Positions 1 through 63,541 of a stretch of DNA of 63,541 nt are shown piece by piece. A program made the translations under genes and the position numbers. The notes beneath the pieces are model-generated. The model made no database searches and was not told where the DNA came from. It saw only the letters and a program-made list of their open reading frames with translations. How positions within the stretch are numbered: the stretch's first letter is position 1; each line of letters begins with the position of its first letter. This DNA comes from Lachnospiraceae bacterium (GTDB lineage: Bacteria > Bacillota > Clostridia > Lachnospirales > Lachnospiraceae): NCBI GenBank assembly GCA_017548765.1, contig JAFYZH010000094.1, forward strand, positions 1 through 63,541. Reading direction: 5' to 3'.

Positions 1-808
1 GCCAGCCTTTCTCCTCGATGTCGAGCACAGCCTTACTGCCGCACGCTTCGATCCGCTCTTTCAGGCGGATGCTGTCGTCCACGAGGATCCCGTTCCGTCC
101 CGCCATGATGTAGGTGGGCGGAAAATCCGTGAAATCGCCGAACAGCGGGCTGAAGCGCGGGTCGGTCGGATCTGCGTCTAGTATATATGCTTTCGCGGCA
201 TCCATCACGAACTCGCCGCTCAGGATCGGGTCGTCTTTTTTATGTTCTTCGTATGCAGTCGCCGTGCCGGTCATGTCCGTCCAGGGGCTGAATAACAGCA
301 ACTGTCTGGGCAATGCTTTCCCTTCCGCCGCAAGTTTCTGCGTCAGGCAGAGGGCCAGGTTTCCGCCGGCCGAGTCGCCGCCGACCAGCACATGGTCCGC
401 CGCAAACATATCTTTCGTCAGGTACTCCCATACATTGACCGCGTCCTCTAAAGCCGCCGGGTACGCATGCTCGGGCGCCAGGCGGTAGTTGAACGAGATC
501 ACGGTGAAACCGGTCGCCATGGCCAGCTTCGTGCTCATGATGCCAGCGAGATCCAGCCCGCCGATCACGTAGCCGCCGCCGTGGCAGTACAGGATCACAT
601 AGTTCGGATTATGCGCGAACAGAGGCTTCGTCTCCTCGCAGCGGATCTTTCCGACGCGAAACCGGGTGCGGACGACATCGCCCTTCGGCGTGCCGAGCCG
701 GCCGACCCACTCCGTGAGTTTCCGATGCTTCTTCAGTTCCGCCTCCGTCCCGATCTTCCCGGACAGGAAGTTCACATGTTTCAGCGCTTTTATCAGTGGT
801 TTGTTCAT
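1..808 (-). CDS. alpha/beta-hydrolase fold-3 esterase/lipase (HSL family), 3' end off window
   Basis: Probable cytoplasmic carboxylesterase of the hormone-sensitive-lipase family, hydrolysing short acyl or acetyl esters. Translating the minus strand gives 269 codons before the window edge. The HGGG oxyanion-hole motif is at residues 76-79 and is followed by YVIGG. The nucleophile elbow GGDSAGG puts the catalytic Ser at 146, and the NGILVDDS segment supplies the likely catalytic Asp244. The catalytic His would lie beyond the window. The ATG is chosen because an AAAGGA site precedes it by about 9 bases. It starts 27 bases after the pepC stop, so the two are probably cotranscribed. The substrate is not known; with arabinoxylan enzymes nearby, removal of acetyl or feruloyl groups is possible but only inferred. 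Confidence 0.9.
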   Translation of the reverse strand, partial: MNKPLIKALKHVNFLSGKIGTEAELKKHRKLTEWVGRLGTPKGDVVRTRFRVGKIRCEETKPLFAHNPNYVILYCHGGGYVIGGLDLAGIMSTKLAMATGFTVISFNYRLAPEHAYPAALEDAVNVWEYLTKDMFAADHVLVGGDSAGGNLALCLTQKLAAEGKALPRQLLLFSPWTDMTGTATAYEEHKKDDPILSGEFVMDAAKAYILDADPTDPRFSPLFGDFTDFPPTYIMAGRNGILVDDSIRLKERIEACGSKAVLDIEEKGW

Positions 809-835
809 GTTTCCAATTCCTTTCGAAACGTCCCT

Positions 836-2209
836 TTACTCTGCCAGAGTCCCCATGGGATCCCAAGGCATATAGTGGTTGGGCTCGTCTTCGAGATAAT
901 TCAGCTGCTCTTTCGTCAACAATTCCTTCTTCACGACCGCCTGGAAAACGTAGTTGTCGAACCACTCCGCATCCATCAGGTAGAAGCCCTTCTCGCCGCG
1001 GTCCTCGCCCCAGCTGTTCTGGATCTTCCAGCGGGTCGGCACTTCCTTCTCATTCAGGTTCACGCCCGTGATCACCATCGCGTGGTTCATCGCGGACTCA
1101 CGGAAGTTCAGGCGGTCCTCCTTCGACATTTCAAACTTCATGCCGAGCGTGCCCTCGTAGTCGAAGCAGGCCTCGCTCCAGATGCCCGTCTCACGGTCGC
1201 CCTTCAGGCTCACGTCGCTGCCGAACCAGACCACGCTTCCGTTCTTCAACTGGCGCACGATCAGATCCTTCATCTCGTCCATGGGCAGGTTCAGGTACTG
1301 CACACGGTTGCCGCCCACAACATTGCCCAAATAGTCGATGGTGATGTTCTTGTAGAACGGTTTGTCAGCAGTCGGTGAGTTTACGATGCTCACGTAATCC
1401 TTCGTCAGGTTCACGCCCACGTACTTTTTGTAGAATGTCTTCGGGGTCAATTTCCTCTCAACATGGTATTTCTTATCTTTGTCGACGTACTCGAAGTCGA
1501 ATTCCGTCACGGGCTCGCCGAAGCACTCGCACAGGAAGGTGTACATCTCTTTTCGCATGGACTCGGCCAATGCAGCGATCTTCTCGTCGCGCTTTTTCGT
1601 CTTGTATTTGCCATCTTCCGACTCGCGCACGCATTTCGCCACGCGCGCTGCATAGCGGCGCAGTTTCGAGTTGATGGTGCGGTTCATGGTCGGGGTGTGA
1701 CTGCTCTGGAAGGTCTCCTCCATCGCTGTCTTCGGCACCACGCCGTACTTCGTAACGACGTTAACGAACATGTCCCACTGGCCGCCGTCCTGGATGCCCC
1801 TATCGAGCAGGTACGTGATCAGGCGTTCGTTCTTCGAAAGGCCATCCTCCTGTGTCATCAGCTCGATCATGGTCTCCAGGAAGTAATTGATCTTCTCATA
1901 TTTATCCCAAAACGCCACATAGTTCTGGGATAATTCGAATTTATCGAGTTTGCATTTTTTCGCAACCTCCTCGCGCAGCACGTTCAGCGCGGAGAAGATC
2001 CAGCACCGCCCGCTTTGCTTCTGGTTCGTGACCGGCAACGTCTTCACATCCACCGAAAAATGAAAGTGCGCATTGCCCATGCCCTTCTGGCAGAACACGA
2101 TATCCTTCAGGTTGGTCTTAGCCAGAACGTTCGACAGCGACCGCGCCAGCGGATCCTTCGAAAAATCCTTCTTATACGCTTCTATATCCTTCTTTGTGAT
2201 CTCTTTCAT
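836..2209 (-). CDS. pepC: aminopeptidase C / bleomycin hydrolase family cysteine peptidase (C1B)
   Basis: Cytoplasmic papain-like aminopeptidase that trims N-terminal residues from peptides. At 457 residues it matches the usual PepC length (about 450). The catalytic Cys69 lies in QKQSGRCWIF with the oxyanion Gln63 just before it. His376 is in MNHAMVITGV and Asn398 in IQNSWG, so the Cys-His-Asn triad is complete. There is no signal peptide. Family members form hexamers with the active sites facing an inner chamber. The gene is first in a two-gene unit with the downstream esterase and is separated from the ABC genes by a terminator at 2337-2366. Identification is firm. Confidence 0.96.
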   Translation of the reverse strand: MKEITKKDIEAYKKDFSKDPLARSLSNVLAKTNLKDIVFCQKGMGNAHFHFSVDVKTLPVTNQKQSGRCWIFSALNVLREEVAKKCKLDKFELSQNYVAFWDKYEKINYFLETMIELMTQEDGLSKNERLITYLLDRGIQDGGQWDMFVNVVTKYGVVPKTAMEETFQSSHTPTMNRTINSKLRRYAARVAKCVRESEDGKYKTKKRDEKIAALAESMRKEMYTFLCECFGEPVTEFDFEYVDKDKKYHVERKLTPKTFYKKYVGVNLTKDYVSIVNSPTADKPFYKNITIDYLGNVVGGNRVQYLNLPMDEMKDLIVRQLKNGSVVWFGSDVSLKGDRETGIWSEACFDYEGTLGMKFEMSKEDRLNFRESAMNHAMVITGVNLNEKEVPTRWKIQNSWGEDRGEKGFYLMDAEWFDNYVFQAVVKKELLTKEQLNYLEDEPNHYMPWDPMGTLAE

Positions 2210-2296
2210 ATATCGTACCTCTTTCTAAAACGTGTCTTATTTCAGGTTCTATTCTGCGTTCTATTATAGGTTAAAACATGCTTGATTGTCAAACGA

Positions 2297-2391
2297 TGTG
2301 ACAGTGGGGACGGTTCTTTCTGTCACGTGTCACATTCCAAAAATGCCGCCGGCGAGCCGGCGGCATCCTTGTTTTATAGTGACATGTCACA
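2297..2391. repeat. TGTGAC...GTCACA-bounded palindromic intergenic element (REP-like)
   Basis: Bases 2297-2334 hold an imperfect palindrome whose core is GTGGGGACGGTTCTTTCTG, flanked by TGTGACA and TGTCACGTGTCACA. A second palindrome, GTGACATGTCAC, lies at 2379-2390, and the terminator hairpin sits between the two. GTGAC-bounded elements around GGGGACGGTTCT recur in many clostridial genomes as I recall, often near REP-type Y1 transposases. No transposase is present here. Confidence 0.5.
2337..2366 (-). terminator. rho-independent terminator after the ABC exporter genes
   Basis: An 11-bp perfect GC-rich stem (2343-2353 with 2356-2366, ATGCCGCCGGC) is followed on the minus strand by a TTTTT run. 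It lies about 30 bases past the stop of the ABC gene ending at 2393. Confidence 0.85.
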
Positions 2392-2392
2392 T

Positions 2393-4159
2393 TTACGAAT
2401 TTAATGCGTAGTACAGCCCCTTAAGCGCCATCAGTTCCTCGTGGTTGCCCTGCTCGGCGATACCCTTATTGGAGATGTAGAGAATGCGGTCCGCGCTTCG
2501 GATCGTCGACAGACGGTGCGCTACCATGAAGGAAGTCTTACCCTTCAGGAGCTTCTTCAGCGCCTTCTGGATCAGGGCCTCCGTCTCGGTGTCGATCGAG
2601 CTGGTCGCCTCATCGAGGATGACCACCGAAGGGTTCTTCAGGATGATACGCGCGAAGGACAGCAGTTGCTTTTCACCTGCGGACAGGCCCGCGCCGCGCT
2701 CCTCGAGCTCGTGATTGTAACCATCGGAAAAACGCTCGATAAAACCATTTGCGTAGATGCTCTTCGCGGCTTCGATGCACTCCTCGTCCGTTGCATCCGG
2801 GCGACCGTAGCGGATATTCTCCATGATGGTGCCCTTGAAGATGAACGGCTCCTGCATGAGCACGCCAACTTCTTTACGCAGCGAGTCCAGGGTGACTTTG
2901 CGCACATCCTTGCCGTCAATGCATACGCTGCCTTCCCGGACATCGTAGAAGCGCGTGAGCATGTTGATGACCGTCGTTTTGCCGGCGCCCGTTGGACCCA
3001 CGAGGGCGATCGTCTCGCCCGGCTTTACGTGCAGGTCGAAATGCTCCAGAATATTGACACCCTCGTCATACGCGAAGGTAATGTCGTTGAAATCCACACG
3101 ACCTTCGACGTCGGACAGCACCTCGCAGTCCTCCTCGTTCGCGATCTCGACCGGATAGTCGATGGTGTCGAACACCTGCTCCAGGTTCGAGCTGACCTGC
3201 GCCAGCTGCTGGATCAGGATCGCGATCATGGTGAGCGGGCCGCTGAACTGCGTCATGTAGCTGGTAAATGCTACGACCAGGCCGGCATTTACACCCGCCG
3301 AACCGCCCAGGATCATGGAGAGCGCCACGCCGTACAGGCAGACGGTTCCGAAGTTCCAGAACGTCTCGACGATCGGCGTATTCAGTTCGTTTCTGCGGAA
3401 AATGCGCAGCCACTGCTGAACACAGCCGTCATGGATCTCGTTGTAGATCTCCTCGCTGCTCTTCGTGCGGTTGTAACTCTTAACGATCTTCTCGCCCATG
3501 ATCGTCTCAACAAGGAAGGCGGAACGGTTCGAGTTCTTCGCACGCAGTTTTGCGAACTCCTTACGGATGAAATAACGCAAGGTGAAGATGCTGACCATCA
3601 TCGGGATGACCACCGCGAAAACAATACCTGTCAGCCTCGGGCTCAGACCCAGCATGAAGAAGGTAACGATGATCAGTTTCACTGCGTAAGACAGCAGGTT
3701 CAGTACATAGTTGGAGAAGAAATTGGCCAGGTCATTGACATAGTCCGTGACACGCACCACGATCTTTCCGTTGGGCTTGGAGTCGAAATAATCGAAAGGC
3801 AACTCCTGCAGTTTGTAGAAGATCTCCTTTCGAACGTCACAGATGATCTTGTGACCTACGATACCCATGATCCTCTGGTGGAAGAAGTTCACGGTGATCT
3901 CGAGCGCCGCGATGACCGACATCGAAGCGATGATGAATACAAGCGTCCGGTACTCTTCCGTTACGACTACGTTGTTGATGATCTCCTTCAGCAGAAGCGG
4001 TGTGATCATCGCGAGGCCCGCCGACACCAGCATCAGAACGCCGACCAGGATGAAATATCCCTTATACGGGCTCATGTAGCGCAGCACTCTTCCGAACTGC
4101 CGGACATCGAATTTCTTTTTGATGACTTCGTCTTGGAAGTAGGTATTTTTCTTAGCCAT
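2393..4159 (-). CDS. ABC exporter half-transporter, consensus-site subunit
   Basis: Type IV (MsbA/BmrCD-like) half-transporter of 588 residues: about six transmembrane helices in residues 35-325, then a nucleotide-binding domain. Walker A GPTGAGKTT is at 388-396, the Q-loop Gln at 436, signature LSAGE at 492-496, Walker B VVILDE with catalytic Glu517, and the switch His in AHRLST. The start has a strong AAGGAGG site, and its ATG lies 2 bases after the TGA of the upstream ABC gene, so the two are translationally coupled. Its partner has Asp where this protein has Glu517, as in heterodimeric exporters such as BmrC/BmrD or TM287/288. The cargo is not evident; drugs, lipids or a peptide are all possible. 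Confidence 0.95.
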   Translation of the reverse strand: MAKKNTYFQDEVIKKKFDVRQFGRVLRYMSPYKGYFILVGVLMLVSAGLAMITPLLLKEIINNVVVTEEYRTLVFIIASMSVIAALEITVNFFHQRIMGIVGHKIICDVRKEIFYKLQELPFDYFDSKPNGKIVVRVTDYVNDLANFFSNYVLNLLSYAVKLIIVTFFMLGLSPRLTGIVFAVVIPMMVSIFTLRYFIRKEFAKLRAKNSNRSAFLVETIMGEKIVKSYNRTKSSEEIYNEIHDGCVQQWLRIFRRNELNTPIVETFWNFGTVCLYGVALSMILGGSAGVNAGLVVAFTSYMTQFSGPLTMIAILIQQLAQVSSNLEQVFDTIDYPVEIANEEDCEVLSDVEGRVDFNDITFAYDEGVNILEHFDLHVKPGETIALVGPTGAGKTTVINMLTRFYDVREGSVCIDGKDVRKVTLDSLRKEVGVLMQEPFIFKGTIMENIRYGRPDATDEECIEAAKSIYANGFIERFSDGYNHELEERGAGLSAGEKQLLSFARIILKNPSVVILDEATSSIDTETEALIQKALKKLLKGKTSFMVAHRLSTIRSADRILYISNKGIAEQGNHEELMALKGLYYALNS

Positions 4160-4161
4160 GA

Positions 4162-6048
4162 TCAGACACCTCCTTCCGCGAGTTTATCTGCCAAGGCATC
4201 GAAATTCACCGAGCCTTCCTGCGTAATCTGTATGTTGTAAATCTTGGCAAATGTGCCATTCAACTTCATCAGTTCATCGAACGTTCCGCGTTCAATGATC
4301 TCGCCGTCCTTAAGGTAGATGATCTCATCGCAGTCCACAACCGATGACAGACGGTGCGCGGAAATCAGAAGCGTCTTATCCGGATAAAACTCCTTGATGT
4401 CCGCAAGGAGCCGTTTCTCCGTACCGACGTCGAGCGCCGATGTGGAATCGTCGAGAACAAGGATCGGGGCATTGCGGAGAAGCGCTCTCGCAATGGATAC
4501 GCGCTGCTTCTGACCGCCCGAGATACCGAGACCGCGCTCGCCGATGATTGTTTCATAGCCTTCCGTAAAGCTGCTGATAAAACCGTGCGCCTGCGCATGT
4601 TCCGCGGCTTTTACGACCTGCTGGCGCCCCACTTCAGGCTCCGAGTAGGCGATATTCGAAGTGATCGTATTGGAAAACAGAAATACGTCCTGGAATACAT
4701 AAGAGAACTGCCTTCTTAACGAATTGAGTTCGTATTCGCGGATATCGATTCCGTTTAAGAGAATCTGTCCGTCGGTCATATCGTGAACGCGGATCAAAGA
4801 CTCAAGAAGCACGCTCTTTCCGGATCCCGTACCGCCGACGATACCGATCTTCTTCCCGGGAGTAATGTCCAGATTGATGTTTCTGAGAATACTCTGTCCG
4901 CCGATTTCAAGGCTTCCGTTCACAATCTCAATATGCGCTTCGGTAAGCACGTCCAGGTCAGCCGCGGTCTCGTCCGAAGGAATCATGATGCACTCTTTCG
5001 GAGGCTCGCTGACGCTGATGGGACCGCCGACGATCTTACTCTCCGTATTCATGAAGTCCAGCATTTTCCGTCCGGAAACCAGCTGCTGCTGCATCTGGAA
5101 CATGCTGTTGTTGATCTGTGTTACGTGGTTCATGATGCGGAACACGTAGTCCGCGCTGGCTACCAGGTAGCCGACCAAAAGCTCGCCGCGCATGACCAGG
5201 ACCGCGCTCACGGCGATACTGCCGATGTACGCTCCCTGGCGGATGATGCCGAAGATCGCCTCAAACGTCGAGGACAGTTTGATCTGCTTGATGTGTGCGT
5301 CGCGCAGTTTGTAGTTGGAAGTGTCGAACTTCTTCTTCTCGACTTCCTCGTTCGTGAACGAACGCACCAGACGTACCGCCTCGATGTTCTCCTGTACGGT
5401 CAATGCCATGTTACTGTTGCAACCGCGGATCGCCCGGAAGTTCTCGCGGGCCAGTTTACGGAAACGCAGCAACGCCATGGCGAAAAACGGCGTCAGAATG
5501 AGCGGGATGACCAGCAGGCGGGTGTTGATCCGCGCCAGCATGACGACCGCTACGACCAGAACGAAGATACTGTCGCAGATATTCGGGATCATACGGCAGA
5601 ACATTTCCTTAAACATGATCGTGTCGGAGTTGATCGTCGTCAGCAGTTCGCCCGTGTTGTACTCGGAGATCGTCTCGGAGTCGAGGTCCATGAGTTTATG
5701 AAAAGTGAGCACACGAAGATCGGTCTCCAGTGCGAGGCCGAGTTTTTGAAGTATGTAGTTCTTGATATATACGATCACATCTTTAAAGAGGATCAGGCCC
5801 AGGAACACCGCCGCCACCGTGAAGAACAGCTTCATCGTGTGCATCTCGCCATACTCGCCGGTCAGCAGGAACGAAAAGAAATTCTTATGGTCAACCGCCT
5901 GCTCCTGAATGATGTGATTGATGAAGATCGCCGTAAGCATCGGCAGCAGAAGATCCGCCGTCAACGCCACAAAACTCAACAGTTTCGTCAAAATATCCAG
6001 TGGAAGATGCCTCTTCCACTGTCTGAAACCGAATTTAAAAACATCCAT
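4162..6048 (-). CDS. ABC exporter half-transporter, degenerate-site subunit
   Basis: Second half of the heterodimeric exporter: 628 residues from the preferred start, with a transmembrane domain followed by an ATPase domain carrying Walker A GGTGSGKS, signature ISGGQKQR, Walker B LVLDD and switch SAHRL. The Walker-B residue that is normally the catalytic Glu is Asp (LDDSTSALD), the mark of the non-hydrolytic site in asymmetric exporters. The frame is open from 6075, where an ATG overlaps the GH43 stop. I prefer the ATG at 6048 because AGGGGG lies 7-8 bases before it and the upstream ATG has no ribosome site. It follows the GH43 genes closely and may be cotranscribed with them; no functional link is proven. 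Confidence 0.93.
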   Translation of the reverse strand: MDVFKFGFRQWKRHLPLDILTKLLSFVALTADLLLPMLTAIFINHIIQEQAVDHKNFFSFLLTGEYGEMHTMKLFFTVAAVFLGLILFKDVIVYIKNYILQKLGLALETDLRVLTFHKLMDLDSETISEYNTGELLTTINSDTIMFKEMFCRMIPNICDSIFVLVVAVVMLARINTRLLVIPLILTPFFAMALLRFRKLARENFRAIRGCNSNMALTVQENIEAVRLVRSFTNEEVEKKKFDTSNYKLRDAHIKQIKLSSTFEAIFGIIRQGAYIGSIAVSAVLVMRGELLVGYLVASADYVFRIMNHVTQINNSMFQMQQQLVSGRKMLDFMNTESKIVGGPISVSEPPKECIMIPSDETAADLDVLTEAHIEIVNGSLEIGGQSILRNINLDITPGKKIGIVGGTGSGKSVLLESLIRVHDMTDGQILLNGIDIREYELNSLRRQFSYVFQDVFLFSNTITSNIAYSEPEVGRQQVVKAAEHAQAHGFISSFTEGYETIIGERGLGISGGQKQRVSIARALLRNAPILVLDDSTSALDVGTEKRLLADIKEFYPDKTLLISAHRLSSVVDCDEIIYLKDGEIIERGTFDELMKLNGTFAKIYNIQITQEGSVNFDALADKLAEGGV

Positions 6049-6074
6049 TTTGAAACCCCCTGCCTGGATAGGCA

Positions 6075-7634
6075 TTATTTTTCGTACGTGAACGCGGAAA
6101 ATGCAGCGCTGCCGCCGATCTCCTTCGTCCCAAATACAAACAGTCCGAAACGGGCGCCGGTGAAGTGATCCAGTTTGTAGACCAGCTTACATTCCGGTCC
6201 GATCTGCTTCTTCTCCGTCCCGTCGTAATAAAACAGCCGCGCCATGTCGGTCTTATTCTCAAAGACCGCTTCCGCGCGCAGGCGCACGCTCTCGCCGCTC
6301 AGTTTCGCGCACGCGAGCTCCTCGCCCGGCTCGCTGTCCCTACGCTCGCCCCAAAACGACCCGTTCTCGATCACGCGTCGCAGCATGACTACGTAAAGTT
6401 CGCCGTTTCTGCGTGTGATCGCGGCCAATGCATACGAGCTTTCGAGCAGGCATAGTCCGGCGTAGTCTCCCTCTTTCAGGAGCGAACCATCCACCGTGAC
6501 CTCTGCCGCGCACGCAGGATAGATGGTCCTCTGCGTTAGCACGTTCTTCGCCTGCACCAGGTTAACGCAGACCTTATCCGTGGTCACGGATACATTGCCC
6601 GCTACGCCGTCGCGCTTCACCAGGGAAAGCTCCGGCTCGTGGCTGAACTGCCAGCAACTCTTAAATCCAAACGAATCGTATCTTCTCTTCTGCTCCGGAC
6701 CGTCTGCGTCTTTGAAGTCGTCGCTTCCGACGAGCTCATCGTACACATGGTCCGGCTTCAGATCCTCGATCGCGAACGTCTCCGGAACCTTACCGTTGTC
6801 GCCATAGACCGGCATGTCGTCCTTCCACGTCACAGGCACCAGGATCGGAATACGTCCGACAGCGCCGCTGTCCTGAAAGACGATGGAATACCAGGCGCCG
6901 CCCTGTGTCTCCACGATGCCGCCCTGCGCGCAACCGCTGTTGAAATACCCGCGGTCGTCGTCGCAGACATCGCCGCCGGTGAACGCACCGTCGAGCGAAG
7001 TCGCCATAAAGCAACTCTCCGTTCTGCGGCCGGTCGCCTTCGGCATATGAATGAAGAAAAGATAATACTTTCCGTTGATCTTGTAAAAATGTGTTCCCTC
7101 GTAGCCCAGGTAAGCATCGTCGCGATCCCGCAGGATCATGCGATGCAAGCCGCCCGGCTTCGGACCGGACAGATCCTCCCTAAGCTCCGTCAGGTAGATC
7201 TCACGGTTTCCGTAGACGATGTACACCCTTCCGTCGTCATCGAAAAGGATGGAATTGTCATGGTAGAAACCTTCGATCTCGCTCTTCTCCCACGGGCCGT
7301 CGATGGCCTGGGAGCGGTACAGATACGTTTTGTGCGTATCATTGGCCACAAAGCAGATATAAAACGTGCCGTTGTGGTAACGCAGGCTTGCGGCCCACAT
7401 GCCCTGGCCGTAGATGTTCTCCGCGCCTTCCATGCGCTGGCCCGGCGTCGAGTCGAGGCGGTCGTACACGTACGCCGCGTGCTCCCACCGCACCAGATCA
7501 TACGAACGCAGGATCTCACAACCCGGCATGAAATACATGGTCGTGCTGACCATATAGTAGGTATCGCCTACCCGGATCACGTCCGGATCGGGATAATCCA
7601 TACGCGTCAGCGGATTGATCTTGCAGTAATCCAT
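6075..7634 (-). CDS. GH43 beta-xylosidase / alpha-L-arabinofuranosidase, cytoplasmic
   Basis: Glycoside hydrolase family 43, 519 residues, with no signal peptide, so likely acting on imported xylo- or arabino-oligosaccharides. The five-bladed propeller carries the three expected acids: base Asp16 in YPDPDV, pKa-modulating Asp126 in HDNSILFDDDG and acid Glu179 in GYEGTHFYK. Residues from about 320 to the end look like the beta-sandwich C-terminal domain of family-43 beta-xylosidases. The start has AGGAGG 6 bases upstream. It lies 15 bases after the lipoprotein GH43 gene and directly before the ABC pair. Family 43 mixes xylosidase and arabinofuranosidase activities, and sequence alone does not settle which applies here. 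Confidence 0.92.
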   Translation of the reverse strand: MDYCKINPLTRMDYPDPDVIRVGDTYYMVSTTMYFMPGCEILRSYDLVRWEHAAYVYDRLDSTPGQRMEGAENIYGQGMWAASLRYHNGTFYICFVANDTHKTYLYRSQAIDGPWEKSEIEGFYHDNSILFDDDGRVYIVYGNREIYLTELREDLSGPKPGGLHRMILRDRDDAYLGYEGTHFYKINGKYYLFFIHMPKATGRRTESCFMATSLDGAFTGGDVCDDDRGYFNSGCAQGGIVETQGGAWYSIVFQDSGAVGRIPILVPVTWKDDMPVYGDNGKVPETFAIEDLKPDHVYDELVGSDDFKDADGPEQKRRYDSFGFKSCWQFSHEPELSLVKRDGVAGNVSVTTDKVCVNLVQAKNVLTQRTIYPACAAEVTVDGSLLKEGDYAGLCLLESSYALAAITRRNGELYVVMLRRVIENGSFWGERRDSEPGEELACAKLSGESVRLRAEAVFENKTDMARLFYYDGTEKKQIGPECKLVYKLDHFTGARFGLFVFGTKEIGGSAAFSAFTYEK

Positions 7635-7649
7635 GGCGGCCCTCCTGCT

Positions 7650-9341
7650 TTATTCGAAAATCCAATCCAGGATCTCGTAACCCTCACCACTGAAGGTGAA
7701 ATATACGCTGGTAACGCCCTTCAGGCCTTCCATCGGCGCCGAGCATACCGTGATCTCGTTGCCGTCGCTCTCGATCGGCAGGAAGCCTACTACATCCTGA
7801 TTATTCAGTTTCGTCGAAACGCGGACTACACCGCTCTTACCGTTCGTGCGTACGGTCGCCTTCAGGGTCTTCGCGCCCTGCTCGCCGAAATCCACGCCGT
7901 TCAGTTTAACGAAGTCGCCGTCATTGATCGCGGTCAGAAGCAGGTTTCCGCAACCGTACTTCTCGCTCACTTCGTCCGCAGGTGCGGTATCCACGCCGGC
8001 CATCGCACAGATCGTCGCACCATTGATCTTCTCATAAGGGTTCAACGCTACGACCTGCTCGCGTCCGGTGCGGGTCTGCGGGATCAGACCGATAGTTCCG
8101 TCCTCGCCCATCTCGAACGCTTCCACATTCGTGGAGCGGTAGCCGTGGCGAATGCCCTGCGCCAGCTCCAGCATGCGTGTATGATATGTGATGTACCACT
8201 GTCCCTTGAAGTTGAAGATGCAGTGGTGGTTGTTGCCGCCTTCGCCCCAGTAAGCGCCCGGGTTCTTCAAAATTCTCTCTTTGTATGTGAACGGTCCGAG
8301 CGGATTTTTACTCTCCATGACGATGATCTCGCCGTTTTCGAAGTCATATTCCTTATTCTCCGCCTTATCCACGTCGAAGTTGCTGCAATAGGTGTAATAG
8401 TAGGTATCGCCGTATTTGTGGATACCGGAATCCTCAAACAGGAAGGGTGCGTCGATCGTCTTCGGTACATCGACCAGGCTCATCATGTCATCGCCCAGCT
8501 GTGCGCAACGCGCCGTCATCGGGTGCGAAGCGTCGCCCTGCCACGGGATGCCGCCGCCGAAGTAGATGTAGGCCTTGCCGTCGTCGTCCACCAGAACAGC
8601 GGGATCGAACAACCATGCAACGTTGCCGCAGTTCTCCATGTCGCGGCGAATGAGTCCGTGACCCAGTTCATCTACGAACGGGCCGACCGGGCTGTCCGAC
8701 GAAACTACGCCGATGCCGCCGCCATTGTCCGCGAAATACAGGAAGAACTTCGGCTTGCCATCGATCATCTTCCACGCTGCCGCCGGCGCCCAGGAGTTTT
8801 TCGCCCATTTAGCCGCGCCGTTCGGACCTGCTACCATGATCTCGCCGTGGTCGGTGAAATTCACCATATCCTTCGTGGAAACCACGTAGATACTGCTGAT
8901 CTTGCTGTAGGAATTCTCTTTGATCGTCGTGCCGTCCGCCTCATACTCGTAAGCATCGGCCGTCATATAAAAGTACACGGTATCACCGTACACCATCGCG
9001 TACGGGTCCGCGCCGTAATGCTGCGAAATGATCGGGTTAAAGTCCCACACACCTTTGTAACCCGTCGTCAGTTTCATGTTCTTAAACAGTTCTGAATAAT
9101 TCATTTGTGAACCTCCTTCGTTATCCTTTTCTCCCGTGGTCGCAGCCTGCGTCGTCACATCTGCGCCCGTTGCAGACTCTGCACTGCCCGGCTCGGTCGC
9201 CTCCTGCGTCTGCGCGACCGTCGCCTGCGTGGCTTCCGTCTCCGGCACCGTCGGCTCCGTCGCTCCCGCGCACGCGCCCAGGCACATCATCGCGGCCAAT
9301 GCTGCTCCCACATATGCTGTTTTCCTCGTTTTGCGTATCAT
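7650..9341 (-). CDS. GH43 arabinoxylan-acting lipoprotein with C-terminal CBM6-like domain
   Basis: Surface-anchored family-43 hydrolase of 563 residues. The signal peptide ends in a lipobox LGAC with lipidated Cys24, followed by a Thr/Glu-rich linker (about 27-78) that holds the enzyme off the membrane. The catalytic acids are base Asp112 in HYGADPYAM, Asp246 in WLFDPAVLVDDDG and acid Glu303 in FLFEDSGIHKYG. The last 130 residues resemble a CBM6-type beta-sandwich (LKATVRTNGKSG, YFTFSGEGYEILDW). The architecture fits arabinoxylan arabinofuranohydrolases or endo-acting family-43 enzymes. AGAGGAGG precedes the ATG. It would cut side chains outside the cell while the cytoplasmic GH43 and GH51 enzymes finish the products. 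Confidence 0.92.
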   Translation of the reverse strand: MIRKTRKTAYVGAALAAMMCLGACAGATEPTVPETEATQATVAQTQEATEPGSAESATGADVTTQAATTGEKDNEGGSQMNYSELFKNMKLTTGYKGVWDFNPIISQHYGADPYAMVYGDTVYFYMTADAYEYEADGTTIKENSYSKISSIYVVSTKDMVNFTDHGEIMVAGPNGAAKWAKNSWAPAAAWKMIDGKPKFFLYFADNGGGIGVVSSDSPVGPFVDELGHGLIRRDMENCGNVAWLFDPAVLVDDDGKAYIYFGGGIPWQGDASHPMTARCAQLGDDMMSLVDVPKTIDAPFLFEDSGIHKYGDTYYYTYCSNFDVDKAENKEYDFENGEIIVMESKNPLGPFTYKERILKNPGAYWGEGGNNHHCIFNFKGQWYITYHTRMLELAQGIRHGYRSTNVEAFEMGEDGTIGLIPQTRTGREQVVALNPYEKINGATICAMAGVDTAPADEVSEKYGCGNLLLTAINDGDFVKLNGVDFGEQGAKTLKATVRTNGKSGVVRVSTKLNNQDVVGFLPIESDGNEITVCSAPMEGLKGVTSVYFTFSGEGYEILDWIFE

Positions 9342-9456
9342 AGGCTACCTCCTCTGCTGAGAGTCCCCCAAGTAAAACACTACCCAAAATATATCATATC
9401 TCAAATCGTAAATCTATGATTTCTTTGCTAACCTTATGCCAATAATTGCCCGCGGC

Positions 9457-9672
9457 TTACCCTGCGATTTTCATCCGGCACTTTTCTCTCAAAAAGGCGC
9501 GTATCGATGTGTCATCACCGCTCTCATAGTATGCTACCAACAGTTTTTTGAACTCCGGAACTTCTCGCTCGGGGACGATCAAAAGGCCCCCTCCGTGAGC
9601 GATCAGAAAATGGTTGGCATATAAGACAGCCGCTCGTTTATTCCCGTCAATAAAAATAGGGAACTTTTTTAA
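9457..9672 (-). pseudogene. C-terminal remnant of a Fic/Doc-family protein
   Basis: The minus strand encodes an open stretch ending at a TAA (9457-9459) that contains IDGNKRAAVLYANHF, the C-terminal half of the Fic signature (HPFxxGNGR/DGNKR), followed by LIVPEREVPEFKKLL, typical of the small Fic proteins of Clostridia. There is no start codon; the frame is closed by TAG just upstream, inside the hairpin at 9658-9696, and the HPF part with the catalytic His is missing. I read it as the 3' end of a truncated AMPylase-type gene left beside the terminator. A functional product is unlikely. Confidence 0.7.
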
Positions 9673-9696
9673 CTAATAGTTTTAAAAAAGTTCCCT
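9658..9696 (-). terminator. terminator hairpin after the membrane-protein gene
   Basis: Near-perfect inverted repeat AGGGAACTTTTTT / AAAAAAGTTCCCT (arms 9658-9670 and 9683-9696). On the minus strand it is followed by ATTTTTATT. The A/T-rich arms may also let it work in the plus direction. It lies at the truncation point of the Fic remnant. Confidence 0.75.
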
Positions 9697-9705
9697 AAAA
9701 CTATA

Positions 9706-10341
9706 TCAGCCCCAGTAGGGCAGGCATTTCTGTACGATCAGCGCCACGACTAGTGCGATCCCGAGAGCGTAGCAAAATTCTTTCGGCTTTCGCCGCAGGA
9801 CCCACAAGGAAGCCAGCCAGACGATCACTTCCGTCCAATGCGCGATCCGGATGCCTTGAAACAAAAAGACCGCTTGCGAGAACAGAACGCCGATGATGGC
9901 TCCTGTGATCGCGATCGCCGGCCAGCCCTTACCCTTTGCGTACCAGCACGCAAAGGCCAGGAACGGCGAAGCCGCCGTGAAACCACACCAGATCATCGCA
10001 TAGTTTCGCGAGAAGAAACCTCCCACAAACTTCGAATACAGGAAGTAGCAAGTCACCATCCCGATGAAGAACAAAAATACATTCAACGCCGCTCGGAAAG
10101 CATTACTGCTGTAGACCGAAATGCACACCGCGATGAAGATCCAGATCGCAAATCTTCCCAAGAAATTCGTGATATCCAGTCGCTGCATAAAATACGGCAG
10201 TTCATTGAACCCCGCTAAGTCCAGCGCCTTCGAAAAAGCGCCCATCCCACAGCCGAATAATAATATTAGCACAGAATACAGGATCTGCCGCTGTTTAGAG
10301 ACGCCCTCCTTCGGGGCACGGATCTTCTCTAACATATCCAA
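9706..10341 (-). CDS. integral membrane protein of unknown function
   Basis: A 211-residue hydrophobic protein with about six predicted membrane helices, for example ILYSVLILLFGCGMGAF, FAIWIFIAVCISVY and ALGIALVVALIVQ, and a short charged N-terminus (LEKIRAPKEGVSKQRQ). I recognise no catalytic motif and cannot assign a family. The start is uncertain: the frame begins at a TTG (10341) with GGAG 7 bases before it, while the first ATG is two codons later (10335). It begins one base after the GH51 stop, so the two are almost certainly cotranscribed. A sugar-uptake-related role is conceivable from context only. Confidence 0.8.
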   Translation of the reverse strand: MDMLEKIRAPKEGVSKQRQILYSVLILLFGCGMGAFSKALDLAGFNELPYFMQRLDITNFLGRFAIWIFIAVCISVYSSNAFRAALNVFLFFIGMVTCYFLYSKFVGGFFSRNYAMIWCGFTAASPFLAFACWYAKGKGWPAIAITGAIIGVLFSQAVFLFQGIRIAHWTEVIVWLASLWVLRRKPKEFCYALGIALVVALIVQKCLPYWG

Positions 10342-10342
10342 C

Positions 10343-11941
10343 TTACTTCTCCAGAATGATCAAATTCCAAGACAGAGGCTTTACGTATGTCTTGATCTTG
10401 CCATCGGCAAATGTAGCACTGCCAGCCGGCTTCGGCACGATGACATCCGGGTTCTCGAAGCTGTTCTGCGCATCGGGATCCTCGGAGAACATCTCCAGGT
10501 GCTCCTTAAAGCTGTAACCCTCGAAACCGCTTGCGTCGATCGTCAGCGGATACTCGTCGGTCTCGCTCTTATTGACCACGAAGATAGCCACGCGGCCGGC
10601 TTCTTTATCCCAAGCGGAAGCGGCGTCGATGTAAGGAACGCCTTCCTTCGTCGGGTATTCGGACGTATCGTCGATCACATAACCGGGGATGTCGAACGTA
10701 TCACTCTCGACTGCAGTGTTGAGCGCAACGCCCTTCGCGTAATCGATGAACTGCTTGAACGGATAGTAGGAAGCGGACTTCCAAACATGGTCGTGGTTGG
10801 AAGCACACAGAGCGCCGAGGCCGCCGGTCATACAACCGATCTTTACGCGATCCGCGTGACGCAGCAGCGCCAGCTGAACCGTCGCCATGGACAGGGCGCG
10901 CACCATGTCGCCGCCCGGGAACTTGAAATCGCGCATGTTGTCGGGGTCGTGCATGATGTACTTGCGGTTCGGATCGAAACGATAGTGTGCACGATACATG
11001 TTGTGCGGGCCGTAGCCGGGATGCAGTTCGCCGGCAGGGCGGATCATGGAACCATACTCGTCGAAGGAGATCATCACCTTATGCGGGCTGCGCATCTTCG
11101 CAGCGACCAGGTCACACATCGCAACCTCGGTGTTGATGAAATCCTCGTAGTACAGCGAGCCGCCGAGCAGGGCCTTCAGGTCGCCCGGAAGCGCCACATG
11201 ATAGTGGTGCACGGACAGATAGTCAACGGATTCGTAGCACTCGGTCAGAACGTCCTCGTCCCACTGCGGGAAATGTGCCATAAATGGCGCTGAGGAGCCG
11301 CATACGGCGGTTTCTATGCTCGGGTCGATCCATTTTACCAATTTCGAGATTTCGTTCGTACGGATGCCGTAGCCGCGGGGATCTTTCTCCCAGGAGCCGA
11401 GCTGCCACGGGCCGTCCATTTCATTGCCCAGGTACCACATCTTAACGCCGTAAGGCTTCTCGTGGCCGTTCTTCTTACGCTGCTCTGCCCACCAGCTGGT
11501 TCCTTCGTGGTTTGTATACTCCACGATGGCCATGGCGTCGCGCATGTCGCCGGTGCCGAGGTTCACCGTATACAGGGGCTCGGTGCCGACCTTCTCCGCC
11601 CAGTGCAGGTACTCATCGTGACCTACCTGGTTTGTATAATACTGGTACCACGCCGGGTCCAGTGCGATCTTTCTCTGATCCTTCGGGCCGATGGAGTTCT
11701 TCCAGTCCCAACCCGATACGAAGTTACCACCGGGCAGACGGCAGGCAGGCATGCCCGTCACCTTCAGGGCGTCGATAACGTCCGTACGGAAGCCCTCCTC
11801 ATCCGCAGTGGGATGCTTCGGGTTGTACATGGTTCCATTGACCATGGAGCCGATGGGCTCCAAAAATGTGCTGAACAGTCGGTTACTGATCTCACCGATC
11901 TGATACAGCGGATGAATCGTGATCTTTGCGTCTTTACTCAT
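10343..11941 (-). CDS. GH51 alpha-L-arabinofuranosidase
   Basis: Cytoplasmic family-51 enzyme, 532 residues from the chosen ATG, releasing terminal arabinofuranose from arabinoxylan or arabinan fragments. The (beta/alpha)8 barrel carries the acid/base Glu174 in WYLGNEMDGPW and the nucleophile Glu295 in MISFDEYGSM (numbered from this start). The C-terminal beta domain is present (VAIFVVNKSETDEYPL). The start at 11941 is chosen because AAGGAG lies 6 bases upstream; the frame extends five codons further to a TTG lying within that ribosome site. No secretion signal. It works naturally with the two GH43 enzymes 2 kb downstream. Confidence 0.94.
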   Translation of the reverse strand: MSKDAKITIHPLYQIGEISNRLFSTFLEPIGSMVNGTMYNPKHPTADEEGFRTDVIDALKVTGMPACRLPGGNFVSGWDWKNSIGPKDQRKIALDPAWYQYYTNQVGHDEYLHWAEKVGTEPLYTVNLGTGDMRDAMAIVEYTNHEGTSWWAEQRKKNGHEKPYGVKMWYLGNEMDGPWQLGSWEKDPRGYGIRTNEISKLVKWIDPSIETAVCGSSAPFMAHFPQWDEDVLTECYESVDYLSVHHYHVALPGDLKALLGGSLYYEDFINTEVAMCDLVAAKMRSPHKVMISFDEYGSMIRPAGELHPGYGPHNMYRAHYRFDPNRKYIMHDPDNMRDFKFPGGDMVRALSMATVQLALLRHADRVKIGCMTGGLGALCASNHDHVWKSASYYPFKQFIDYAKGVALNTAVESDTFDIPGYVIDDTSEYPTKEGVPYIDAASAWDKEAGRVAIFVVNKSETDEYPLTIDASGFEGYSFKEHLEMFSEDPDAQNSFENPDVIVPKPAGSATFADGKIKTYVKPLSWNLIILEK

Positions 11942-12011
11942 TCTTTTCTCCTTCAATACATTATTTTTTCACACGTCCAAACGGATCCTTCAGATAGACC
12001 CGGACTCAATT

Positions 12012-12020
12012 ATTGTATCA
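12012..12020 (-). promoter_or_regulatory. extended -10 promoter for the GH51 gene
   Basis: The minus strand reads TGATACAAT, an extended -10 (TGn plus TACAAT), about 70 bases before the GH51 start, with no good -35. It is the only promoter-like match between the upstream terminator and the gene. Confidence 0.45.
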
Positions 12021-12051
12021 CATTTTCGCACAAAAGACCAGTCCCAATCGA

Positions 12052-12117
12052 CAGTAAAACAAACCAGCTCAGACGGAATGCACCCGGTTAGGTACATCCT
12101 GCGTCTGAGCTGGTTTG
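12052..12117 (-). terminator. long hairpin, probable terminator after the small-peptide gene
   Basis: A 16-bp perfect inverted repeat (12060-12075 with 12102-12117, CAAACCAGCTCAGACG) with a 26-base loop, followed on the minus strand by TTTTAC. It separates the Ig-repeat unit from the GH51 promoter. Confidence 0.7.
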
Positions 12118-12133
12118 CTTCAACGTTAGTTAC

Positions 12134-12244
12134 TTATATATCTCCGGCTTTCAGAGTTCTGCTGGCTGCATAGGCGGTCTCTCCGCCCATCACCGGGATC
12201 ACACACAAAATAAACGCTAACAAAGCGACTAACGCTTTCTTCAT
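12134..12244 (-). CDS. putative 36-residue secreted peptide
   Basis: A short open frame with a textbook signal peptide: it starts MKKALVALLAF, continues through a hydrophobic core ILCVIPVMG, and has a likely signal-peptidase site after ETAYA. Cleavage there would leave the ten-residue tail ASRTLKAGDI. The ribosome site is only purine-rich (GAAAGAGAG). It lies 25 bases after the stop of the large Ig-repeat protein gene and is followed by a strong hairpin, so it would be the last cistron of that unit. It may be a real secreted signal or bacteriocin-like peptide, or the leftover 5' end of a lost exported protein. I recognise no homologue. Confidence 0.45.
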   Translation of the reverse strand: MKKALVALLAFILCVIPVMGGETAYAASRTLKAGDI

Positions 12245-12269
12245 ATCTCTCTTTCTCAATATATTATTC

Positions 12270-14702
12270 TTATTTCACGGTCAATGTTGCTTCGCTCGAC
12301 GGCAACGGATTTCCGTCGCCATCCGTTACGATGCAGCGGAACTGCCAGCCGTTTAAGCCTGCGAGCGCCGTTACCGACAGGGTCGCCGTCTTCGCTCCCG
12401 GCTGGCCGGAATTCGACCATGCAGAGGAAGTATTCTTTCTCGACTGCCACTGATACTTCAGGGTAGCCTTGCCATAAGCAGCGACCGTAAATTTCGCCGT
12501 GGATCCAGCTGCGGCCGTCGTATTCTTCGGCTGTGTAAGGATCGACAGTTTGGTGAACAGGGTCGCGGCATTCGAGCCCCAGCTGTTATTGTTGGCGTCA
12601 GTCACGACGCAGCGGAACTGCCAGCCGTTTAAGCCTGCGATCGAAGTCACTGTGAGTGTCGCCGTCTTCGCTCCCGGCATGCCGGAGTTCGACCATGCGC
12701 TCGACGCGTTCTTACGCGACTGCCACTGATACTTCAGCGGTGCCTTACCATTCGCAGCGATCGTGAACTTTACATCTGTTCCAGGCGCACCATAGGTGCT
12801 CTTCGGCTGTGTGGTGATCTTCGGTACTACGGTCAATGTCGCAGCATTCGATCCCCAGCTCATATTGTTGCCGTCGGTTACGACGCAGCGGAACTGCCAG
12901 CCGTTCAGACCTGCAAGCGAAGTCACTTTGAGGGTCGCCGTCTTCGCTCCCGGCTGGCCGGAATTCGACCATGCAGAGGAAGCATTCTTACGCGACTGCC
13001 ACTGATAGGAAAGCGGTGCCTTGCCGTTTGCAGCTATGGTAAACTCAGCGATATCTCCCACTGGTGTCGTCGCATTCTTCGGCTGCGTCGTGATCTTAGG
13101 TACGACCTTCAAGGTGGCAGGATCGGAGGTTTTTGTCCTTCCATTTGCCTGCGTTACGATACAGCGGAACTGCCAGTTGTGCAGACCTGCGAGCGAAGTC
13201 ACTTGAAGTGTTGCCGTCTTCGCTCCCGGCTGACCGGAATTCGACCACGTGCTCGAGGCATCCTTGCGCGACTGCCACTGGTACTCAAGTGTTCCGGTAC
13301 CCACTGCCTCTACGGAAAACTGAGCAACATCCCCCACAGGAACCGTTATAGTCTCCGGCTGCTTTGTGATCTGCGGAGCGACATACGTGATCTGCGGAGC
13401 AGACAGTTTCACAGGCTCGCTGGCATAGTCGGTCTCGTGAATATCGTTGATCTCCTCAGCAACCAGATACACGTAGTAACTCTTCCCCCATTCGCTTACA
13501 TCAAACTCCGAAGGAAGCGTGAAGCTCGTGGTACCGAGTGTCGGCACGGTATCACCGGTAACAGTATTGCTCTTATAGTATAAGATCGAAGCTTCGTTCG
13601 TATTTCCCGGCGTGTATTCCTTATCCAGGATAAAGAACGAGAAGTAATTGGGAACCAGTTCGGAAGACAGTTTATAGTGTGCCTGTACTGAAAGCGATCC
13701 CTCCGAATTCATTCTTCCGCTGACGGACGGGGTCCTGCCGGTAGCAAACAAAATAAGCTCGATATCGGTGTCGATCAGCGTCAGTTTATACTCCGCTCCG
13801 ACGCCGATATCGTTATTCGCTTTAACCTGAGAAGAAAAGAGGATGGAAGAACGATCCACATTAAACGCAGGGCTTACACCCGTCTGGGATATGGCGCCGC
13901 CATACCAAAAGCCTCCACCGGACGTAATACATCCGATACAATGTCCTTCTCCGTCTTCATCCAAATAAGCTGAGCGCAACCACCACCATGCATTTTCACC
14001 CTGATATTGCTTAAGGCGTTGCTGCATGGAGCGTTCTTTTGTCGTGTCGTATCCGTAACAGTATCGGGACGTGTCTGCCTCTTCCGCATCCAGCAAGAAT
14101 ATCTTATCTCCGTCGATCCCCACAAACTGCCCAAACATTTCCTGCGTCCAATGTCCTTCTTTCAGGTCATGCGCCTCGGCATAGCTGTAGATGATGGCAT
14201 TGCGTTCAGTAGCCGTAAAGCCATTCGGCTTCGTCAGAAAATCGCTTCCGTTCAGACCCTTTTGCAGAGCACTGCCCTCCCACGTGTTCACATTCGAACC
14301 GCTGTAGTTTGGATTAAACTGCGCCTTATACAAAATACTGTCACAGTCGAGAAACATCGTGTTTTCGCCGTATTTCGAAGTATTCGTACTCAGCACACGA
14401 TACTTGACCGGTGTTCCATCGTATTTTCCATACCAGACGAAACTTCCATACCAGTCGTGCGCCACATGACCCGCATAACGCGGATCTGAGATGCCGGTCG
14501 TGGAGAGTCCGAAAACCGTCTTATTCCAGTCTTCATCATCCGGCAACTGGATTCCTTCCGTAGCCAGCCAGCTGCCCATCTGATTCCGGTTGGTATCCGC
14601 ACTCACCTTCTGTGCAAACCCGGCCACAGGCAGCAGCGTAACAATCAGGATCGCCGACAACAGCATCGCCAGCAGGTGCTTCGTTACTCGTTGTTTCTTC
14701 AT
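12270..14702 (-). CDS. secreted surface protein: DUF6273 head plus four Ig-like repeats
   Basis: Exported protein of 810 residues. The start at 14702 follows AAAGGAG by 9 bases and opens a signal peptide (MKKQRVTKHLLAMLLSAIL) ending near KVSA; the frame is open 26 codons further upstream without a ribosome site. Residues about 40-265 form a DUF6273-type domain (FVWYGKYDGTPVKYRVL, WWWLRSAYL, GVSPAFNVD). A linker follows, then four tandem Ig-like modules from about 460 to the end, each with QPxxxTVPVGD, YQWQSRK, NSGQPGAKT and GWQFRC. The protein stops right after the last module with no LPXTG or SLH anchor. It follows the sigma-LRR operon and is preceded by a terminator/promoter element nearly identical to the one before the response-regulator gene. 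Confidence 0.92.
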   Translation of the reverse strand: MKKQRVTKHLLAMLLSAILIVTLLPVAGFAQKVSADTNRNQMGSWLATEGIQLPDDEDWNKTVFGLSTTGISDPRYAGHVAHDWYGSFVWYGKYDGTPVKYRVLSTNTSKYGENTMFLDCDSILYKAQFNPNYSGSNVNTWEGSALQKGLNGSDFLTKPNGFTATERNAIIYSYAEAHDLKEGHWTQEMFGQFVGIDGDKIFLLDAEEADTSRYCYGYDTTKERSMQQRLKQYQGENAWWWLRSAYLDEDGEGHCIGCITSGGGFWYGGAISQTGVSPAFNVDRSSILFSSQVKANNDIGVGAEYKLTLIDTDIELILFATGRTPSVSGRMNSEGSLSVQAHYKLSSELVPNYFSFFILDKEYTPGNTNEASILYYKSNTVTGDTVPTLGTTSFTLPSEFDVSEWGKSYYVYLVAEEINDIHETDYASEPVKLSAPQITYVAPQITKQPETITVPVGDVAQFSVEAVGTGTLEYQWQSRKDASSTWSNSGQPGAKTATLQVTSLAGLHNWQFRCIVTQANGRTKTSDPATLKVVPKITTQPKNATTPVGDIAEFTIAANGKAPLSYQWQSRKNASSAWSNSGQPGAKTATLKVTSLAGLNGWQFRCVVTDGNNMSWGSNAATLTVVPKITTQPKSTYGAPGTDVKFTIAANGKAPLKYQWQSRKNASSAWSNSGMPGAKTATLTVTSIAGLNGWQFRCVVTDANNNSWGSNAATLFTKLSILTQPKNTTAAAGSTAKFTVAAYGKATLKYQWQSRKNTSSAWSNSGQPGAKTATLSVTALAGLNGWQFRCIVTDGDGNPLPSSEATLTVK

Positions 14703-14758
14703 CTGTTTTTCTCCTTTGCTATCTCCTTTGTTATTTCGTGTATACACCTTGTGAAGAG

Positions 14759-14845
14759 AAAAAAAACTCCCTGCCCACATTTATACATTCTAAGTATAAA
14801 TGCAGGCAGAGCGTTTGTATATCACCTATTTGCACCATTTTCAGC
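14759..14845 (-). promoter_or_regulatory. combined terminator/promoter element (copy A) between the sigma-LRR operon and the Ig-repeat gene
   Basis: On the minus strand: a conserved block AAAATGGTGCAAATAGGTGA continuing TATACAAA (14813-14840), then 16 bases, then a -10-like TATACT (14793-14798). All of this overlaps the left arm of a long hairpin (arms about 14767-14786 and 14794-14813) that ends in eight T residues (14759-14766). The block, the spacing and the -10 are repeated at 54711-54790. The hairpin should stop readthrough from the LRR operon, while a transcript started from TATACT begins at or after the loop and lacks the left arm. Confidence 0.6.
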
Positions 14846-14925
14846 GGGAACGGGCGTTCTCACTCTCAGTCAAACAACGTTATGAGATGGTTTATCATTG
14901 GGTCGTTCTACTCCAGTACCCGGAT

Positions 14926-16629
14926 CTAGTTTCCCTCCATATACAGATGCGCCAGATCTGCGCAACTTCTTAAGTCCAGACTCGTTAAGGAATTATTCTC
15001 ACAGCTAAGCGAGGTCAATTTCGTGTTTTGGCTCAGGTCCAGTTCCAACAATTCATTATCATCGCAGCCGAGCACCTCCAGCAACGGGTTCTCCGTCATA
15101 TTCAGTTCATGCAAATAGTTATCGGAACAGTCCGCCCACTTTAAAACGGCATTCTTACTGAAGTCCAACTCGGACAAATTATTTCCCGCGCAGCTGATGG
15201 TCTCCAAAGCGGTATTCTTACTCAGATCCAGTCTATTAAGCTCGTTGTTGTAGCAGTAGAGCGTTTTCAACGCCTTATTCGGAGTCACATCCATATTTGA
15301 CAACTGATTGTTGTAGCAGTAGAGCGTCTCTAAAACTTCATTTTTCCGGAACTTCAATTCCCAGATCTGATTATTACTGCAGTTGAGTTCCCTCAGCGCT
15401 TTATTCGAACGGACATCCAGTTCGGTCAGAAGGTTATTTGCGCAATTCAAGTGCTCCAGCGCTTTATTCGAGCCCACCTCCAGACTCGTCAGCTGATTTC
15501 CGGAACAATCCAAAAACTCCAGAGCTTTATTATCACCTACATCCAGCACTTTCAAATTCAGGCCTATACACGTAAGGGACTCCAAATTCGGAAAATATCC
15601 GACACCCGTCAAGGTATCGATCTGAATCGGTTCATCCAATATTTCCCAGTAGTTGCTGTTCATGTATTCCTGGTGCGGCTCCTTTTGTATGATCTCGATC
15701 TTATATACTTCGTCCCGTTCTTCTGTGCTGAGTTTACCATCTTCGTCCAGATCGATATTCTTCGCTACATATTCGCGGAATGCCTTATCCGGAAAATGCT
15801 CTTCGTCGATCGCGATCTCGCGGTTCATGAACCATTTACCCGCGACGAAGAGTCCTGCAACCGCCAAAACTCCCGCGACGATACCCACGATCGTACGGTA
15901 TCTCCACGGGTGCGACGCCTTACCTCCGGCCTCTTCCTCGTCTTCAAAATCCCCCGCGGTCCCGCTCTCGCCCTTCGCTACCGTCGCGACACGCGTTTCC
16001 GCCTCCGAAATATAGGCGTCGTCGATCTCTCCGATGCGTTTCAACAAAAACACTTTACCATCCACGGGCCAGACCGTCTTCGCTTCCCGGAACGTTTCCT
16101 TCAGGGCTTCGCGAATGCCGGCCAGTTCGGTCTGAACATCATCCGAAGAAAGACCGCTCCGGTCTGCGATGGTCCGGATCGGCGTTCCGAACCAGTATCG
16201 CATCATAAAGAGACGGCGTTTCGAAACGGGAATGAAAGCCAGAAAATCGTTGAGCGTTTCGACGACTCCGTCATCCTCGTCACGTTTATCCGCCCCGAGG
16301 TACCCGGTTTCTACGCAATCATCCAGTTCACTTATGATCGTTTCGATCTCTGCTGCGTTCGCAACTTTCGGTTCCTCTTCCGGATACTGAAAAGCGATCT
16401 CACGTGTCAGCCTTCCCATGAACGACTTTAAACTCTTCGTTCCCACCGGAGGACAGGATGTCCAACTCTTATGCAAGGCCTCCCGAAAGCACTCTTTTGC
16501 AGCAGATTCTTCGCCCAGTATCGTATAGGCGATCGTTTTGCAATACATTTCATATTTCGCAGTCGTTTCCATCAGCGCACGTTCATCGAAGCGCTCAAAC
16601 AACTCCAAGATCTGTTTGTCATTTAACAT
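14926..16629 (-). CDS. membrane-tethered ECF-sigma-like protein with extracytoplasmic EF-hand and leucine-rich repeats
   Basis: A 567-residue fusion. Residues 1-190 match a common clostridial ECF sigma family: region 2 (MLNDKQILELFERFDERAL, then KYEMYCKTIAYTILG) and region 4 (FIPVSKRRLFMMRYWFGTPI, then ADRSGLSSDDVQTELAGIRE). An acidic linker and one membrane helix (about 241-265, TIVGIVAGVLAVAGLFVAG) follow. The external part has an FPDKAFREYV segment, an EF-hand-like loop DLDEDGKLSTEE and about ten 21-residue LRRs with a conserved Cys (LxxLxCxxNxLxxLDVS), like the cysteine-ladder LRRs of Listeria InlJ. The recognition helix is acidic and the region 2 helices are diverged, so promoter binding may be weak or lost. 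It is the last gene of a three-gene LRR operon. The start ATG has only a weak AGAGG site. Confidence 0.85.
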   Translation of the reverse strand: MLNDKQILELFERFDERALMETTAKYEMYCKTIAYTILGEESAAKECFREALHKSWTSCPPVGTKSLKSFMGRLTREIAFQYPEEEPKVANAAEIETIISELDDCVETGYLGADKRDEDDGVVETLNDFLAFIPVSKRRLFMMRYWFGTPIRTIADRSGLSSDDVQTELAGIREALKETFREAKTVWPVDGKVFLLKRIGEIDDAYISEAETRVATVAKGESGTAGDFEDEEEAGGKASHPWRYRTIVGIVAGVLAVAGLFVAGKWFMNREIAIDEEHFPDKAFREYVAKNIDLDEDGKLSTEERDEVYKIEIIQKEPHQEYMNSNYWEILDEPIQIDTLTGVGYFPNLESLTCIGLNLKVLDVGDNKALEFLDCSGNQLTSLEVGSNKALEHLNCANNLLTELDVRSNKALRELNCSNNQIWELKFRKNEVLETLYCYNNQLSNMDVTPNKALKTLYCYNNELNRLDLSKNTALETISCAGNNLSELDFSKNAVLKWADCSDNYLHELNMTENPLLEVLGCDDNELLELDLSQNTKLTSLSCENNSLTSLDLRSCADLAHLYMEGN

Positions 16630-16661
16630 AATATACTAAGCCTCTATCCTTATCGCCATCA

Positions 16662-17924
16662 TCAGTACACGATATGATACTCCGGCAATTCCTGTTCTTC
16701 GGGAACATAATCCACGTGGATATCATTTTCTTCGGCTCCGATCACAGAAACGCCGAGATCCACCTCCAGCCATCTGCAACAAAGGAGGTTCGTCACATCC
16801 AGTTCGAGTAGTTCATTATTCGAACACTCTACTATATCCAGAAAATGATTTTGGCTCAGATCCAACTTTTTCAACCGGTTTCCGTCACATTTCAAAGTAT
16901 TAAGCTTACGGTTTTCACTCAGATCCAATTCCGATAAAATATTATCACTGCATTTCAGATCCCAAAGCTGCGTATTATGACGCAGATCCAGTTTTTCCAG
17001 ATACATATTTTCACAGTAAAGCTTTACCAGATTCGTATTCCAACTCAGATCCAACTCTCGGATCAGGTTAGTGGAACAATCCAATGAAAGTAAAACACAA
17101 CTTCTGCGAAGATCCAAATAGTCTATATCATTATAACGACAGTAAAGCTCCTGGAGGGCGGCTGAACTTCCTGTGTCCAGACTCTTCAACTGATTACTGG
17201 AGCAGTCCAAGTACCTTAATCTCGTGTTATGCTTCACAGTCAGTGCATTCAACCGGTTGTTATGGCAGTCGAATTCCTCCAGTTTAAGACATCCGCTTTT
17301 ATCCAGACTCTCCAGAATATTATTGGAACAATTAAGCCACTTCAGGGCATCACATCCGCTCACATCCAGGCTGCTCAGACCATTATGCGAACAACCTAAA
17401 TACTCCAGATTGAAACACCCTTTTACATTCAGGTCGGTCAAGTTGTTATCATCGCAGAAAAGTCTCCTGAGATTTCTGCACCCACTCACATCCAAGTTCG
17501 TCAGTAGATTATTATGGCATGACAACTCTTCCAGCGCGTCACACCCGTTCACGCGCAATTCCCTAAGATAACTACCCGAACAATTGAAAACCCTAAGTGC
17601 CTTGCATCCACTCACATCCAGGCTTTGGAAATCACTCCCGCTAACACGCATCTCCTCCAGGTTCGGAAAGAGTTCACACCCCCTAAGACTCTGCACTCCG
17701 CTCGACTCCAACACGATGCTCTTTATCGTCAGGGTCTCGCTCTCTTCCAGAATGTGATTTTTATTCAAGTCGAATTCGTTGTGAAGGTATTCCTGAAACG
17801 CTTCGTCCGGAAAATACTCATACGTAATGGGGATATCCGACGAAGCCGCTGCCCTGTCACTGCACCCGGCCGGTCCCGACGCCAAAAGGAGCGCCATACC
17901 GATCATAAACATTCCTTTCCTCAT
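16662..17924 (-). CDS. LRR lipoprotein with cysteine-ladder leucine-rich repeats
   Basis: Surface lipoprotein of 420 residues. The signal peptide MRKGMFMIGMALLLASG ends in a PAGC lipobox. A Ca-binding-like loop FDLNKNHILEESE comes next, then about fifteen LRRs of 21 residues with the pattern LxxLxCxxNxLxxLDVSGC, in which the conserved Cys would stack into a ladder as in internalin J. The start at 17924 overlaps the end of the upstream LRR gene by 11 bases. A GGAGGAG site inside that gene's end lies about 13 bases before it, somewhat far, so the start is moderately sure. Probably a ligand-binding or adhesive surface protein; a role as partner of the sigma-LRR protein encoded 33 bases downstream is inferred from the operon. 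Confidence 0.87.
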   Translation of the reverse strand: MRKGMFMIGMALLLASGPAGCSDRAAASSDIPITYEYFPDEAFQEYLHNEFDLNKNHILEESETLTIKSIVLESSGVQSLRGCELFPNLEEMRVSGSDFQSLDVSGCKALRVFNCSGSYLRELRVNGCDALEELSCHNNLLTNLDVSGCRNLRRLFCDDNNLTDLNVKGCFNLEYLGCSHNGLSSLDVSGCDALKWLNCSNNILESLDKSGCLKLEEFDCHNNRLNALTVKHNTRLRYLDCSSNQLKSLDTGSSAALQELYCRYNDIDYLDLRRSCVLLSLDCSTNLIRELDLSWNTNLVKLYCENMYLEKLDLRHNTQLWDLKCSDNILSELDLSENRKLNTLKCDGNRLKKLDLSQNHFLDIVECSNNELLELDVTNLLCCRWLEVDLGVSVIGAEENDIHVDYVPEEQELPEYHIVY

Positions 17925-17934
17925 ATCTTTTCGT

Positions 17935-18996
17935 TTACTCCTCCTGCGGCTCGTATCCGCGGATATCCCGCACATTCATCCGGTCCGTATCATAGAACAG
18001 ACGAATATCGGCAGGACAAGAAGTCACATCCAAACTCGTCAGTTCATTTTCATAACAGTAGATCTCACGCAAATCGGTACATCCGTCCACTTTCAAACTC
18101 GTCAACTCGTTGTATGAACAATCGAGCGAATACAGTTTTGTAAGGCCGGACGCATCCAGCCTCTTCATCTTATTATTTCGGGCGCCGATCATTACTAATT
18201 CCGAACACCCGTCTATATTCATACTCGTCAACTTATTCGTATGGCAGGAGAGAGATTCCAGTTTAGTAAACCCGGACACATCTAAACTCGTCAACAAGTT
18301 TTCCGAACAATGGATCGTGGTCAGTTTCGTACACCCGGTCAGTTTCAGACTCGTCAACTCGTTGTATGAACAATCGAGGTCGGATAAGCGGGAGCAGCCA
18401 CTGACGTCCAGGCTCGTCAGTTGGTTTTCACCGCAAATCAGCGTAAGCAGCACCTTATTGTGCTTCAGACCCAAAACCTCCAACGCATTGCCCTCGCAAT
18501 CCAGTTCCCGCAGTTTCGGATTATGACTTACATCCAAGCCGGATAATTCATTATAGTAGCACAATAAGATCTGCAGGTTCGGATTATGACTTACGTCCAA
18601 TGCAGTGATTTTATTAGACCAACAACAAAGTTCCCGAAGTTCGATGTTTTTTGTCACATCCAGGCTGGTAAGATCATTATCATAACACGCCAAAGATCTC
18701 AGTTTCGGAAAGTATTCGATACCCCGCAGATCTTTGATCTTCATACTTGCAACGTCGCACTCTCTCACCTTCCTGCGCTCATTCCCGTTCAGCACTCCGT
18801 CCTCATCCAAGTCGTAATAAGTCGAAACGTATATCCGAAACACCTTATCCGGAAAATGCTCTTCGTCGATAGTGATCGCGGCTAATTTCCCCTCGCCGCC
18901 TCGCAAAATAACGTACACAAAAACCGCCGCCGCGATCAAAACCACGGCCGCTACGGACAGGATGAGTATACGTTTTTTCTTTCCGAGTTTTTTCAT
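17935..18996 (-). CDS. membrane-anchored LRR protein with EF-hand-like loop
   Basis: A 353-residue protein with a basic N-terminus (MKKLGKKKR) and one membrane segment (ILILSVAAVVLIAAAVFVYV), probably an uncleaved anchor with the rest outside. After it comes the same module as in the sigma-LRR protein: DEEHFPDKVFRIYV, then a loop DLDEDGVLNGNE, then about eleven 21-residue LRRs with LxCxxNxLTSLDVS repeats. First gene of the LRR operon, 50 bases downstream of a good sigma-A promoter (TTGCAT, 17 bases, TATAAT). TAAGGA precedes the ATG. The shared membrane-proximal domain suggests the three LRR proteins respond to related ligands or interact. Confidence 0.87.
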   Translation of the reverse strand: MKKLGKKKRILILSVAAVVLIAAAVFVYVILRGGEGKLAAITIDEEHFPDKVFRIYVSTYYDLDEDGVLNGNERRKVRECDVASMKIKDLRGIEYFPKLRSLACYDNDLTSLDVTKNIELRELCCWSNKITALDVSHNPNLQILLCYYNELSGLDVSHNPKLRELDCEGNALEVLGLKHNKVLLTLICGENQLTSLDVSGCSRLSDLDCSYNELTSLKLTGCTKLTTIHCSENLLTSLDVSGFTKLESLSCHTNKLTSMNIDGCSELVMIGARNNKMKRLDASGLTKLYSLDCSYNELTSLKVDGCTDLREIYCYENELTSLDVTSCPADIRLFYDTDRMNVRDIRGYEPQEE

Positions 18997-19044
18997 CCCC
19001 GCACTTCCTTACCACATTTTAAGCCGAAACCGGCATCTGTATCC

Positions 19045-19073
19045 ATTATATCGGCAAAACGCCTCAAATGCAA
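19045..19073 (-). promoter_or_regulatory. sigma-A promoter of the LRR operon
   Basis: Minus strand: -35 TTGCAT (19068-19073), 17-base spacer, -10 TATAAT (19045-19050), about 50 bases before the first LRR start codon. Confidence 0.7.
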
Positions 19074-19074
19074 G

Positions 19075-19103
19075 TTTGGCGGGACTCGAAGAGTCCCGCC
19101 AAA
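19075..19103 (-). terminator. strong hairpin between the dehydrogenase gene and the LRR operon
   Basis: A 13-bp perfect stem (TTTGGCGGGACTC, 19075-19087 with 19091-19103) with a 3-base loop, 36 bases after the stop of the dehydrogenase gene. It lacks a clear T tract on either strand, so termination may be inefficient; the LRR promoter's -35 begins directly after it. Confidence 0.5.
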
Positions 19104-19139
19104 AGATAAATGATCAACTATGTAAATGGATCTATTCGA

Positions 19140-20459
19140 TCACAGTCTCCAGTAACGTACTCCGGAAGCCTTCAGATCGTCGATCGCATACAGTCCTTTA
19201 ACATCGATAAGGACCTTCTCATCATCGGGCGCTGCTTTAAAGAAGCCCTTGATATCCCCGATGCTCAGTTGTCTGAATTCGTTATGGGCTACAGCGACGA
19301 TAATACAATCAGCCTGCTTAGCTTCCTCCATACACTTCAACTCAACGCCATATTCACGAAGCGCATCATCCTTATTCGCCCAAGGATCCACAACGACCGG
19401 GTCGATCCCGTACTCATTAAGACGTGTGATGATGTCTTCTACCTTGCTGTTTCTCGTATCCGGGCAGTTCTCTTTAAACGTAAGTCCCAGGATCACCACC
19501 TTAGCGTCACGCACATTCAGGCCGGCGAGAACCATCTGTTTGATCGCAGCGTCAGCTACAAAGGCTCCCATACCGTCATTCACTATGCGGCCATTCAGAA
19601 TGATCTGACTGTGGTATCCGAGTTTCTCAGCTTCATACGTGAAATAGTAGGGATCGACACCGATGCAATGGCCGCCCACGAGGCCGGGACGGAAGCCCAA
19701 TGCATTCCACTTTGTGTTCATGCCGTCTACAACTTCATTCGTATCGATGTTCATACGATCGAAAACCATCGCCAACTCATTCATGAACGCAATGTTGATA
19801 TCTCTCTGGCTGTTTTCCACTACCTTGATCGCTTCTGCTGTTTTGATGCTGGAAACGGGATAGGTTCCCACCTCGATAACGAGATCGTAGACCTTTTTGA
19901 TCTCCGCGCAGCACTCCGGTGTCATACCGGAAACGATCTTCTTGATATTCTCAAGGCGATGCACTTTATCGCCGGGATTGATTCTTTCAGGGCTATATCC
20001 AACCCAGAAATCCACGCCGCATTTCAGGCCGGAATCCGCTTCCAGGATCGGAATGCAGACATCCTCGGTAACGCCGGGATAAACAGTGGATTCATATACA
20101 ACGATCGCACCCTTACGGAGATTGCGACCAACCGCATGGCTGGCTCCCTCGACAGGTGTAAGATCAGGCGTATGGTCGGTATTTACCGGTGTCGGAACTG
20201 CAACGATGAGGAAATCAGCCTCTTTCAGTCTCGTTTCATCATCCGTAAAATCTACGGAAGAAGCCTTAATGCCTTCATCTCCGATCTCATGAGTCGGATC
20301 TATTCCGTTTTTATACAACTGAATCTTAGCAGTGTTCGTATCGAAGCCGATTACATCGACCTTCTTGGAAAATGCAACAGCGATCGGCATGCCCACATAA
20401 CCCAGGCCAACAAGTGCCAGCTTCGACTCTCTTGCCACCAGTTTTTCATACGTATTCAT
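19140..20459 (-). CDS. nucleotide-sugar 6-dehydrogenase, WbpA/TviB (UDP-GlcNAc dehydrogenase) type
   Basis: Four-electron NAD-dependent dehydrogenase, 439 residues, converting a UDP-N-acetylhexosamine to the uronic acid. It has an N-terminal Rossmann motif GLGYVGMPIA, AVPTPV, an ESTVYPGVTE segment, the catalytic Cys motif GGHCIGVDPYY, and a C-terminal domain with LGLTFKENCPDTRNSK. The GGHCIGVDPYY form and overall layout are closer to the VipA/TviB/WbpA group than to UDP-glucose dehydrogenases. The start (20459) has GAGGAG about 12 bases upstream and matches the family N-terminus. It has its own promoter at 20524-20552. With the oxidase and aminotransferase genes at 27.5-29.8 kb it completes three steps of a Wbp-like route to a diacetamido-uronic acid. 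Confidence 0.9.
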   Translation of the reverse strand: MNTYEKLVARESKLALVGLGYVGMPIAVAFSKKVDVIGFDTNTAKIQLYKNGIDPTHEIGDEGIKASSVDFTDDETRLKEADFLIVAVPTPVNTDHTPDLTPVEGASHAVGRNLRKGAIVVYESTVYPGVTEDVCIPILEADSGLKCGVDFWVGYSPERINPGDKVHRLENIKKIVSGMTPECCAEIKKVYDLVIEVGTYPVSSIKTAEAIKVVENSQRDINIAFMNELAMVFDRMNIDTNEVVDGMNTKWNALGFRPGLVGGHCIGVDPYYFTYEAEKLGYHSQIILNGRIVNDGMGAFVADAAIKQMVLAGLNVRDAKVVILGLTFKENCPDTRNSKVEDIITRLNEYGIDPVVVDPWANKDDALREYGVELKCMEEAKQADCIIVAVAHNEFRQLSIGDIKGFFKAAPDDEKVLIDVKGLYAIDDLKASGVRYWRL

Positions 20460-20523
20460 GATCTTATTATTCTCCTCGGGTAATAAAACTATCATCGCGG
20501 TCCTCTATTTCGGACCGAATATA

Positions 20524-20552
20524 ACTATACCATAACCACACCGTGATTTCAA
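20524..20552 (-). promoter_or_regulatory. sigma-A promoter of the WbpA/TviB-type dehydrogenase gene
   Basis: Minus strand: TTGAAA (20547-20552), 17-base spacer, TATAGT (20524-20529), with TATGG before the -10 (extended -10). It resembles the promoter at 36186-36213 before the polysaccharide operon (TTGAAATCA at the -35 and GTTATGGTA at the -10). Confidence 0.65.
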
Positions 20553-20746
20553 TATGATAATGCAGATGGATGTTGGTTCATCACTTACCTTCTTTTCCTC
20601 GTCATCTTCAACATATCCAATCGATCATTGATCAACGCCCTGCAAGCCTCCCTTCGGCGATACTACAACCCGTATATCGGTTAACCGAAGTAAACGCACA
20701 CGAAAAATGCGAAGGGAGGGAGAAGGAGGAGGTAAAAGAAGGAGGG

Positions 20747-20767
20747 CCCACAAGGGACCCTCTGATG
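20747..20767 (-). terminator. probable terminator of the polysaccharide operon
   Basis: Minus strand GAGGGTCCC TTGT GGGCCCTC with one bulge, followed by CTTCTTTT, about 30 bases after the stop of the acetyltransferase gene. Confidence 0.55.
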
Positions 20768-20797
20768 TAACATAAAACGATATTATAATGCGATGAA

Positions 20798-21232
20798 TTA
20801 AAGCATTTCTGTTCCTCTTATCAACATGCCTTCAGATCCATTATTATTGATCACCTGGGCAGGAACGCCTGCAATAGTCACATTATCTTCTTCGAAACTC
20901 TTATTTACAACCGCATTCGCTCCAATGGCAACCCCATTTCCAATCTTGATCGGACCAAATATTTTTGCACCAGGACCAATATAAACATTATCTCCGATAA
21001 CAGGGGCTTGTCCGTGTGTCCCTGCAGCAGTCCCTATATTCACGCATACATGAATGCGGCAATTCTCACCGATTCGGGCATTGTTGCTGATTATCACAGG
21101 ACCGATATGCGCCAATGCAAGTCCTTTGTCCACGCAATTGATCCCTATGGAATAATTGCACCTCATCCCTATCTTAAACATCCGATAAGCATAATATTTC
21201 CTGAGCAGAACATTCAGCACTCCTCCTGCCAT
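20798..21232 (-). CDS. serine O-acetyltransferase-like hexapeptide-repeat acetyltransferase (C-terminal intact part)
   Basis: The 144-residue open frame is the catalytic left-handed beta-helix of a CysE-like acetyltransferase: LAHIGPVIISNNARIGENC, VCVNIGTAAG, IGDNVYIGPGAKIFGPIKIG and the tail VTIAGVPAQVI. Family proteins are about 180-190 residues. In this frame the codons before the ATG still read KYEIALRKCEYYANT, the expected N-terminal helix, and the rest is found in other frames (see 21233-21377). As written, the first helices are lost. In this locus it more likely acetylates a sugar or amino-sugar than serine. Confidence 0.75.
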   Translation of the reverse strand: MAGGVLNVLLRKYYAYRMFKIGMRCNYSIGINCVDKGLALAHIGPVIISNNARIGENCRIHVCVNIGTAAGTHGQAPVIGDNVYIGPGAKIFGPIKIGNGVAIGANAVVNKSFEEDNVTIAGVPAQVINNNGSEGMLIRGTEML

Positions 21233-21377
21233 TGTATTTGCATAGTATTCGCATTTTCTCAGAGCAATTTCATACTTCCAAAATCAAGTCTGTATGCTTC
21301 GGTCTTTTCCTTGTTCTTCCTTAAGATAGCCGATCGGCCGCTAGATAAGTCTTTAAATCCCCTTTATTACAAATCAT
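21233..21377 (-). pseudogene. frameshifted N-terminal part of the acetyltransferase gene
   Basis: An ATG at 21377 begins MICNKGDLKTYLAADR, a typical N-terminus of this family. The reading then shifts: AILRKNKEKTEAYRLDFG is in a second frame and KYEIALRKCEYYANT in a third, which joins the intact catalytic domain. Each step fits loss of one base, in a GGC run near 21335 and a TTTT run near 21287. The gene is therefore either decaying or affected by homopolymer sequencing errors; correcting two bases would give one CDS, 20798-21377. Confidence 0.7.
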
Positions 21378-21467
21378 CAGATACAATCCCGCCTTCCTTA
21401 GTTCCCGTTTTCTTTAGAAGTTTCTCCGCACCAATCCAGTGAAACTACCTCTGACACTTCACTAGTT

Positions 21468-22712
21468 TCAATCACGTCGAAACAAGTCTCTCGTATATAC
21501 TTTATCTTGGACATCATCCAAACAAGGATCATAACGGTTAGCGATGATCGTATCGCTTTGGCGCTTGAACTCCTTCAAATCGTTTACTACTTTGCTGCCC
21601 AAAAAAGTAGTACCGTTCTCAAGAGTAGGTTCATAAATGATGACTGTAGCACCTTTTGCTTTGATCCGTTTCATTACTCCTTGGATCGCTGAATGTCTAA
21701 AGTTATCGCTGTTCTCTTTCATCGTCAAGCGATAGACTCCGACAATAACTTCACGTTCCATAGAAGCATCAAAATCGTAATTTGAGACATACCCATAATA
21801 ACCAGCTTTTGTTAATGCCTGGTTCGCAATGAATTCTTTCCTAGTCTTATTGGACTCAACAATAGCTCTTATTAAATCTTCCGGCACATTAGCGAAATTT
21901 GCCAAGAGTTGCTTTGTATCCTTGGGAAGGCAATACCCTCCGTAACCAAACGACGGATTATTGTACTGCATGCCAATTCGCGGATCTAGACAGACTCCTC
22001 GAATAATGTCTTCTGCACTCAAACCTTTCATCTCTGCATACGTATCAAGTTCGTTGAAGCAACTTACCCGGAGAGCAAGATACGTATTGGCAAAAAGTTT
22101 CACAGCTTCCGCTTCGGTAAAGCCCATAAACAATACTTCAACATCTTTCTTCTCCGCCCCATCTTTGAGCATAGTCGCGAAGGCCTCCGCTTCTCTTCTG
22201 GTCCCCTCATCACAGCCTACGATGATCCGGCTTGGGTAAAGGTTATCATAGAGAGCTTTTGATTCCCTAAGGAATTCCGGACTAAAAATGATTTTTTCAG
22301 AGTTAAACTTCTTTCGTATGGACTCCGTATAGCCAACCGGAATCGTAGATTTAATGACCATTATTGCCGACGGGTTGCACTCAATAACAAGCCGGATAAC
22401 AGCCTCGACAGCCGTTGTATCAAAGAAATTCTTTCGGGAATCGTAGTTCGTAGGTGTGGCGATAATGACATAGTCTGCATTTCGATATGCAGATTCTCCA
22501 TCCAGTGTGGCTCTTAAATCTAGGTTTCTCTGTCCGCTTTTAGCTTCTTGAAGGTATCTTTCGATATAATCATCTTTAATCGGGCTTTCCCAACGATTGA
22601 TTTGTTCAACCTTCTCAGCAATAATATCGACCGCTGTGACATGATTGTGCTGACTAAGCAGCACAGCCAAACTTAAGCCTACATATCCTGTTCCCGCAAC
22701 TACAATATTCAT
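21468..22712 (-). CDS. ugd: UDP-glucose 6-dehydrogenase (paralogue 1)
   Basis: NAD-dependent UDP-glucose dehydrogenase, 414 residues, making UDP-glucuronate for polysaccharide. Rossmann motif [14 protein letters not shown], then [38 protein letters not shown] and the catalytic Cys motif [14 protein letters not shown]. It is of the short class (about 390-415 residues), close to E. coli Ugd. Compared with its tandem paralogue it has an insert of about 15 residues before VGVYRLTMK ([15 protein letters not shown]). AGGAAGAGAGG precedes the ATG. It is followed by the frameshifted acetyltransferase and lies 78 bases after paralogue 2. Confidence 0.92.
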
Positions 22713-22790
22713 AATAGCCTCTCTTCCTTTTACAGGTGCTTATAATGCTTCTCAACATACTGCAATAATAACCGAAGGCTTCCACAAAAC

Positions 22791-24014
22791 CTAGTCTCTT
22801 GTGAATAGATCTCTTGTATAAACTTTGTCCATAACATCTCCAAGGATCGAATTATCATACCGGTTCGCTACAATGACATCTGATTCTGCTTTAAACTTCT
22901 CTAAATCGTTAACCACCATAGAGTTGAAGAAAGTGCTTCCATCTTCCAACGTCGGCTCGTAGATGATCACAGGAACTCCTTTTGCCTTGATATATTTCAT
23001 AACGTCCTGGATAGCAGAAGCGCGGAAGTTGTCGGAATTACTCTTCATGGTAAGACGATACACCCCAACAGTTTTCGGGTTCTGTTTAAGAATCTGTTCA
23101 GCAATAAACTCTTTTCGAACCGTATTACTCTGTACTACAGCCCCGATCATCGTCTGTGGAACATCCTTGTAATTAGCAAGAAGCTGCTTTGTATCTTTGG
23201 GCAGGCAATATCCGCCATAGCCAAAGGATGGGTTATTATAATGGCTTCCGATTCGAGGATCCATGCAAACGCCATCGATAATCATTTTTGCATCAAGCCC
23301 TTTAGTTTGTGCATATGTATCAAGTTCATTGAAATAACTCACGCGCACAGCAAGGTAAGTATTGGCAAAGAGTTTAATGGCTTCCGCCTCAGTAGGATAT
23401 GCTATCAGAATCGGAATATTCTGAGCTGCCTGGCCTGCTCTGGCTTCTTCCGTCCTAGCACCTTCGAGAAGAAGATTCGCAAACAACTCCGCTTCCTCCC
23501 TCTGCTCATCCTCAGCGCCTACAACAATGCGGCTCGGATGAAGATTATCATAAAGCGCTTTCGACTCTCTCAAGAATTCCGGACTGAAAATGATATTCTT
23601 CACTCCATATTTCTCCTTGACCGATTCTGTATAGCCAACAGGAATGGTGGATTTGATGACCATCAAGACTTCAGGATTCACCTTCAAAGTCCACTCAATT
23701 GCATCTTCAACAGCACTGGTATCGAAGAAATGATGCTCATCATCATAGTTGGTTGGTGTTGCAATTATGACAAGTTCTGCTGATTTGTATGCAGCCTCCT
23801 TGTCTGTGGTTGTAGTCAGATTCAGTTTCCTTTTTCCTTCTCTCGCCTCACTAAAGAACCGCTCGATCTCATCATCCTGAATGGGACTAATAAACTTATT
23901 CAGTTTCTCAGCCTTTTTTTCTGTGGTGGTTATTGCAGTCACTTCATGGTTTTGAGCCAACAATACAGCCAAACTCAACCCTACGTACCCTACTCCTGCT
24001 ACTGTGATCTTCAC
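22791..24014 (-). CDS. ugd: UDP-glucose 6-dehydrogenase (paralogue 2)
   Basis: Second UDP-glucose dehydrogenase of the same short class, 407 residues. Motifs: [45 protein letters not shown] and [14 protein letters not shown] with the catalytic Cys. The start is a GTG at 24014, preceded by GGAGG 8 bases away; the frame continues further upstream but without a ribosome site and out of register with the family N-terminus. It carries a short insert ([11 protein letters not shown]) that paralogue 1 lacks. Two neighbouring copies may supply different amounts of UDP-glucuronate or act on different UDP-hexoses. Confidence 0.92.
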
Positions 24015-24061
24015 TTTTCTGTCCTCCTGTTGTTCATTATTTGAATAACACCTGTGAAACA

Positions 24062-25258
24062 TTACACCCCATGTTCAATTTTGTCCAAAAGTTCCTTGAA
24101 TACCCTGTTCTGTCTGGTACGTGAAAACTCCTCCAATAGACCGGGCTTCCATTCCGTCAGTTTCATATCCCTCTCTTGGACTAACTCATTCAAGGCATTC
24201 AAAACATCCTCTTTTTCATAGCATATGAACGAATGATCAAATGGCTGCAAAAACCTTTCCAGAAAAATCCCCGGCTTTATAACCGCAAGGATTGGTTTGT
24301 TTAAATATATATAATCAAACACCTTCGTTCCGGGACCTTCTGCGTATACATACTCCAACGTACACGCATTACACGAAGAGAGCAATTTGATCCCTTCTTT
24401 GTAATTCTTTTGTCCTGCACATGAATACCACCCACCGGAATTAAGATTATGCTCGTGAAAATATGCTTGTATCGCCGGATTCTCGGGCCCAATGTGAAGA
24501 AGTCTAACCTTATGGCCTTGACGATTGAAATCTTCAATCGCATTAAACAAACTACACGTTAACTCCCGGTTGTAATACATCAGTTTTCCAAAATAGCCTA
24601 TTGTGTAGTGGTCCGGATCCGGTTCAAGAAGTTTCATCCCCTCAAGAGCCACGTCATCATATCCATTATATGCAACAGCGAATTTCGACTTCGGAATCTT
24701 GAAATATGAAGACATGTTTTCCTGCATATCCGGAGCTACAACTGTAATATATGTCGCATTTTTAAGGCACTCTTTTTCCCGTGAATACATTCCGGGATAA
24801 TAGAACAGCATTTTGGCTTTATTAATTATTCCGTTTCTTTTTCTCTTCTCCGGGCTGGAAATATTCAGGTCACGATAATCAACGATACAGGGAATTCCGG
24901 CAGCCTTGAGGATACGCACGGATCGTAAAGTATAGAATGGTCCAACGCTTAAAATGGCGGCATCAAACGTCTCTCTCCTCAACAGGTCAGATAAAGCTTC
25001 ATTAAACTCTTTCTCGTTGATTCTGTTCTTCTTCACATGGCTTTTTGTTTTAGTGTCTATATCATATGTGATAACGTTTATCCCTTCCGGAATAGTCGAA
25101 CTAAGTCCTTTAGGATCAAATGATCGAATACACTCTTCCGAAAGGCACAGTACAGACACTTCATAGCCTAAATTCATAAGATATTTGGATAAACTCAGTA
25201 CACGGATCGCACCAACTTGTCCATGGGGCGCATAAGGCCCAATCAGCAGTACCCTCAT
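24062..25258 (-). CDS. GT4-like glycosyltransferase
   Basis: GT-B fold glycosyltransferase of 398 residues. The N-terminal half starts [19 protein letters not shown] and has [16 protein letters not shown]; the C-terminal half has [26 protein letters not shown] and the donor-binding stretch [20 protein letters not shown], in place of the classical E-x7-E motif. The start at 25258 follows GAGAGGAG; the frame runs 11 codons further without one. No membrane segments, so it works at the inner face of the membrane on the lipid-linked oligosaccharide. Its sugar cannot be told from sequence. Confidence 0.85.
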
Positions 25259-25328
25259 TAAATCTCCTCTCCGGAACTCCATTATGAGCACCCTGTTAAT
25301 GCAAAAACAAGCTTAGTCTCGAAGACAC

Positions 25329-26225
25329 TTACTGTTTCTTCGCCAACAGTTTGGCAGGATTTCCGGCAATCGTTACGCCAGCGTCAACCGACTTAGTCAC
25401 CGTTGACCCCATTCCTATGATGGCTCTGTCACCGACAGTAATGCGGTTTCGAAGTACTGCATTAATGCCTACATAGGAATGTTCCCCCAGTTCATCGAAC
25501 CCGCCAATAATACCACCGGCAGTGATGCCGACATTTCTATGGAGATGAACATCATGACCGATATGTACCAGCGCATCGAGCTTAACATTGTTCTCAATGA
25601 CTGTATCCCCACTGGAACCGCAGGAAACATTATCATGCGCACCTATCTCAACATTGTCTCCGATGATCACTCTTCCTAATGTGGGAATACGAAGTTTATT
25701 GTTGTCCTCATCAACTGCCATCGTATAACCATTAGCGCCTACAACCGCATGCTCGTTGGCGTAGAAATTATCCCCGATCGTAGCTCTTCTGATAACGCTT
25801 CCTGCCAGGATAACAGCGTTCTTTCCGATCTGAACATCCGGACCGATAACGCACCCGGGTTCAATATACGCGTTTTCACCGATTTTACAGTCCTCACTGA
25901 TATAGTACCCTTCATCCGTTTGTCTGAATTTAAGTTTCTTCTCCTCGGCAAATCGCTCATCGGCAAACTGAGCGGCAAAACGCGCATATGCAAGTTGGGG
26001 ATTAGTTGTTAGTACAACTGCATTCTTTTTAGCAATCTCAGCCGGGACTTCTATGTTACTCTCAGCAAAGATAAGGCATTCCGATACAGAAGCCAGCGCT
26101 CCCAAAAGGCGTTCCACCTTTTTTGTAATATACATTGCTGTATTCGACTTGGGAGCCCCAATGTATGAAGCGCCATCGACAGAAAAATGTTTCTCTGGAA
26201 CTATCCTGCTAACATCAAACAACAT
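25329..26225 (-). CDS. LpxD-like left-handed beta-helix N-acyltransferase
   Basis: A 298-residue trimeric-type acyltransferase. The N-terminal domain (about 1-95) resembles the uridine-binding domain of LpxD, and about 100-290 is a long hexapeptide-repeat helix (IGENAYIEPGCVIGPDVQIG, NAVILAGSVIRRATIG, VHIGHDVHLHRNVGI, VTIAGNPAKLL). The catalytic-type His is in VHIGHDVHLHRN. LpxD proper acts in lipid A synthesis, absent from Gram-positives, so here it probably N-acylates or N-acetylates a UDP-amino-sugar made by the neighbouring aminotransferase (a WbpD-like role, inferred). The ATG at 26225 follows AAAGGATGG. Confidence 0.85.
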   Translation of the reverse strand: MLFDVSRIVPEKHFSVDGASYIGAPKSNTAMYITKKVERLLGALASVSECLIFAESNIEVPAEIAKKNAVVLTTNPQLAYARFAAQFADERFAEEKKLKFRQTDEGYYISEDCKIGENAYIEPGCVIGPDVQIGKNAVILAGSVIRRATIGDNFYANEHAVVGANGYTMAVDEDNNKLRIPTLGRVIIGDNVEIGAHDNVSCGSSGDTVIENNVKLDALVHIGHDVHLHRNVGITAGGIIGGFDELGEHSYVGINAVLRNRITVGDRAIIGMGSTVTKSVDAGVTIAGNPAKLLAKKQ

Positions 26226-26379
26226 TATACCACCATCCTTTGGAAAAATTGACACAAAAGCCCTGTCTTACACTCTCCTTGGTTAGTCAAAACCATATCC
26301 ATCACCTGATCTTCCTTTCCACACCGTGTGCAAATGTCCCTGTTATCCAAGCACATGTCACATCGTAAAGGCTTACCGC

Positions 26380-27483
26380 TTAACGGGTGTTTTTTACTGT
26401 CTCATAGACCTTATCTAGAATCTGCACTACATTGTTCCAATCATATTCTTTGGAAATCTCTTTCATTCGACTCTCAAAACCTTTCATAGCCTTCGGATTA
26501 TCCCGAAGATAACAGATTGCCTCTTTAAGTTCTTCATCCGATCGAGTATCTACAGCCAACCCAACGCCCTTGTCTACAGCAAATCTCCCCGGATTTAGAG
26601 ATTGGGTCGCTATGATCGGCGTTCCCGTAAACATAGCTTCAAACAATTTAACCGGTTCAAATTCCCCCTGATAGTTTGGATTTGTAGGATCATATGCGAC
26701 ATAACTCACATCCGTGTTACGAAAAATATCAACCGAATCCTCAAGCCCATTAAATGCTCCATGAATGGTCACATTTTCGTTTTTTTCTGCCATTACTCTG
26801 AGTTGCTCTAAATCCGGACCATCTCCATAAATATCAACTCTAACCCGTTCCAGATCTTTCACCGCTTTGAATAATGCTGCAAACTCTTTTATCTGGTTAC
26901 GCACTCTTCCTATGTACGCTATTCTCAGTACATCAGAGGGTATTTTATTACAGCCGCGAAACATCGAAGAATCGCAATAGTTTCTGAGTGGAAAAAACCT
27001 ATCTTCTATTCCTTTTCCGTAAGCCTCAAGATTTAGCGAAGAAACATAAATATTTCCCACAGATCTTTTGGCTAAAAAACATCCTATGATATGCGAGAGT
27101 TTTTTTCTGACCTTGCCGCCTTTATCATAGAACTCATGCATGTCAAAAACGAACCTCTTTCGTGCCAAATATCCAACGATTGCGCCGTCTAGATCATGGC
27201 AATGTAACACATCGCATTTTCTTCGTTTCAAATACTTCCGGCACTGATGTATAAAAGACAAATAAGCAACAATCTGTTTATATCCAGTGCCCTCAATGGC
27301 TGAAATACCAAACCGTCTTATTCTGATTCCATCTTGCTTTTCTACACGGGGCAACCCCTTCTCGGGTGTTTTATCCCAACAAAGCACCTCTACTTCATGC
27401 CCTTGTGAAACCAGATACTTGGCTTCCTTATACACCCGAACATCTGGAGAAAATGCATTTGTTAAAATCATTTTGATCTTCAT
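26380..27483 (-). CDS. GT4 family glycosyltransferase
   Basis: GT-B glycosyltransferase of 367 residues: MKIKMILTNAFSPDVRVYKE at the N-terminus, CDVLHCHDLDGAIVGYLARK, VLRIAYIGRVRNQIKEF, then VRVDIYGDGPDLEQL, and the donor site GEFEPVKLFEAMFTGTPIIA. The ATG at 27483 is the family-like start; the upstream codons lack a ribosome site. Cytoplasmic and membrane-associated. It sits between the oxidase gene (27511) and the LpxD-like gene and is in line with both. Confidence 0.87.
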   Translation of the reverse strand: MKIKMILTNAFSPDVRVYKEAKYLVSQGHEVEVLCWDKTPEKGLPRVEKQDGIRIRRFGISAIEGTGYKQIVAYLSFIHQCRKYLKRRKCDVLHCHDLDGAIVGYLARKRFVFDMHEFYDKGGKVRKKLSHIIGCFLAKRSVGNIYVSSLNLEAYGKGIEDRFFPLRNYCDSSMFRGCNKIPSDVLRIAYIGRVRNQIKEFAALFKAVKDLERVRVDIYGDGPDLEQLRVMAEKNENVTIHGAFNGLEDSVDIFRNTDVSYVAYDPTNPNYQGEFEPVKLFEAMFTGTPIIATQSLNPGRFAVDKGVGLAVDTRSDEELKEAICYLRDNPKAMKGFESRMKEISKEYDWNNVVQILDKVYETVKNTR

Positions 27484-27510
27484 GTTATATCCCACCACAA
27501 TTCTCTAATC

Positions 27511-28596
27511 TTATAAACTTCCTTCTCCAAACATACCTTTCATCTCAACCGAAGCGAAATCCTTCAGCGGAAGTTTAACCGGCTGTCCAGTCAGCTGGCT
27601 CTTATAAACTGCAAGAACCATCTCCAACGCATTACGTCCAGCAATAGCATCAACATATGGTTTCCGGTCATTTTGGATTGCATCGATCACGTCTGCAAAC
27701 AAACTGGTATGCCCATTACCATATACATTGCTGGTCGCTTCCTGAAGGCCCGCTTTATCAGCATCGCCTTCGCCTGCATCTGCGAAATTCCAAACATCGA
27801 TATTATTGCAAGAAGTGCCACCGAGTTTGACCGTTCCGTTTTCACCAAACATATAGAGGGTCTCCTCTAAATTCTTCGGATACACGTTTACGGTTCCTTC
27901 AATCGTACCGATAGCTCCACTCTTAAACTTCACTACAGCCATACCGATATCCTCACACTCGAGGTAATCATGATATCTCTGACGTGTCGCACCATATACC
28001 TCGTCTACTTCATCGCCCATCATCCAGCGAAGAAGGTCGATACCATGGATGCACTGGTTCATCAATGCTCCGCCATCGGAAGCCCATTTGCCTCTCCAGG
28101 GAGCCTGCTCATAGTATGCTTTATTTCTGTTCCAACGAACATGGATCGAACCATGAGAAACACGCCCGAAACGGCCACTTTCAACCGCACGGTGCATCTC
28201 CTGAACGGCGATGTTAAAACGGTTTTGATGACAAGCGGATACCTTGACGTGCTTCTCTGCCGCCCGCTTAATGATCTCATCCGCGTCGGCCAAGCTCATT
28301 GCTATCGGCTTTTCAATGATAACATTGATCCCTCTGTCAATACAAAACAGTGCGATTTCAGCATGAACTCCGCTATCTGTAGCGATAGACACCAACTCCA
28401 GTTCTTTGTGTTCGTCGATCATTTTCCGATAATCCGTATATCTCTCTACTGGTTTATCATAACCGGTTTTCTCAAAGAGAATGTCGATATTCCCAGGAAG
28501 CAGATCACATACGGCAACTAAATCCAAACCGTTATTCACAGTAGCTTTAATGTGGTTAACAGCTATACGTCCACAACCGATCAATGCATATTTCAT
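27511..28596 (-). CDS. Gfo/Idh/MocA oxidoreductase, WbpB/WlbA-like UDP-GlcNAcA 3-dehydrogenase
   Basis: NAD(P)-dependent sugar oxidase, 361 residues. Rossmann motif YALIGCGRIAVNH, catalytic-site EKPIAMS, KVSACHQNRFN, and the active-site His in NQCIHGIDLLRWMMG. This family includes WbpB/WlbA, which oxidise C3 of UDP-N-acetylglucosaminuronate so that a DegT-type aminotransferase can add an amino group. The next upstream gene is exactly such an aminotransferase, and a WbpA-type dehydrogenase is in the locus, so this role is well supported, though other 3-dehydrogenases in the family cannot be ruled out. Confidence 0.88.
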   Translation of the reverse strand: MKYALIGCGRIAVNHIKATVNNGLDLVAVCDLLPGNIDILFEKTGYDKPVERYTDYRKMIDEHKELELVSIATDSGVHAEIALFCIDRGINVIIEKPIAMSLADADEIIKRAAEKHVKVSACHQNRFNIAVQEMHRAVESGRFGRVSHGSIHVRWNRNKAYYEQAPWRGKWASDGGALMNQCIHGIDLLRWMMGDEVDEVYGATRQRYHDYLECEDIGMAVVKFKSGAIGTIEGTVNVYPKNLEETLYMFGENGTVKLGGTSCNNIDVWNFADAGEGDADKAGLQEATSNVYGNGHTSLFADVIDAIQNDRKPYVDAIAGRNALEMVLAVYKSQLTGQPVKLPLKDFASVEMKGMFGEGSL

Positions 28597-28610
28597 CTTT
28601 CGTCCCCCCC

Positions 28611-29789
28611 TTATTCCAGTACCTTCTTCAAAGTCGAGATAATGTAGTCCCGCTCTTCATCATACAGTTCCGGGAATACCGGAATGGCAAATGTAGTCTT
28701 ACTCAGTTCTTCTGTCACAGGCAGATCTCCTGCTTTATATCCCAACTGAGCGAATGCGCCTTGCAAATGCAACGGAACCGGATAATAGGTGCCACAGGAA
28801 ACCCCATCCTCATTTAACCGTTCCATGATCTTCTGCGCATTGGGGTGCTTGAGTGCATAAATGTAGTACGAATGCTCGCAATCTAAAGACTCATACGGAG
28901 TTTCATATGCAGTAGATTTTAATGCCTCGTTGTACAATGCTGCATTTTTACGTCTGCCCGCTATAAAATCATCCATGTGTGTGAGCTTCTTGCGAAGGAT
29001 TGCTGCCTGAACTGCGTCGAGTCTCGAATTATACCCGATCAAGTAATTATAGTATTTGCTTTCACCGTCAGGCATATTCTGCGGGAAAGGTATATTTTTC
29101 ATCTCATACTCTCTCTTCAGCGTCCAAAGTCCATCTTTTCCGGACCCGTGAACCTTCAAAGATCTGCAAGCACGGGCTATGTTTTCATCATCCGTCAGGA
29201 CCATGCCGCCATCGCCATCACATCCCAAATTCTTAGTCGGGAAGAACGAGAAACAAGATACATCGCCCAATGTATTCTTGCGTTCACCTTTATACTTCGT
29301 GCCGGCAGATTGGGCACAGTCAGCGACCAGATACAGATTATGCTTCTTGCAGATAGACCGAAGGGCATCCATGTCGCAACTCTGTCCATAAAAATGTACC
29401 GGCATAATAGCTTTGGTTTTCTCTGTTATAGCCGCCTCAGCCAACTTTGGATCCATGCAATACGTGTCGGGACATACATCAATGAACACAGGTGTCGCCC
29501 CCGTGGCTGCTATGCTTTCAGCCGTAGCAAAAAAGGTCCATGAAACCGTAATGACTTCATCCCCCTTACCTATACCAAGCGCACGCAAAGCCAACACGAG
29601 TGCATCTGTGCCGTTTCCGCATGATATACCATACTTTGCTCCCGCATAAGCAGCAAATTCCTCTTCAAAAGATGATACTTCACTGCCACCGATGTATCCA
29701 CCACTTCGTAGGACCTTCAGCGCTGCCTCTTCATACTCTGCAGCGTACGTTTCGTGCTGACGCTGGACATTCATTAGTTGGATTTTCAT
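28611..29789 (-). CDS. DegT/DnrJ/EryC1 PLP-dependent sugar aminotransferase (WbpE/WlbC-like)
   Basis: PLP-dependent aminotransferase of 392 residues. It has SCGNGTDALVLALRALGIGK, VTVSW-type strand with FFATAESI, PVHFYGQSCDM, VADCAQSAGTKYKG and the Schiff-base Lys in FSFFPTKNLGCDGDGG. It would aminate C3 of the 3-keto uronic sugar made by the oxidase encoded 15 bases downstream, using glutamate as donor. It opens a sugar-modification subset (28611, 27511, 25329, with 19140) parallel to P. aeruginosa wbpE-wbpB-wbpD-wbpA. The exact sugar position is inferred from context. Confidence 0.9.
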   Translation of the reverse strand: MKIQLMNVQRQHETYAAEYEEAALKVLRSGGYIGGSEVSSFEEEFAAYAGAKYGISCGNGTDALVLALRALGIGKGDEVITVSWTFFATAESIAATGATPVFIDVCPDTYCMDPKLAEAAITEKTKAIMPVHFYGQSCDMDALRSICKKHNLYLVADCAQSAGTKYKGERKNTLGDVSCFSFFPTKNLGCDGDGGMVLTDDENIARACRSLKVHGSGKDGLWTLKREYEMKNIPFPQNMPDGESKYYNYLIGYNSRLDAVQAAILRKKLTHMDDFIAGRRKNAALYNEALKSTAYETPYESLDCEHSYYIYALKHPNAQKIMERLNEDGVSCGTYYPVPLHLQGAFAQLGYKAGDLPVTEELSKTTFAIPVFPELYDEERDYIISTLKKVLE

Positions 29790-29880
29790 AAGTTTTATCC
29801 CTCCACTTATTCTTCAATAGGACTGTCCTCGTCCTTATCATTAACTATATAGTTTTTAACCTATCTATCCTTTAAAGCCC

Positions 29881-31338
29881 TTATGATGTATGCCATTGTC
29901 TCTTTATGCGCCGTCGCATAATAACAAAGAGATACAGGGCCATCCATATAGCCCCTACAAAGACCGCAATGACGCATCCACGTATGTCTGTTCCTATTTC
30001 TAGATACCTCATCAAAGCATAGATTGCCAAACCACTAACAGCATTAACGAGGGTGATCGTCAGTAAATCCACCCACGGGAATATTTTCGACATTGGTACG
30101 CCGGTAACCTTAGAAGATAGTTTGAGTTGAAAAAGATCTACAATTCCAACCGCGATAAACGTACTCCAGGCAGGGCCCGTAAAACCAAGTGTCATGTATA
30201 ATGCAAAGTTCAGACCCACATTGATCAGCATAGAAGAAACCGAACAGTAAAGAACCTTCTTCGTTTCACCATGAAGGCTCAACATAGTTCCAAAATAGGC
30301 CGTTCTCCAAAGCAGAATCAAGGCGTATACTCGAAATACCCCAGTCCCGGGAAGATACTTCGGCGAGTAAAGAATCACCATGACCTGTGGGGCAAATACC
30401 ACTAAAGCCGCAACACCAAAGCACATGAAAATATAGGTAAAGGCCGTAGTGTCCTTCCATAGATTCACTGCATCCTCGTCTTTCTTCTCTTTCACCATTT
30501 TTGATAATTTAGGCATCATAACCGCAACAAAAGATCCGGAAATGATAGATAATGGCAATTCCGTAGCCGCGTTGGTATAAATGGCTAAAGACTCTGTATC
30601 AAGGAAGCCTCCAATCATAAACTTGTCGACTTCTTTTGATATAATGCTTACCATATCGGATAATCCGATCGGCACAGAGAAAATAAGAATTCTTTTGCAT
30701 AGTTCCCAATCAATATGGAAGCGGAAACGTCCTGAAAGTTTTGCTCCTTCCCAATACACCAGCAGTCCGAATAGTATCTCTACAGCTACATACAGGCACA
30801 TATAGAAGAAAAAACTCTGATTGATGACCCGTGTGAGGATTATAATACCCAGCAGGCAGATACTGTTTATAAACGTATGTACGATCAGGGTTTTGGACTT
30901 GTGGGATGCAACGAGTAGATTTCCCCGTTCCTGAAGCGATATCTTAGCCCAAGGCATGATCACCGCAAAGAACCAAAAACTGTAGATACCATCATTTTCG
31001 AAGTACCAGACCTGAAACGGAAGCGACGCCAACATTACGAATCCGGCGATAAGTGCTAAAGCGGTATTTAAAGTAAAAAAGGTGTTAAGAAAGTTCTGCC
31101 TTTCACCAGCGTTTTCGGTTCGCGGCAAGAAGTAATTGATCGCATTCGGTATCCCCAAAAGGCAAAGTGTTGTAAGAAGATTTAACGTCAGCGTCAATTG
31201 CGAATACGTACCGTATTCTTCCAGCGATCTAAATCTAGCGAGAAGCATTGCCGTAGCCATCGTTATGGCTAAATTGACCATCTTACTGGCAGTTAATAGC
31301 GTAGCTTCTTTCTTTAGTGAGTTTTCGTTCTGTTTCAT
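29881..31338 (-). CDS. Wzx-type polysaccharide flippase
   Basis: Polytopic membrane protein of 485 residues with about 12-14 helices, of the MOP/PST family that flips undecaprenyl-linked repeat units. Typical features are ATLLTASKMVNLAITMATAM at the N-terminus, RFRSLEEYGTYSQ, VPIGLSDMVSIISKEVDKF and MIGGFLDTESLAIYTNA in the middle, and a basic C-terminus (RRRIKRQ). Its ATG overlaps the TGA of the polymerase gene (ATGA). Upstream of the next gene, 29790-29880 contains a 12-base palindrome AACTATATAGTT (about 29846-29857) of unknown role. Confidence 0.9.
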   Translation of the reverse strand: MKQNENSLKKEATLLTASKMVNLAITMATAMLLARFRSLEEYGTYSQLTLTLNLLTTLCLLGIPNAINYFLPRTENAGERQNFLNTFFTLNTALALIAGFVMLASLPFQVWYFENDGIYSFWFFAVIMPWAKISLQERGNLLVASHKSKTLIVHTFINSICLLGIIILTRVINQSFFFYMCLYVAVEILFGLLVYWEGAKLSGRFRFHIDWELCKRILIFSVPIGLSDMVSIISKEVDKFMIGGFLDTESLAIYTNAATELPLSIISGSFVAVMMPKLSKMVKEKKDEDAVNLWKDTTAFTYIFMCFGVAALVVFAPQVMVILYSPKYLPGTGVFRVYALILLWRTAYFGTMLSLHGETKKVLYCSVSSMLINVGLNFALYMTLGFTGPAWSTFIAVGIVDLFQLKLSSKVTGVPMSKIFPWVDLLTITLVNAVSGLAIYALMRYLEIGTDIRGCVIAVFVGAIWMALYLFVIMRRRIKRQWHTS

Positions 31339-32561
31339 GATCTTTTTCCTCCGGAACTAACCATGTTTTTCTTTGCTTTTTTCCACGCAAAAAAAGTTCC
31401 GTATGGAAGCCAAAAAGTGCTTTGCAGGCAGAGCGAACTGTTAAACATCAGCAGAAGAGTAGAAGTTACGTAAAACGGGAAGAAAAGAGATTCCCAATTG
31501 TGATCATGTATCTTTAAGCAACTTTCAATCCCCATTCTGAAATGCAGAAAGATCAGGATTCCGCCAAATACAATGCCAAAACTCAACAAAACTTCTAAGA
31601 CAAGGTTGTGCGCATAAATACTTATATCTCCACTTAATACGCGATCGTAACAAAGGCCGCGTCCAGTCAAAACATCTTCCTTTATAGCTTCCAGAACTCG
31701 AACCCAGATCTCATCTGTACGATGGGTCGAATAACTCAATCGACCAGCCGTTATCAACGTCAGGTTTCTGCTATACAAACCCATTTTGGAAACAAGATCC
31801 AGAATATATGACCAAATCTCATCTTGGAACAAATATAGCACGAACGTTACGAATCCCACCAATGAAACAACCGCGATTTTTTGATTAAATTTTGTATATC
31901 GAACAAAACAGAAACAGACAAAACCAACAATTGCCAACAAACTTCCCCGGTTTCCATATATAGCAATAAACAAAACAAAAACCACAGAAGATATATTGTT
32001 TACCACCCTCATTTTCCCTTCCGTTTCAAACGAATGGAAAATGATCAGCGGAATCCACACCGCTCCAGAAATACCTAATCCAACATAATTGACCGTCCCG
32101 GCACTGGTAGAATATAGCCCTTTTACCGTAACAAAGATCAACAGCGCCATATTTACATAGGCGATGATCAACAGTTTCTTTCTGAAGTCCTGCGGGTTTC
32201 TAATCAGTGAGAAAGCTACAAAATATACCCACAATTTAACGATTGCATACGGGTCGATCAACAAAGTATGTATATATTCTTTTTGCACGCCAGATGAACT
32301 GCCCCAACAAAGAAAGCATACGATCCCGGCCCCCAAGAGAAAGCATACCGCTCCCCAGTTTATCCTTCTTTGCTCCAGAACGAGCGAAGCAATCAGGAAT
32401 AAAAAAACAAAGTACCCCAAAATAACGTAGGGTATAGAAGGGAACAGTTTGGAAACATACTCTCGTGTTGAAAAAATAAACACGCAAGCCATCGCCAGAA
32501 AATCTATCAGTTGATTAACGGAAATCTTTATTCCTGTTCTGCTCAACACCCTACTGTGCAT
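31335..32561 (-). CDS. Wzy-like O-antigen/teichuronic polymerase or ligase
   Basis: Polytopic protein of 408 residues with about 10-12 membrane helices and a large external loop near 240-310 that ends in YAHNLVLEVLLSFGIVFGG, the hallmark (HNxxLE) of the Wzy_C/WaaL polymerase-ligase family. It would join repeat units outside the membrane after Wzx flipping. It overlaps the end of the upstream glycosyltransferase gene by 11 bases and the start of wzx by 4, indicating one operon. Family sequences are very divergent; polymerase is preferred because no other candidate is in the locus. Confidence 0.82.
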   Translation of the reverse strand: MHSRVLSRTGIKISVNQLIDFLAMACVFIFSTREYVSKLFPSIPYVILGYFVFLFLIASLVLEQRRINWGAVCFLLGAGIVCFLCWGSSSGVQKEYIHTLLIDPYAIVKLWVYFVAFSLIRNPQDFRKKLLIIAYVNMALLIFVTVKGLYSTSAGTVNYVGLGISGAVWIPLIIFHSFETEGKMRVVNNISSVVFVLFIAIYGNRGSLLAIVGFVCFCFVRYTKFNQKIAVVSLVGFVTFVLYLFQDEIWSYILDLVSKMGLYSRNLTLITAGRLSYSTHRTDEIWVRVLEAIKEDVLTGRGLCYDRVLSGDISIYAHNLVLEVLLSFGIVFGGILIFLHFRMGIESCLKIHDHNWESLFFPFYVTSTLLLMFNSSLCLQSTFWLPYGTFFAWKKAKKNMVSSGGKRS

Positions 32562-33711
32562 TCCTGGAACTATCCTTTCTGGCTAATATCCTTTGGTAAA
32601 CCTCTGTTATTTGCTTTGCTATTATCTCTGGGGAAAAATGATCATATGCATATGTCGATATCTTTTCCCTGTCAAACAGTCTCCAATGCTCCGCCATGTA
32701 CACCATGGTATCCGCAAGCTGATCTATATCATCCACATCGACCAGGCGGCCATTACTCTCATTTACAAAATCCTCGGGTCCTCCACATTTGGTTGCTATA
32801 ACAGGTAGCCCCAATGCCATTGCCTCGATGTATACAACTCCAAACGTCTCTACTCTTGATGACAACACGAATGCAGATGCGTCTTCAAATAATCCACATA
32901 AATCTTCCTTTACGTACTTTCCCATCAAACATACGGAAGACGAAAGTGAGTATTCGGTGATCATCTTCTCTAGTTTTGCTCGCTCACTGCCCTCTCCGAA
33001 TATCTTCAACTTAATGTTTGGACGTATGGTTAACGCTTTAGAAAAGGCCCGGATAAGTATATCGAACCCTTTTCGAGGAAGCAAATTACCCGCAGAAACA
33101 AACAAGCAGGACGTACTATCAGGCTGGGGCAAAGCACTCTTCCCAACGCCTATATTAGCAATGTTGTGAACGACAACAGATGAGCACCCAGTAGTCAACA
33201 AAAGATTATCCGCCAGTGGCTGACTAACCGTAATCAACTGATCGCACGCAGAATAAATTACACTAGCTCGTTTACAAACTCGCTTAGACAAATGCTCCAT
33301 ATTCATAAAGGAAGAATGCTCCGTTAATACAAGAGGGAGTTTCTTCTTTTGGCACACCTTCATTGCCGCTTTCCCCATTTTCAGGAAATGCGCATGAACG
33401 ATATCCGGTCTGCCAAATTCTTTCTCGATTTTGGGATAAAGCCGTTTAAAGCAAATCGAACGGATCGATCCTGCAACATCCTCCTGTATACCCCCTACCG
33501 GGAAGCTCATTTCGAAAACATCTATTCCATGCGAATCTACAAAATGGTTGTAGCCTAGTTTTCTCTTCCTTCGTATGGAACGGATATCCACTACAGCAAA
33601 AGCCACAGTATGTCCGGCAGCCTTAAGAGCGACCGCCTGATCCAATTCAAACATTCCGAGCTTATTATTCTCTGTTTTGGGATATCCTCTCGAAACAAAT
33701 AATATTTTCAT
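32551..33711 (-). CDS. GT4 family glycosyltransferase
   Basis: Classical retaining GT-B enzyme, 386 residues: MKILFVSRGYPKTENNKLG, DIVHAHFLKMGKAAM, LVLTEHSSFMN, FVSAGNLLPRKGFDILIRAF, KIFGEGSERAKLE and the E-x7-E donor motif in ETFGVVYIEAMALGLPVIA. No membrane helices. Its ATG overlaps the stop of the upstream GT gene. Sugar specificity is unknown. Confidence 0.92.
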   Translation of the reverse strand: MKILFVSRGYPKTENNKLGMFELDQAVALKAAGHTVAFAVVDIRSIRRKRKLGYNHFVDSHGIDVFEMSFPVGGIQEDVAGSIRSICFKRLYPKIEKEFGRPDIVHAHFLKMGKAAMKVCQKKKLPLVLTEHSSFMNMEHLSKRVCKRASVIYSACDQLITVSQPLADNLLLTTGCSSVVVHNIANIGVGKSALPQPDSTSCLFVSAGNLLPRKGFDILIRAFSKALTIRPNIKLKIFGEGSERAKLEKMITEYSLSSSVCLMGKYVKEDLCGLFEDASAFVLSSRVETFGVVYIEAMALGLPVIATKCGGPEDFVNESNGRLVDVDDIDQLADTMVYMAEHWRLFDREKISTYAYDHFSPEIIAKQITEVYQRILARKDSSRNAQ

Positions 33712-35000
33712 GTTTTCATACCATCTCGATCAAGACTCTTAATGATCCTGTCAATCTTCTTACTTAGATTTCTGTAATCATACATAGCTGCAGCATTTCG
33801 GGCATTTTCACAGTATCGCTCATACTCTTCCTTAGGCATTTCGCTAAAACGAATAACCGCATCTGCTAACTCATTTCCCGAAGGGTTACTCAATTCCACT
33901 CCTGCGCCGCTTCCCTCTACGATCGAATATGCAACGGTAAACGGAAGAATGATAGGTTTCCCGGCTGCCAAATAATCAAATAATTTGTTGAACGACATCC
34001 CATAGCGGCTCGAAACGACGCTGTTTCCCGTGCCGATGAAAAGATCTGCCCGCTTTGCTATGCCTGCGATATATTTCTTTTCGACATACCCTTTGAATAC
34101 GATGTTGTTCAGCCCTTCTTCTTTTAGTTTGTTCCTCATCTCTTCCAATTTGGTGCCGGCGCCCCACATCAGGATTTTCACCTTCTTGTATCCTCGAGAT
34201 TTAAGTGCTCTCGCCATTTCCAGAAAGAGAGGCATTTGATTCATGAATCGGATCGACCCGAGATATACCACCTTAAACAGTTCAGGATCATCTAAATCTT
34301 CATCTGCGAGAACGTAGTTAGCAGCATCATAGTCGCTTTCCGCAAGATCCACCCCGTTATTGATGTAGAAAACCTTCGAAAGATCGACCTTCCCACCATG
34401 CTTAGTATCCAATTTTTGTTCGATCAGGTACTTCTTTCCGCCACCGAAGGTAAAAACGAGGGCGTCCGCTTTCTCGTAGGTTTTTTTCATAAACCATCGT
34501 GCACCTTTAGCAATGAATCCGTTCGCCTTAATCGCACCATTAGTTATAAAGCCTTCCGGAACCAGATCCCTATGCTCACAAATGCACTTAACGCCATATT
34601 TTTTTGCAAGCTTAATACCGGCAACCAACGCAGTGGGATACATGCTCGAAGCATATATCACATCCGGAGTGCCGTTCTTCTTCGCTATCTTTTTACAAAC
34701 CTTAAACACATTCCTGTAATAGGACAGGATATTCAGTATTCTTCGGTAGTTATTCTTCTCATAATGAGTGGTCTTTACATAGTAGAAGTGTACTCCTTCG
34801 GAGACCCGCTCAACGCAATCTTTTCCATGCGTATCTACCGTTTTTCCGACATGATGCAATTCATTGCCGGCAAAAACGTATGGCTCATAACCTTGGCGTG
34901 CCAAATACTTTCCCAAGGCATAGTGTCTGATATGCGGCCCATCTTCCGGCATGTATGAGTTCTGATTCAAAAACCAGATTTTTACTTTTTTCCCTTCCAT
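33708..35000 (-). CDS. GT4 family glycosyltransferase (WbuB-like)
   Basis: GT-B glycosyltransferase, 430 residues. Begins with KIWFLNQNSYMPEDGPHIRH, resembling the WbuB/colanic-acid-type group; it has DVIYASSMYPTALVAGIKLA, CICEHRDLVPEGF, KVVYLGSIRFMNQMPLFLE, ILMWGAGTKLEEM and the donor-binding MSFNKLFDYLAAGKPII. Close homologues, as I recall, transfer amino-sugars such as FucNAc or GlcNAc; here that is only a suggestion. Its 3' end overlaps the next gene by 4 bases. Confidence 0.88.
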   Translation of the reverse strand: MEGKKVKIWFLNQNSYMPEDGPHIRHYALGKYLARQGYEPYVFAGNELHHVGKTVDTHGKDCVERVSEGVHFYYVKTTHYEKNNYRRILNILSYYRNVFKVCKKIAKKNGTPDVIYASSMYPTALVAGIKLAKKYGVKCICEHRDLVPEGFITNGAIKANGFIAKGARWFMKKTYEKADALVFTFGGGKKYLIEQKLDTKHGGKVDLSKVFYINNGVDLAESDYDAANYVLADEDLDDPELFKVVYLGSIRFMNQMPLFLEMARALKSRGYKKVKILMWGAGTKLEEMRNKLKEEGLNNIVFKGYVEKKYIAGIAKRADLFIGTGNSVVSSRYGMSFNKLFDYLAAGKPIILPFTVAYSIVEGSGAGVELSNPSGNELADAVIRFSEMPKEEYERYCENARNAAAMYDYRNLSKKIDRIIKSLDRDGMKT

Positions 35001-35050
35001 TTTCTCACCGTTGTATAATCCCTAACCTTCACTCTCACTCAACAAATCTC

Positions 35051-36064
35051 TCAATGAATATCTTTCATGATCTTCCTGTGAAGCCAAATACGACAGAGCA
35101 TATGGAACAGTTGTTTGTTAAACTTCCACGTCCAAAACATCAACCGCCGCTTGATCGGCCATTCTTTTGGTGTTTTTCGAATAGAACCAACGATCCTCTC
35201 TGCCTTTTTCACAGTGATATCCCCTTCTCCTTCGGAGGCATCCACCATTAAATATCTCATAGCGATATTCCACAGTAACTTACGATTTTCCTCCACCTGG
35301 CAGTTCTTTTTCCGCATAAATTCGTACATCTCCAACATGGAGATGAAATTATCCTTTACGTTTTTCTCAGTTAAACTATTTGAAATACTACTTTCTCTAT
35401 ATATGTGATTGATCAGAACATCCGGTATCATAGCTATCCGGCGCGCCTGAAAAACTAGTTTATATGTGGTCGCCACATCTTCAAAAACACGGCCTTCCGG
35501 ATAACGAACGGTGTTAAACAGCGACCTGTGATACAGTTTATTCCAAGCTATATTTCCGCCGCTTTTCATAGCAGTCTCTTGCGATACAACACCTTTCATC
35601 CATGTATTGCTAGATAGCTTTTTTATGGTTTTTTTGTATTTATCGTCCTGCTTTCGTTTGCTACGATTGTCTTTTATCCTTTTATCAGTAACGGGACGCC
35701 TATCAAACACTACCAGATCAGCGTCAAATTCCATCGCGGTATTATATGGTTTTTCGCAAAATTCAGGTTCCACCCAATCGTCGCTATCCACAAACATCAG
35801 CCAGTCTGACTGCGCCGCATCGATACCAACATTTCGCGCCGCACTCAAACCATGATTCTGCGTGTGAATGCATCTAAATATCGGCCACTCGAAGGATGAA
35901 TACATCTCGGCTATGGCTCCACTATTATCCGTAGATCCATCATCTATGCAGATCACTTCGATTTGTTTCATCGTCTGTCTTTTTAGACTATTGAGGCATT
36001 TTCTGATGTATGGTTCAACATTGTATACCGGTACGATCACCGAAATCAAAGGCTGGTCATTCAT
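35051..36064 (-). CDS. GT2 family glycosyltransferase
   Basis: Inverting GT-A enzyme of 337 residues and the first gene of the polysaccharide operon. ISVIVPVYNVEPYIRKCLNS, VICIDDGSTDNSG, GLSAARNVGIDAA and the DXD-type MFVDSDDWVEPE motif are all present, and the acceptor part has RVFEDVATTYKLVFQARR. No membrane helices. Preceded by AAAGGAAG and two candidate promoters. The initiating phosphoglycosyltransferase and the chain-length genes are not in the window. Confidence 0.92.
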   Translation of the reverse strand: MNDQPLISVIVPVYNVEPYIRKCLNSLKRQTMKQIEVICIDDGSTDNSGAIAEMYSSFEWPIFRCIHTQNHGLSAARNVGIDAAQSDWLMFVDSDDWVEPEFCEKPYNTAMEFDADLVVFDRRPVTDKRIKDNRSKRKQDDKYKKTIKKLSSNTWMKGVVSQETAMKSGGNIAWNKLYHRSLFNTVRYPEGRVFEDVATTYKLVFQARRIAMIPDVLINHIYRESSISNSLTEKNVKDNFISMLEMYEFMRKKNCQVEENRKLLWNIAMRYLMVDASEGEGDITVKKAERIVGSIRKTPKEWPIKRRLMFWTWKFNKQLFHMLCRIWLHRKIMKDIH

Positions 36065-36094
36065 TTTTCTTCCTTTCTACAAACCCTAACTGTA

Positions 36095-36123
36095 ATTTTA
36101 CCATATCAATGCCTTGTTGTCTA
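36095..36123 (-). promoter_or_regulatory. proximal promoter of the polysaccharide operon
   Basis: Minus strand TAGACA (36118-36123), 17 bases, TAAAAT (36095-36100), with TATGG giving an extended -10. It lies about 30 bases before the GT2 start codon. Confidence 0.6.
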
Positions 36124-36185
36124 TAATATTTCATCAAGGGAACATAAGGTCAAGGGTCTCACTTCGTTTTTTTTACCCATTTATT

Positions 36186-36213
36186 ATTTTACCATAACTA
36201 CCCTTGATTTCAA
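36186..36213 (-). promoter_or_regulatory. distal promoter of the polysaccharide operon
   Basis: Minus strand TTGAAA (36208-36213), 16 bases, TAAAAT (36186-36191) with GTTATGG before it. It matches the promoter at 20524-20552 closely and starts immediately downstream of the terminator of the preceding Ig gene. Confidence 0.6.
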
Positions 36214-36251
36214 CAAAAAAATATGACGGAACCCTTCAGCTTCCGTCATAT
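36214..36251 (-). terminator. rho-independent terminator of the three-gene Ig-repeat operon
   Basis: An 11-bp perfect stem (ATATGACGGAA, 36221-36231 with 36241-36251) followed on the minus strand by TTTTTTTG. Confidence 0.88.
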
Positions 36252-36274
36252 TTCACTTATCTTTTTTTCCCGTC

Positions 36275-39025
36275 TCACGGTGTCCCGTATGTTACGTTCA
36301 GCTGCGTCCAAATGCCGCTGTCGTAGCCGGTCGCGCCCACAGGTGCGTAGAAGTGCATATTGCTATAGCCCGAGACGTTGAAGTCGGTTTCGCTCCAGGT
36401 CGGGGCCGTGGTGGACGTGAAGATCACGTTCATCGAACCGCCGTACCAGAATGCGTGTGCGTCGATCGTCGTAAGGGACGCGGGCAATGTCACGCTCTCC
36501 AGGCTCGTATAGGCGAACACGAAAGCGTCCAGGTTCTTAAGGCCATTGCCCGAGAAAGTTACATTCGTCAGGGCTGAGCAGTTGCCGAAGGCACCCTCGC
36601 CGATCGTGGTCACGCTCGCGGGAACGATGACGCTCGTAGCGGTCGCGTTGTAGTAGAACGCGTATGGCTGGATCTTCGTAAGGCCACTCTGCAGCGTCAC
36701 CTGCCCGGAAGCGAGGTGCGCATCGTACAGAACCGTCAGGTCCTTCGAGTAAACACAGTTATTCTTCAGGACGAAGTACGGATTGCCGGAGGCGATCGTG
36801 ATCACCAGGTCGGCAGCCTGTGTGAATACGCCCGAGCCCCAGGTCTTCACGGTTGCCGGGATGGTGACCTTCTTCAGGTTCTTACCTGCGGTAAAGGCGA
36901 AATCGCCGAGTTCCACGAGGTTCGAAGGAAGCACTACCTCGCTGCTCGTCAACGAGGAAAATGCAGACTTCTCGATCACAGTCACGGTCTTTCCGTCGAT
37001 CGTGGTCGGGATCACAAATTTATCCGGGTAAGTCTTTCCGTCGTACTGGTAAATGGACAGGGTCCCGTCCGAGCGGTTGCGGGTCGAGAACAGGCTGATG
37101 CGTTCCTTTACGTTGTAGGAACGGGGAGCTTTTCCTGAGTAACCTGCCTCGAGTTCGTAGTATTTGCCGTTTAGGCACGCCATCGCGTTACGATGGCCGC
37201 TGCCGGCGCCGGGATCTCTGTTTCCGTTGCGGGACCAGGCTTCGATGCCCAGCATCTCGCACTCGCGGATGATCAGGGCTGTGCTGGCCCAGCAGTCACC
37301 GCCGCCGTAGATCAGCATGGAAACGTAGCCGGAGTAGCTCGCACTGTAGTCAAACGTAGCCGGATAACGTGCGATGGCTTGCATCTTCTCCATGTCGGTC
37401 ATGCCGGAAGTGATGTTCTGGTTCAGGTACTCGCGGATCTTGCTGTCGGCATACTCTACCGAGTAGTCCAGCACATGCACGTTTATATAGTAGGTCGCGT
37501 CGTCGACGGTGCATGCGATCACGGAATCACCAAACTGCGGGCGGTTCTCGACGCGGCTCTCGCCGGTCGCCAGACTGTAGACCGTCGTCTGGACGTAACG
37601 AACCTTCACCAGACCGGTGGAGTCGACCGTACAGGAGGAACCACTCTGCACAGAGTATCGTACGTTCGTTCCTGTGGCCTCTAGCTGGAATTTCTGTAGT
37701 TTATTCGAAGGAATGGTCAAAACGTCCTTATAGCCGTCTGAGAGCGCGTACAGCGTGATGTCCACGGCATTGATCGGTATCTGCTCGACATACAGTATAG
37801 CCGTGGCGGAGACCGCCTTCTTACCGTTGCCGTCCGTAACGACGCAACGGAACTGCCAGCCATTTAAGCCCAGGGTCGATGCGACCGTCAGGTTCGCTGT
37901 TTTCGCACCGCTTAAGCCCGAGTTCGCCCAAGTGGCCGAATCGTTCTTGCGGGACTGCCACTGATAACTAAGCGGCGCTTTGCCGCTCGCCGCGACCGTG
38001 AACTTCACCGTCGTTCCGGTCAGGACGTGGATGCTCTCAGGTTGTTTCGTGATCTTCGGGATCACGGTCAATGTCGCGGCGTTCGAGCCCCAACTCTTCC
38101 CGTTTCCATCCGTTACCACGCAGCGGAACTGCCAGCCATTTAAGCCTGCCAGTGCTGTGACGGACAGCGTCTTCGTCTTCGCGCCGCTCTGGCCCGAATT
38201 CGACCATGCGGTGTTTGCATCTTTACGCGACTGCCACTGGTAGCTCAAGGGCGCCTTACCGGTCGCCTCCACGGTAAATGTCGCGGTGTCCCCCACTGCC
38301 TTCGTAATGCTCGCGGGTTGCTTCGTGATCCTCGGAACCACGGTCAATGTTGCGGCATTCGAGCCCCAGCTTACACCGTTTCCGTCCGTTACCACGCAGC
38401 GGAACTGCCAGCCGTTTAAGCCCGTCAACGTCGTGACGGACAGCGTCTTCGTCTTCGCTCCGCTCTGGCCGGAATTCGACCACGCGCTGTTCGCGTCCTT
38501 ACGCGACTGCCACTGATAACTAAGCGATGCCTTACCGGTCGCTTCCACGGTAAATGTGGCGACGTTTCCGACCGGAGTGGTCTGGTTCTTCGGCTGTGTT
38601 GTGATCTTCGGAACGACCGTCAGCGTGACTGCCTTCGAGACTGCCGTCTTCTTATTTGCGTCCGTTACAACGCAGCGGAACTGCCAGCCATTCAAGCCTG
38701 CTAACGCTTCAAACGAAAGTTTCTTCGTCTTCGCCCCGTTTAATCCGGAGTTCGCCCAGGTACTGTTCGCGTCCTTACGTGACTGCCATTGATAGCTAAG
38801 CGTGCCTGTACCTGTCGCTGCCACGGAAAACTCCGCCGTGTTTCCGACCGGTACGTAGGCGCTCGCCGGCTGTGTCGTGATGGACACGCCTGCGCTGCTG
38901 TCCGCATAAACCCAGACCCCCGTAGATCCACAGCCACCGAAAAGCGCCACAGAGCCTGTTATAGTAACGCACAGCACAAATAGTGCGACGATGAGCCGAG
39001 GCCATGATACTCTCCTCTGTTTCAT
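36275..39025 (-). CDS. secreted protein: four Ig-like repeats, transglutaminase-like domain, BspA-type LRRs
   Basis: A 916-residue exported protein. The signal peptide (LIVALFVLCVTITGSVALF) is followed by a Cys (LFGGC) that could be lipidated, or by cleavage after VYA. Four Ig-like modules (about 47-395) come first, unlike most relatives, where they are last. After a linker comes a transglutaminase-like domain with Cys578 in GGGDCWASTALI, His611 in GHRNAMA and a candidate acid Glu626 in YYELEAGY. The C-terminus (about 690-890) carries BspA/LRR_5 repeats (VVLPSNLVELGDFAF, VTLPASLTTIDAHAF). Such domains can cross-link proteins or act as proteases; which applies here is unknown. Last gene of a three-gene Ig operon; GGAGG lies 9 bases before the ATG. 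Confidence 0.9.
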   Translation of the reverse strand: MKQRRVSWPRLIVALFVLCVTITGSVALFGGCGSTGVWVYADSSAGVSITTQPASAYVPVGNTAEFSVAATGTGTLSYQWQSRKDANSTWANSGLNGAKTKKLSFEALAGLNGWQFRCVVTDANKKTAVSKAVTLTVVPKITTQPKNQTTPVGNVATFTVEATGKASLSYQWQSRKDANSAWSNSGQSGAKTKTLSVTTLTGLNGWQFRCVVTDGNGVSWGSNAATLTVVPRITKQPASITKAVGDTATFTVEATGKAPLSYQWQSRKDANTAWSNSGQSGAKTKTLSVTALAGLNGWQFRCVVTDGNGKSWGSNAATLTVIPKITKQPESIHVLTGTTVKFTVAASGKAPLSYQWQSRKNDSATWANSGLSGAKTANLTVASTLGLNGWQFRCVVTDGNGKKAVSATAILYVEQIPINAVDITLYALSDGYKDVLTIPSNKLQKFQLEATGTNVRYSVQSGSSCTVDSTGLVKVRYVQTTVYSLATGESRVENRPQFGDSVIACTVDDATYYINVHVLDYSVEYADSKIREYLNQNITSGMTDMEKMQAIARYPATFDYSASYSGYVSMLIYGGGDCWASTALIIRECEMLGIEAWSRNGNRDPGAGSGHRNAMACLNGKYYELEAGYSGKAPRSYNVKERISLFSTRNRSDGTLSIYQYDGKTYPDKFVIPTTIDGKTVTVIEKSAFSSLTSSEVVLPSNLVELGDFAFTAGKNLKKVTIPATVKTWGSGVFTQAADLVITIASGNPYFVLKNNCVYSKDLTVLYDAHLASGQVTLQSGLTKIQPYAFYYNATATSVIVPASVTTIGEGAFGNCSALTNVTFSGNGLKNLDAFVFAYTSLESVTLPASLTTIDAHAFWYGGSMNVIFTSTTAPTWSETDFNVSGYSNMHFYAPVGATGYDSGIWTQLNVTYGTP

Positions 39026-39059
39026 TCCACGTTACCTCCTATCCTTTTCTCAATAAGCT

Positions 39060-41408
39060 TTATAACCATTCACCCTTCTTTAATACGGCTTCTTTGGAAT
39101 AAGCTTTCTGCCCGTTTGCGTCAGTCACGACGCAGCGGAACTCCCAGCCGTCGAGACCGTTGATCATCGATACCGTGAGGTTCGGAGTCTTCGCGCCGCT
39201 CTGGCCGGAGTTCGACCAGGCAGACGACGAGTTCTTACGCGACTGCCACTGATAGCTAAGCGGCGCCTTACCGGTCGCCTCTACATTGAAATGCGCCTTC
39301 TGACCGGGCAATGCCAGATCCATCTCCGGATGTTTCGTGATCTTCGGCACGAGTGTAAGTGTCACCGTGCTCGAAGTCTTCTGATGTCCATAGCCGTCCT
39401 TTATGATACAGCGGAACTGCCAACCATGCAAGCCGGCGATCGTTGAAACCGAAAGGGTCTTCGTCTTCGCGCCGCTCTGGCCCGAATTCGACCACGATGC
39501 AGAAGCGTTCTTTCGCGACTGCCACTGGTACGTAAGTGTTCCGGGGCCGGCGGCCTCGACGGTAAACTTCGCTGTCGTGCCGGCAGTGGTGGTCACATTC
39601 TTCGGCTGCGTTGCGATCAGGAGCTGTCCGACCGCTAACGTAGCCGGGTTGGTCGCGAGTTTTTTACCCTTTCCGTCAGTGACGACACAACGGAACTGCC
39701 AACCATTCAGACCGGCCAATGCATTCACGGAGAGTGTCGCCGTCTTCGCGCCGCTCTGGCCCGAATTCGACCATGCAGACGACGCATCCTTACGCGACTG
39801 CCACTGATAGGTGATAGGTGCTTTTCCTGTGGCAGCAACTGTGAATTTCGCGGTAGCGCCAGCGAGCACGCCGACGTTTTCCGGCTGCTTTGTGATCTTC
39901 AGATCGACCGAAAGCTTCGCCGGCTGTGACGCCGAATAATGCCCATTACCATCCTTAATGACACAACGGAACTCCCAGCCGTCCAGGCCTGCCGATGTCG
40001 TTACCAACAGGGTATTGGTTTTCGCACTGCTTAAGCCCGAGTTCGACCAGGATGCGGAAGCGTTCTTACGCGACTGCCACTGGTAGGTCATCGGCCCCAC
40101 GCCTCTGACTTCGACGTTAAACTGTGCGGTTGCTCCAACCGTAGAATTCACACTCACGGGTTGTTTTTCAACCACAGGAACAGGGATATTCAATTCGCGC
40201 ATATTGCTACCGTAGTCACTTTCATGGATACCATTCTCGATCTCGGCGAACATATATACGTAATAATCCCGGCCCCAACCGGATAAACTTAATCCGGACG
40301 GAAGGGTGAAGGTGCCGACTCCGACCTTTTGAAACGTAGCACCCGTATCCAACTTCCCATAGTACAATACTTCACCGTCCGAGTACCAGTGCTTTTTGAT
40401 CAGGATCGATACGCGCGTCGCATCATCCGCATGATCATCTTCGATCGAATACGGCACCGTGATCGTTCTGCCGGAAGCACTTACGGACTCCCCAATCTGG
40501 TCATATATCCACAAATCGTGATCGCGCAACGTCAGTTTGTATTCAGCATTATCCTGACCGGCGGTGCCGGAAACAACGGATGCAAAAAGGATTTCACCAG
40601 TATCCACCATCAACGCCGGGCTGATGCCTCCCGCCAAGTTTACGGCCTCATACTCGATTCCATCGGGAGCTACGGTTCCCACCTGGAGATCCAGTTGCCA
40701 ATGGGCAGAACGCAACCACCAAAAATTAGCGCCGCCTTCATCTTTTTTTATTCTGCATGCTGCTTCTTCATCGTCGTAGTAGTATCCGTAGGCACTATTC
40801 GAAACATCTTCACAGTCCAGCAGGAAGACATAATCTCGATTCAAAGGAACATATTTCTCAAAGGTATCCTGCGTCCACTCCGCTACTTCACCCGCACCGG
40901 TACCGGCGATCAGATCATGTTCGAGCGTACGACTTTGAGCGATCGCATTTCTCTCCATTTCGGTGAATCCGTTCGCTCGTTTCAGAAAACCGTTGCCATT
41001 TAAGTATTTACGAATATCGCTGGCAATCCACTCGTTGGGAGCGTCCGCATCTTCATTCGCACTCCCGTCGGAATCAAACGGGGCTTCAAACAGTATGCTG
41101 TCGCAATCCAGGAACAGCGCAGATATCATACCGGCATGACTATCGTGCCAATTATTCGTAAGCACACGATATTTCACCGGAGCTCCCTCATACTTACCAA
41201 ACCAGACATAACTGCCCGTCCACGGATCATCCTCGTCATCCGGAGCGGTGGGATTTTTGATTCCGTGCGAACTGTTTCCGGAAAACTGTTTTTCCTGAGC
41301 AGGGTCTGCGTAGACTGTCGTCACAGCATCCCGCGACAACATTGCAACGAGTACGAGCAATGACAGACATGCCATCCAAATGCTTTTATAAGATCTTTTA
41401 TCTCTCAT
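39060..41408 (-). CDS. secreted surface protein: DUF6273 head plus four Ig-like repeats
   Basis: A 782-residue exported protein: signal peptide MRDKRSYKSIWMACLSLLVL ending near VYA, a DUF6273-type domain (SYVWFGKYEGAPVKYRVL, FWWLRSAHW, GISPALMVD; about 60-290), a beta-rich linker (about 300-410), then four Ig-like modules to the end with the YQWQSRK, GAKT and GWQFRC or GWEFRC marks. It ends shortly after the last module with no wall anchor. Middle gene of the 44047-36275 operon, 23 bases from its upstream neighbour. Closest in layout to the proteins at 12270 and 48264. Confidence 0.92.
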   Translation of the reverse strand: MRDKRSYKSIWMACLSLLVLVAMLSRDAVTTVYADPAQEKQFSGNSSHGIKNPTAPDDEDDPWTGSYVWFGKYEGAPVKYRVLTNNWHDSHAGMISALFLDCDSILFEAPFDSDGSANEDADAPNEWIASDIRKYLNGNGFLKRANGFTEMERNAIAQSRTLEHDLIAGTGAGEVAEWTQDTFEKYVPLNRDYVFLLDCEDVSNSAYGYYYDDEEAACRIKKDEGGANFWWLRSAHWQLDLQVGTVAPDGIEYEAVNLAGGISPALMVDTGEILFASVVSGTAGQDNAEYKLTLRDHDLWIYDQIGESVSASGRTITVPYSIEDDHADDATRVSILIKKHWYSDGEVLYYGKLDTGATFQKVGVGTFTLPSGLSLSGWGRDYYVYMFAEIENGIHESDYGSNMRELNIPVPVVEKQPVSVNSTVGATAQFNVEVRGVGPMTYQWQSRKNASASWSNSGLSSAKTNTLLVTTSAGLDGWEFRCVIKDGNGHYSASQPAKLSVDLKITKQPENVGVLAGATAKFTVAATGKAPITYQWQSRKDASSAWSNSGQSGAKTATLSVNALAGLNGWQFRCVVTDGKGKKLATNPATLAVGQLLIATQPKNVTTTAGTTAKFTVEAAGPGTLTYQWQSRKNASASWSNSGQSGAKTKTLSVSTIAGLHGWQFRCIIKDGYGHQKTSSTVTLTLVPKITKHPEMDLALPGQKAHFNVEATGKAPLSYQWQSRKNSSSAWSNSGQSGAKTPNLTVSMINGLDGWEFRCVVTDANGQKAYSKEAVLKKGEWL

Positions 41409-41431
41409 GATCGTTCCTTCCTTCTATGACT

Positions 41432-44047
41432 TTACTTCAGGGTCACGGTAGCCGCCCGCGTTTCAACGACCCGCCCGTAGGCGTCGGTCACGACGCAGCG
41501 GAACTGCCAGCCATTTAAGCCTGCAAGCATCGATACGGACAATGTATCGGTCTTCGCTCCGCTCTGTCCGGAGTTCGTCCATGCCGCATCCGAATTCTTA
41601 CGCGACTGCCACTGGTAGGTAAGCGCCTTACCACTGGCCTTTACGGTAAATACCGCCTTCTCACCTACGGCCGCCGACGTATTTGAAGGCTGTTTGGTGA
41701 TCACCGGAAGAACGGTCAGCGTGGCTATATCGGATGTGGTCTTCTTACCGGTTGCCGAAGTCACGATGCAGCGGAACTGCCAGCCGTTTAAGCCAGGGAT
41801 GGTCGCTACCGTCAGGGTCTCGGTCTTCGCTCCGCTCTGGCCCGAATTCGTCCAGGCGCTGTTCGCGTCCTTACGCGACTGCCACTGATAGGTCATGGTC
41901 TCCGTGCACAGCGCGGCTACGGAAAATGTCGCATTCGTGCCGGTCGTCACCGTCTGGTCCACCGGTTGGGTCGTGATCTTCGGGGTATCCGTTTTCACTC
42001 GAAGCGTAACAACGTCCGTGACATTCCTCTGTCCATTTCCGTCCGTTATGATACAGCGGAACTGCCAGCCGTCCAGGCCTGCGATCACATTGACCGAAAG
42101 CGTCGCGGTCTTCGCGCCAGGCTGCCCGGAGTTCGACCAGTTCGACGACTCGTTCTTGCGGGACTGCCACTGATAACTGATGGTCGCTTTACCACGTACT
42201 TCAACGGTAAATGGAGCTGTCTGGCCGACCGACATCGTACGGTTGACCGGCTGCTTCATGATCCTCGGGATGAGGGTCAGCGTGGCCGGCGACGACGCCC
42301 TGCTTAATCCGTTCGCTGCGGTAACCACGCAACGGTACTGATATCCGTGTTTTCCGATGGCGGTGCCAACGATCAGCTGAGATGTATCCGAATCGGCCTC
42401 CGGTGAATTCGTCCACTCCTGCGTAGAGTCAGCGCGTTCCTGCCACTGGTAGGTCAGCGGTTTGGGTCCGATCGCCTCCACGTTAAAGATCGCGGCATAG
42501 GTCGCTTGAACGGTCTTATTCTCCGGATTCTTCGTGATCGTCGGATTGATCGACAGGGAGACGGCCTTTGAGATCGTCTTCACCCCATGTGCATCCGTAA
42601 CGATGCAGCGGAACTTCCAGCCATACAAGCCGCCGCTCACGGTGACCTTAAGCGTGTCGGTCTTCGCACCAGCCATGCCCGAATTCGACCAGGCAGAGTT
42701 TTCGTCCTTCCGCGACTGCCACTGATAACTAAGCGGTTCCGCTCCGGTCGCGGTCAATGAAAGCGTCGCCGTGGAACCCGCGGAGGTCTTCACATTTCGC
42801 GGCTGATGAGTGATGACCGGACAGGCATGGAACGTAGCCGGATTTGAGACTACCGAAACGCCTGCTGCATCCGTTATAAAGCAACGATAACTATATCCAC
42901 AAAGAGCATTATCCGCGACGATCGACAGCGTCGCCGTCGTAGCGCTTTCCTCAGTGCAGTCTGTCCAGTTCGTACTACCGGGAACCTGGTACTGCCACTG
43001 ATAGGTCAAAGACTTATAACCGAGCGCCAGAACGTAGAATTCCGCTGTCTCTCCCGGAAGCACAGCCACATCCTCGGGATGTGCCTTAATGCTAGGCTTC
43101 TTCGCCCAAACTGCGTAGAGATGGTCTGCCCATTCGGATCTTACCTGATAGGTATCACCTGCCTTATATTCCGGCTCGTTAGCATTTTCATCGGTGGACC
43201 ATCCCAAGAACGTATAACCGGAACAGGTCGGTTTCGCGGAAGGGATCGTAACGATATCTCCAAAATATGTGTTGATCCCGCCAGGGCCTCCGGTCGCGGT
43301 CATATTCTGCGGTGCGTTAGTTTCGAACCAAAGCACACCGGTCATATCCGGATCCGGGGTGTAGAAAAATGTATAGTACTCGGTCACCAAATCGGTATCA
43401 TATGTCAGAGTCCAGTTGGAGAAGTCGTCATATAGTTTTGCTATATTATTATTGATCCTGACCTTCGTAGGCGCAAAATACGTAACGCCATTATACACAC
43501 ACGAAGATACCGCGATCTTGTAGTTATCCTGAGGGCGGAACCCGACTACGACCTGGTAGGTCTTTCCCTTCACAAACACATCTTTCGAGCCCAGTGTCTT
43601 CACCGGTCCATTATCATACTCGATGAACTTAACACCCGAGATCGCATAATGAGCTCCGGAAGGATGCACGATCTGTGTCGTATTCGGACGATTTCCGGCC
43701 ACAGGAGCAACGACCGTTACGGAAGCATTTTTCAGTATCGGATCCATCCTTGCATATAGATCCAGATCCTTATAGATCCTGCCCGCAAGGAACTGATCAT
43801 AGTAGGTGTTATAGTCATAATACCACCCCATAAAGACAGCATCCTCGCCGTAGAGGGTCGGAAGCGGATTTAACCAATTTCCGTTCATTACCTTCACAGA
43901 GGACCCTGCTGTGCTCGAGGGATGGAAATACACCGTCCAAATGGTATCATCGTCGTCAGATGCACTGACCTGTTTCGGTACCATCGTCAGCATCAGCCCC
44001 ATCACAAGGAGCATTATCGAATATTTGAAAAATCGACGTTTACTCAT
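41432..44047 (-). CDS. secreted surface protein: InlB-type repeats plus six Ig-like modules
   Basis: An 871-residue exported protein with a signal peptide ending near VSA. N-terminal half: an InlB/Flg_new-type beta repeat (VFMGWYYDYNTYYDQF with DLYARM, about 35-100) and a second one (YTFLGWSTDENANEPEYKAG with LYAVWAKK, about 265-320), the kind found in Listeria internalins. Six Ig-like modules follow. Two of them are diverged (YQWQYQVPG and YQWQERADS) and four carry standard YQWQSRK. No anchor at the C-terminus (ATVTLK). First gene of its operon, behind a clear promoter (44109-44137). Confidence 0.92.
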   Translation of the reverse strand: MSKRRFFKYSIMLLVMGLMLTMVPKQVSASDDDDTIWTVYFHPSSTAGSSVKVMNGNWLNPLPTLYGEDAVFMGWYYDYNTYYDQFLAGRIYKDLDLYARMDPILKNASVTVVAPVAGNRPNTTQIVHPSGAHYAISGVKFIEYDNGPVKTLGSKDVFVKGKTYQVVVGFRPQDNYKIAVSSCVYNGVTYFAPTKVRINNNIAKLYDDFSNWTLTYDTDLVTEYYTFFYTPDPDMTGVLWFETNAPQNMTATGGPGGINTYFGDIVTIPSAKPTCSGYTFLGWSTDENANEPEYKAGDTYQVRSEWADHLYAVWAKKPSIKAHPEDVAVLPGETAEFYVLALGYKSLTYQWQYQVPGSTNWTDCTEESATTATLSIVADNALCGYSYRCFITDAAGVSVVSNPATFHACPVITHQPRNVKTSAGSTATLSLTATGAEPLSYQWQSRKDENSAWSNSGMAGAKTDTLKVTVSGGLYGWKFRCIVTDAHGVKTISKAVSLSINPTITKNPENKTVQATYAAIFNVEAIGPKPLTYQWQERADSTQEWTNSPEADSDTSQLIVGTAIGKHGYQYRCVVTAANGLSRASSPATLTLIPRIMKQPVNRTMSVGQTAPFTVEVRGKATISYQWQSRKNESSNWSNSGQPGAKTATLSVNVIAGLDGWQFRCIITDGNGQRNVTDVVTLRVKTDTPKITTQPVDQTVTTGTNATFSVAALCTETMTYQWQSRKDANSAWTNSGQSGAKTETLTVATIPGLNGWQFRCIVTSATGKKTTSDIATLTVLPVITKQPSNTSAAVGEKAVFTVKASGKALTYQWQSRKNSDAAWTNSGQSGAKTDTLSVSMLAGLNGWQFRCVVTDAYGRVVETRAATVTLK

Positions 44048-44108
44048 AATACTCTTCTCCCTATCAAATAATATGCGATTGTTTTCTAGCTACGTAAAAC
44101 TTGATTTC

Positions 44109-44137
44109 AGTGTAGCATAATACGAGTTAAAAATCAA
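44109..44137 (-). promoter_or_regulatory. sigma-A promoter of the three-gene Ig operon
   Basis: Minus strand TTGATT (44132-44137), 17 bases, TACACT (44109-44114), about 60 bases before the start codon at 44047. Confidence 0.7.
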
Positions 44138-44157
44138 TGTCTGAAGGCAGAACAGGC

Positions 44158-44200
44158 AGAAAAAAACTGCGGCGGCCGCTGTTTCCGGCGGTCGCCGCAG
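44158..44200 (-). terminator. terminator after the six-Ig TM protein gene
   Basis: GC-rich stem CTGCGGCG / CGCCGCAG (44167-44174 with 44193-44200), extended by inner GC pairs and followed on the minus strand by TTTTTTCT. Confidence 0.85.
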
Positions 44201-44228
44201 AGTATGTAAAAATCGCGTTTTTCTTCGT

Positions 44229-46571
44229 TTATTTAACGGTCAGAGTCGCCGGATTCGAGTACGATTTCTGTCCGTTCGAATCGATCACTACGCAACGGAA
44301 CTGCCAGCCGTTTAAGCCTGCGAGCGCATTTACCGTTACAGCCACGGTCTTCGCGCCGGTCTGGCCGGAATTCGACCAGTCCGAAGAGGCATTCTTACGA
44401 GACTGCCACTGGTATTTCAGCGTTCCCGTTCCGGTCGCGCGGATCGCGAAGATCGCCGTCGCGCCAACCTTTACGCTGGCGTTCGTAGGCTGGGCCGTGA
44501 TCTTCGGAACGATGGCCAATGTAACGATATCCGAGATGGTCTGATGGTTCGCGCTGTCTCTGATGACACAGCGGAACTGCCAACCGTTCAGGCCTGCGAG
44601 CGCATTGACCGACAGAGTCGAGGTCTTCGCGCCGGGCTGGCCGGAATTCGACCATGCGGTGTTTGCATTCTTACGGGACTGCCACTGGTACGTCAGACTG
44701 CCGGAACCGACTGCACTGAGGGAGAAGCTAGCCGTGGAACCTGCGGTCGCATTCTGATCGGCAGGCTGCTTGGTTACCGCGATAGCACCTACGGCCAATG
44801 TTGCGGGGTTGGAGCCCCAACGGAAACCGTTTCCATCTGTTACGACGCAACGGAACTGCCAACCGTTCAGGCCTGCGATCGCATTGACCGAAAGGGTCGC
44901 TGTCTTCGCGCCGGGCTGACCGGAATTCGTCCATGCAGCGTCTGCATTCTTACGGGACTGCCACTGATAGGAAAGCGGTGCCTTACCTGCAGCAGCTACT
45001 GTGAACTTCGCCGTCAAACCGGGCACAGCGCTCGCATTTTTCGGCTGAGAAGTGAACTTGATACGTACGGTGAGTTTTGCTTCATCCGACTCGACCATGC
45101 GGCCGTTGCCGTCCTTGATGATGCAACGGAACTGCCAGCCGTCGAGGCCGCCGCTCGTAGCAACAGACAGGGTCTTCGTCTTCGAACCTGTCATACCGGA
45201 ATTCGACCATGCAGCGGTGTCATCCTTACGGGACTGCCACTGATAGGTCAATGTGCCGGTGCCGCTCGCGGTTACGGTGAACGTCGCCGTGTCACCTGCC
45301 TGCACGGTCTGATCCGTCGGCATAGCGGAGATCGTGATCGGAACCACATTCAATGTTGCCGTTGTGGATTCTGCGCCTTCGCCCTTGCTGTCCATTACGG
45401 TACAGCGGAACTGCCATCCGTTATGTGCGGAGTTTGCTGCGACGCTGAGCGTGTTCGTGTTCGCTCCGCTTAATGTGGAGTTGGTCCATGTTCCGGAAGC
45501 GCTGCTGCGCTGCTGCCACTGATAGGTAAGCGTGCCGACGCCGGAAGCCACGATCTTGAACTTCGCGGTAGAGCCGTTCGCTGCGTTTTTATCCATAGGC
45601 TGTGCGAGGATCACCAGATTGATCGACAAGGTAGCCTCTCTGGTCGTCGCCGTCAATCCGTTTGCGGGATCCGTGATAACACAACGGAACTGATATCCGT
45701 TTAAGATCTCGGTCGCTGCAACCGAAAGCGTATCGGTCTTCGCACCCTTCTGTCCGGAGTTCGCCCATGCAGCGGAAGAATTCTTACGGTACTGCCACTG
45801 GTAGTTAAGCGCTCCCGTTCCGTAAGCGTCTACATAAAACTCTGCCGTCGAACCTGAAGGAACACCCTTACTCTTAGGCTGCGTTACGATCGTAGGAGCC
45901 TTAGGTGTTTCCGTCGTGGAAGGCTGAGGTGCCGTGACCGGGAAGGTCATATACATGAAGTTGTTGTTGCTAACGGCATTACCGTCACTAACCATCATGC
46001 GCAGGGAAGGAACCATTTCCGAATCATCGGACACATTTGCATACAGATAGTAGTTTCTGGTCTTTCCTGCGAGGGTATATTCATGGGGATTCGAATTCGT
46101 ATGAACACACCACCACTGAGTATACGTATTATCGATACATAACTCGGTCCAGTTGAGAGATATGGGTTTGGTTCCCGTGTTCGTGATCGAGATTTTTATA
46201 TATACGCCGTGTTCGCCGTCCATCGGAGCCGAAACGGGGCCGCTCTTCGTACGAGCGGTAGAATATGCATTCGCACCGACAACGATCTCGTCAACACGAA
46301 TGGCAAACGGCATGATCTCCAGATCGCCGCTGGTGTTTTCTTCGATCTTATAGCCGTTGATGGTTCCCCATCCGTTTAACGGATCCTCGGTGGAGTTGAA
46401 CCGGGCTGTCTGAGTCGGACCGGATCCGGTAAATGTTCCGCCGACACCGTCATACATGTACTGACCTGCGGAAACCGCCGGAGTCATGTAGATGATAAGG
46501 GTTACAAGTGCGATGGCTAAAACCGCGAGTGTGACTGCGGTGCTGACCACCCATAACTTTTGTTTCTTCAT
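44229..46571 (-). CDS. secreted or membrane-anchored protein: DUF4352-like head plus six Ig-like repeats
   Basis: A 780-residue protein. The N-terminus MKKQKLWVVSTAVTLAVLAI is a signal peptide or anchor (possible cleavage after PAVSA). Residues about 60-215 form a beta-sandwich that looks like DUF4352/telokin-like domains (VYIKISITNTGTKPISLNW, YYLYANVSDDSEMV), known in clostridial lipoproteins. A short Thr/Pro linker leads to six Ig-like modules (about 230-780); the first two are variants (YQWQYRKNSSA, YQWQQRSSASG). Strong CAGGAGG site before the ATG. It stands alone between two terminators with its own extended -10 promoter. Confidence 0.9.
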   Translation of the reverse strand: MKKQKLWVVSTAVTLAVLAIALVTLIIYMTPAVSAGQYMYDGVGGTFTGSGPTQTARFNSTEDPLNGWGTINGYKIEENTSGDLEIMPFAIRVDEIVVGANAYSTARTKSGPVSAPMDGEHGVYIKISITNTGTKPISLNWTELCIDNTYTQWWCVHTNSNPHEYTLAGKTRNYYLYANVSDDSEMVPSLRMMVSDGNAVSNNNFMYMTFPVTAPQPSTTETPKAPTIVTQPKSKGVPSGSTAEFYVDAYGTGALNYQWQYRKNSSAAWANSGQKGAKTDTLSVAATEILNGYQFRCVITDPANGLTATTREATLSINLVILAQPMDKNAANGSTAKFKIVASGVGTLTYQWQQRSSASGTWTNSTLSGANTNTLSVAANSAHNGWQFRCTVMDSKGEGAESTTATLNVVPITISAMPTDQTVQAGDTATFTVTASGTGTLTYQWQSRKDDTAAWSNSGMTGSKTKTLSVATSGGLDGWQFRCIIKDGNGRMVESDEAKLTVRIKFTSQPKNASAVPGLTAKFTVAAAGKAPLSYQWQSRKNADAAWTNSGQPGAKTATLSVNAIAGLNGWQFRCVVTDGNGFRWGSNPATLAVGAIAVTKQPADQNATAGSTASFSLSAVGSGSLTYQWQSRKNANTAWSNSGQPGAKTSTLSVNALAGLNGWQFRCVIRDSANHQTISDIVTLAIVPKITAQPTNASVKVGATAIFAIRATGTGTLKYQWQSRKNASSDWSNSGQTGAKTVAVTVNALAGLNGWQFRCVVIDSNGQKSYSNPATLTVK

Positions 46572-46632
46572 GCGAAGTAAACCTCCTGATTTTCATCCAT
46601 TTTCTCTGGTGCCTTTCAATCGCACATTTAAT

Positions 46633-46661
46633 ATTATAGCAGAAAAACAGGCCCAAATCTA
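46633..46661 (-). promoter_or_regulatory. extended -10 promoter of the DUF4352/Ig gene
   Basis: Minus strand TAGATT (46656-46661), 17 bases ending TGC, then TATAAT (46633-46638). The perfect -10 with TGn compensates the weak -35. Confidence 0.7.
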
Positions 46662-46679
46662 CACTTAGAGAAGAATTGG

Positions 46680-46723
46680 AGAAAATAACACATGCGGCGG
46701 ACACGATAATCGAAGTCCGCCGC
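46680..46723 (-). terminator. terminator at the end of the two-component/Ig operon
   Basis: Stem GCGGCGGAC / GTCCGCCGC (46694-46702 with 46715-46723) followed on the minus strand by TGTTATTTTC, 27 bases after the stop of the Ig gene ending at 46750. Confidence 0.75.
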
Positions 46724-46749
46724 AAGCGTCATAAAAAACTGTATTTTGT

Positions 46750-48234
46750 TTACTTCGTCACGGTCAATGTCGCCGCATTCGATCCCCAGCTCATTCCGTT
46801 CGCGTCAGTCACAACACAACGGAACTGCCAGCCGTTTAAGCCTGCGAGCGAATTGACATTGAGCGTCGCCGTCTTCGCTCCCGGCTGACCGGAATTCGTC
46901 CATGCGGACGAAGAATTTTTACGCGACTGCCACTGATATTTCAGGGGGCCTTTGCCGTTTGCCGCCACAGTAAACGTTGCAACACTGCCGGCCTTCACGC
47001 TCGTGCTCTTCGGCTGCTTCGTGATCTTCGGAACCACCTTCAACGTAACGGCGTTCGAAACTTTATACTTTCCTTTTGCATCGCTAACGACGCAGCGAAA
47101 CTGATAACCATGCAGGCCTGTGCCCGAGGTCACCTTAAGTGTTGCGGTTTTGGCAGTGGGCAGGCCGGAATTCGACCAGGATGCAGAAGCATCCTTGCGG
47201 GACTGCCACTGATACTTCAGAGGGCCTTTTCCTGTCGCAGCCACGGTAAACTCCGCGATATCGCTTACCGGAGTCGTAGCATTCTTCGGCTGGGTAACGA
47301 TCGAAAGGTTTACATTAAGAGTAACCGCTGTGGTGCACTCTTGATTTCCTTTTGTGTCACGGATGAGGCAGCGGAACTGCCAGCCATCCAGACCTGCAAT
47401 CGTATTGACCGAAAGGGTAGATGACTTCGCGCCGCTCTGGCCGGAATTTACCCATTCATCCGGGTAACCCTTGCGGGACTGCCACTGGTAAGTAAGCGAG
47501 TCGGTACTCTCCGCTACGACGGAGAATTTAGCCGTGGAACCAACCGTTGCACTCGTGCTCGTCGGCTGCTGTGTGATCTTGATGCCGTCATCCGGCGTAG
47601 TGTAATCGATATACCAGCCGCAGGTATGTCTTCCGTCGCCGATCGATGTCCACCAGGTTGCCTGGATACCATTGATGTAAGCCTGCGTCTTGGGTCTCGA
47701 ATAGTCATAACCTGTATCCGGAGAGAACCACACGAGTAAACGATAAGTGGTACCTGCTCTGTACTCATCTTCCTCGTACATTGTCTTTTCATAGCCGCCG
47801 TTTGCATTCATTTCATCGATGACAAAACAGTCCGTTCTGGGGTTCGAGCAGTGCGTACCCGAGGTAAATGCGATCCTGAAACTCGGATGCTCGCCTGCCA
47901 CCGGAAGGTTCACCGAGGCTTCGACCTTCGTTACCAGAACATCCCACTTTGCATACAGATCCAAGTTTTCGCAGACTGCCGATCCACCATAATACCTGGT
48001 CAATTCTGCATTCGTATACCAACCCTGAAATACATATCCCTCTCTCTTCGGAGTAGGATGGCTGCAATAATCACCATCCTGTACCCGCTCACTGGGAATA
48101 CTGTCACCACCGTTCGTATGGTACGTTACAGTCCATGTTGCTACAGCAGCGTTAACATCCTTCGATACCACCGGAAAGATCACCGCGGCGATCAATAATG
48201 CAATCAATAATTTAATGATCGTTTGTTTTTTCAT
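46750..48234 (-). CDS. secreted surface protein: InlB-type repeat plus three Ig-like modules
   Basis: The smallest intact family member, 494 residues. Start at 48234: AGAGG lies 6 bases before this ATG but abuts the ATG two codons upstream, so the second ATG is preferred. Signal peptide MKKQTIIKLLIALLIAAVIF ends near VNAA. An InlB/Flg_new repeat (WTVTYHTNGGDSIPSERVQD ... FQGWYTNAELTRYYGG ... LYAKW) is followed by a beta domain (about 95-220) and three Ig-like modules. It ends at ATLTVTK without an anchor. Last of three Ig genes that follow the response regulator without a terminator between them. Confidence 0.92.
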   Translation of the reverse strand: MKKQTIIKLLIALLIAAVIFPVVSKDVNAAVATWTVTYHTNGGDSIPSERVQDGDYCSHPTPKREGYVFQGWYTNAELTRYYGGSAVCENLDLYAKWDVLVTKVEASVNLPVAGEHPSFRIAFTSGTHCSNPRTDCFVIDEMNANGGYEKTMYEEDEYRAGTTYRLLVWFSPDTGYDYSRPKTQAYINGIQATWWTSIGDGRHTCGWYIDYTTPDDGIKITQQPTSTSATVGSTAKFSVVAESTDSLTYQWQSRKGYPDEWVNSGQSGAKSSTLSVNTIAGLDGWQFRCLIRDTKGNQECTTAVTLNVNLSIVTQPKNATTPVSDIAEFTVAATGKGPLKYQWQSRKDASASWSNSGLPTAKTATLKVTSGTGLHGYQFRCVVSDAKGKYKVSNAVTLKVVPKITKQPKSTSVKAGSVATFTVAANGKGPLKYQWQSRKNSSSAWTNSGQPGAKTATLNVNSLAGLNGWQFRCVVTDANGMSWGSNAATLTVTK

Positions 48235-48263
48235 CTTCATCCTCTGACTATTTGCTTAATATT

Positions 48264-50678
48264 TTACTTAGTTACGGTCAATGTTGCTACGCCTGAGCCC
48301 CAGCTCATCCCGTTGGCATCCGTCACTACGCAGCGGAACTGCCATCCGTTTAAACCTGCGATCGCATTTACCTCGAGCGTCGGTGTCTTCGCTCCCGGCT
48401 GACCGGAATTCGTCCATGCGGACGAAGAGTTTTTACGCGACTGCCACTGGTATTTCAGCGGTCCCTTACCGGTCGCTGACACGGTAAATGTAGCCTTCGA
48501 ACCGGCTTTTACCGTAGCATTTGCCGGCTTCGTGATCTTCGGAACGACATACAGCGTTGCTTCCTTCGACAGCGTACAGGATCCGTTGGCATCCGTTACG
48601 AAGCAACGGAACTGCCAGCCATGCAGGCCTGCAAGTACGGTAACCTTCAGTTTTGCAGTCGTGGCCCCGGGCTGGCCGGAGTTCGACCATTCCGACGAGG
48701 AGTCCTTACGCGACTGCCACTGATACTTCAGCGGTCCTTTTCCGGCCGCCTCCACGGTAAACTCTGCAATATTACTTACCGGAACCGTCAGATTTGTCGG
48801 GTGTTTCGAGATCTTCGGCACCACGAACAACTTCGCGGGATCTGAATTCAAGGTCTTACCGGTGCCATCCGTTATAACGCAGCGGAACTCCCATTGGTGC
48901 AGGCCACCTAACGCGGTCACATTCAGTGTCGCCGTCTTCGCACCTGGCTGGCCGGAATTCGACCATGCGGAGGATGCATTCTTACGGGACTGCCACTGAT
49001 AGCTGATCGGGTTCTTTCCTGCCACAGCTACCGTAAACTGCGCAACTTCATTAGCCAGTGCCACCGTATCCTTCGGCTGCTGCGTGATCTTCGGATCGAC
49101 ATACAGCGTAGCAGGAGGATTTGTGATCGTATAACCATTCTTATCCGTTACGATACAACGGAACTGCCAGCCGTTCAGACCGGATATCGCGTTTACACTA
49201 AGTGTCGGTGTCGTCGCTCCCGGCTGACCGGAGTTCGTCCATGTTGACGAAGCGTCCTTACGGGACTGCCACTGATAGGTGAGCGTTCCTGTTCCGGTAG
49301 CCGCTACCTTAAACTGTGCGACTTCACCGGTCGTCACTCTCTTATCTACAGGCTGAGAAGTGATCTCAGGCTTCGTGCTGACATAGGAGATCAAAGGCTT
49401 GCCCATCGGTATCGGCTCGCTGGCACAATCCGTTTCATACTTGCCACGAACTTGTTCAGCGAGAAGATATACATAGTAAGAGCTTCCCCAGTCCTCGACT
49501 TTCAGGTTCCTGGGCAATGCGAACAGTGCGGTTCCTGTCTCCTGAAGCTTTTCGATGCCGTTCATAACGTACATCTTCTCGTAATGGAGGATCTTCGCAT
49601 TGTTGGTATTACCGGGCTTATATTCCTTATCCAGGATCAGCACCGATGCCTGCGTCACAAGGTTGGCATTGGCCCCGGTGAGCAGTAGCCGCGTCGAAAT
49701 GTCCGTTTTTACCGAGCCTGCTACGGCCGAGCCCGCGATTCCGTTGCTCGTATTGATCTTCAGGTTGATGTTATTATTCTTCAGCGTCAGTTTGTATTCC
49801 GCATTGTCCTCGCCGGCCTTTCCCGAAACGACCGACGAAAAGATCACGGATTCCAGATCGACGTTAAACGCCGGGCTGGCGCCGTAATTCCTACTGAAAT
49901 GGCTTCCGTCCACGGAACCATAAGAGTATACAAGGTTTGGAACATAGCCGATGCATCTTTCGGAACCCGGCGATGATACCTTATGTGCAGACCGGGTCCA
50001 ATAGATCCAGTAGGCTCCCTCCAGGTTCTGCTTTCCCGGATAGAAGTAACCGTACTGCGGGATCATCTCTCCGATATCCAGAACGAAGATCTTATCCCCT
50101 TTAAGTGCCGTAAAATCGGAGAAATCAGAAAGGGGGCTGGACAGGCAATCCCTCGCCGCCGTGTCCAGGGAACGCGAGTGACTCGCGATCGTGCTTTCGT
50201 GGATAGCGAATGCTTCCGGGGCACTAAACGCGCCGCTCCACAAGAAATCGAGTCCGTTCAGGCTACGCTGAAGATCACTTCCTGCCCACTCATTCGGCTC
50301 GTTCTGACCCGAATTCGCCTTACCGTCCTCATCAAATTTCACTGAATACAAGACGTTTTCGCAATCCAAAAACATCGTGGTCCCGCCATATGCCGTGGTC
50401 TTCGGGGCGAGAACACGGTACTTCATCGGCTGTCCGTCGTATTTTCCATACCAGACATAACTGCCGAGCCAGGGATTTCTCTGCCCCGTCTCTTGATCGT
50501 AAGTCGGTTCGGTAACCGGGCCTTTGATCGCTGAGGTACTGAGTCCCGATACTGTCTTCGCCTGTTCTTCGGCTGAAACTGTTTGTGTACCGGCACTGCC
50601 CGGCGCGATCACAGTGGCCGCCATCGCCGTGGAAAAAAGCATCGCCGATATACTTTTACTGATCGTCTTTCTCTTCAT
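48264..50678 (-). CDS. secreted surface protein: DUF6273 head plus four Ig-like repeats
   Basis: An 804-residue exported protein: signal peptide (ISAMLFSTAMAATVIAPGSA), DUF6273-type domain (SYVWYGKYDGQPMKYRVL, FLDCENVLYSVKF, ASPAFNVDLES; about 55-285), a beta linker (about 300-435) and four Ig-like modules to the end. AAGGAAGG precedes the ATG. It lies 23 bases from the downstream and 36 bases from the upstream Ig gene. Module 4 is almost identical to module 3 of the neighbour at 46750 (KGPLKYQWQSRKNSSSAW), suggesting recent exchange. Confidence 0.92.
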   Translation of the reverse strand: MKRKTISKSISAMLFSTAMAATVIAPGSAGTQTVSAEEQAKTVSGLSTSAIKGPVTEPTYDQETGQRNPWLGSYVWYGKYDGQPMKYRVLAPKTTAYGGTTMFLDCENVLYSVKFDEDGKANSGQNEPNEWAGSDLQRSLNGLDFLWSGAFSAPEAFAIHESTIASHSRSLDTAARDCLSSPLSDFSDFTALKGDKIFVLDIGEMIPQYGYFYPGKQNLEGAYWIYWTRSAHKVSSPGSERCIGYVPNLVYSYGSVDGSHFSRNYGASPAFNVDLESVIFSSVVSGKAGEDNAEYKLTLKNNNINLKINTSNGIAGSAVAGSVKTDISTRLLLTGANANLVTQASVLILDKEYKPGNTNNAKILHYEKMYVMNGIEKLQETGTALFALPRNLKVEDWGSSYYVYLLAEQVRGKYETDCASEPIPMGKPLISYVSTKPEITSQPVDKRVTTGEVAQFKVAATGTGTLTYQWQSRKDASSTWTNSGQPGATTPTLSVNAISGLNGWQFRCIVTDKNGYTITNPPATLYVDPKITQQPKDTVALANEVAQFTVAVAGKNPISYQWQSRKNASSAWSNSGQPGAKTATLNVTALGGLHQWEFRCVITDGTGKTLNSDPAKLFVVPKISKHPTNLTVPVSNIAEFTVEAAGKGPLKYQWQSRKDSSSEWSNSGQPGATTAKLKVTVLAGLHGWQFRCFVTDANGSCTLSKEATLYVVPKITKPANATVKAGSKATFTVSATGKGPLKYQWQSRKNSSSAWTNSGQPGAKTPTLEVNAIAGLNGWQFRCVVTDANGMSWGSGVATLTVTK

Positions 50679-50714
50679 CTCTCTTCCTTCCTTTCCTGTT
50701 TAGACCTTATGACA

Positions 50715-53700
50715 TCATTTCACGGTCAATGTCGCCGCTGACGACGGCAACGTATTCCCGTCGCCATCCGTTACGATGCAACGGAACTGCCAGCCGTTTA
50801 AGCCGGCGATCGCATTCACCTGAAGTGTCGCTGTCTTCGCTCCCGGCTGGCCGGAGTTCGACCACTCGGAAGAGGAGTTCTTTCTCGACTGCCACTGGTA
50901 CTTCAGCGTACCCTTACCATAAGCTGTTACGGTGAATTTCGCCGTGGTTCCCGCCGAAACGGTCGTGCCGGCCGGCTGCTTGAGGATGCCCAACTTAGTG
51001 AACAACGTTGCCACTGCTGAGCCCCACTTCTGGCCGTTGCCATCCGTAGCCACGCAGCGGAACTGCCAGCCGTTAAGTCCTGCCGACGCCGTTATGGTAA
51101 GCGTCGATGTCTTCGCTCCCGGAAGGCCGGAGTTCGACCACTCGGAAGAGGAATTCTTTCTCGACTGCCACTGGTAAGAGATCGTTGCCTTACCGGTCGC
51201 TGCCGCTGTAAGTTTTGTCTGGGTGCCGGGTGCTGCATAAACGCTCTGCGGCTGTGTGGTAAACTTCGGTACCACGGTCAATGTTGCAGGGTTCGATCCC
51301 CATTTCTGACCGTTTCCATCCGTAACTACGCAGCGGAACTGCCATCCGTGCAGGCCTGCGATCGCAGTCACCTTAAGTGTGTCTGTCTTCGCTCCCGGAA
51401 GGCCGGAGTTCGACCATGCGGAAGAAGCGTCCTTACGCGACTGCCACTGGTAGGAAAACGGAGCCTTACCCGTAGCAGCTACGGTAAACTCTGCAACATC
51501 GGTTGCAGGTACCGTCGCATTCTTCGGCTGCTGGGTGATCTTCGGAACGACCTTCAACGTAGCCACCTTTGAAGGCTTCTGGTTTCCGTTGCCATCGGTA
51601 ACGATACACCGAAACTGCCAGCCATGCAGACCTGCAATCGCGGTCACATTAAGCGTTGCCGTCTTCGCTCCGGGTTGACCCGAATTCGACCAGCTGCTCG
51701 AGGAATTCTTGCGAGACTGCCACTGATAGGACAGAACCTGATTGGGAATGGCTGTTGTTACGGTAAATTCAGCCACATCCCCGGCACATACCGTTTTATT
51801 GGCCGGTTGCGACAGGATCGCAATATAGCGGGTAATCGATGAAATGGATCTCCCGAACTTATCGGTCGCCCGAACGAAGTAGGTTGCTCCGTCATAAAGT
51901 TTATTCGGTGAATATTTCCACTCTCCGTTCGTACAGGAATACTCTTTTACAAATCCGATATCCTCGTGTTCGGGGCGCATGACAAACCAGTCATAGGTCA
52001 CGTCCGCTCCAACTGCAGATGCCTTAAGTGTTACCTCGGGGCCATCGGCAAACATGACCATATCCTGTGGCTGTGTAACGAATTTCGGAAGGCTTACACA
52101 GCTGATAGATCCGGTCGCGGGCGCGGAATCGAATGTCTTATCTGTTTCCGATAACGAGGCGTAGACACGATACTGATAAGTCTTTCCCGGTTCGGCATCT
52201 GTAATCACGAAATATCGATTCTTCGTATATGCCTCAGACCATGTGGATGCACTGGTCTGTCTGTACATGATCCGATAGCCTTTCGCACCGCTGACAGAAT
52301 TCCAAGAGAGTTTCGGACTTCCATACTCGTCATCCGATTTTTTAACCGATGTCACCTTCGCAGGAACACACTTCACATACCTTGCGATCGAAATATCGGA
52401 ATTATAGATCGAGTTTTTGGTAGATTTAGCCCGTACCTCGTATCCATATTCTCTTCCTGTGACTGCTGTACTATCTTCATATCTTAAATAATCATCCTCA
52501 GAGACCGAATTATAACTGACAAAAGGATCCCACGAACCGTCGTAACACCTCCAAATGGTGTATTCATCCGCATACGACACCCGACCGACTTGAATATAGG
52601 GCTTACCGGAATCCTCATCGGAGTTGACCAAAATGATCGGCACCGGAAGCTTATAATCAAATCTCACAGGTGCAGATAACAGGTCCCCTTTTGATGTCTT
52701 AACTCTGAGACGATAGTGATAACTGTTCTCCGGAAGGGTCCCCGTGTCCGAGTAGGTCAATGTATAAGAACTGAGTTCTTTTTGAGCATACCAGCCACCC
52801 AACTGATCCGGATCCGTACTCTGATTGCGCTCGATCACATACTTTTGGGCACCGGGATAGGCATCCCAACGCATCATAGGGTGATCATCGTCTACCTGTG
52901 CATCCAGCACGAGTTTAGGATATGCGACCACAGCACTACTGCTTAAGTCAACTTTGATCGCAGGACGCACACCGATAATGGTCATTCCCACGAAATGAGG
53001 ATCTCCATAAGGAAGGTCAGACCCCCTGTACACATAATATGCCTCCGTGGAACTAGCGGTACTGCTATCAGACAACCACCACGATTCCTGTGCTGAACAT
53101 CCCTGTGCCTCCGAATAATCCGTAGGAACGGATGGAACGTTTACCGGATTATCTGCAAATCTTCTGTAGTTCTCCAATTCACTCTTACTGAGCAGGAACA
53201 CCGCTTCGGAAGTGGTTTTCCGGATAGTCCCGTCCGTAAACGTCATTTGTCTCGTTCTTAAATCTCTCCTCTCAGAAGAAGAGAAGGCCGTTGTTATAAA
53301 ATTGAAATCATAATAATCCGTGTAATTATCACTGATTCCGTTCAGCCAATGCCGTAACGTGGAGTAGTAATAATGTGAGGGTTTTGCATCTGAATTAAGA
53401 TTGTTCGTTAGTTTGTTGTTTGCTCTGGTGTATGTAGCATTGAACGGCTGAGAATCCAACTCCTTCTCAGAAATCAGGATACCGTTCCCCTTACTCAGGA
53501 CCAGCCACCGGATCGGATCATACGAGAAATAGTAAACATAATTCGTAGTATATCCGTAATCATCCTGCCTACTGTGTTGCGCATCTCCCGGTTCCATGTC
53601 GACCGTTTGGGTCGGACGATATTTCAATATCCGAACTGCACGGTACTTTTGGTTTCCATAGTAAAAATCCGCATACTCCATCAGGGAATAATTCAGATTA

Positions 53701-53951
53701 GCCACTTGAGAACTTTTCGGACTCGTATTCTTCGAATAATAGGGGTATTTTTCCCATGTTTTGGACACTTGATCCAGTTCGTCGATCAAGTCATTATCTC
53801 TCACCAAAGTCTGTGGATAGCTTCCGAAGGTCACTACATCTCCGTCTTCGAGATAATCTGTGTTTGCCGCATAAACCTTCTGTCCTCCGACATACTGCAG
53901 CAATAGTAGCGCAAGTGCAAGCGTCATGCCAAGTAGCCTGAACTTCTTCAT
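50715..53951 (-). CDS. large secreted protein: DUF6273-type head, Fn3-like domains, four Ig-like repeats
   Basis: A 1078-residue exported protein. The start at 53951 (GGAGG 7 bases upstream) opens a signal peptide MKKFRLLGMTLALALLLLQY ending near VYA. A large DUF6273-type domain (about 35-340) has VVTFGSYPQT, PIRWLVL, QPFNATYTR, SWWLSDSS and GVRPAIKVDL. Then two or three Fn3-like domains (VTSVKKSDDEYGSPKLSWNS; YRVYASL), one diverged Ig module without the YQWQ mark (VTLKASAVGADVTYDWF) and four standard Ig-like modules. No anchor. It is the first structural gene after the response regulator (57 bases), with no terminator between, so the two-component genes probably drive it. Confidence 0.92.
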   Translation of the reverse strand: MKKFRLLGMTLALALLLLQYVGGQKVYAANTDYLEDGDVVTFGSYPQTLVRDNDLIDELDQVSKTWEKYPYYSKNTSPKSSQVANLNYSLMEYADFYYGNQKYRAVRILKYRPTQTVDMEPGDAQHSRQDDYGYTTNYVYYFSYDPIRWLVLSKGNGILISEKELDSQPFNATYTRANNKLTNNLNSDAKPSHYYYSTLRHWLNGISDNYTDYYDFNFITTAFSSSERRDLRTRQMTFTDGTIRKTTSEAVFLLSKSELENYRRFADNPVNVPSVPTDYSEAQGCSAQESWWLSDSSTASSTEAYYVYRGSDLPYGDPHFVGMTIIGVRPAIKVDLSSSAVVAYPKLVLDAQVDDDHPMMRWDAYPGAQKYVIERNQSTDPDQLGGWYAQKELSSYTLTYSDTGTLPENSYHYRLRVKTSKGDLLSAPVRFDYKLPVPIILVNSDEDSGKPYIQVGRVSYADEYTIWRCYDGSWDPFVSYNSVSEDDYLRYEDSTAVTGREYGYEVRAKSTKNSIYNSDISIARYVKCVPAKVTSVKKSDDEYGSPKLSWNSVSGAKGYRIMYRQTSASTWSEAYTKNRYFVITDAEPGKTYQYRVYASLSETDKTFDSAPATGSISCVSLPKFVTQPQDMVMFADGPEVTLKASAVGADVTYDWFVMRPEHEDIGFVKEYSCTNGEWKYSPNKLYDGATYFVRATDKFGRSISSITRYIAILSQPANKTVCAGDVAEFTVTTAIPNQVLSYQWQSRKNSSSSWSNSGQPGAKTATLNVTAIAGLHGWQFRCIVTDGNGNQKPSKVATLKVVPKITQQPKNATVPATDVAEFTVAATGKAPFSYQWQSRKDASSAWSNSGLPGAKTDTLKVTAIAGLHGWQFRCVVTDGNGQKWGSNPATLTVVPKFTTQPQSVYAAPGTQTKLTAAATGKATISYQWQSRKNSSSEWSNSGLPGAKTSTLTITASAGLNGWQFRCVATDGNGQKWGSAVATLFTKLGILKQPAGTTVSAGTTAKFTVTAYGKGTLKYQWQSRKNSSSEWSNSGQPGAKTATLQVNAIAGLNGWQFRCIVTDGDGNTLPSSAATLTVK

Positions 53952-54007
53952 ATCTTTTCCTCCATTTCCTTTTCTTTGCACCATAGATCCTGCTTGCCGG
54001 AAAGCCT

Positions 54008-54661
54008 CTAATCATCCCTTCCGGTACGATCCAGATCACTGACCACCAGACCCAGAGACTTCGCGTTCATGGCCAGCTCCAGCCGGCTCACGAACCCTGT
54101 TTTCTCCATGATGTTCTGTAAATGCCGCTTCACGGTATTTACGGATATATTCAGTTTCTCAGCGATCTCTTCATTCGTGAGGCTTCCGGTCAGTTCCCGT
54201 AACACCTCTAACTCGCGGTCCGTCAGATCCGCCCGTGTGATCTTTCCGAAGGGTACCTTCGGCTGATCCCCCGGATAGACGCGTTCACCGTTCATGGTCC
54301 GGTCCATGATCTCCTGGATTCCATGCTCATCGTACTCTTTGTACCAGAAACTTTCGACTCCGATCTTACGTGCCTTTTCCTCCCAACTGGTCTCCGATGC
54401 GGAGGTCGTGAGGATGATCTTTACCTTCGGATGTCTCTCTTTTATCATCTGGGCAGCCGTGATCCCGTCGATCCCTTCCTGCATCATCACATCCAGGATC
54501 AGAAGATCCGCTTCGTTCTCATCGAGGAATTCGACAGCCTCTCCTGCCGTCCGAAGTCCGGCGACCAGTTCATAGCCAACAGCGGCGCGGACATACATTT
54601 CAAAAAAGCCACGGGAGATGTTTTGGTCATCCGCGATGACGACTCTCGTTTTATTATTCAA
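54008..54661 (-). CDS. NarL/FixJ-family response regulator
   Basis: DNA-binding response regulator, 217 residues. The receiver has the acidic pair Asp11-Asp12, phospho-acceptor Asp57 in LLILDVMM and a conserved Lys in FWYKEYDE. The LuxR-type helix-turn-helix is at about 148-205 (LTDRELEVLRELTGSLTNEE, then NTVKRHLQNIMEKTG). The start is a TTG (54661) with AAAGGAG 11 bases upstream; a 12-codon open frame (54654-54692) overlaps it and could couple translation. Preceded by terminator/promoter copy B. Its natural targets are its own promoter and the Ig-repeat genes (inferred). Confidence 0.9.
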   Translation of the reverse strand: MNNKTRVVIADDQNISRGFFEMYVRAAVGYELVAGLRTAGEAVEFLDENEADLLILDVMMQEGIDGITAAQMIKERHPKVKIILTTSASETSWEEKARKIGVESFWYKEYDEHGIQEIMDRTMNGERVYPGDQPKVPFGKITRADLTDRELEVLRELTGSLTNEEIAEKLNISVNTVKRHLQNIMEKTGFVSRLELAMNAKSLGLVVSDLDRTGRDD

Positions 54662-54710
54662 ACTTCACCGGCTCCTTTCTGTAAGTATTCATTTTAGGTC
54701 TTCGAAGGGC

Positions 54711-54790
54711 ATAAAAACCCTCCCTCAGCCATACAAGATTAGTATAACTGCAGGGAGGGTTTTTGTATATCACCTGATTGTACCATTTTT
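54711..54790 (-). promoter_or_regulatory. combined terminator/promoter element (copy B) between histidine kinase and response regulator
   Basis: Minus strand: it begins at the kinase stop codon with AAAAATGGTACAATCAGGTG continuing ATATACAAA, then -10-like TATACT (54741-54746), inside a hairpin with arms AACCCTCCCTGCAG and CTGAGGGAGGGTT that ends in TTTTT (54711-54716). Copy A has the same block and the same 16-base distance to TATACT. The stems differ in sequence but keep their pairing (CTGCC/GGCAG in A, CTCCCT/AGGGAG in B). Confidence 0.6.
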
Positions 54791-56138
54791 ACAGCTCATC
54801 AAAACCTTCGGGGACGATCCCGCTTGAAACGACCAATGTCAGCACGAAGGCCGGGCTGCTTTCGACATGCATGATGCCGCCCATGTCCTCGGTTTTACGG
54901 CGGAGCGACAACAATCCGCCACTCTCGGCGATGCGCCCTTTCGGCGGCTTTCCGTTGTTCGTGAGGGTGAGTAAAACGCCCTCGTCGCTCTCGGCGATAT
55001 CCACGGTGACGCAGTCACCTTCCGCGTGTTTTACGGTATTTGCCGCACATTCCGTAACGGCCTGTGCCAGCAGCCCGCGGATGTAGGCCTCCGTCGGCGC
55101 ATTTCCTTTCAGCCTAACGGTGACGCCGATGCTGCCCGCCATAGCGATCGCCTCGGACAGTTCATCCATTGCCCCGGGAGCCTTCTCGCGAGGTCCCGTA
55201 GCTTCGCCCAAAAGGAAGCGGTTCATCTGCCGCGTGACCATGTAGACCAGGTTCGCGTCCGTCCTCTCGGGATGCTCCAGATAATGGCGTCCCATGAGGA
55301 GTACCTGCCCCAGCTGGTTGTGCAAGGTGGCACGCGCCCGCTGCTGCTCTTCTTCGACGAACATGTCGCCGGACAGTTCGGACACCGCCTTCATACGCCG
55401 TTGGATATCCTGCAGGCGCACGTTTTTCTCCTTCAGCTCTTCGATGATCCGATAGCGTTCGGTCACGTCGCGGGCCGTGATCTGGCGGTATGTCCTGGGA
55501 AATGACTTCAGATGCCGGTATTTCAGATCGTGCGCCGTCAGCAACTCGCTTTCAAACAGCCACATGTGGTCATCGGGCGTGCGAACGATAAACTGTCCGT
55601 CCCGGCTCTCCTGTTTTTCTTCCAGGTAGGACCAGAAGCGGTTGGTGTCGGTCAGTAATTCTCCGGTCAATGAACGGCATAATGCGTCCATCTTCAGGTT
55701 GGAGAGGCGCACAAAACCGTTTCCGTCGCTGACTACGATGCCCTCCGGCAGAAAGTTCAGCGTCTGTCGGATAGCGTCTACGGTAAGGAAACTATTCCGG
55801 TAACGCGCATGGTTCAGCTCCGTGAAAACGAGCAACACGGTGACCAGCGCTTCCACGCCCACGTAGAAGATCCACGGCTGGTCGAATAAGACCAGATCCA
55901 ACGCCTTATAATCCGACTTTTCGGAACCATTTTCAAAATACATGGCGCAGTCCATGAGCACGACGAGGACTGCGATCGAAAGCAGCGCATTAAACGCCGC
56001 GATAAAACGCATCGGCTTCCCGTGGATGGCCTGAAGGGAACGCGGGATCGCCGCCAGCGTGCCCGTCGTCAACAAGAGGGCCAGGATGCACAGCGCATAC
56101 CAGAGTCCGGTACCGGACAGGAGTTCCAGTTTCGTCAT
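54789..56138 (-). CDS. sensor histidine kinase with PAS-like domain (HisKA_3 type)
   Basis: A 449-residue membrane kinase: three or four N-terminal helices (about 10-105), a PAS-like domain (about 120-227: LPEGIVVSDGNGFVRLSNLK), a coiled coil (230-260), a dimerisation helix with the phospho-acceptor His273 in RATLHNQLGQVLLM, and an ATPase domain with N-box LAQAVTECAANTVKHAEGD and G-box ESGGLLSLRRKTEDMGG. After the His the usual Asp/Glu is Asn, a mild deviation. Its ATG overlaps the stop of the upstream 7TM gene (ATGA). It would phosphorylate the response regulator encoded downstream. Confidence 0.88.
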   Translation of the reverse strand: MTKLELLSGTGLWYALCILALLLTTGTLAAIPRSLQAIHGKPMRFIAAFNALLSIAVLVVLMDCAMYFENGSEKSDYKALDLVLFDQPWIFYVGVEALVTVLLVFTELNHARYRNSFLTVDAIRQTLNFLPEGIVVSDGNGFVRLSNLKMDALCRSLTGELLTDTNRFWSYLEEKQESRDGQFIVRTPDDHMWLFESELLTAHDLKYRHLKSFPRTYRQITARDVTERYRIIEELKEKNVRLQDIQRRMKAVSELSGDMFVEEEQQRARATLHNQLGQVLLMGRHYLEHPERTDANLVYMVTRQMNRFLLGEATGPREKAPGAMDELSEAIAMAGSIGVTVRLKGNAPTEAYIRGLLAQAVTECAANTVKHAEGDCVTVDIAESDEGVLLTLTNNGKPPKGRIAESGGLLSLRRKTEDMGGIMHVESSPAFVLTLVVSSGIVPEGFDEL

Positions 56139-57784
56139 ACCGCCTCACCTCCCCTCCGCCTGCGGATGGTCATGTAGACGGTCTCATCTTCCCGTCTATA
56201 TTCTACGGGAAGGACGGTCGACGGCAGGGCGGCGACGGAATCTGCCTCCATCGCCATGCGGATGCCGTCCGCAGTAAGCGAGACGGTCATGTATCTCATG
56301 ACCGGCAGATAGGCTTCGATCACCGCTTCAAAGGTGTCATACAGATCATTGACCGAAGAAAGCGGAAAGTCCGTGTATTCCTCACCGACGGCCGCTGCTT
56401 TCACGCCGCAGCACGTAAGGAAACGCGCCGACTCCTGCAGCGCCAGAAACAGTTCACGGTTTCTCTTCGGAAGGTTTTCCCCGGATAGCAGGAGCAGGTT
56501 GCTCTTTCGCTTCGACCATGCGTTGAGGACGCAGCACTGCGCCAACTTATGCGGAAAGTCCGCATCCTCCGGCGCCACGCTCTCCAGCATAGCCTCGATA
56601 CGGTCCTGTCTGGGGCGGATGACCGCCGCGATCCTTTCGTAGATCGCGTTCTTCGCATCCAGACGGGACTTCTTTTCGTTCAGTTTGTTTTCCACCTCGA
56701 TCAGTTCGTTCTCCTGGCTCAGCAGTTCATTTGCCGATTCCAGACGGCGGTTTTCCTTATGCAACTGTGTTTCATCTTCGGTCCAGAACGCGTAGCCCGC
56801 GCCCAGCTCCATTCCGCACAGTTTTGTATCTTCGTTCAGATAGACGGGCTCCCGGAGGGAAGCTTTCAGCACCTCCACGGACGCCTCTATGGGAAATGCA
56901 CTCTGGAACACGCGTTCCAGCGACTTATCCGTGATCAGTACCGGCTGGTTCAGGCCGGTAAAAAAGCCGACATAGTTTTCGTTGTACGGGATCAGGCGGC
57001 TGCGGATGCAGATCTCCAGGACCGCCAGCATACCGAACATACGGAGTTCCGGCGCGTTGTACATACGCGGGATATCCAGCGGCGTCGCTACGAAGAGGAG
57101 AAACAGTTCCAGGAACAGCCAGATACCTAAGACCATCACGATGTAGGCCATGATCTTTCCCGGTCGTTTACGCGTGATGCGAAGCAGGAGCACCAGTCCC
57201 GCCAGCGCTATGCCGATCATCCAGCCATAGAGCACATAGCAGCCCCAACCGAACGAATAGGTGCCCGTCTTCGTGGTGAATTCCTCCATGGGCACCTTCG
57301 GTATATATACCCAGCGATGAAAGTCATTCGTCATCGCCAGCAGGATCAGTAAAAACGCCGGGATCAGCATGAAGATTTCCCTTCCGGTCCCTTCCTGCTC
57401 CTTACCGCGGCGGGCCCGCATCGCAGTCATCAGGAACAACACGGGGATCAATGTCATGGCGATCCAGTAAGAATAGTCTATATAGCGCGCGATCGCGGCT
57501 TCTCCGACGACAGCACGGTATTTAAACGTGCGCGACGATAAGTTTAACAGCATGGCTCCGCCGGCCACCAAAATATAGGTACGGGAACGGGTCGGCAGCA
57601 GACGCAACCGGATCGAGTTCATCCAGAACATGAGGAGGCCGATGTAAATCGCGTAATTCAGGCAGAACATGAGCGAAGCCACCAGGGCGATGTGCGTTCG
57701 CGTCAGCACATTGCAGATTCCGGCCAGCAGAAAGAAGGTGACATACCGGCTCGTTATCTGATGTCGTCTCATGATCTTAAACAT
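56135..57784 (-). CDS. seven-helix membrane sensor protein, kinase-like but without a recognisable catalytic domain
   Basis: A 549-residue protein. The start at 57784 has AAAGGAG and a family-like basic N-terminus (MFKIMRRHQITSRYVTF). Seven hydrophobic helices (about 15-245) resemble the N-terminal 7TM region of some clostridial histidine kinases. A PAS-like part (about 255-345, PYNENYVGFFTGLNQPVLIT), a coiled coil (about 350-400) and a helical region follow. At the place of the H-box it reads IAAVIRPRQDRIEAMLES with no His, and no N- or G-box is visible. It is translationally coupled to the true kinase, so it probably senses a ligand and works through that kinase. Confidence 0.8.
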   Translation of the reverse strand: MFKIMRRHQITSRYVTFFLLAGICNVLTRTHIALVASLMFCLNYAIYIGLLMFWMNSIRLRLLPTRSRTYILVAGGAMLLNLSSRTFKYRAVVGEAAIARYIDYSYWIAMTLIPVLFLMTAMRARRGKEQEGTGREIFMLIPAFLLILLAMTNDFHRWVYIPKVPMEEFTTKTGTYSFGWGCYVLYGWMIGIALAGLVLLLRITRKRPGKIMAYIVMVLGIWLFLELFLLFVATPLDIPRMYNAPELRMFGMLAVLEICIRSRLIPYNENYVGFFTGLNQPVLITDKSLERVFQSAFPIEASVEVLKASLREPVYLNEDTKLCGMELGAGYAFWTEDETQLHKENRRLESANELLSQENELIEVENKLNEKKSRLDAKNAIYERIAAVIRPRQDRIEAMLESVAPEDADFPHKLAQCCVLNAWSKRKSNLLLLSGENLPKRNRELFLALQESARFLTCCGVKAAAVGEEYTDFPLSSVNDLYDTFEAVIEAYLPVMRYMTVSLTADGIRMAMEADSVAALPSTVLPVEYRREDETVYMTIRRRRGGEAV

Positions 57785-57814
57785 GTCACTGCTCCTTTCC
57801 GATGTACTAACGTC

Positions 57815-57843
57815 ATTGTAGCATAGGCGCCCGTAAATAACAA
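57815..57843 (-). promoter_or_regulatory. promoter of the two-component/Ig operon
   Basis: Minus strand TTGTTA (57838-57843), 17 bases ending TGC, TACAAT (57815-57820), an extended -10, about 30 bases before the sensor start codon. Confidence 0.7.
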
Positions 57844-57878
57844 CAACGACGCGCATCGTTTCAGGACACGCGTCGTCG
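57838..57878 (-). terminator. hairpin after the LRR-SLH-Ig gene
   Basis: Stem ACGACGCG / CGCGTCGT (57846-57853 with 57869-57876) followed on the minus strand by TTGTTGTTATTT. It overlaps the -35 of the next promoter by a few bases. Confidence 0.6.
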
Positions 57879-57912
57879 CCATAAATATCAATATTCGTTA
57901 TTCAAACGGGGA

Positions 57913-60765
57913 TCACCTAACGGTAAGTGTCGCCGCATTCGTATACGATTTCTGCCCGTTGGCATCCGTTACCACACAGCGGAACTGCCAACCGTTTAAG
58001 CCCTTCAACACGGATACGTACAGATTTCTCGTCTTCGCGCCGGGCTGGCTGGAATTCGTCCATTCGGACGAGGAATTCTTACGGGACTGCCACTGATAGG
58101 TCAGTACTCCCGTTCCGGTCGCCGCTACCGAAAACTTCGCGGTATTTCCTGCCTTCACGCTCGCGTTCTGAGGCTGTGTCGTGATCTTCGGAACGATCGA
58201 AAGCGTGGCCGCGTTGGAATAATTCACCCGTCCGGAGCCATCCTTTACAACACAGCGGAACTGCCAGCCGTTCAGACCTGCGATGGCTGTCACCGAGAGT
58301 TTATTCGTCTTCGCGCCGGTCTGGCCGGAATTCGTCCATGCAGACGAAGAATCCTTACGGGACTGCCACTGATAAGTCAGGGTTCCCGAGCCGCTCGCCG
58401 CCACGGAAAATGTAACCGACGTGCCGGCGGTCACACTCTTATTTGCCGGCTGCGAAGAGATATGCGGAGTAACCGTAAGTGTAACTGCGTTCGAATATGC
58501 CTTCTGTCCGTGACCGTCCGTGATCACGCAGCGGAACTGCCAGCCGTTCAGGCCGTTTTTCGCCGCTACCGAGACTGTCTTCGTCTTCGCGCCGGTCTGG
58601 CCGGAATTCGTCCAAGCAGACGAAGAATCCTTACGGGACTGCCACTGATAGGTCAGTGTCCCTGTTCCGGTCGCCGCCACCGTAAACTTCGCCGTCGAGT
58701 CCGGAGCTACCGTCACACTCTTCGGCTGTGTCGTGATCTTCGGAACGACAGCCAGCGTAACAACGCTGGAATAGGCTCTCTGCCCGTTCGAACTCGTCAC
58801 TACACAACGGAACTGCAGACTGCTCATATCCGCATTCGTGGAAACGGATAATGTCTTTGTATTAGCGCCGGTCTGGCCGGAATTCGCCCATGCGTACGAC
58901 GCGTTCTTGCGATATTGCCACTGATAGGAAAGCGTTCCCTTACCGGATGCTTCCACGGAAAATGTAGCCTTCGTTCCGGCGGTCACGCTCCGGCTCGTCG
59001 GCTGCTTCGTAACGGAAATACCGGGGGTTGCGATCGTAACTTTGCCATCGACTCTGTTCAGCTCATACATGCGCTGGATCATCTCGATGATTTCTGTTTT
59101 TGTTGCCTTACCGAGCGGGTCGATCCTGCGCTCCTCCTTCGGAGCTCCTGGCGCACCCTTTCCTTCCATGATGTGCCAGGTAGCCGCCCAGCAGACTGCT
59201 TCCCAGTGATCGTAATCCACATCATAGTAATCCATGAAATCATCCGAACGGCCGAAGTCGATGGATCTCTCCCAGGTCTTTTTGTATTCGGTGTAACGCA
59301 TCAGCATCAGCATGAGATCCTGACGGGTGAGCCACTGGCCTACGCCGAAACGCTCGGATGCCATATGCGGATAGCCTGCGGCGATCGAGTTTGCCTCAGC
59401 CCACAGCAGGGCATTCGTGTACCACTGGCCGGGCTCAACGTCCGTAAAACGACTCGTCAGGCCGCTGACGCTCGGGCTTCCTGCCATCTGATATAAGGTC
59501 TGGATCATGGTCTCACGCGTGATCAGGTTTGTCGTATCCAGGTTCGGGTCATCCTCCGGGAACACATCCCAAATGTGTGATGTCGACGGTTTATTCTGGA
59601 TCTTCACATCATTGTCCAGCCACAGATAGAACATGTTGTCTGTTCCGCCGTTGGAATCATCTCCGCCGTATTCAATGTGCCAAGACGTAGACTGATAAGC
59701 TTCCGCCGTCTTTATGCCTTCATTCAAGGTCTTCACGAGGAACGGATTATCCCCGATGTTGATGTTCGTGAAAATATTATATGCCGCATACAAAAAACGA
59801 AGTTGCGGATTGTGTGAAACATCCAGCGATGTGAGTGTATTATCCTGACACTGCAGGATCGTCAATTTCGGATTATGCGACAAATCGAGCGTCTTCAGGT
59901 TCTCACGGTTGTAACTGCAGATCAGTTTCGTAAGTTCCGGGTTCTTACTTACATCTACGCTCGTGCAGCCATTTGCCGCACAGTTATAGTACTGCAGCCC
60001 CGGCATGTTGCTGGTGTCTACATCGCCGAGGTCCGGGTTATCCCAGACATCCAGGCGCTTCATCTTCGGGTTATTCGAAAGATTGAGCGATTTGAAGTGA
60101 TTGCGGAATGCATCCAGATGCTGAAGGTTCGGGTTATGGGTAACGTCCAGCGTATTCAGATCGCAATCGCCGACCATCAGATGCTCAAGCTTGTAGTTCT
60201 GACTTACGTCGATCTTCTTAAGCGGGTTGGAGTTCAGCTCCAGATAGGAGATCTCCTTATTATTCCGAACATTGAACGAGGTCAATTTACAATTATACGC
60301 ATAGACCCACTCCAAATTCGGATTTACGGTGAAATCCAATGAAGTAAACAGGTTCTCAGAACACCAGATACCGGTCAGCAGTTTGTTCTGAGACAGATCC
60401 CAGTGGGAGATCTGGTTCTTCATGCAGTAGATACCACGCAGTTCCTTCAGGTACTCGATACCTTGTAAAGATTTGATACCCATGTCGACACACCAGAGAT
60501 TTCTGGCATAGACGATCTCATCCGAGTCCAGGATCCCATTTTTATCCCGATCGAAATCGGCGGAAACAACGGCCCGGAAATTCGGATCGGGGAATGTCGA
60601 CGAGTTGATTTTGACAGAGTCATAGATCTTACCGAATTCAAATTCGTCCGCGGCATAGACCTTCTCTGGCCCTGAGCCGAACGGAACGACTGTGTTCCCA
60701 AGCGTCAGCAGCGCCGCCATACAGGCCGCCAAAGCCTTGGAAAACCTTCCATTTCCTTTTCTCAT
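57913..60765 (-). CDS. cell-wall protein: LRR domain, SLH-type anchor, four Ig-like repeats
   Basis: About 950 residues from the preferred start at 60765 (AGAGG 11 bases upstream, followed by a normal signal peptide ending near VYAAD); the open frame begins 37 codons earlier with a Lys/Arg-rich stretch. Order: EF-hand-like loop DFDRDKNGILDSDE, about ten LRRs (LDVSHNPQLRFLYA), SLH-type repeats (about 415-590: FTDVEPGQWYTNALLWAEAN, AAGYPHMASERFGVGQWLTR, then MEGKGAPGAPKEERRIDPLG), then four Ig-like modules. SLH domains bind pyruvylated wall polysaccharide, so this is the one protein in the window with a recognisable wall-anchoring module. It has its own transcription unit between two terminators. 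Confidence 0.9.
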   Translation of the reverse strand: MRKGNGRFSKALAACMAALLTLGNTVVPFGSGPEKVYAADEFEFGKIYDSVKINSSTFPDPNFRAVVSADFDRDKNGILDSDEIVYARNLWCVDMGIKSLQGIEYLKELRGIYCMKNQISHWDLSQNKLLTGIWCSENLFTSLDFTVNPNLEWVYAYNCKLTSFNVRNNKEISYLELNSNPLKKIDVSQNYKLEHLMVGDCDLNTLDVTHNPNLQHLDAFRNHFKSLNLSNNPKMKRLDVWDNPDLGDVDTSNMPGLQYYNCAANGCTSVDVSKNPELTKLICSYNRENLKTLDLSHNPKLTILQCQDNTLTSLDVSHNPQLRFLYAAYNIFTNINIGDNPFLVKTLNEGIKTAEAYQSTSWHIEYGGDDSNGGTDNMFYLWLDNDVKIQNKPSTSHIWDVFPEDDPNLDTTNLITRETMIQTLYQMAGSPSVSGLTSRFTDVEPGQWYTNALLWAEANSIAAGYPHMASERFGVGQWLTRQDLMLMLMRYTEYKKTWERSIDFGRSDDFMDYYDVDYDHWEAVCWAATWHIMEGKGAPGAPKEERRIDPLGKATKTEIIEMIQRMYELNRVDGKVTIATPGISVTKQPTSRSVTAGTKATFSVEASGKGTLSYQWQYRKNASYAWANSGQTGANTKTLSVSTNADMSSLQFRCVVTSSNGQRAYSSVVTLAVVPKITTQPKSVTVAPDSTAKFTVAATGTGTLTYQWQSRKDSSSAWTNSGQTGAKTKTVSVAAKNGLNGWQFRCVITDGHGQKAYSNAVTLTVTPHISSQPANKSVTAGTSVTFSVAASGSGTLTYQWQSRKDSSSAWTNSGQTGAKTNKLSVTAIAGLNGWQFRCVVKDGSGRVNYSNAATLSIVPKITTQPQNASVKAGNTAKFSVAATGTGVLTYQWQSRKNSSSEWTNSSQPGAKTRNLYVSVLKGLNGWQFRCVVTDANGQKSYTNAATLTVR

Positions 60766-60966
60766 TTTCTCTTTTCCTCTTTTCTTTTTTGTTTTCCCTC
60801 TGCGTTTTTTCTTCTTTCCTTCCGGGGGTTTTCCACTTCCCCGGGCAGTCACACACATAGTTTTCTTTTTGCACACTTCGACGCGTAAATTCTACCACAT
60901 GTCCTCCGGATGTTCCATTCTAAGCCCCTAAACGTCGGTTTTTGCTTGCAAATAATCATTCTGAAA

Positions 60967-61007
60967 CAAAAAAACACGACCACGACGGATATTCCGTCGT
61001 AGTCGTG
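60967..61007 (-). terminator. strong terminator after the Ig-LRR gene
   Basis: A 14-bp stem with one mismatch (60975-60988 with 60994-61007) followed on the minus strand by TTTTTTTG. Confidence 0.92.
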
Positions 61008-61053
61008 CTGACCATTATCAGGATCGTTTTGGTTCCTTCCCGAAACCGGGATC

Positions 61054-63243
61054 CTAGTGATGGATAATGCCGGGATCTGCACCGATCACATTCACTCCCG
61101 AATCACAAGTCACTTTTGTTAATGCCTTGTTATTCGTCAGATCCAGCTCCGTGATCTTATTATTTTCACAGTCCAGATCTACCAGTAGCGTGTTGGCGCT
61201 TACATTCAGCTGCTTCAGTCTATTGCCCTGACAGTGCAGGTATTTTAAATTTTTATTGTTTGAAACATCCAGTTCCTCCAAAATGCCGTTATAGACATAC
61301 AGCGACTCCAGTCCGGTCATTCCCGACGTATTCAATGTCGTGATCTTAGTATCTGCGCAATACAGCGTCTGAAGCTTCTTGTTATTGCTCAGGTTCAGTG
61401 TTTCCAGCGGATTAAAGCTGCAATCGATCATATTCAGATCCGAGCAACCGCTCACATTCAAAGAGGTCAGATGCGCACCTGCACAGTCCAGTTGCTTCAG
61501 TTTCACGTTTCTGCTCAGGTTTAAGGATATCAAAGGATTAGAATAGCATGTAAGGCCCCACAATTCCGTGAAGAATTCAATGCCCTGAAGATTGGCGATA
61601 CTCTTGCTGTGGACATCCATGTAGTTCACCGCGTTCCGTTCTTCCGTACTAAGGCATTCGTCTCCGTCTTTATCATAGTTCGTCTGAACGAACTCTCTGA
61701 AGCTGTCATCCGGGAAATTCTCGGAATTGATCGGGATATCGCCGAGCGTCACGAGTATGGATGCTGCATCCGAATACACCTTCTGACCGTTGGCATCCGT
61801 TATCACGCAACGGAAATACCAGCCATTCAAGCCTAATTTCGACGCTACCGAGAGGGTCGCCGTCTTCGCTCCGGTCTGGCCGGAATTCGACCAGGTGCCC
61901 GAAGTGCCTTTACGGGACTGCCACTGGTAGGAAAACGGAGCCTTACCGGCTACCGCTACGGTATATTCCGCAACATTGCCGACGACTACGACTGCATTTT
62001 GGGGCTGTTTTGTGATCTTAGGCAATACTCTCAGTGTTGCAGCTTTGGAGGCCGATTTCTGACCGTTGCTATCCGTTACGACGCAGCGGAACTGCCAGCC
62101 ATCCAGGCCTGCTAATGCTTTTACCGAAAGTGTCGTTGTCTTCGCGCCGGTCTGGCCGGAGTTCGACCACTGCGCCGAAGAATTCTTGCGGGACTGCCAC
62201 TGGTAAGTCAGGGGGGCTTTTCCGCTGGCTGCTACGGTGAATTTCGCCGTGCCGTCTACGACCACGCTCGCATCCGCGGGCTGGGAAGTGATCTTCGGAA
62301 CGATAGAAAGTGTTGCCGCACCGGAAACCACCGTCTGACCGGCAGCATCCTTAACGACGCAGCGGAACTGCCAGCCATTCAGGCCTGCGACCGTATTGAC
62401 CGTAAGCGTTGCTGTTTTCGATCCGGGCTGACCGGAGTTCGACCATGTTGCGTCTGCATTCTTGCGGGACTGCCACTGATACGTATACGGTGTCTTGCCG
62501 ATCACCTGTACCGAAAACTGAGCCGTAGCACCTGCTGTCGCACTGGCATTCTTCGGTTGCTCTACGAACGATAACTTAACATACAGCGTTGCTGCGTTCG
62601 AGTGGACTCTCTGTCCGTTACTGTCTGTTACGACACAGCGGAACTGCCAGCCATGCAGGCCGGCGATCGAATTCACCAAAAGGGTGTCGGTCTCCGCTCC
62701 GGGCTGGCCGGAGTTCGTCCATGTTGCATCTGCATTCTTACGGGACTGCCACTGATAAGTCAGCGTGCCGGCTCCCGTCACGGCGATATTAAATCTCGCC
62801 GTGGTTCCTGCCGGAGCGTAAGCATCCGTCGGTTGCGTATCGATCTTCGGTCTTACGGTCAATGTAGCCGCATCGGAATATACTTTCTGGCCGTTACCGT
62901 CCGTTACGACACAGCGGAACTGCCAACCATGCAGGGTCGCGCCAGCATTTACCGACAGCGTCTTGGTATCCGCGCCGCTCTGCCCGGAGTTCGACCAAGA
63001 GGTCTTTTCATTCTTACGGGACTGCCAGCGATAGGTCAGCGTGCCTGTCCCGGTTGCCGTAACCGTAAACTTTGCAACTGAACCGATCTCTACCACCTTA
63101 TCTGACGGCTGGCCCGTAATGATCGGGCCGGGTATGCTTTCCGCCCGGACGGTCTCTGTAAGCCCTGCCATCGGAAGCAGAACCGCGAGCAAAACCGTAG
63201 CCAGCCAAACCGCCAAACTTCGTCTTACAATTCTTTTATGCAT
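61054..63243 (-). CDS. secreted surface protein: five Ig-like repeats followed by EF-hand/LRR domain
   Basis: A 729-residue exported protein. The start at 63243 has GGAGG 8 bases upstream; the signal peptide (VWLATVLLAVLLPMAGLTET) ends near VRAES. Five Ig-like modules (about 35-460) carry YRWQSRK or YQWQSRK. After them come NSENFPDDSFREFV with an EF-hand-like loop YDKDGDECLSTEE and about eight 21-residue Cys-type LRRs. The same FPD/EF-hand/LRR unit occurs in the sigma-LRR operon, which ties the two protein classes together. Order of parts is the reverse of the LRR-SLH-Ig protein downstream. No anchor is visible. Confidence 0.92.
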   Translation of the reverse strand: MHKRIVRRSLAVWLATVLLAVLLPMAGLTETVRAESIPGPIITGQPSDKVVEIGSVAKFTVTATGTGTLTYRWQSRKNEKTSWSNSGQSGADTKTLSVNAGATLHGWQFRCVVTDGNGQKVYSDAATLTVRPKIDTQPTDAYAPAGTTARFNIAVTGAGTLTYQWQSRKNADATWTNSGQPGAETDTLLVNSIAGLHGWQFRCVVTDSNGQRVHSNAATLYVKLSFVEQPKNASATAGATAQFSVQVIGKTPYTYQWQSRKNADATWSNSGQPGSKTATLTVNTVAGLNGWQFRCVVKDAAGQTVVSGAATLSIVPKITSQPADASVVVDGTAKFTVAASGKAPLTYQWQSRKNSSAQWSNSGQTGAKTTTLSVKALAGLDGWQFRCVVTDSNGQKSASKAATLRVLPKITKQPQNAVVVVGNVAEYTVAVAGKAPFSYQWQSRKGTSGTWSNSGQTGAKTATLSVASKLGLNGWYFRCVITDANGQKVYSDAASILVTLGDIPINSENFPDDSFREFVQTNYDKDGDECLSTEERNAVNYMDVHSKSIANLQGIEFFTELWGLTCYSNPLISLNLSRNVKLKQLDCAGAHLTSLNVSGCSDLNMIDCSFNPLETLNLSNNKKLQTLYCADTKITTLNTSGMTGLESLYVYNGILEELDVSNNKNLKYLHCQGNRLKQLNVSANTLLVDLDCENNKITELDLTNNKALTKVTCDSGVNVIGADPGIIHH

Positions 63244-63300
63244 GTCATTTTCCTCCAAGTGACCGGATCCAGAAACAACCATCCGTCACATTTTTTTTCA

Positions 63301-63541
63301 TTATTTCACGGTCAATGTCGCTTCTTTCGACGGTATCGTGTTTCCGTAAGCATCTGTTATGATGCAACGGAACTGCCATCCGTTTAAGCCTGCCAGTGTA
63401 CCCACCTGAAGCGTCGCTGTCTTCGCACCCGGCTGACCGGAATTCGACCACTGCGCCGAAGAATTCTTTCTCGACTGCCACTGGTACTTCAGCGGAGCCT
63501 TACCGTATGCCTCTACGGTGAATTTCGCCGTAGTGCCCACC
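63301..63541 (-). CDS. C-terminal end of another Ig-repeat surface protein (5' end off window)
   Basis: Eighty codons ending at TAA (63301-63303). They form one Ig-like module: TTAKFTVEAYGKAPLKYQWQ, NSGQPGAKTATLQVGTLAGL, WQFRCIITDAYGN and the terminal ATLTVK. It is the eleventh family member in the window and lies 57 bases before the start of the Ig-LRR gene with no terminator between, so the array continues past the window edge. Confidence 0.9.
   Translation of the reverse strand, partial: VGTTAKFTVEAYGKAPLKYQWQSRKNSSAQWSNSGQPGAKTATLQVGTLAGLNGWQFRCIITDAYGNTIPSKEATLTVK

Follow-up and report, generated by a model that had tools for sequence, protein, structure and literature searches.

We have shown, by comparing orthologues from three species, that one gene of a Lachnospiraceae bacterium (contig JAFYZH010000094.1, analysed as a stretch of 63,541 nucleotides, the window) naturally joins, in one frame, an ECF sigma domain to a single-pass membrane partner. 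At the level of sequence, the sigma part has lost invariant DNA-facing residues after the fusion and has retained its fold, the motif of the partner and selection. The chances are about even that the product is a DNA-binding-defective pseudo-sigma mounted on a transmembrane LRR receptor and working through protein binding; by analogy, it is perhaps a PhyR-like mimic. The initial annotation had proposed a one-piece transcription switch, with a sigma scaffold reused for protein binding as its alternative. It is this alternative that fits better, the promoter-reading switch being weakened by the disappearance of the residues that match the promoter contacts of sigmaH.

The fused gene and its two-gene relatives

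The combination of a sigma fold and an external EF-hand/LRR domain in a single chain, seen in the initial annotation, was borne out: both are encoded by one minus-strand frame of 567 residues, in which a single membrane helix is followed by an EF-hand-type loop and by ten Cys-type LRRs of 21 residues each (Table 1). The acidic linker described between sigma part and membrane is present, but the same piece also holds a motif of partner genes. At E<=1, Pfam gave no zinc-finger, receiver-domain or anti-sigma family for the protein, and the four Cys on the N-terminal side of the membrane helix (30, 47, 59, 105) form no CxxC. The LRR domain was modelled with pLDDT block means of 79-92 and a last block of 62 (AF2, 3-row alignment). 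The order LRR-membrane protein, LRR lipoprotein-like protein and fusion is identical in the window and in the loci of two orthologues (L064, L065). Terminator-like sites number 8 in the region (shuffles: mean 3.9, sd 2.0) and promoter-like sites 9, which is near chance (mean 6.3, sd 2.8). Elsewhere in the window, the large product of the gene after the fusion (12270-14780) combines DUF6273 with four Ig-like stretches, and many large frames at 36275-63282 also look secreted by eye; a megablast search against plasmids gave no match.

Table 1. Features of the fused gene and of its surroundings (window positions)
Feature	Positions	Strand	Basis
Fused gene, 567 aa: putative pseudo-sigma, putative anti-sigma motif, TM, EF-hand, LRR	14926..16629	-	full-length fused orthologues
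Sigma region 2-like domain, residues 1-95; conserved residues gone, K90 and R91 among them	16345..16629	-	
Sigma region 4-like domain, residues 121-184; R171 gone, recognition helix acidic	16078..16269	-	
Putative anti-sigma motif of the partner family, FLLKRIGEIDDAYISEAE, within residues 190-213	15991..16062	-	
Acidic linker, about residues 222-241	15907..15966	-	sequence
Single transmembrane helix, about residues 245-268	15826..15897	-	
FPDKAFREYV cap and EF-hand-type calcium loop, about residues 275-311	15697..15807	-	by eye; Pfam EF-hand_5 E=0.22
External LRR domain, residues 345-563, ten Cys at 21-residue spacing	14941..15597	-	
LRR protein, lipobox-like start by eye; upstream gene of conserved three-gene block	16662..17975	-	
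N-terminally membrane-anchored LRR protein (anchor by eye); first gene of block	17935..18996	-	
Terminator-like hairpin, 18 pairs then T run, 3' of fused gene	14769..14811	-	

The same sigma domain occurs 11 further times in the window's genome (E below 1e-18; best match to the window's sigma part, E 4e-38), each time in a frame of its own, and at all 11 the next gene starts on the sigma stop codon (ATGA). The partners encoded there share one build: an N-terminal motif of the form LxxxIGxIDDxYIxEA, looser in some, then a membrane segment and an external part. Over the genus, family and order, the partner overlaps the sigma stop codon (offset -1) at 46 of 52 unfused loci. Once distinct partners are pooled, 64 of 80 do so and 77 of 80 have exactly one TM-like segment, the automatic pick being wrong at some loci (L038, L084) and the partner at L029/L092 being a stand-alone serpin gene without the motif. 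Among 78 distinct partners, position 207 is I, V or L in 75, A210 is found in 66 and E209 in 56; all three fused proteins retain I199, G200, I202, D203, Y/F206, I207, E209, A210 and E211. The window protein bears the motif at residues 195-211, directly after the sigma part, and continues in the layout of the partner family with a single membrane helix and an external domain; it is thus a sigma factor fused with its own partner.

From their pairing and topology and from their RsiV and RsgI relatives, we infer that the partners are putative anti-sigma factors, the N-terminal IGxIDDxYIxEA motif being the probable sigma-holding piece. The partner at L069 resembles the RsiV model over residues 36-283 (E=1.9e-50; 171.8 bits, below the cut-off of 250) and also matches Pfam DUF3298; since the RsiV match begins at residue 36, it does not cover the motif. 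The partner at L022 contains RsgI_M, the RsgI central domain, above cut-off (E=2.6e-18). In others, the external part consists of LRRs with or without EF-hand, of DUF6273 or of a serpin, and for 11 of the 28 proteins scanned, Pfam recognised nothing at the thresholds applied. In the family, such sigma genes appear to be numerous, 121 of 299 sampled genomes having a region 4 match (E<=0.001); at the loci examined, they are mostly accompanied by a motif-bearing membrane partner whose external part is of LRR, DUF6273, serpin, RsiV, RsgI or unrecognised type. In the window's own genome (contigs G000:C26, C8, C75, C64, C22), the eleven unfused sigma/partner pairs, of which several stand in tandem, represent an expansion of ECF signalling pairs at the level of the genus; eight of the eleven partners have LRRs, two DUF6273 and one no recognised domain.

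Homologues with the same domain order were looked for and found, full length, in two further species of the genus (G005, locus L064, 67% identical; G001, locus L065, 58%), with junction codons that align without gaps in all three genes. A frame error, which the initial annotation had named as a possible refutation, is therefore excluded. The draft state of the genome (106 contigs) and the separation of the two genes in relatives would suit a sequencing or assembly error, but an in-frame junction with aligned codons in three species makes the probability of such an error negligible; the orthologues already refute it. The fusion is intact in three of the six genus genomes (drafts 88-100% complete) and was not found in full in G002, G003 and G004; it thus seems dispensable. 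A wider sigma profile gave 49 match rows in the genus genomes, of which 3 are fused and two, adjoining on one contig, look like one split gene. In G002, a copy (L017, G002:C22) has kept the LRR half without the sigma half, beside another surface-protein-like gene, and could be a remnant or an assembly fault.

In a tree of 83 sigma domains (quick search, SH-aLRT support, without bootstrap), the fused trio forms one clade (SH-aLRT 100) nested in a clade of 34 unfused genus sequences (SH-aLRT 100). The median end branch has 0.25 changes per site; the stem of the trio has 1.59. One more sigma encoded in the window's genome (L013) falls outside the genus clade. By this tree, the fusion arose once, inside the genus. 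Outside it, no in-frame fusion was seen among the matches listed for 299 family genomes or for 392 order genomes (E<=1e-7; the latter sample overlaps the family set); one whose region 4 had diverged strongly would escape these surveys. A few matches span the junction only via stop codons, and the one inspected (L069) consists of two adjacent genes. As a separate observation, over its last 55 residues the window protein is identical to the G001 protein (window 14929-15093, L065 12254-12418), the aligned remainder being 54% identical, and the window copy stops 20 residues sooner. This suggests that the 3' end was exchanged recently.

Fold, residues and selection in the sigma part

The profile search proposed for the N-terminal part gave a divided answer. 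With TIGR02937 (cut-off 42.9 bits), the window protein scores 34.7 and the L065 protein 33.4, below the curated cut-off, but the L064 orthologue exceeds it with 43.9. The kinship of the window protein with its paralogues is clear (best E 4e-38). The window's sigma part alone matched no solved structure at E<=10; the family profile matched 15, SigW best, and a sigma2/sigma4 fold was recognised. With 3 alignment rows, AF2 gave sigma2 a pLDDT under 50 and sigma4 45-75; with 8 rows, both were folded. In the 8-row model, from whose alignment partner N-termini were left out because they misaligned, no readable clasp of the motif on the sigma part appeared, the motif region having a pLDDT of about 60.

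Residues were compared with those of 80 unfused sigmas, which are related and not independent: 52 unfused sequences, to which 28 of the 35 sigma matches in L067-L101 were added, those under 180 aa or repeats being omitted (from the 55-row set, L001-L008 and L041 were omitted as repeats). At 34 positions, one residue is shared by at least 90% of the 80; all three fused proteins keep 21 of these, and 4 are partly lost. The nine lost in all three are R14, G27, N49, P64, I74, K90, R91, R171 and L180; At position 49, which we take to match a core-polymerase contact, N has been replaced by R. All 80 unfused sigmas have R91 and R171, for which the fused proteins have N/N/N and G/A/E, respectively; R173 is kept. 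N77, present in 69/80, is replaced by E/D/A. The annotation of the region 4 recognition helix as acidic and diverged holds: the net charge of residues 160-176 is -3, -2 and -2 in the fused proteins versus +1 to +5 in the 80 unfused, and residues 76-95 have likewise passed from +1 to +8 to -3, -2 and -4. The fused sigma part does not have the presumed basic promoter-contact residues that are conserved in its relatives and, by the standard of PhyR, is a degenerate sigma-like domain.

In sigmaH of Mycobacterium tuberculosis, R186 is described as contacting base G-34 and N88 as helping to melt DNA (PMC6411747). With the SigW alignment as a bridge, sigmaH itself being outside the alignment, R171 probably corresponds to R186 and N77 to N88. 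A working ECF sigma, M. tuberculosis SigL, has Y aligned with R171, so that the loss of R171 alone does not disqualify a sigma factor. Two of the unfused rows, both divergent, differ at 11 and 9 of these 34 positions, as many as the fused proteins (10-12); the number of losses is therefore not decisive in itself, and the kind of residues lost is.

For the three fused pairs, dN/dS (NG86) is 0.26, 0.30 and 0.27 in the sigma part and 0.26, 0.29 and 0.22 in the LRR part. Unfused reciprocal-best sigma pairs have a median of 0.094 (range 0.03-0.19; 29 pairs, after exclusion of 12 of 41 with dS outside 0.3-2), so that the fused sigma part evolves under a constraint weaker by a factor of about three. 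With a dN/dS of about 0.27, the fused sigma part is nevertheless, on these codon comparisons, under purifying selection and not simply decaying.

Competing readings and a possible mechanism

These values bear on the possibility that selection acts on the LRR receptor half and that the fused sigma half is decaying baggage. The looser constraint (0.26-0.30 versus a median of 0.094), the LRR half without a sigma half in G002 and the failure to find the full fusion in G002, G003 and G004 all agree with such a relic. However, dN/dS is about as low in the sigma part as in the LRR part (0.22-0.29), neither stop nor frameshift occurs in three species, and core residues and motif were kept while DNA-facing residues went. 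Slow decay would explain the looser constraint but not the pattern of kept residues, whereas a scaffold kept for protein contacts and freed from DNA contacts would explain both; we consider a relic unlikely. A membrane-held sigma in one piece, in which an LRR signal would lead to cleavage and the freed sigma would transcribe promoters of altered sequence, on the model proposed for ECF52 and demonstrated for IutY, appears improbable as well. Its architecture is that of described fusions (PMC8999054, PMC5826349), fold and purifying selection are retained, and one of the lost residues is non-essential, to judge from SigL; against this, residues invariant in 80/80 unfused sigmas are gone, both DNA-facing stretches have turned from basic to acidic in three species, and the changes in the sigma part were concentrated in one burst (stem 1.59). 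Very unlikely, finally, is an internal start near codon 193 that would yield a separate anti-sigma/LRR protein beside the long form: in-frame GTG and TTG (window) or ATG (G005) codons lie just before the motif, but no ribosome-binding site was seen there by eye.

If the protein is instead a pseudo-sigma acting through protein binding, its sigma domain would no longer read promoters and would stay at the membrane, in the grip of the anti-sigma motif of the same chain, until a ligand or the calcium state at the EF-hand/LRR domain shifts this clasp. The freed pseudo-sigma might then capture the anti-sigma motifs of sister pairs and release the real sigmas, as PhyR does with NepR, or the freed motif might capture a sister sigma; either way, the output would be an exchange of partners with sister pairs and not DNA binding. 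G005 has only three unfused sigmas, at the census threshold, and thus offers fewer candidate targets. We put forward only tentatively, by analogy, this promoter-blind and self-clasped transmembrane sigma mimic that would, on sensing, swap partners with sister pairs and so connect several regulons to one receptor. If true, it would represent the logic of PhyR without a kinase in a Gram-positive lineage, made by fusing a sigma to its own inhibitor, and a case of a sigma/anti-sigma pair that fused and then changed job. As the unfused state is preserved many times in the same genomes, the step from transcription factor to scaffold is testable residue by residue.

Relation to known systems

The initial annotation knew of no described family with this layout, a statement that does not stand: PMC8999054 describes fusions of sigma factors with membrane anti-sigma parts in ECF48, ECF52, ECF53, some ECF36 and IutY (ECF243, Pseudomonas putida), and the layout thus belongs to a known kind. 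As in the window protein, the descriptions of ECF52 (SCO4117), ECF48 and ECF53 place a sigma domain, an anti-sigma part and a membrane helix in one chain, and Streptomyces SCO4117 also ends beyond the membrane in an external, carbohydrate-binding domain (PMC5826349). Those families are, as described, actinobacterial with a zinc-finger anti-sigma, and SCO4117, which also contains a proline-rich region, is interpreted as a working sigma factor. In contrast, the window protein has no Pfam zinc finger, another anti-sigma motif and an LRR sensor, and has lost DNA-contact residues. IutY is likewise a sigma fused to its own membrane anti-sigma factor, but is reported to serve iron-starvation cell-surface signalling, to be processed by Prc and RseP, and to have an active truncated sigma part (PMC8999054). 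The same source lists ECF262 of Ruminococcus albus with a regulatory extension.

The ECF-like domain of PhyR, a protein of the alphaproteobacterial general stress response, captures an anti-sigma factor and is described as degenerate in its promoter and polymerase regions (PMC8103513), and in such degeneracy it resembles the fused protein; Foldseek matched PhyR structures weakly (3t0y, E 0.15; 9by5, E 0.35). PhyR is, however, a response regulator with a receiver domain, a family missing from the fused protein (Pfam E<=1), and the passages on PhyR in PMC8103513 make no mention of a membrane helix or a fused anti-sigma motif. Sigma/anti-sigma/membrane fusions (ECF48/52/53, IutY) and sigma mimicry (PhyR) are thus each already known separately; the novelty lies in the clade, in an anti-sigma of the motif type, in an LRR/EF-hand sensor and in the disappearance of DNA-facing residues. 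Among papers on ECF/anti-sigma systems, including those of Lachnospiraceae, none describing this fusion was found by title.

Membrane anti-sigma factors with external sensors, resembling the putative ones found here, are also described in RsiV/sigmaV and in RsgI/sigmaI of Clostridium thermocellum, a species with nine RsgI factors (PMC12203970); these are separate proteins, unlike the window protein, a fusion with an LRR sensor. Some unfused partners are of a further type, on which no paper was found by title: in two related genomes, putative anti-sigma partners have an external serpin (E=2e-55, L068:1698-3182, the same pair as L025; E=4e-60, L030:2055-3524), and in a third genome, a stand-alone serpin gene follows the sigma gene (8e-75, L092:1720-3003). 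A serpin, that is, a protease inhibitor, may possibly act there as the sensor of transmembrane signalling.
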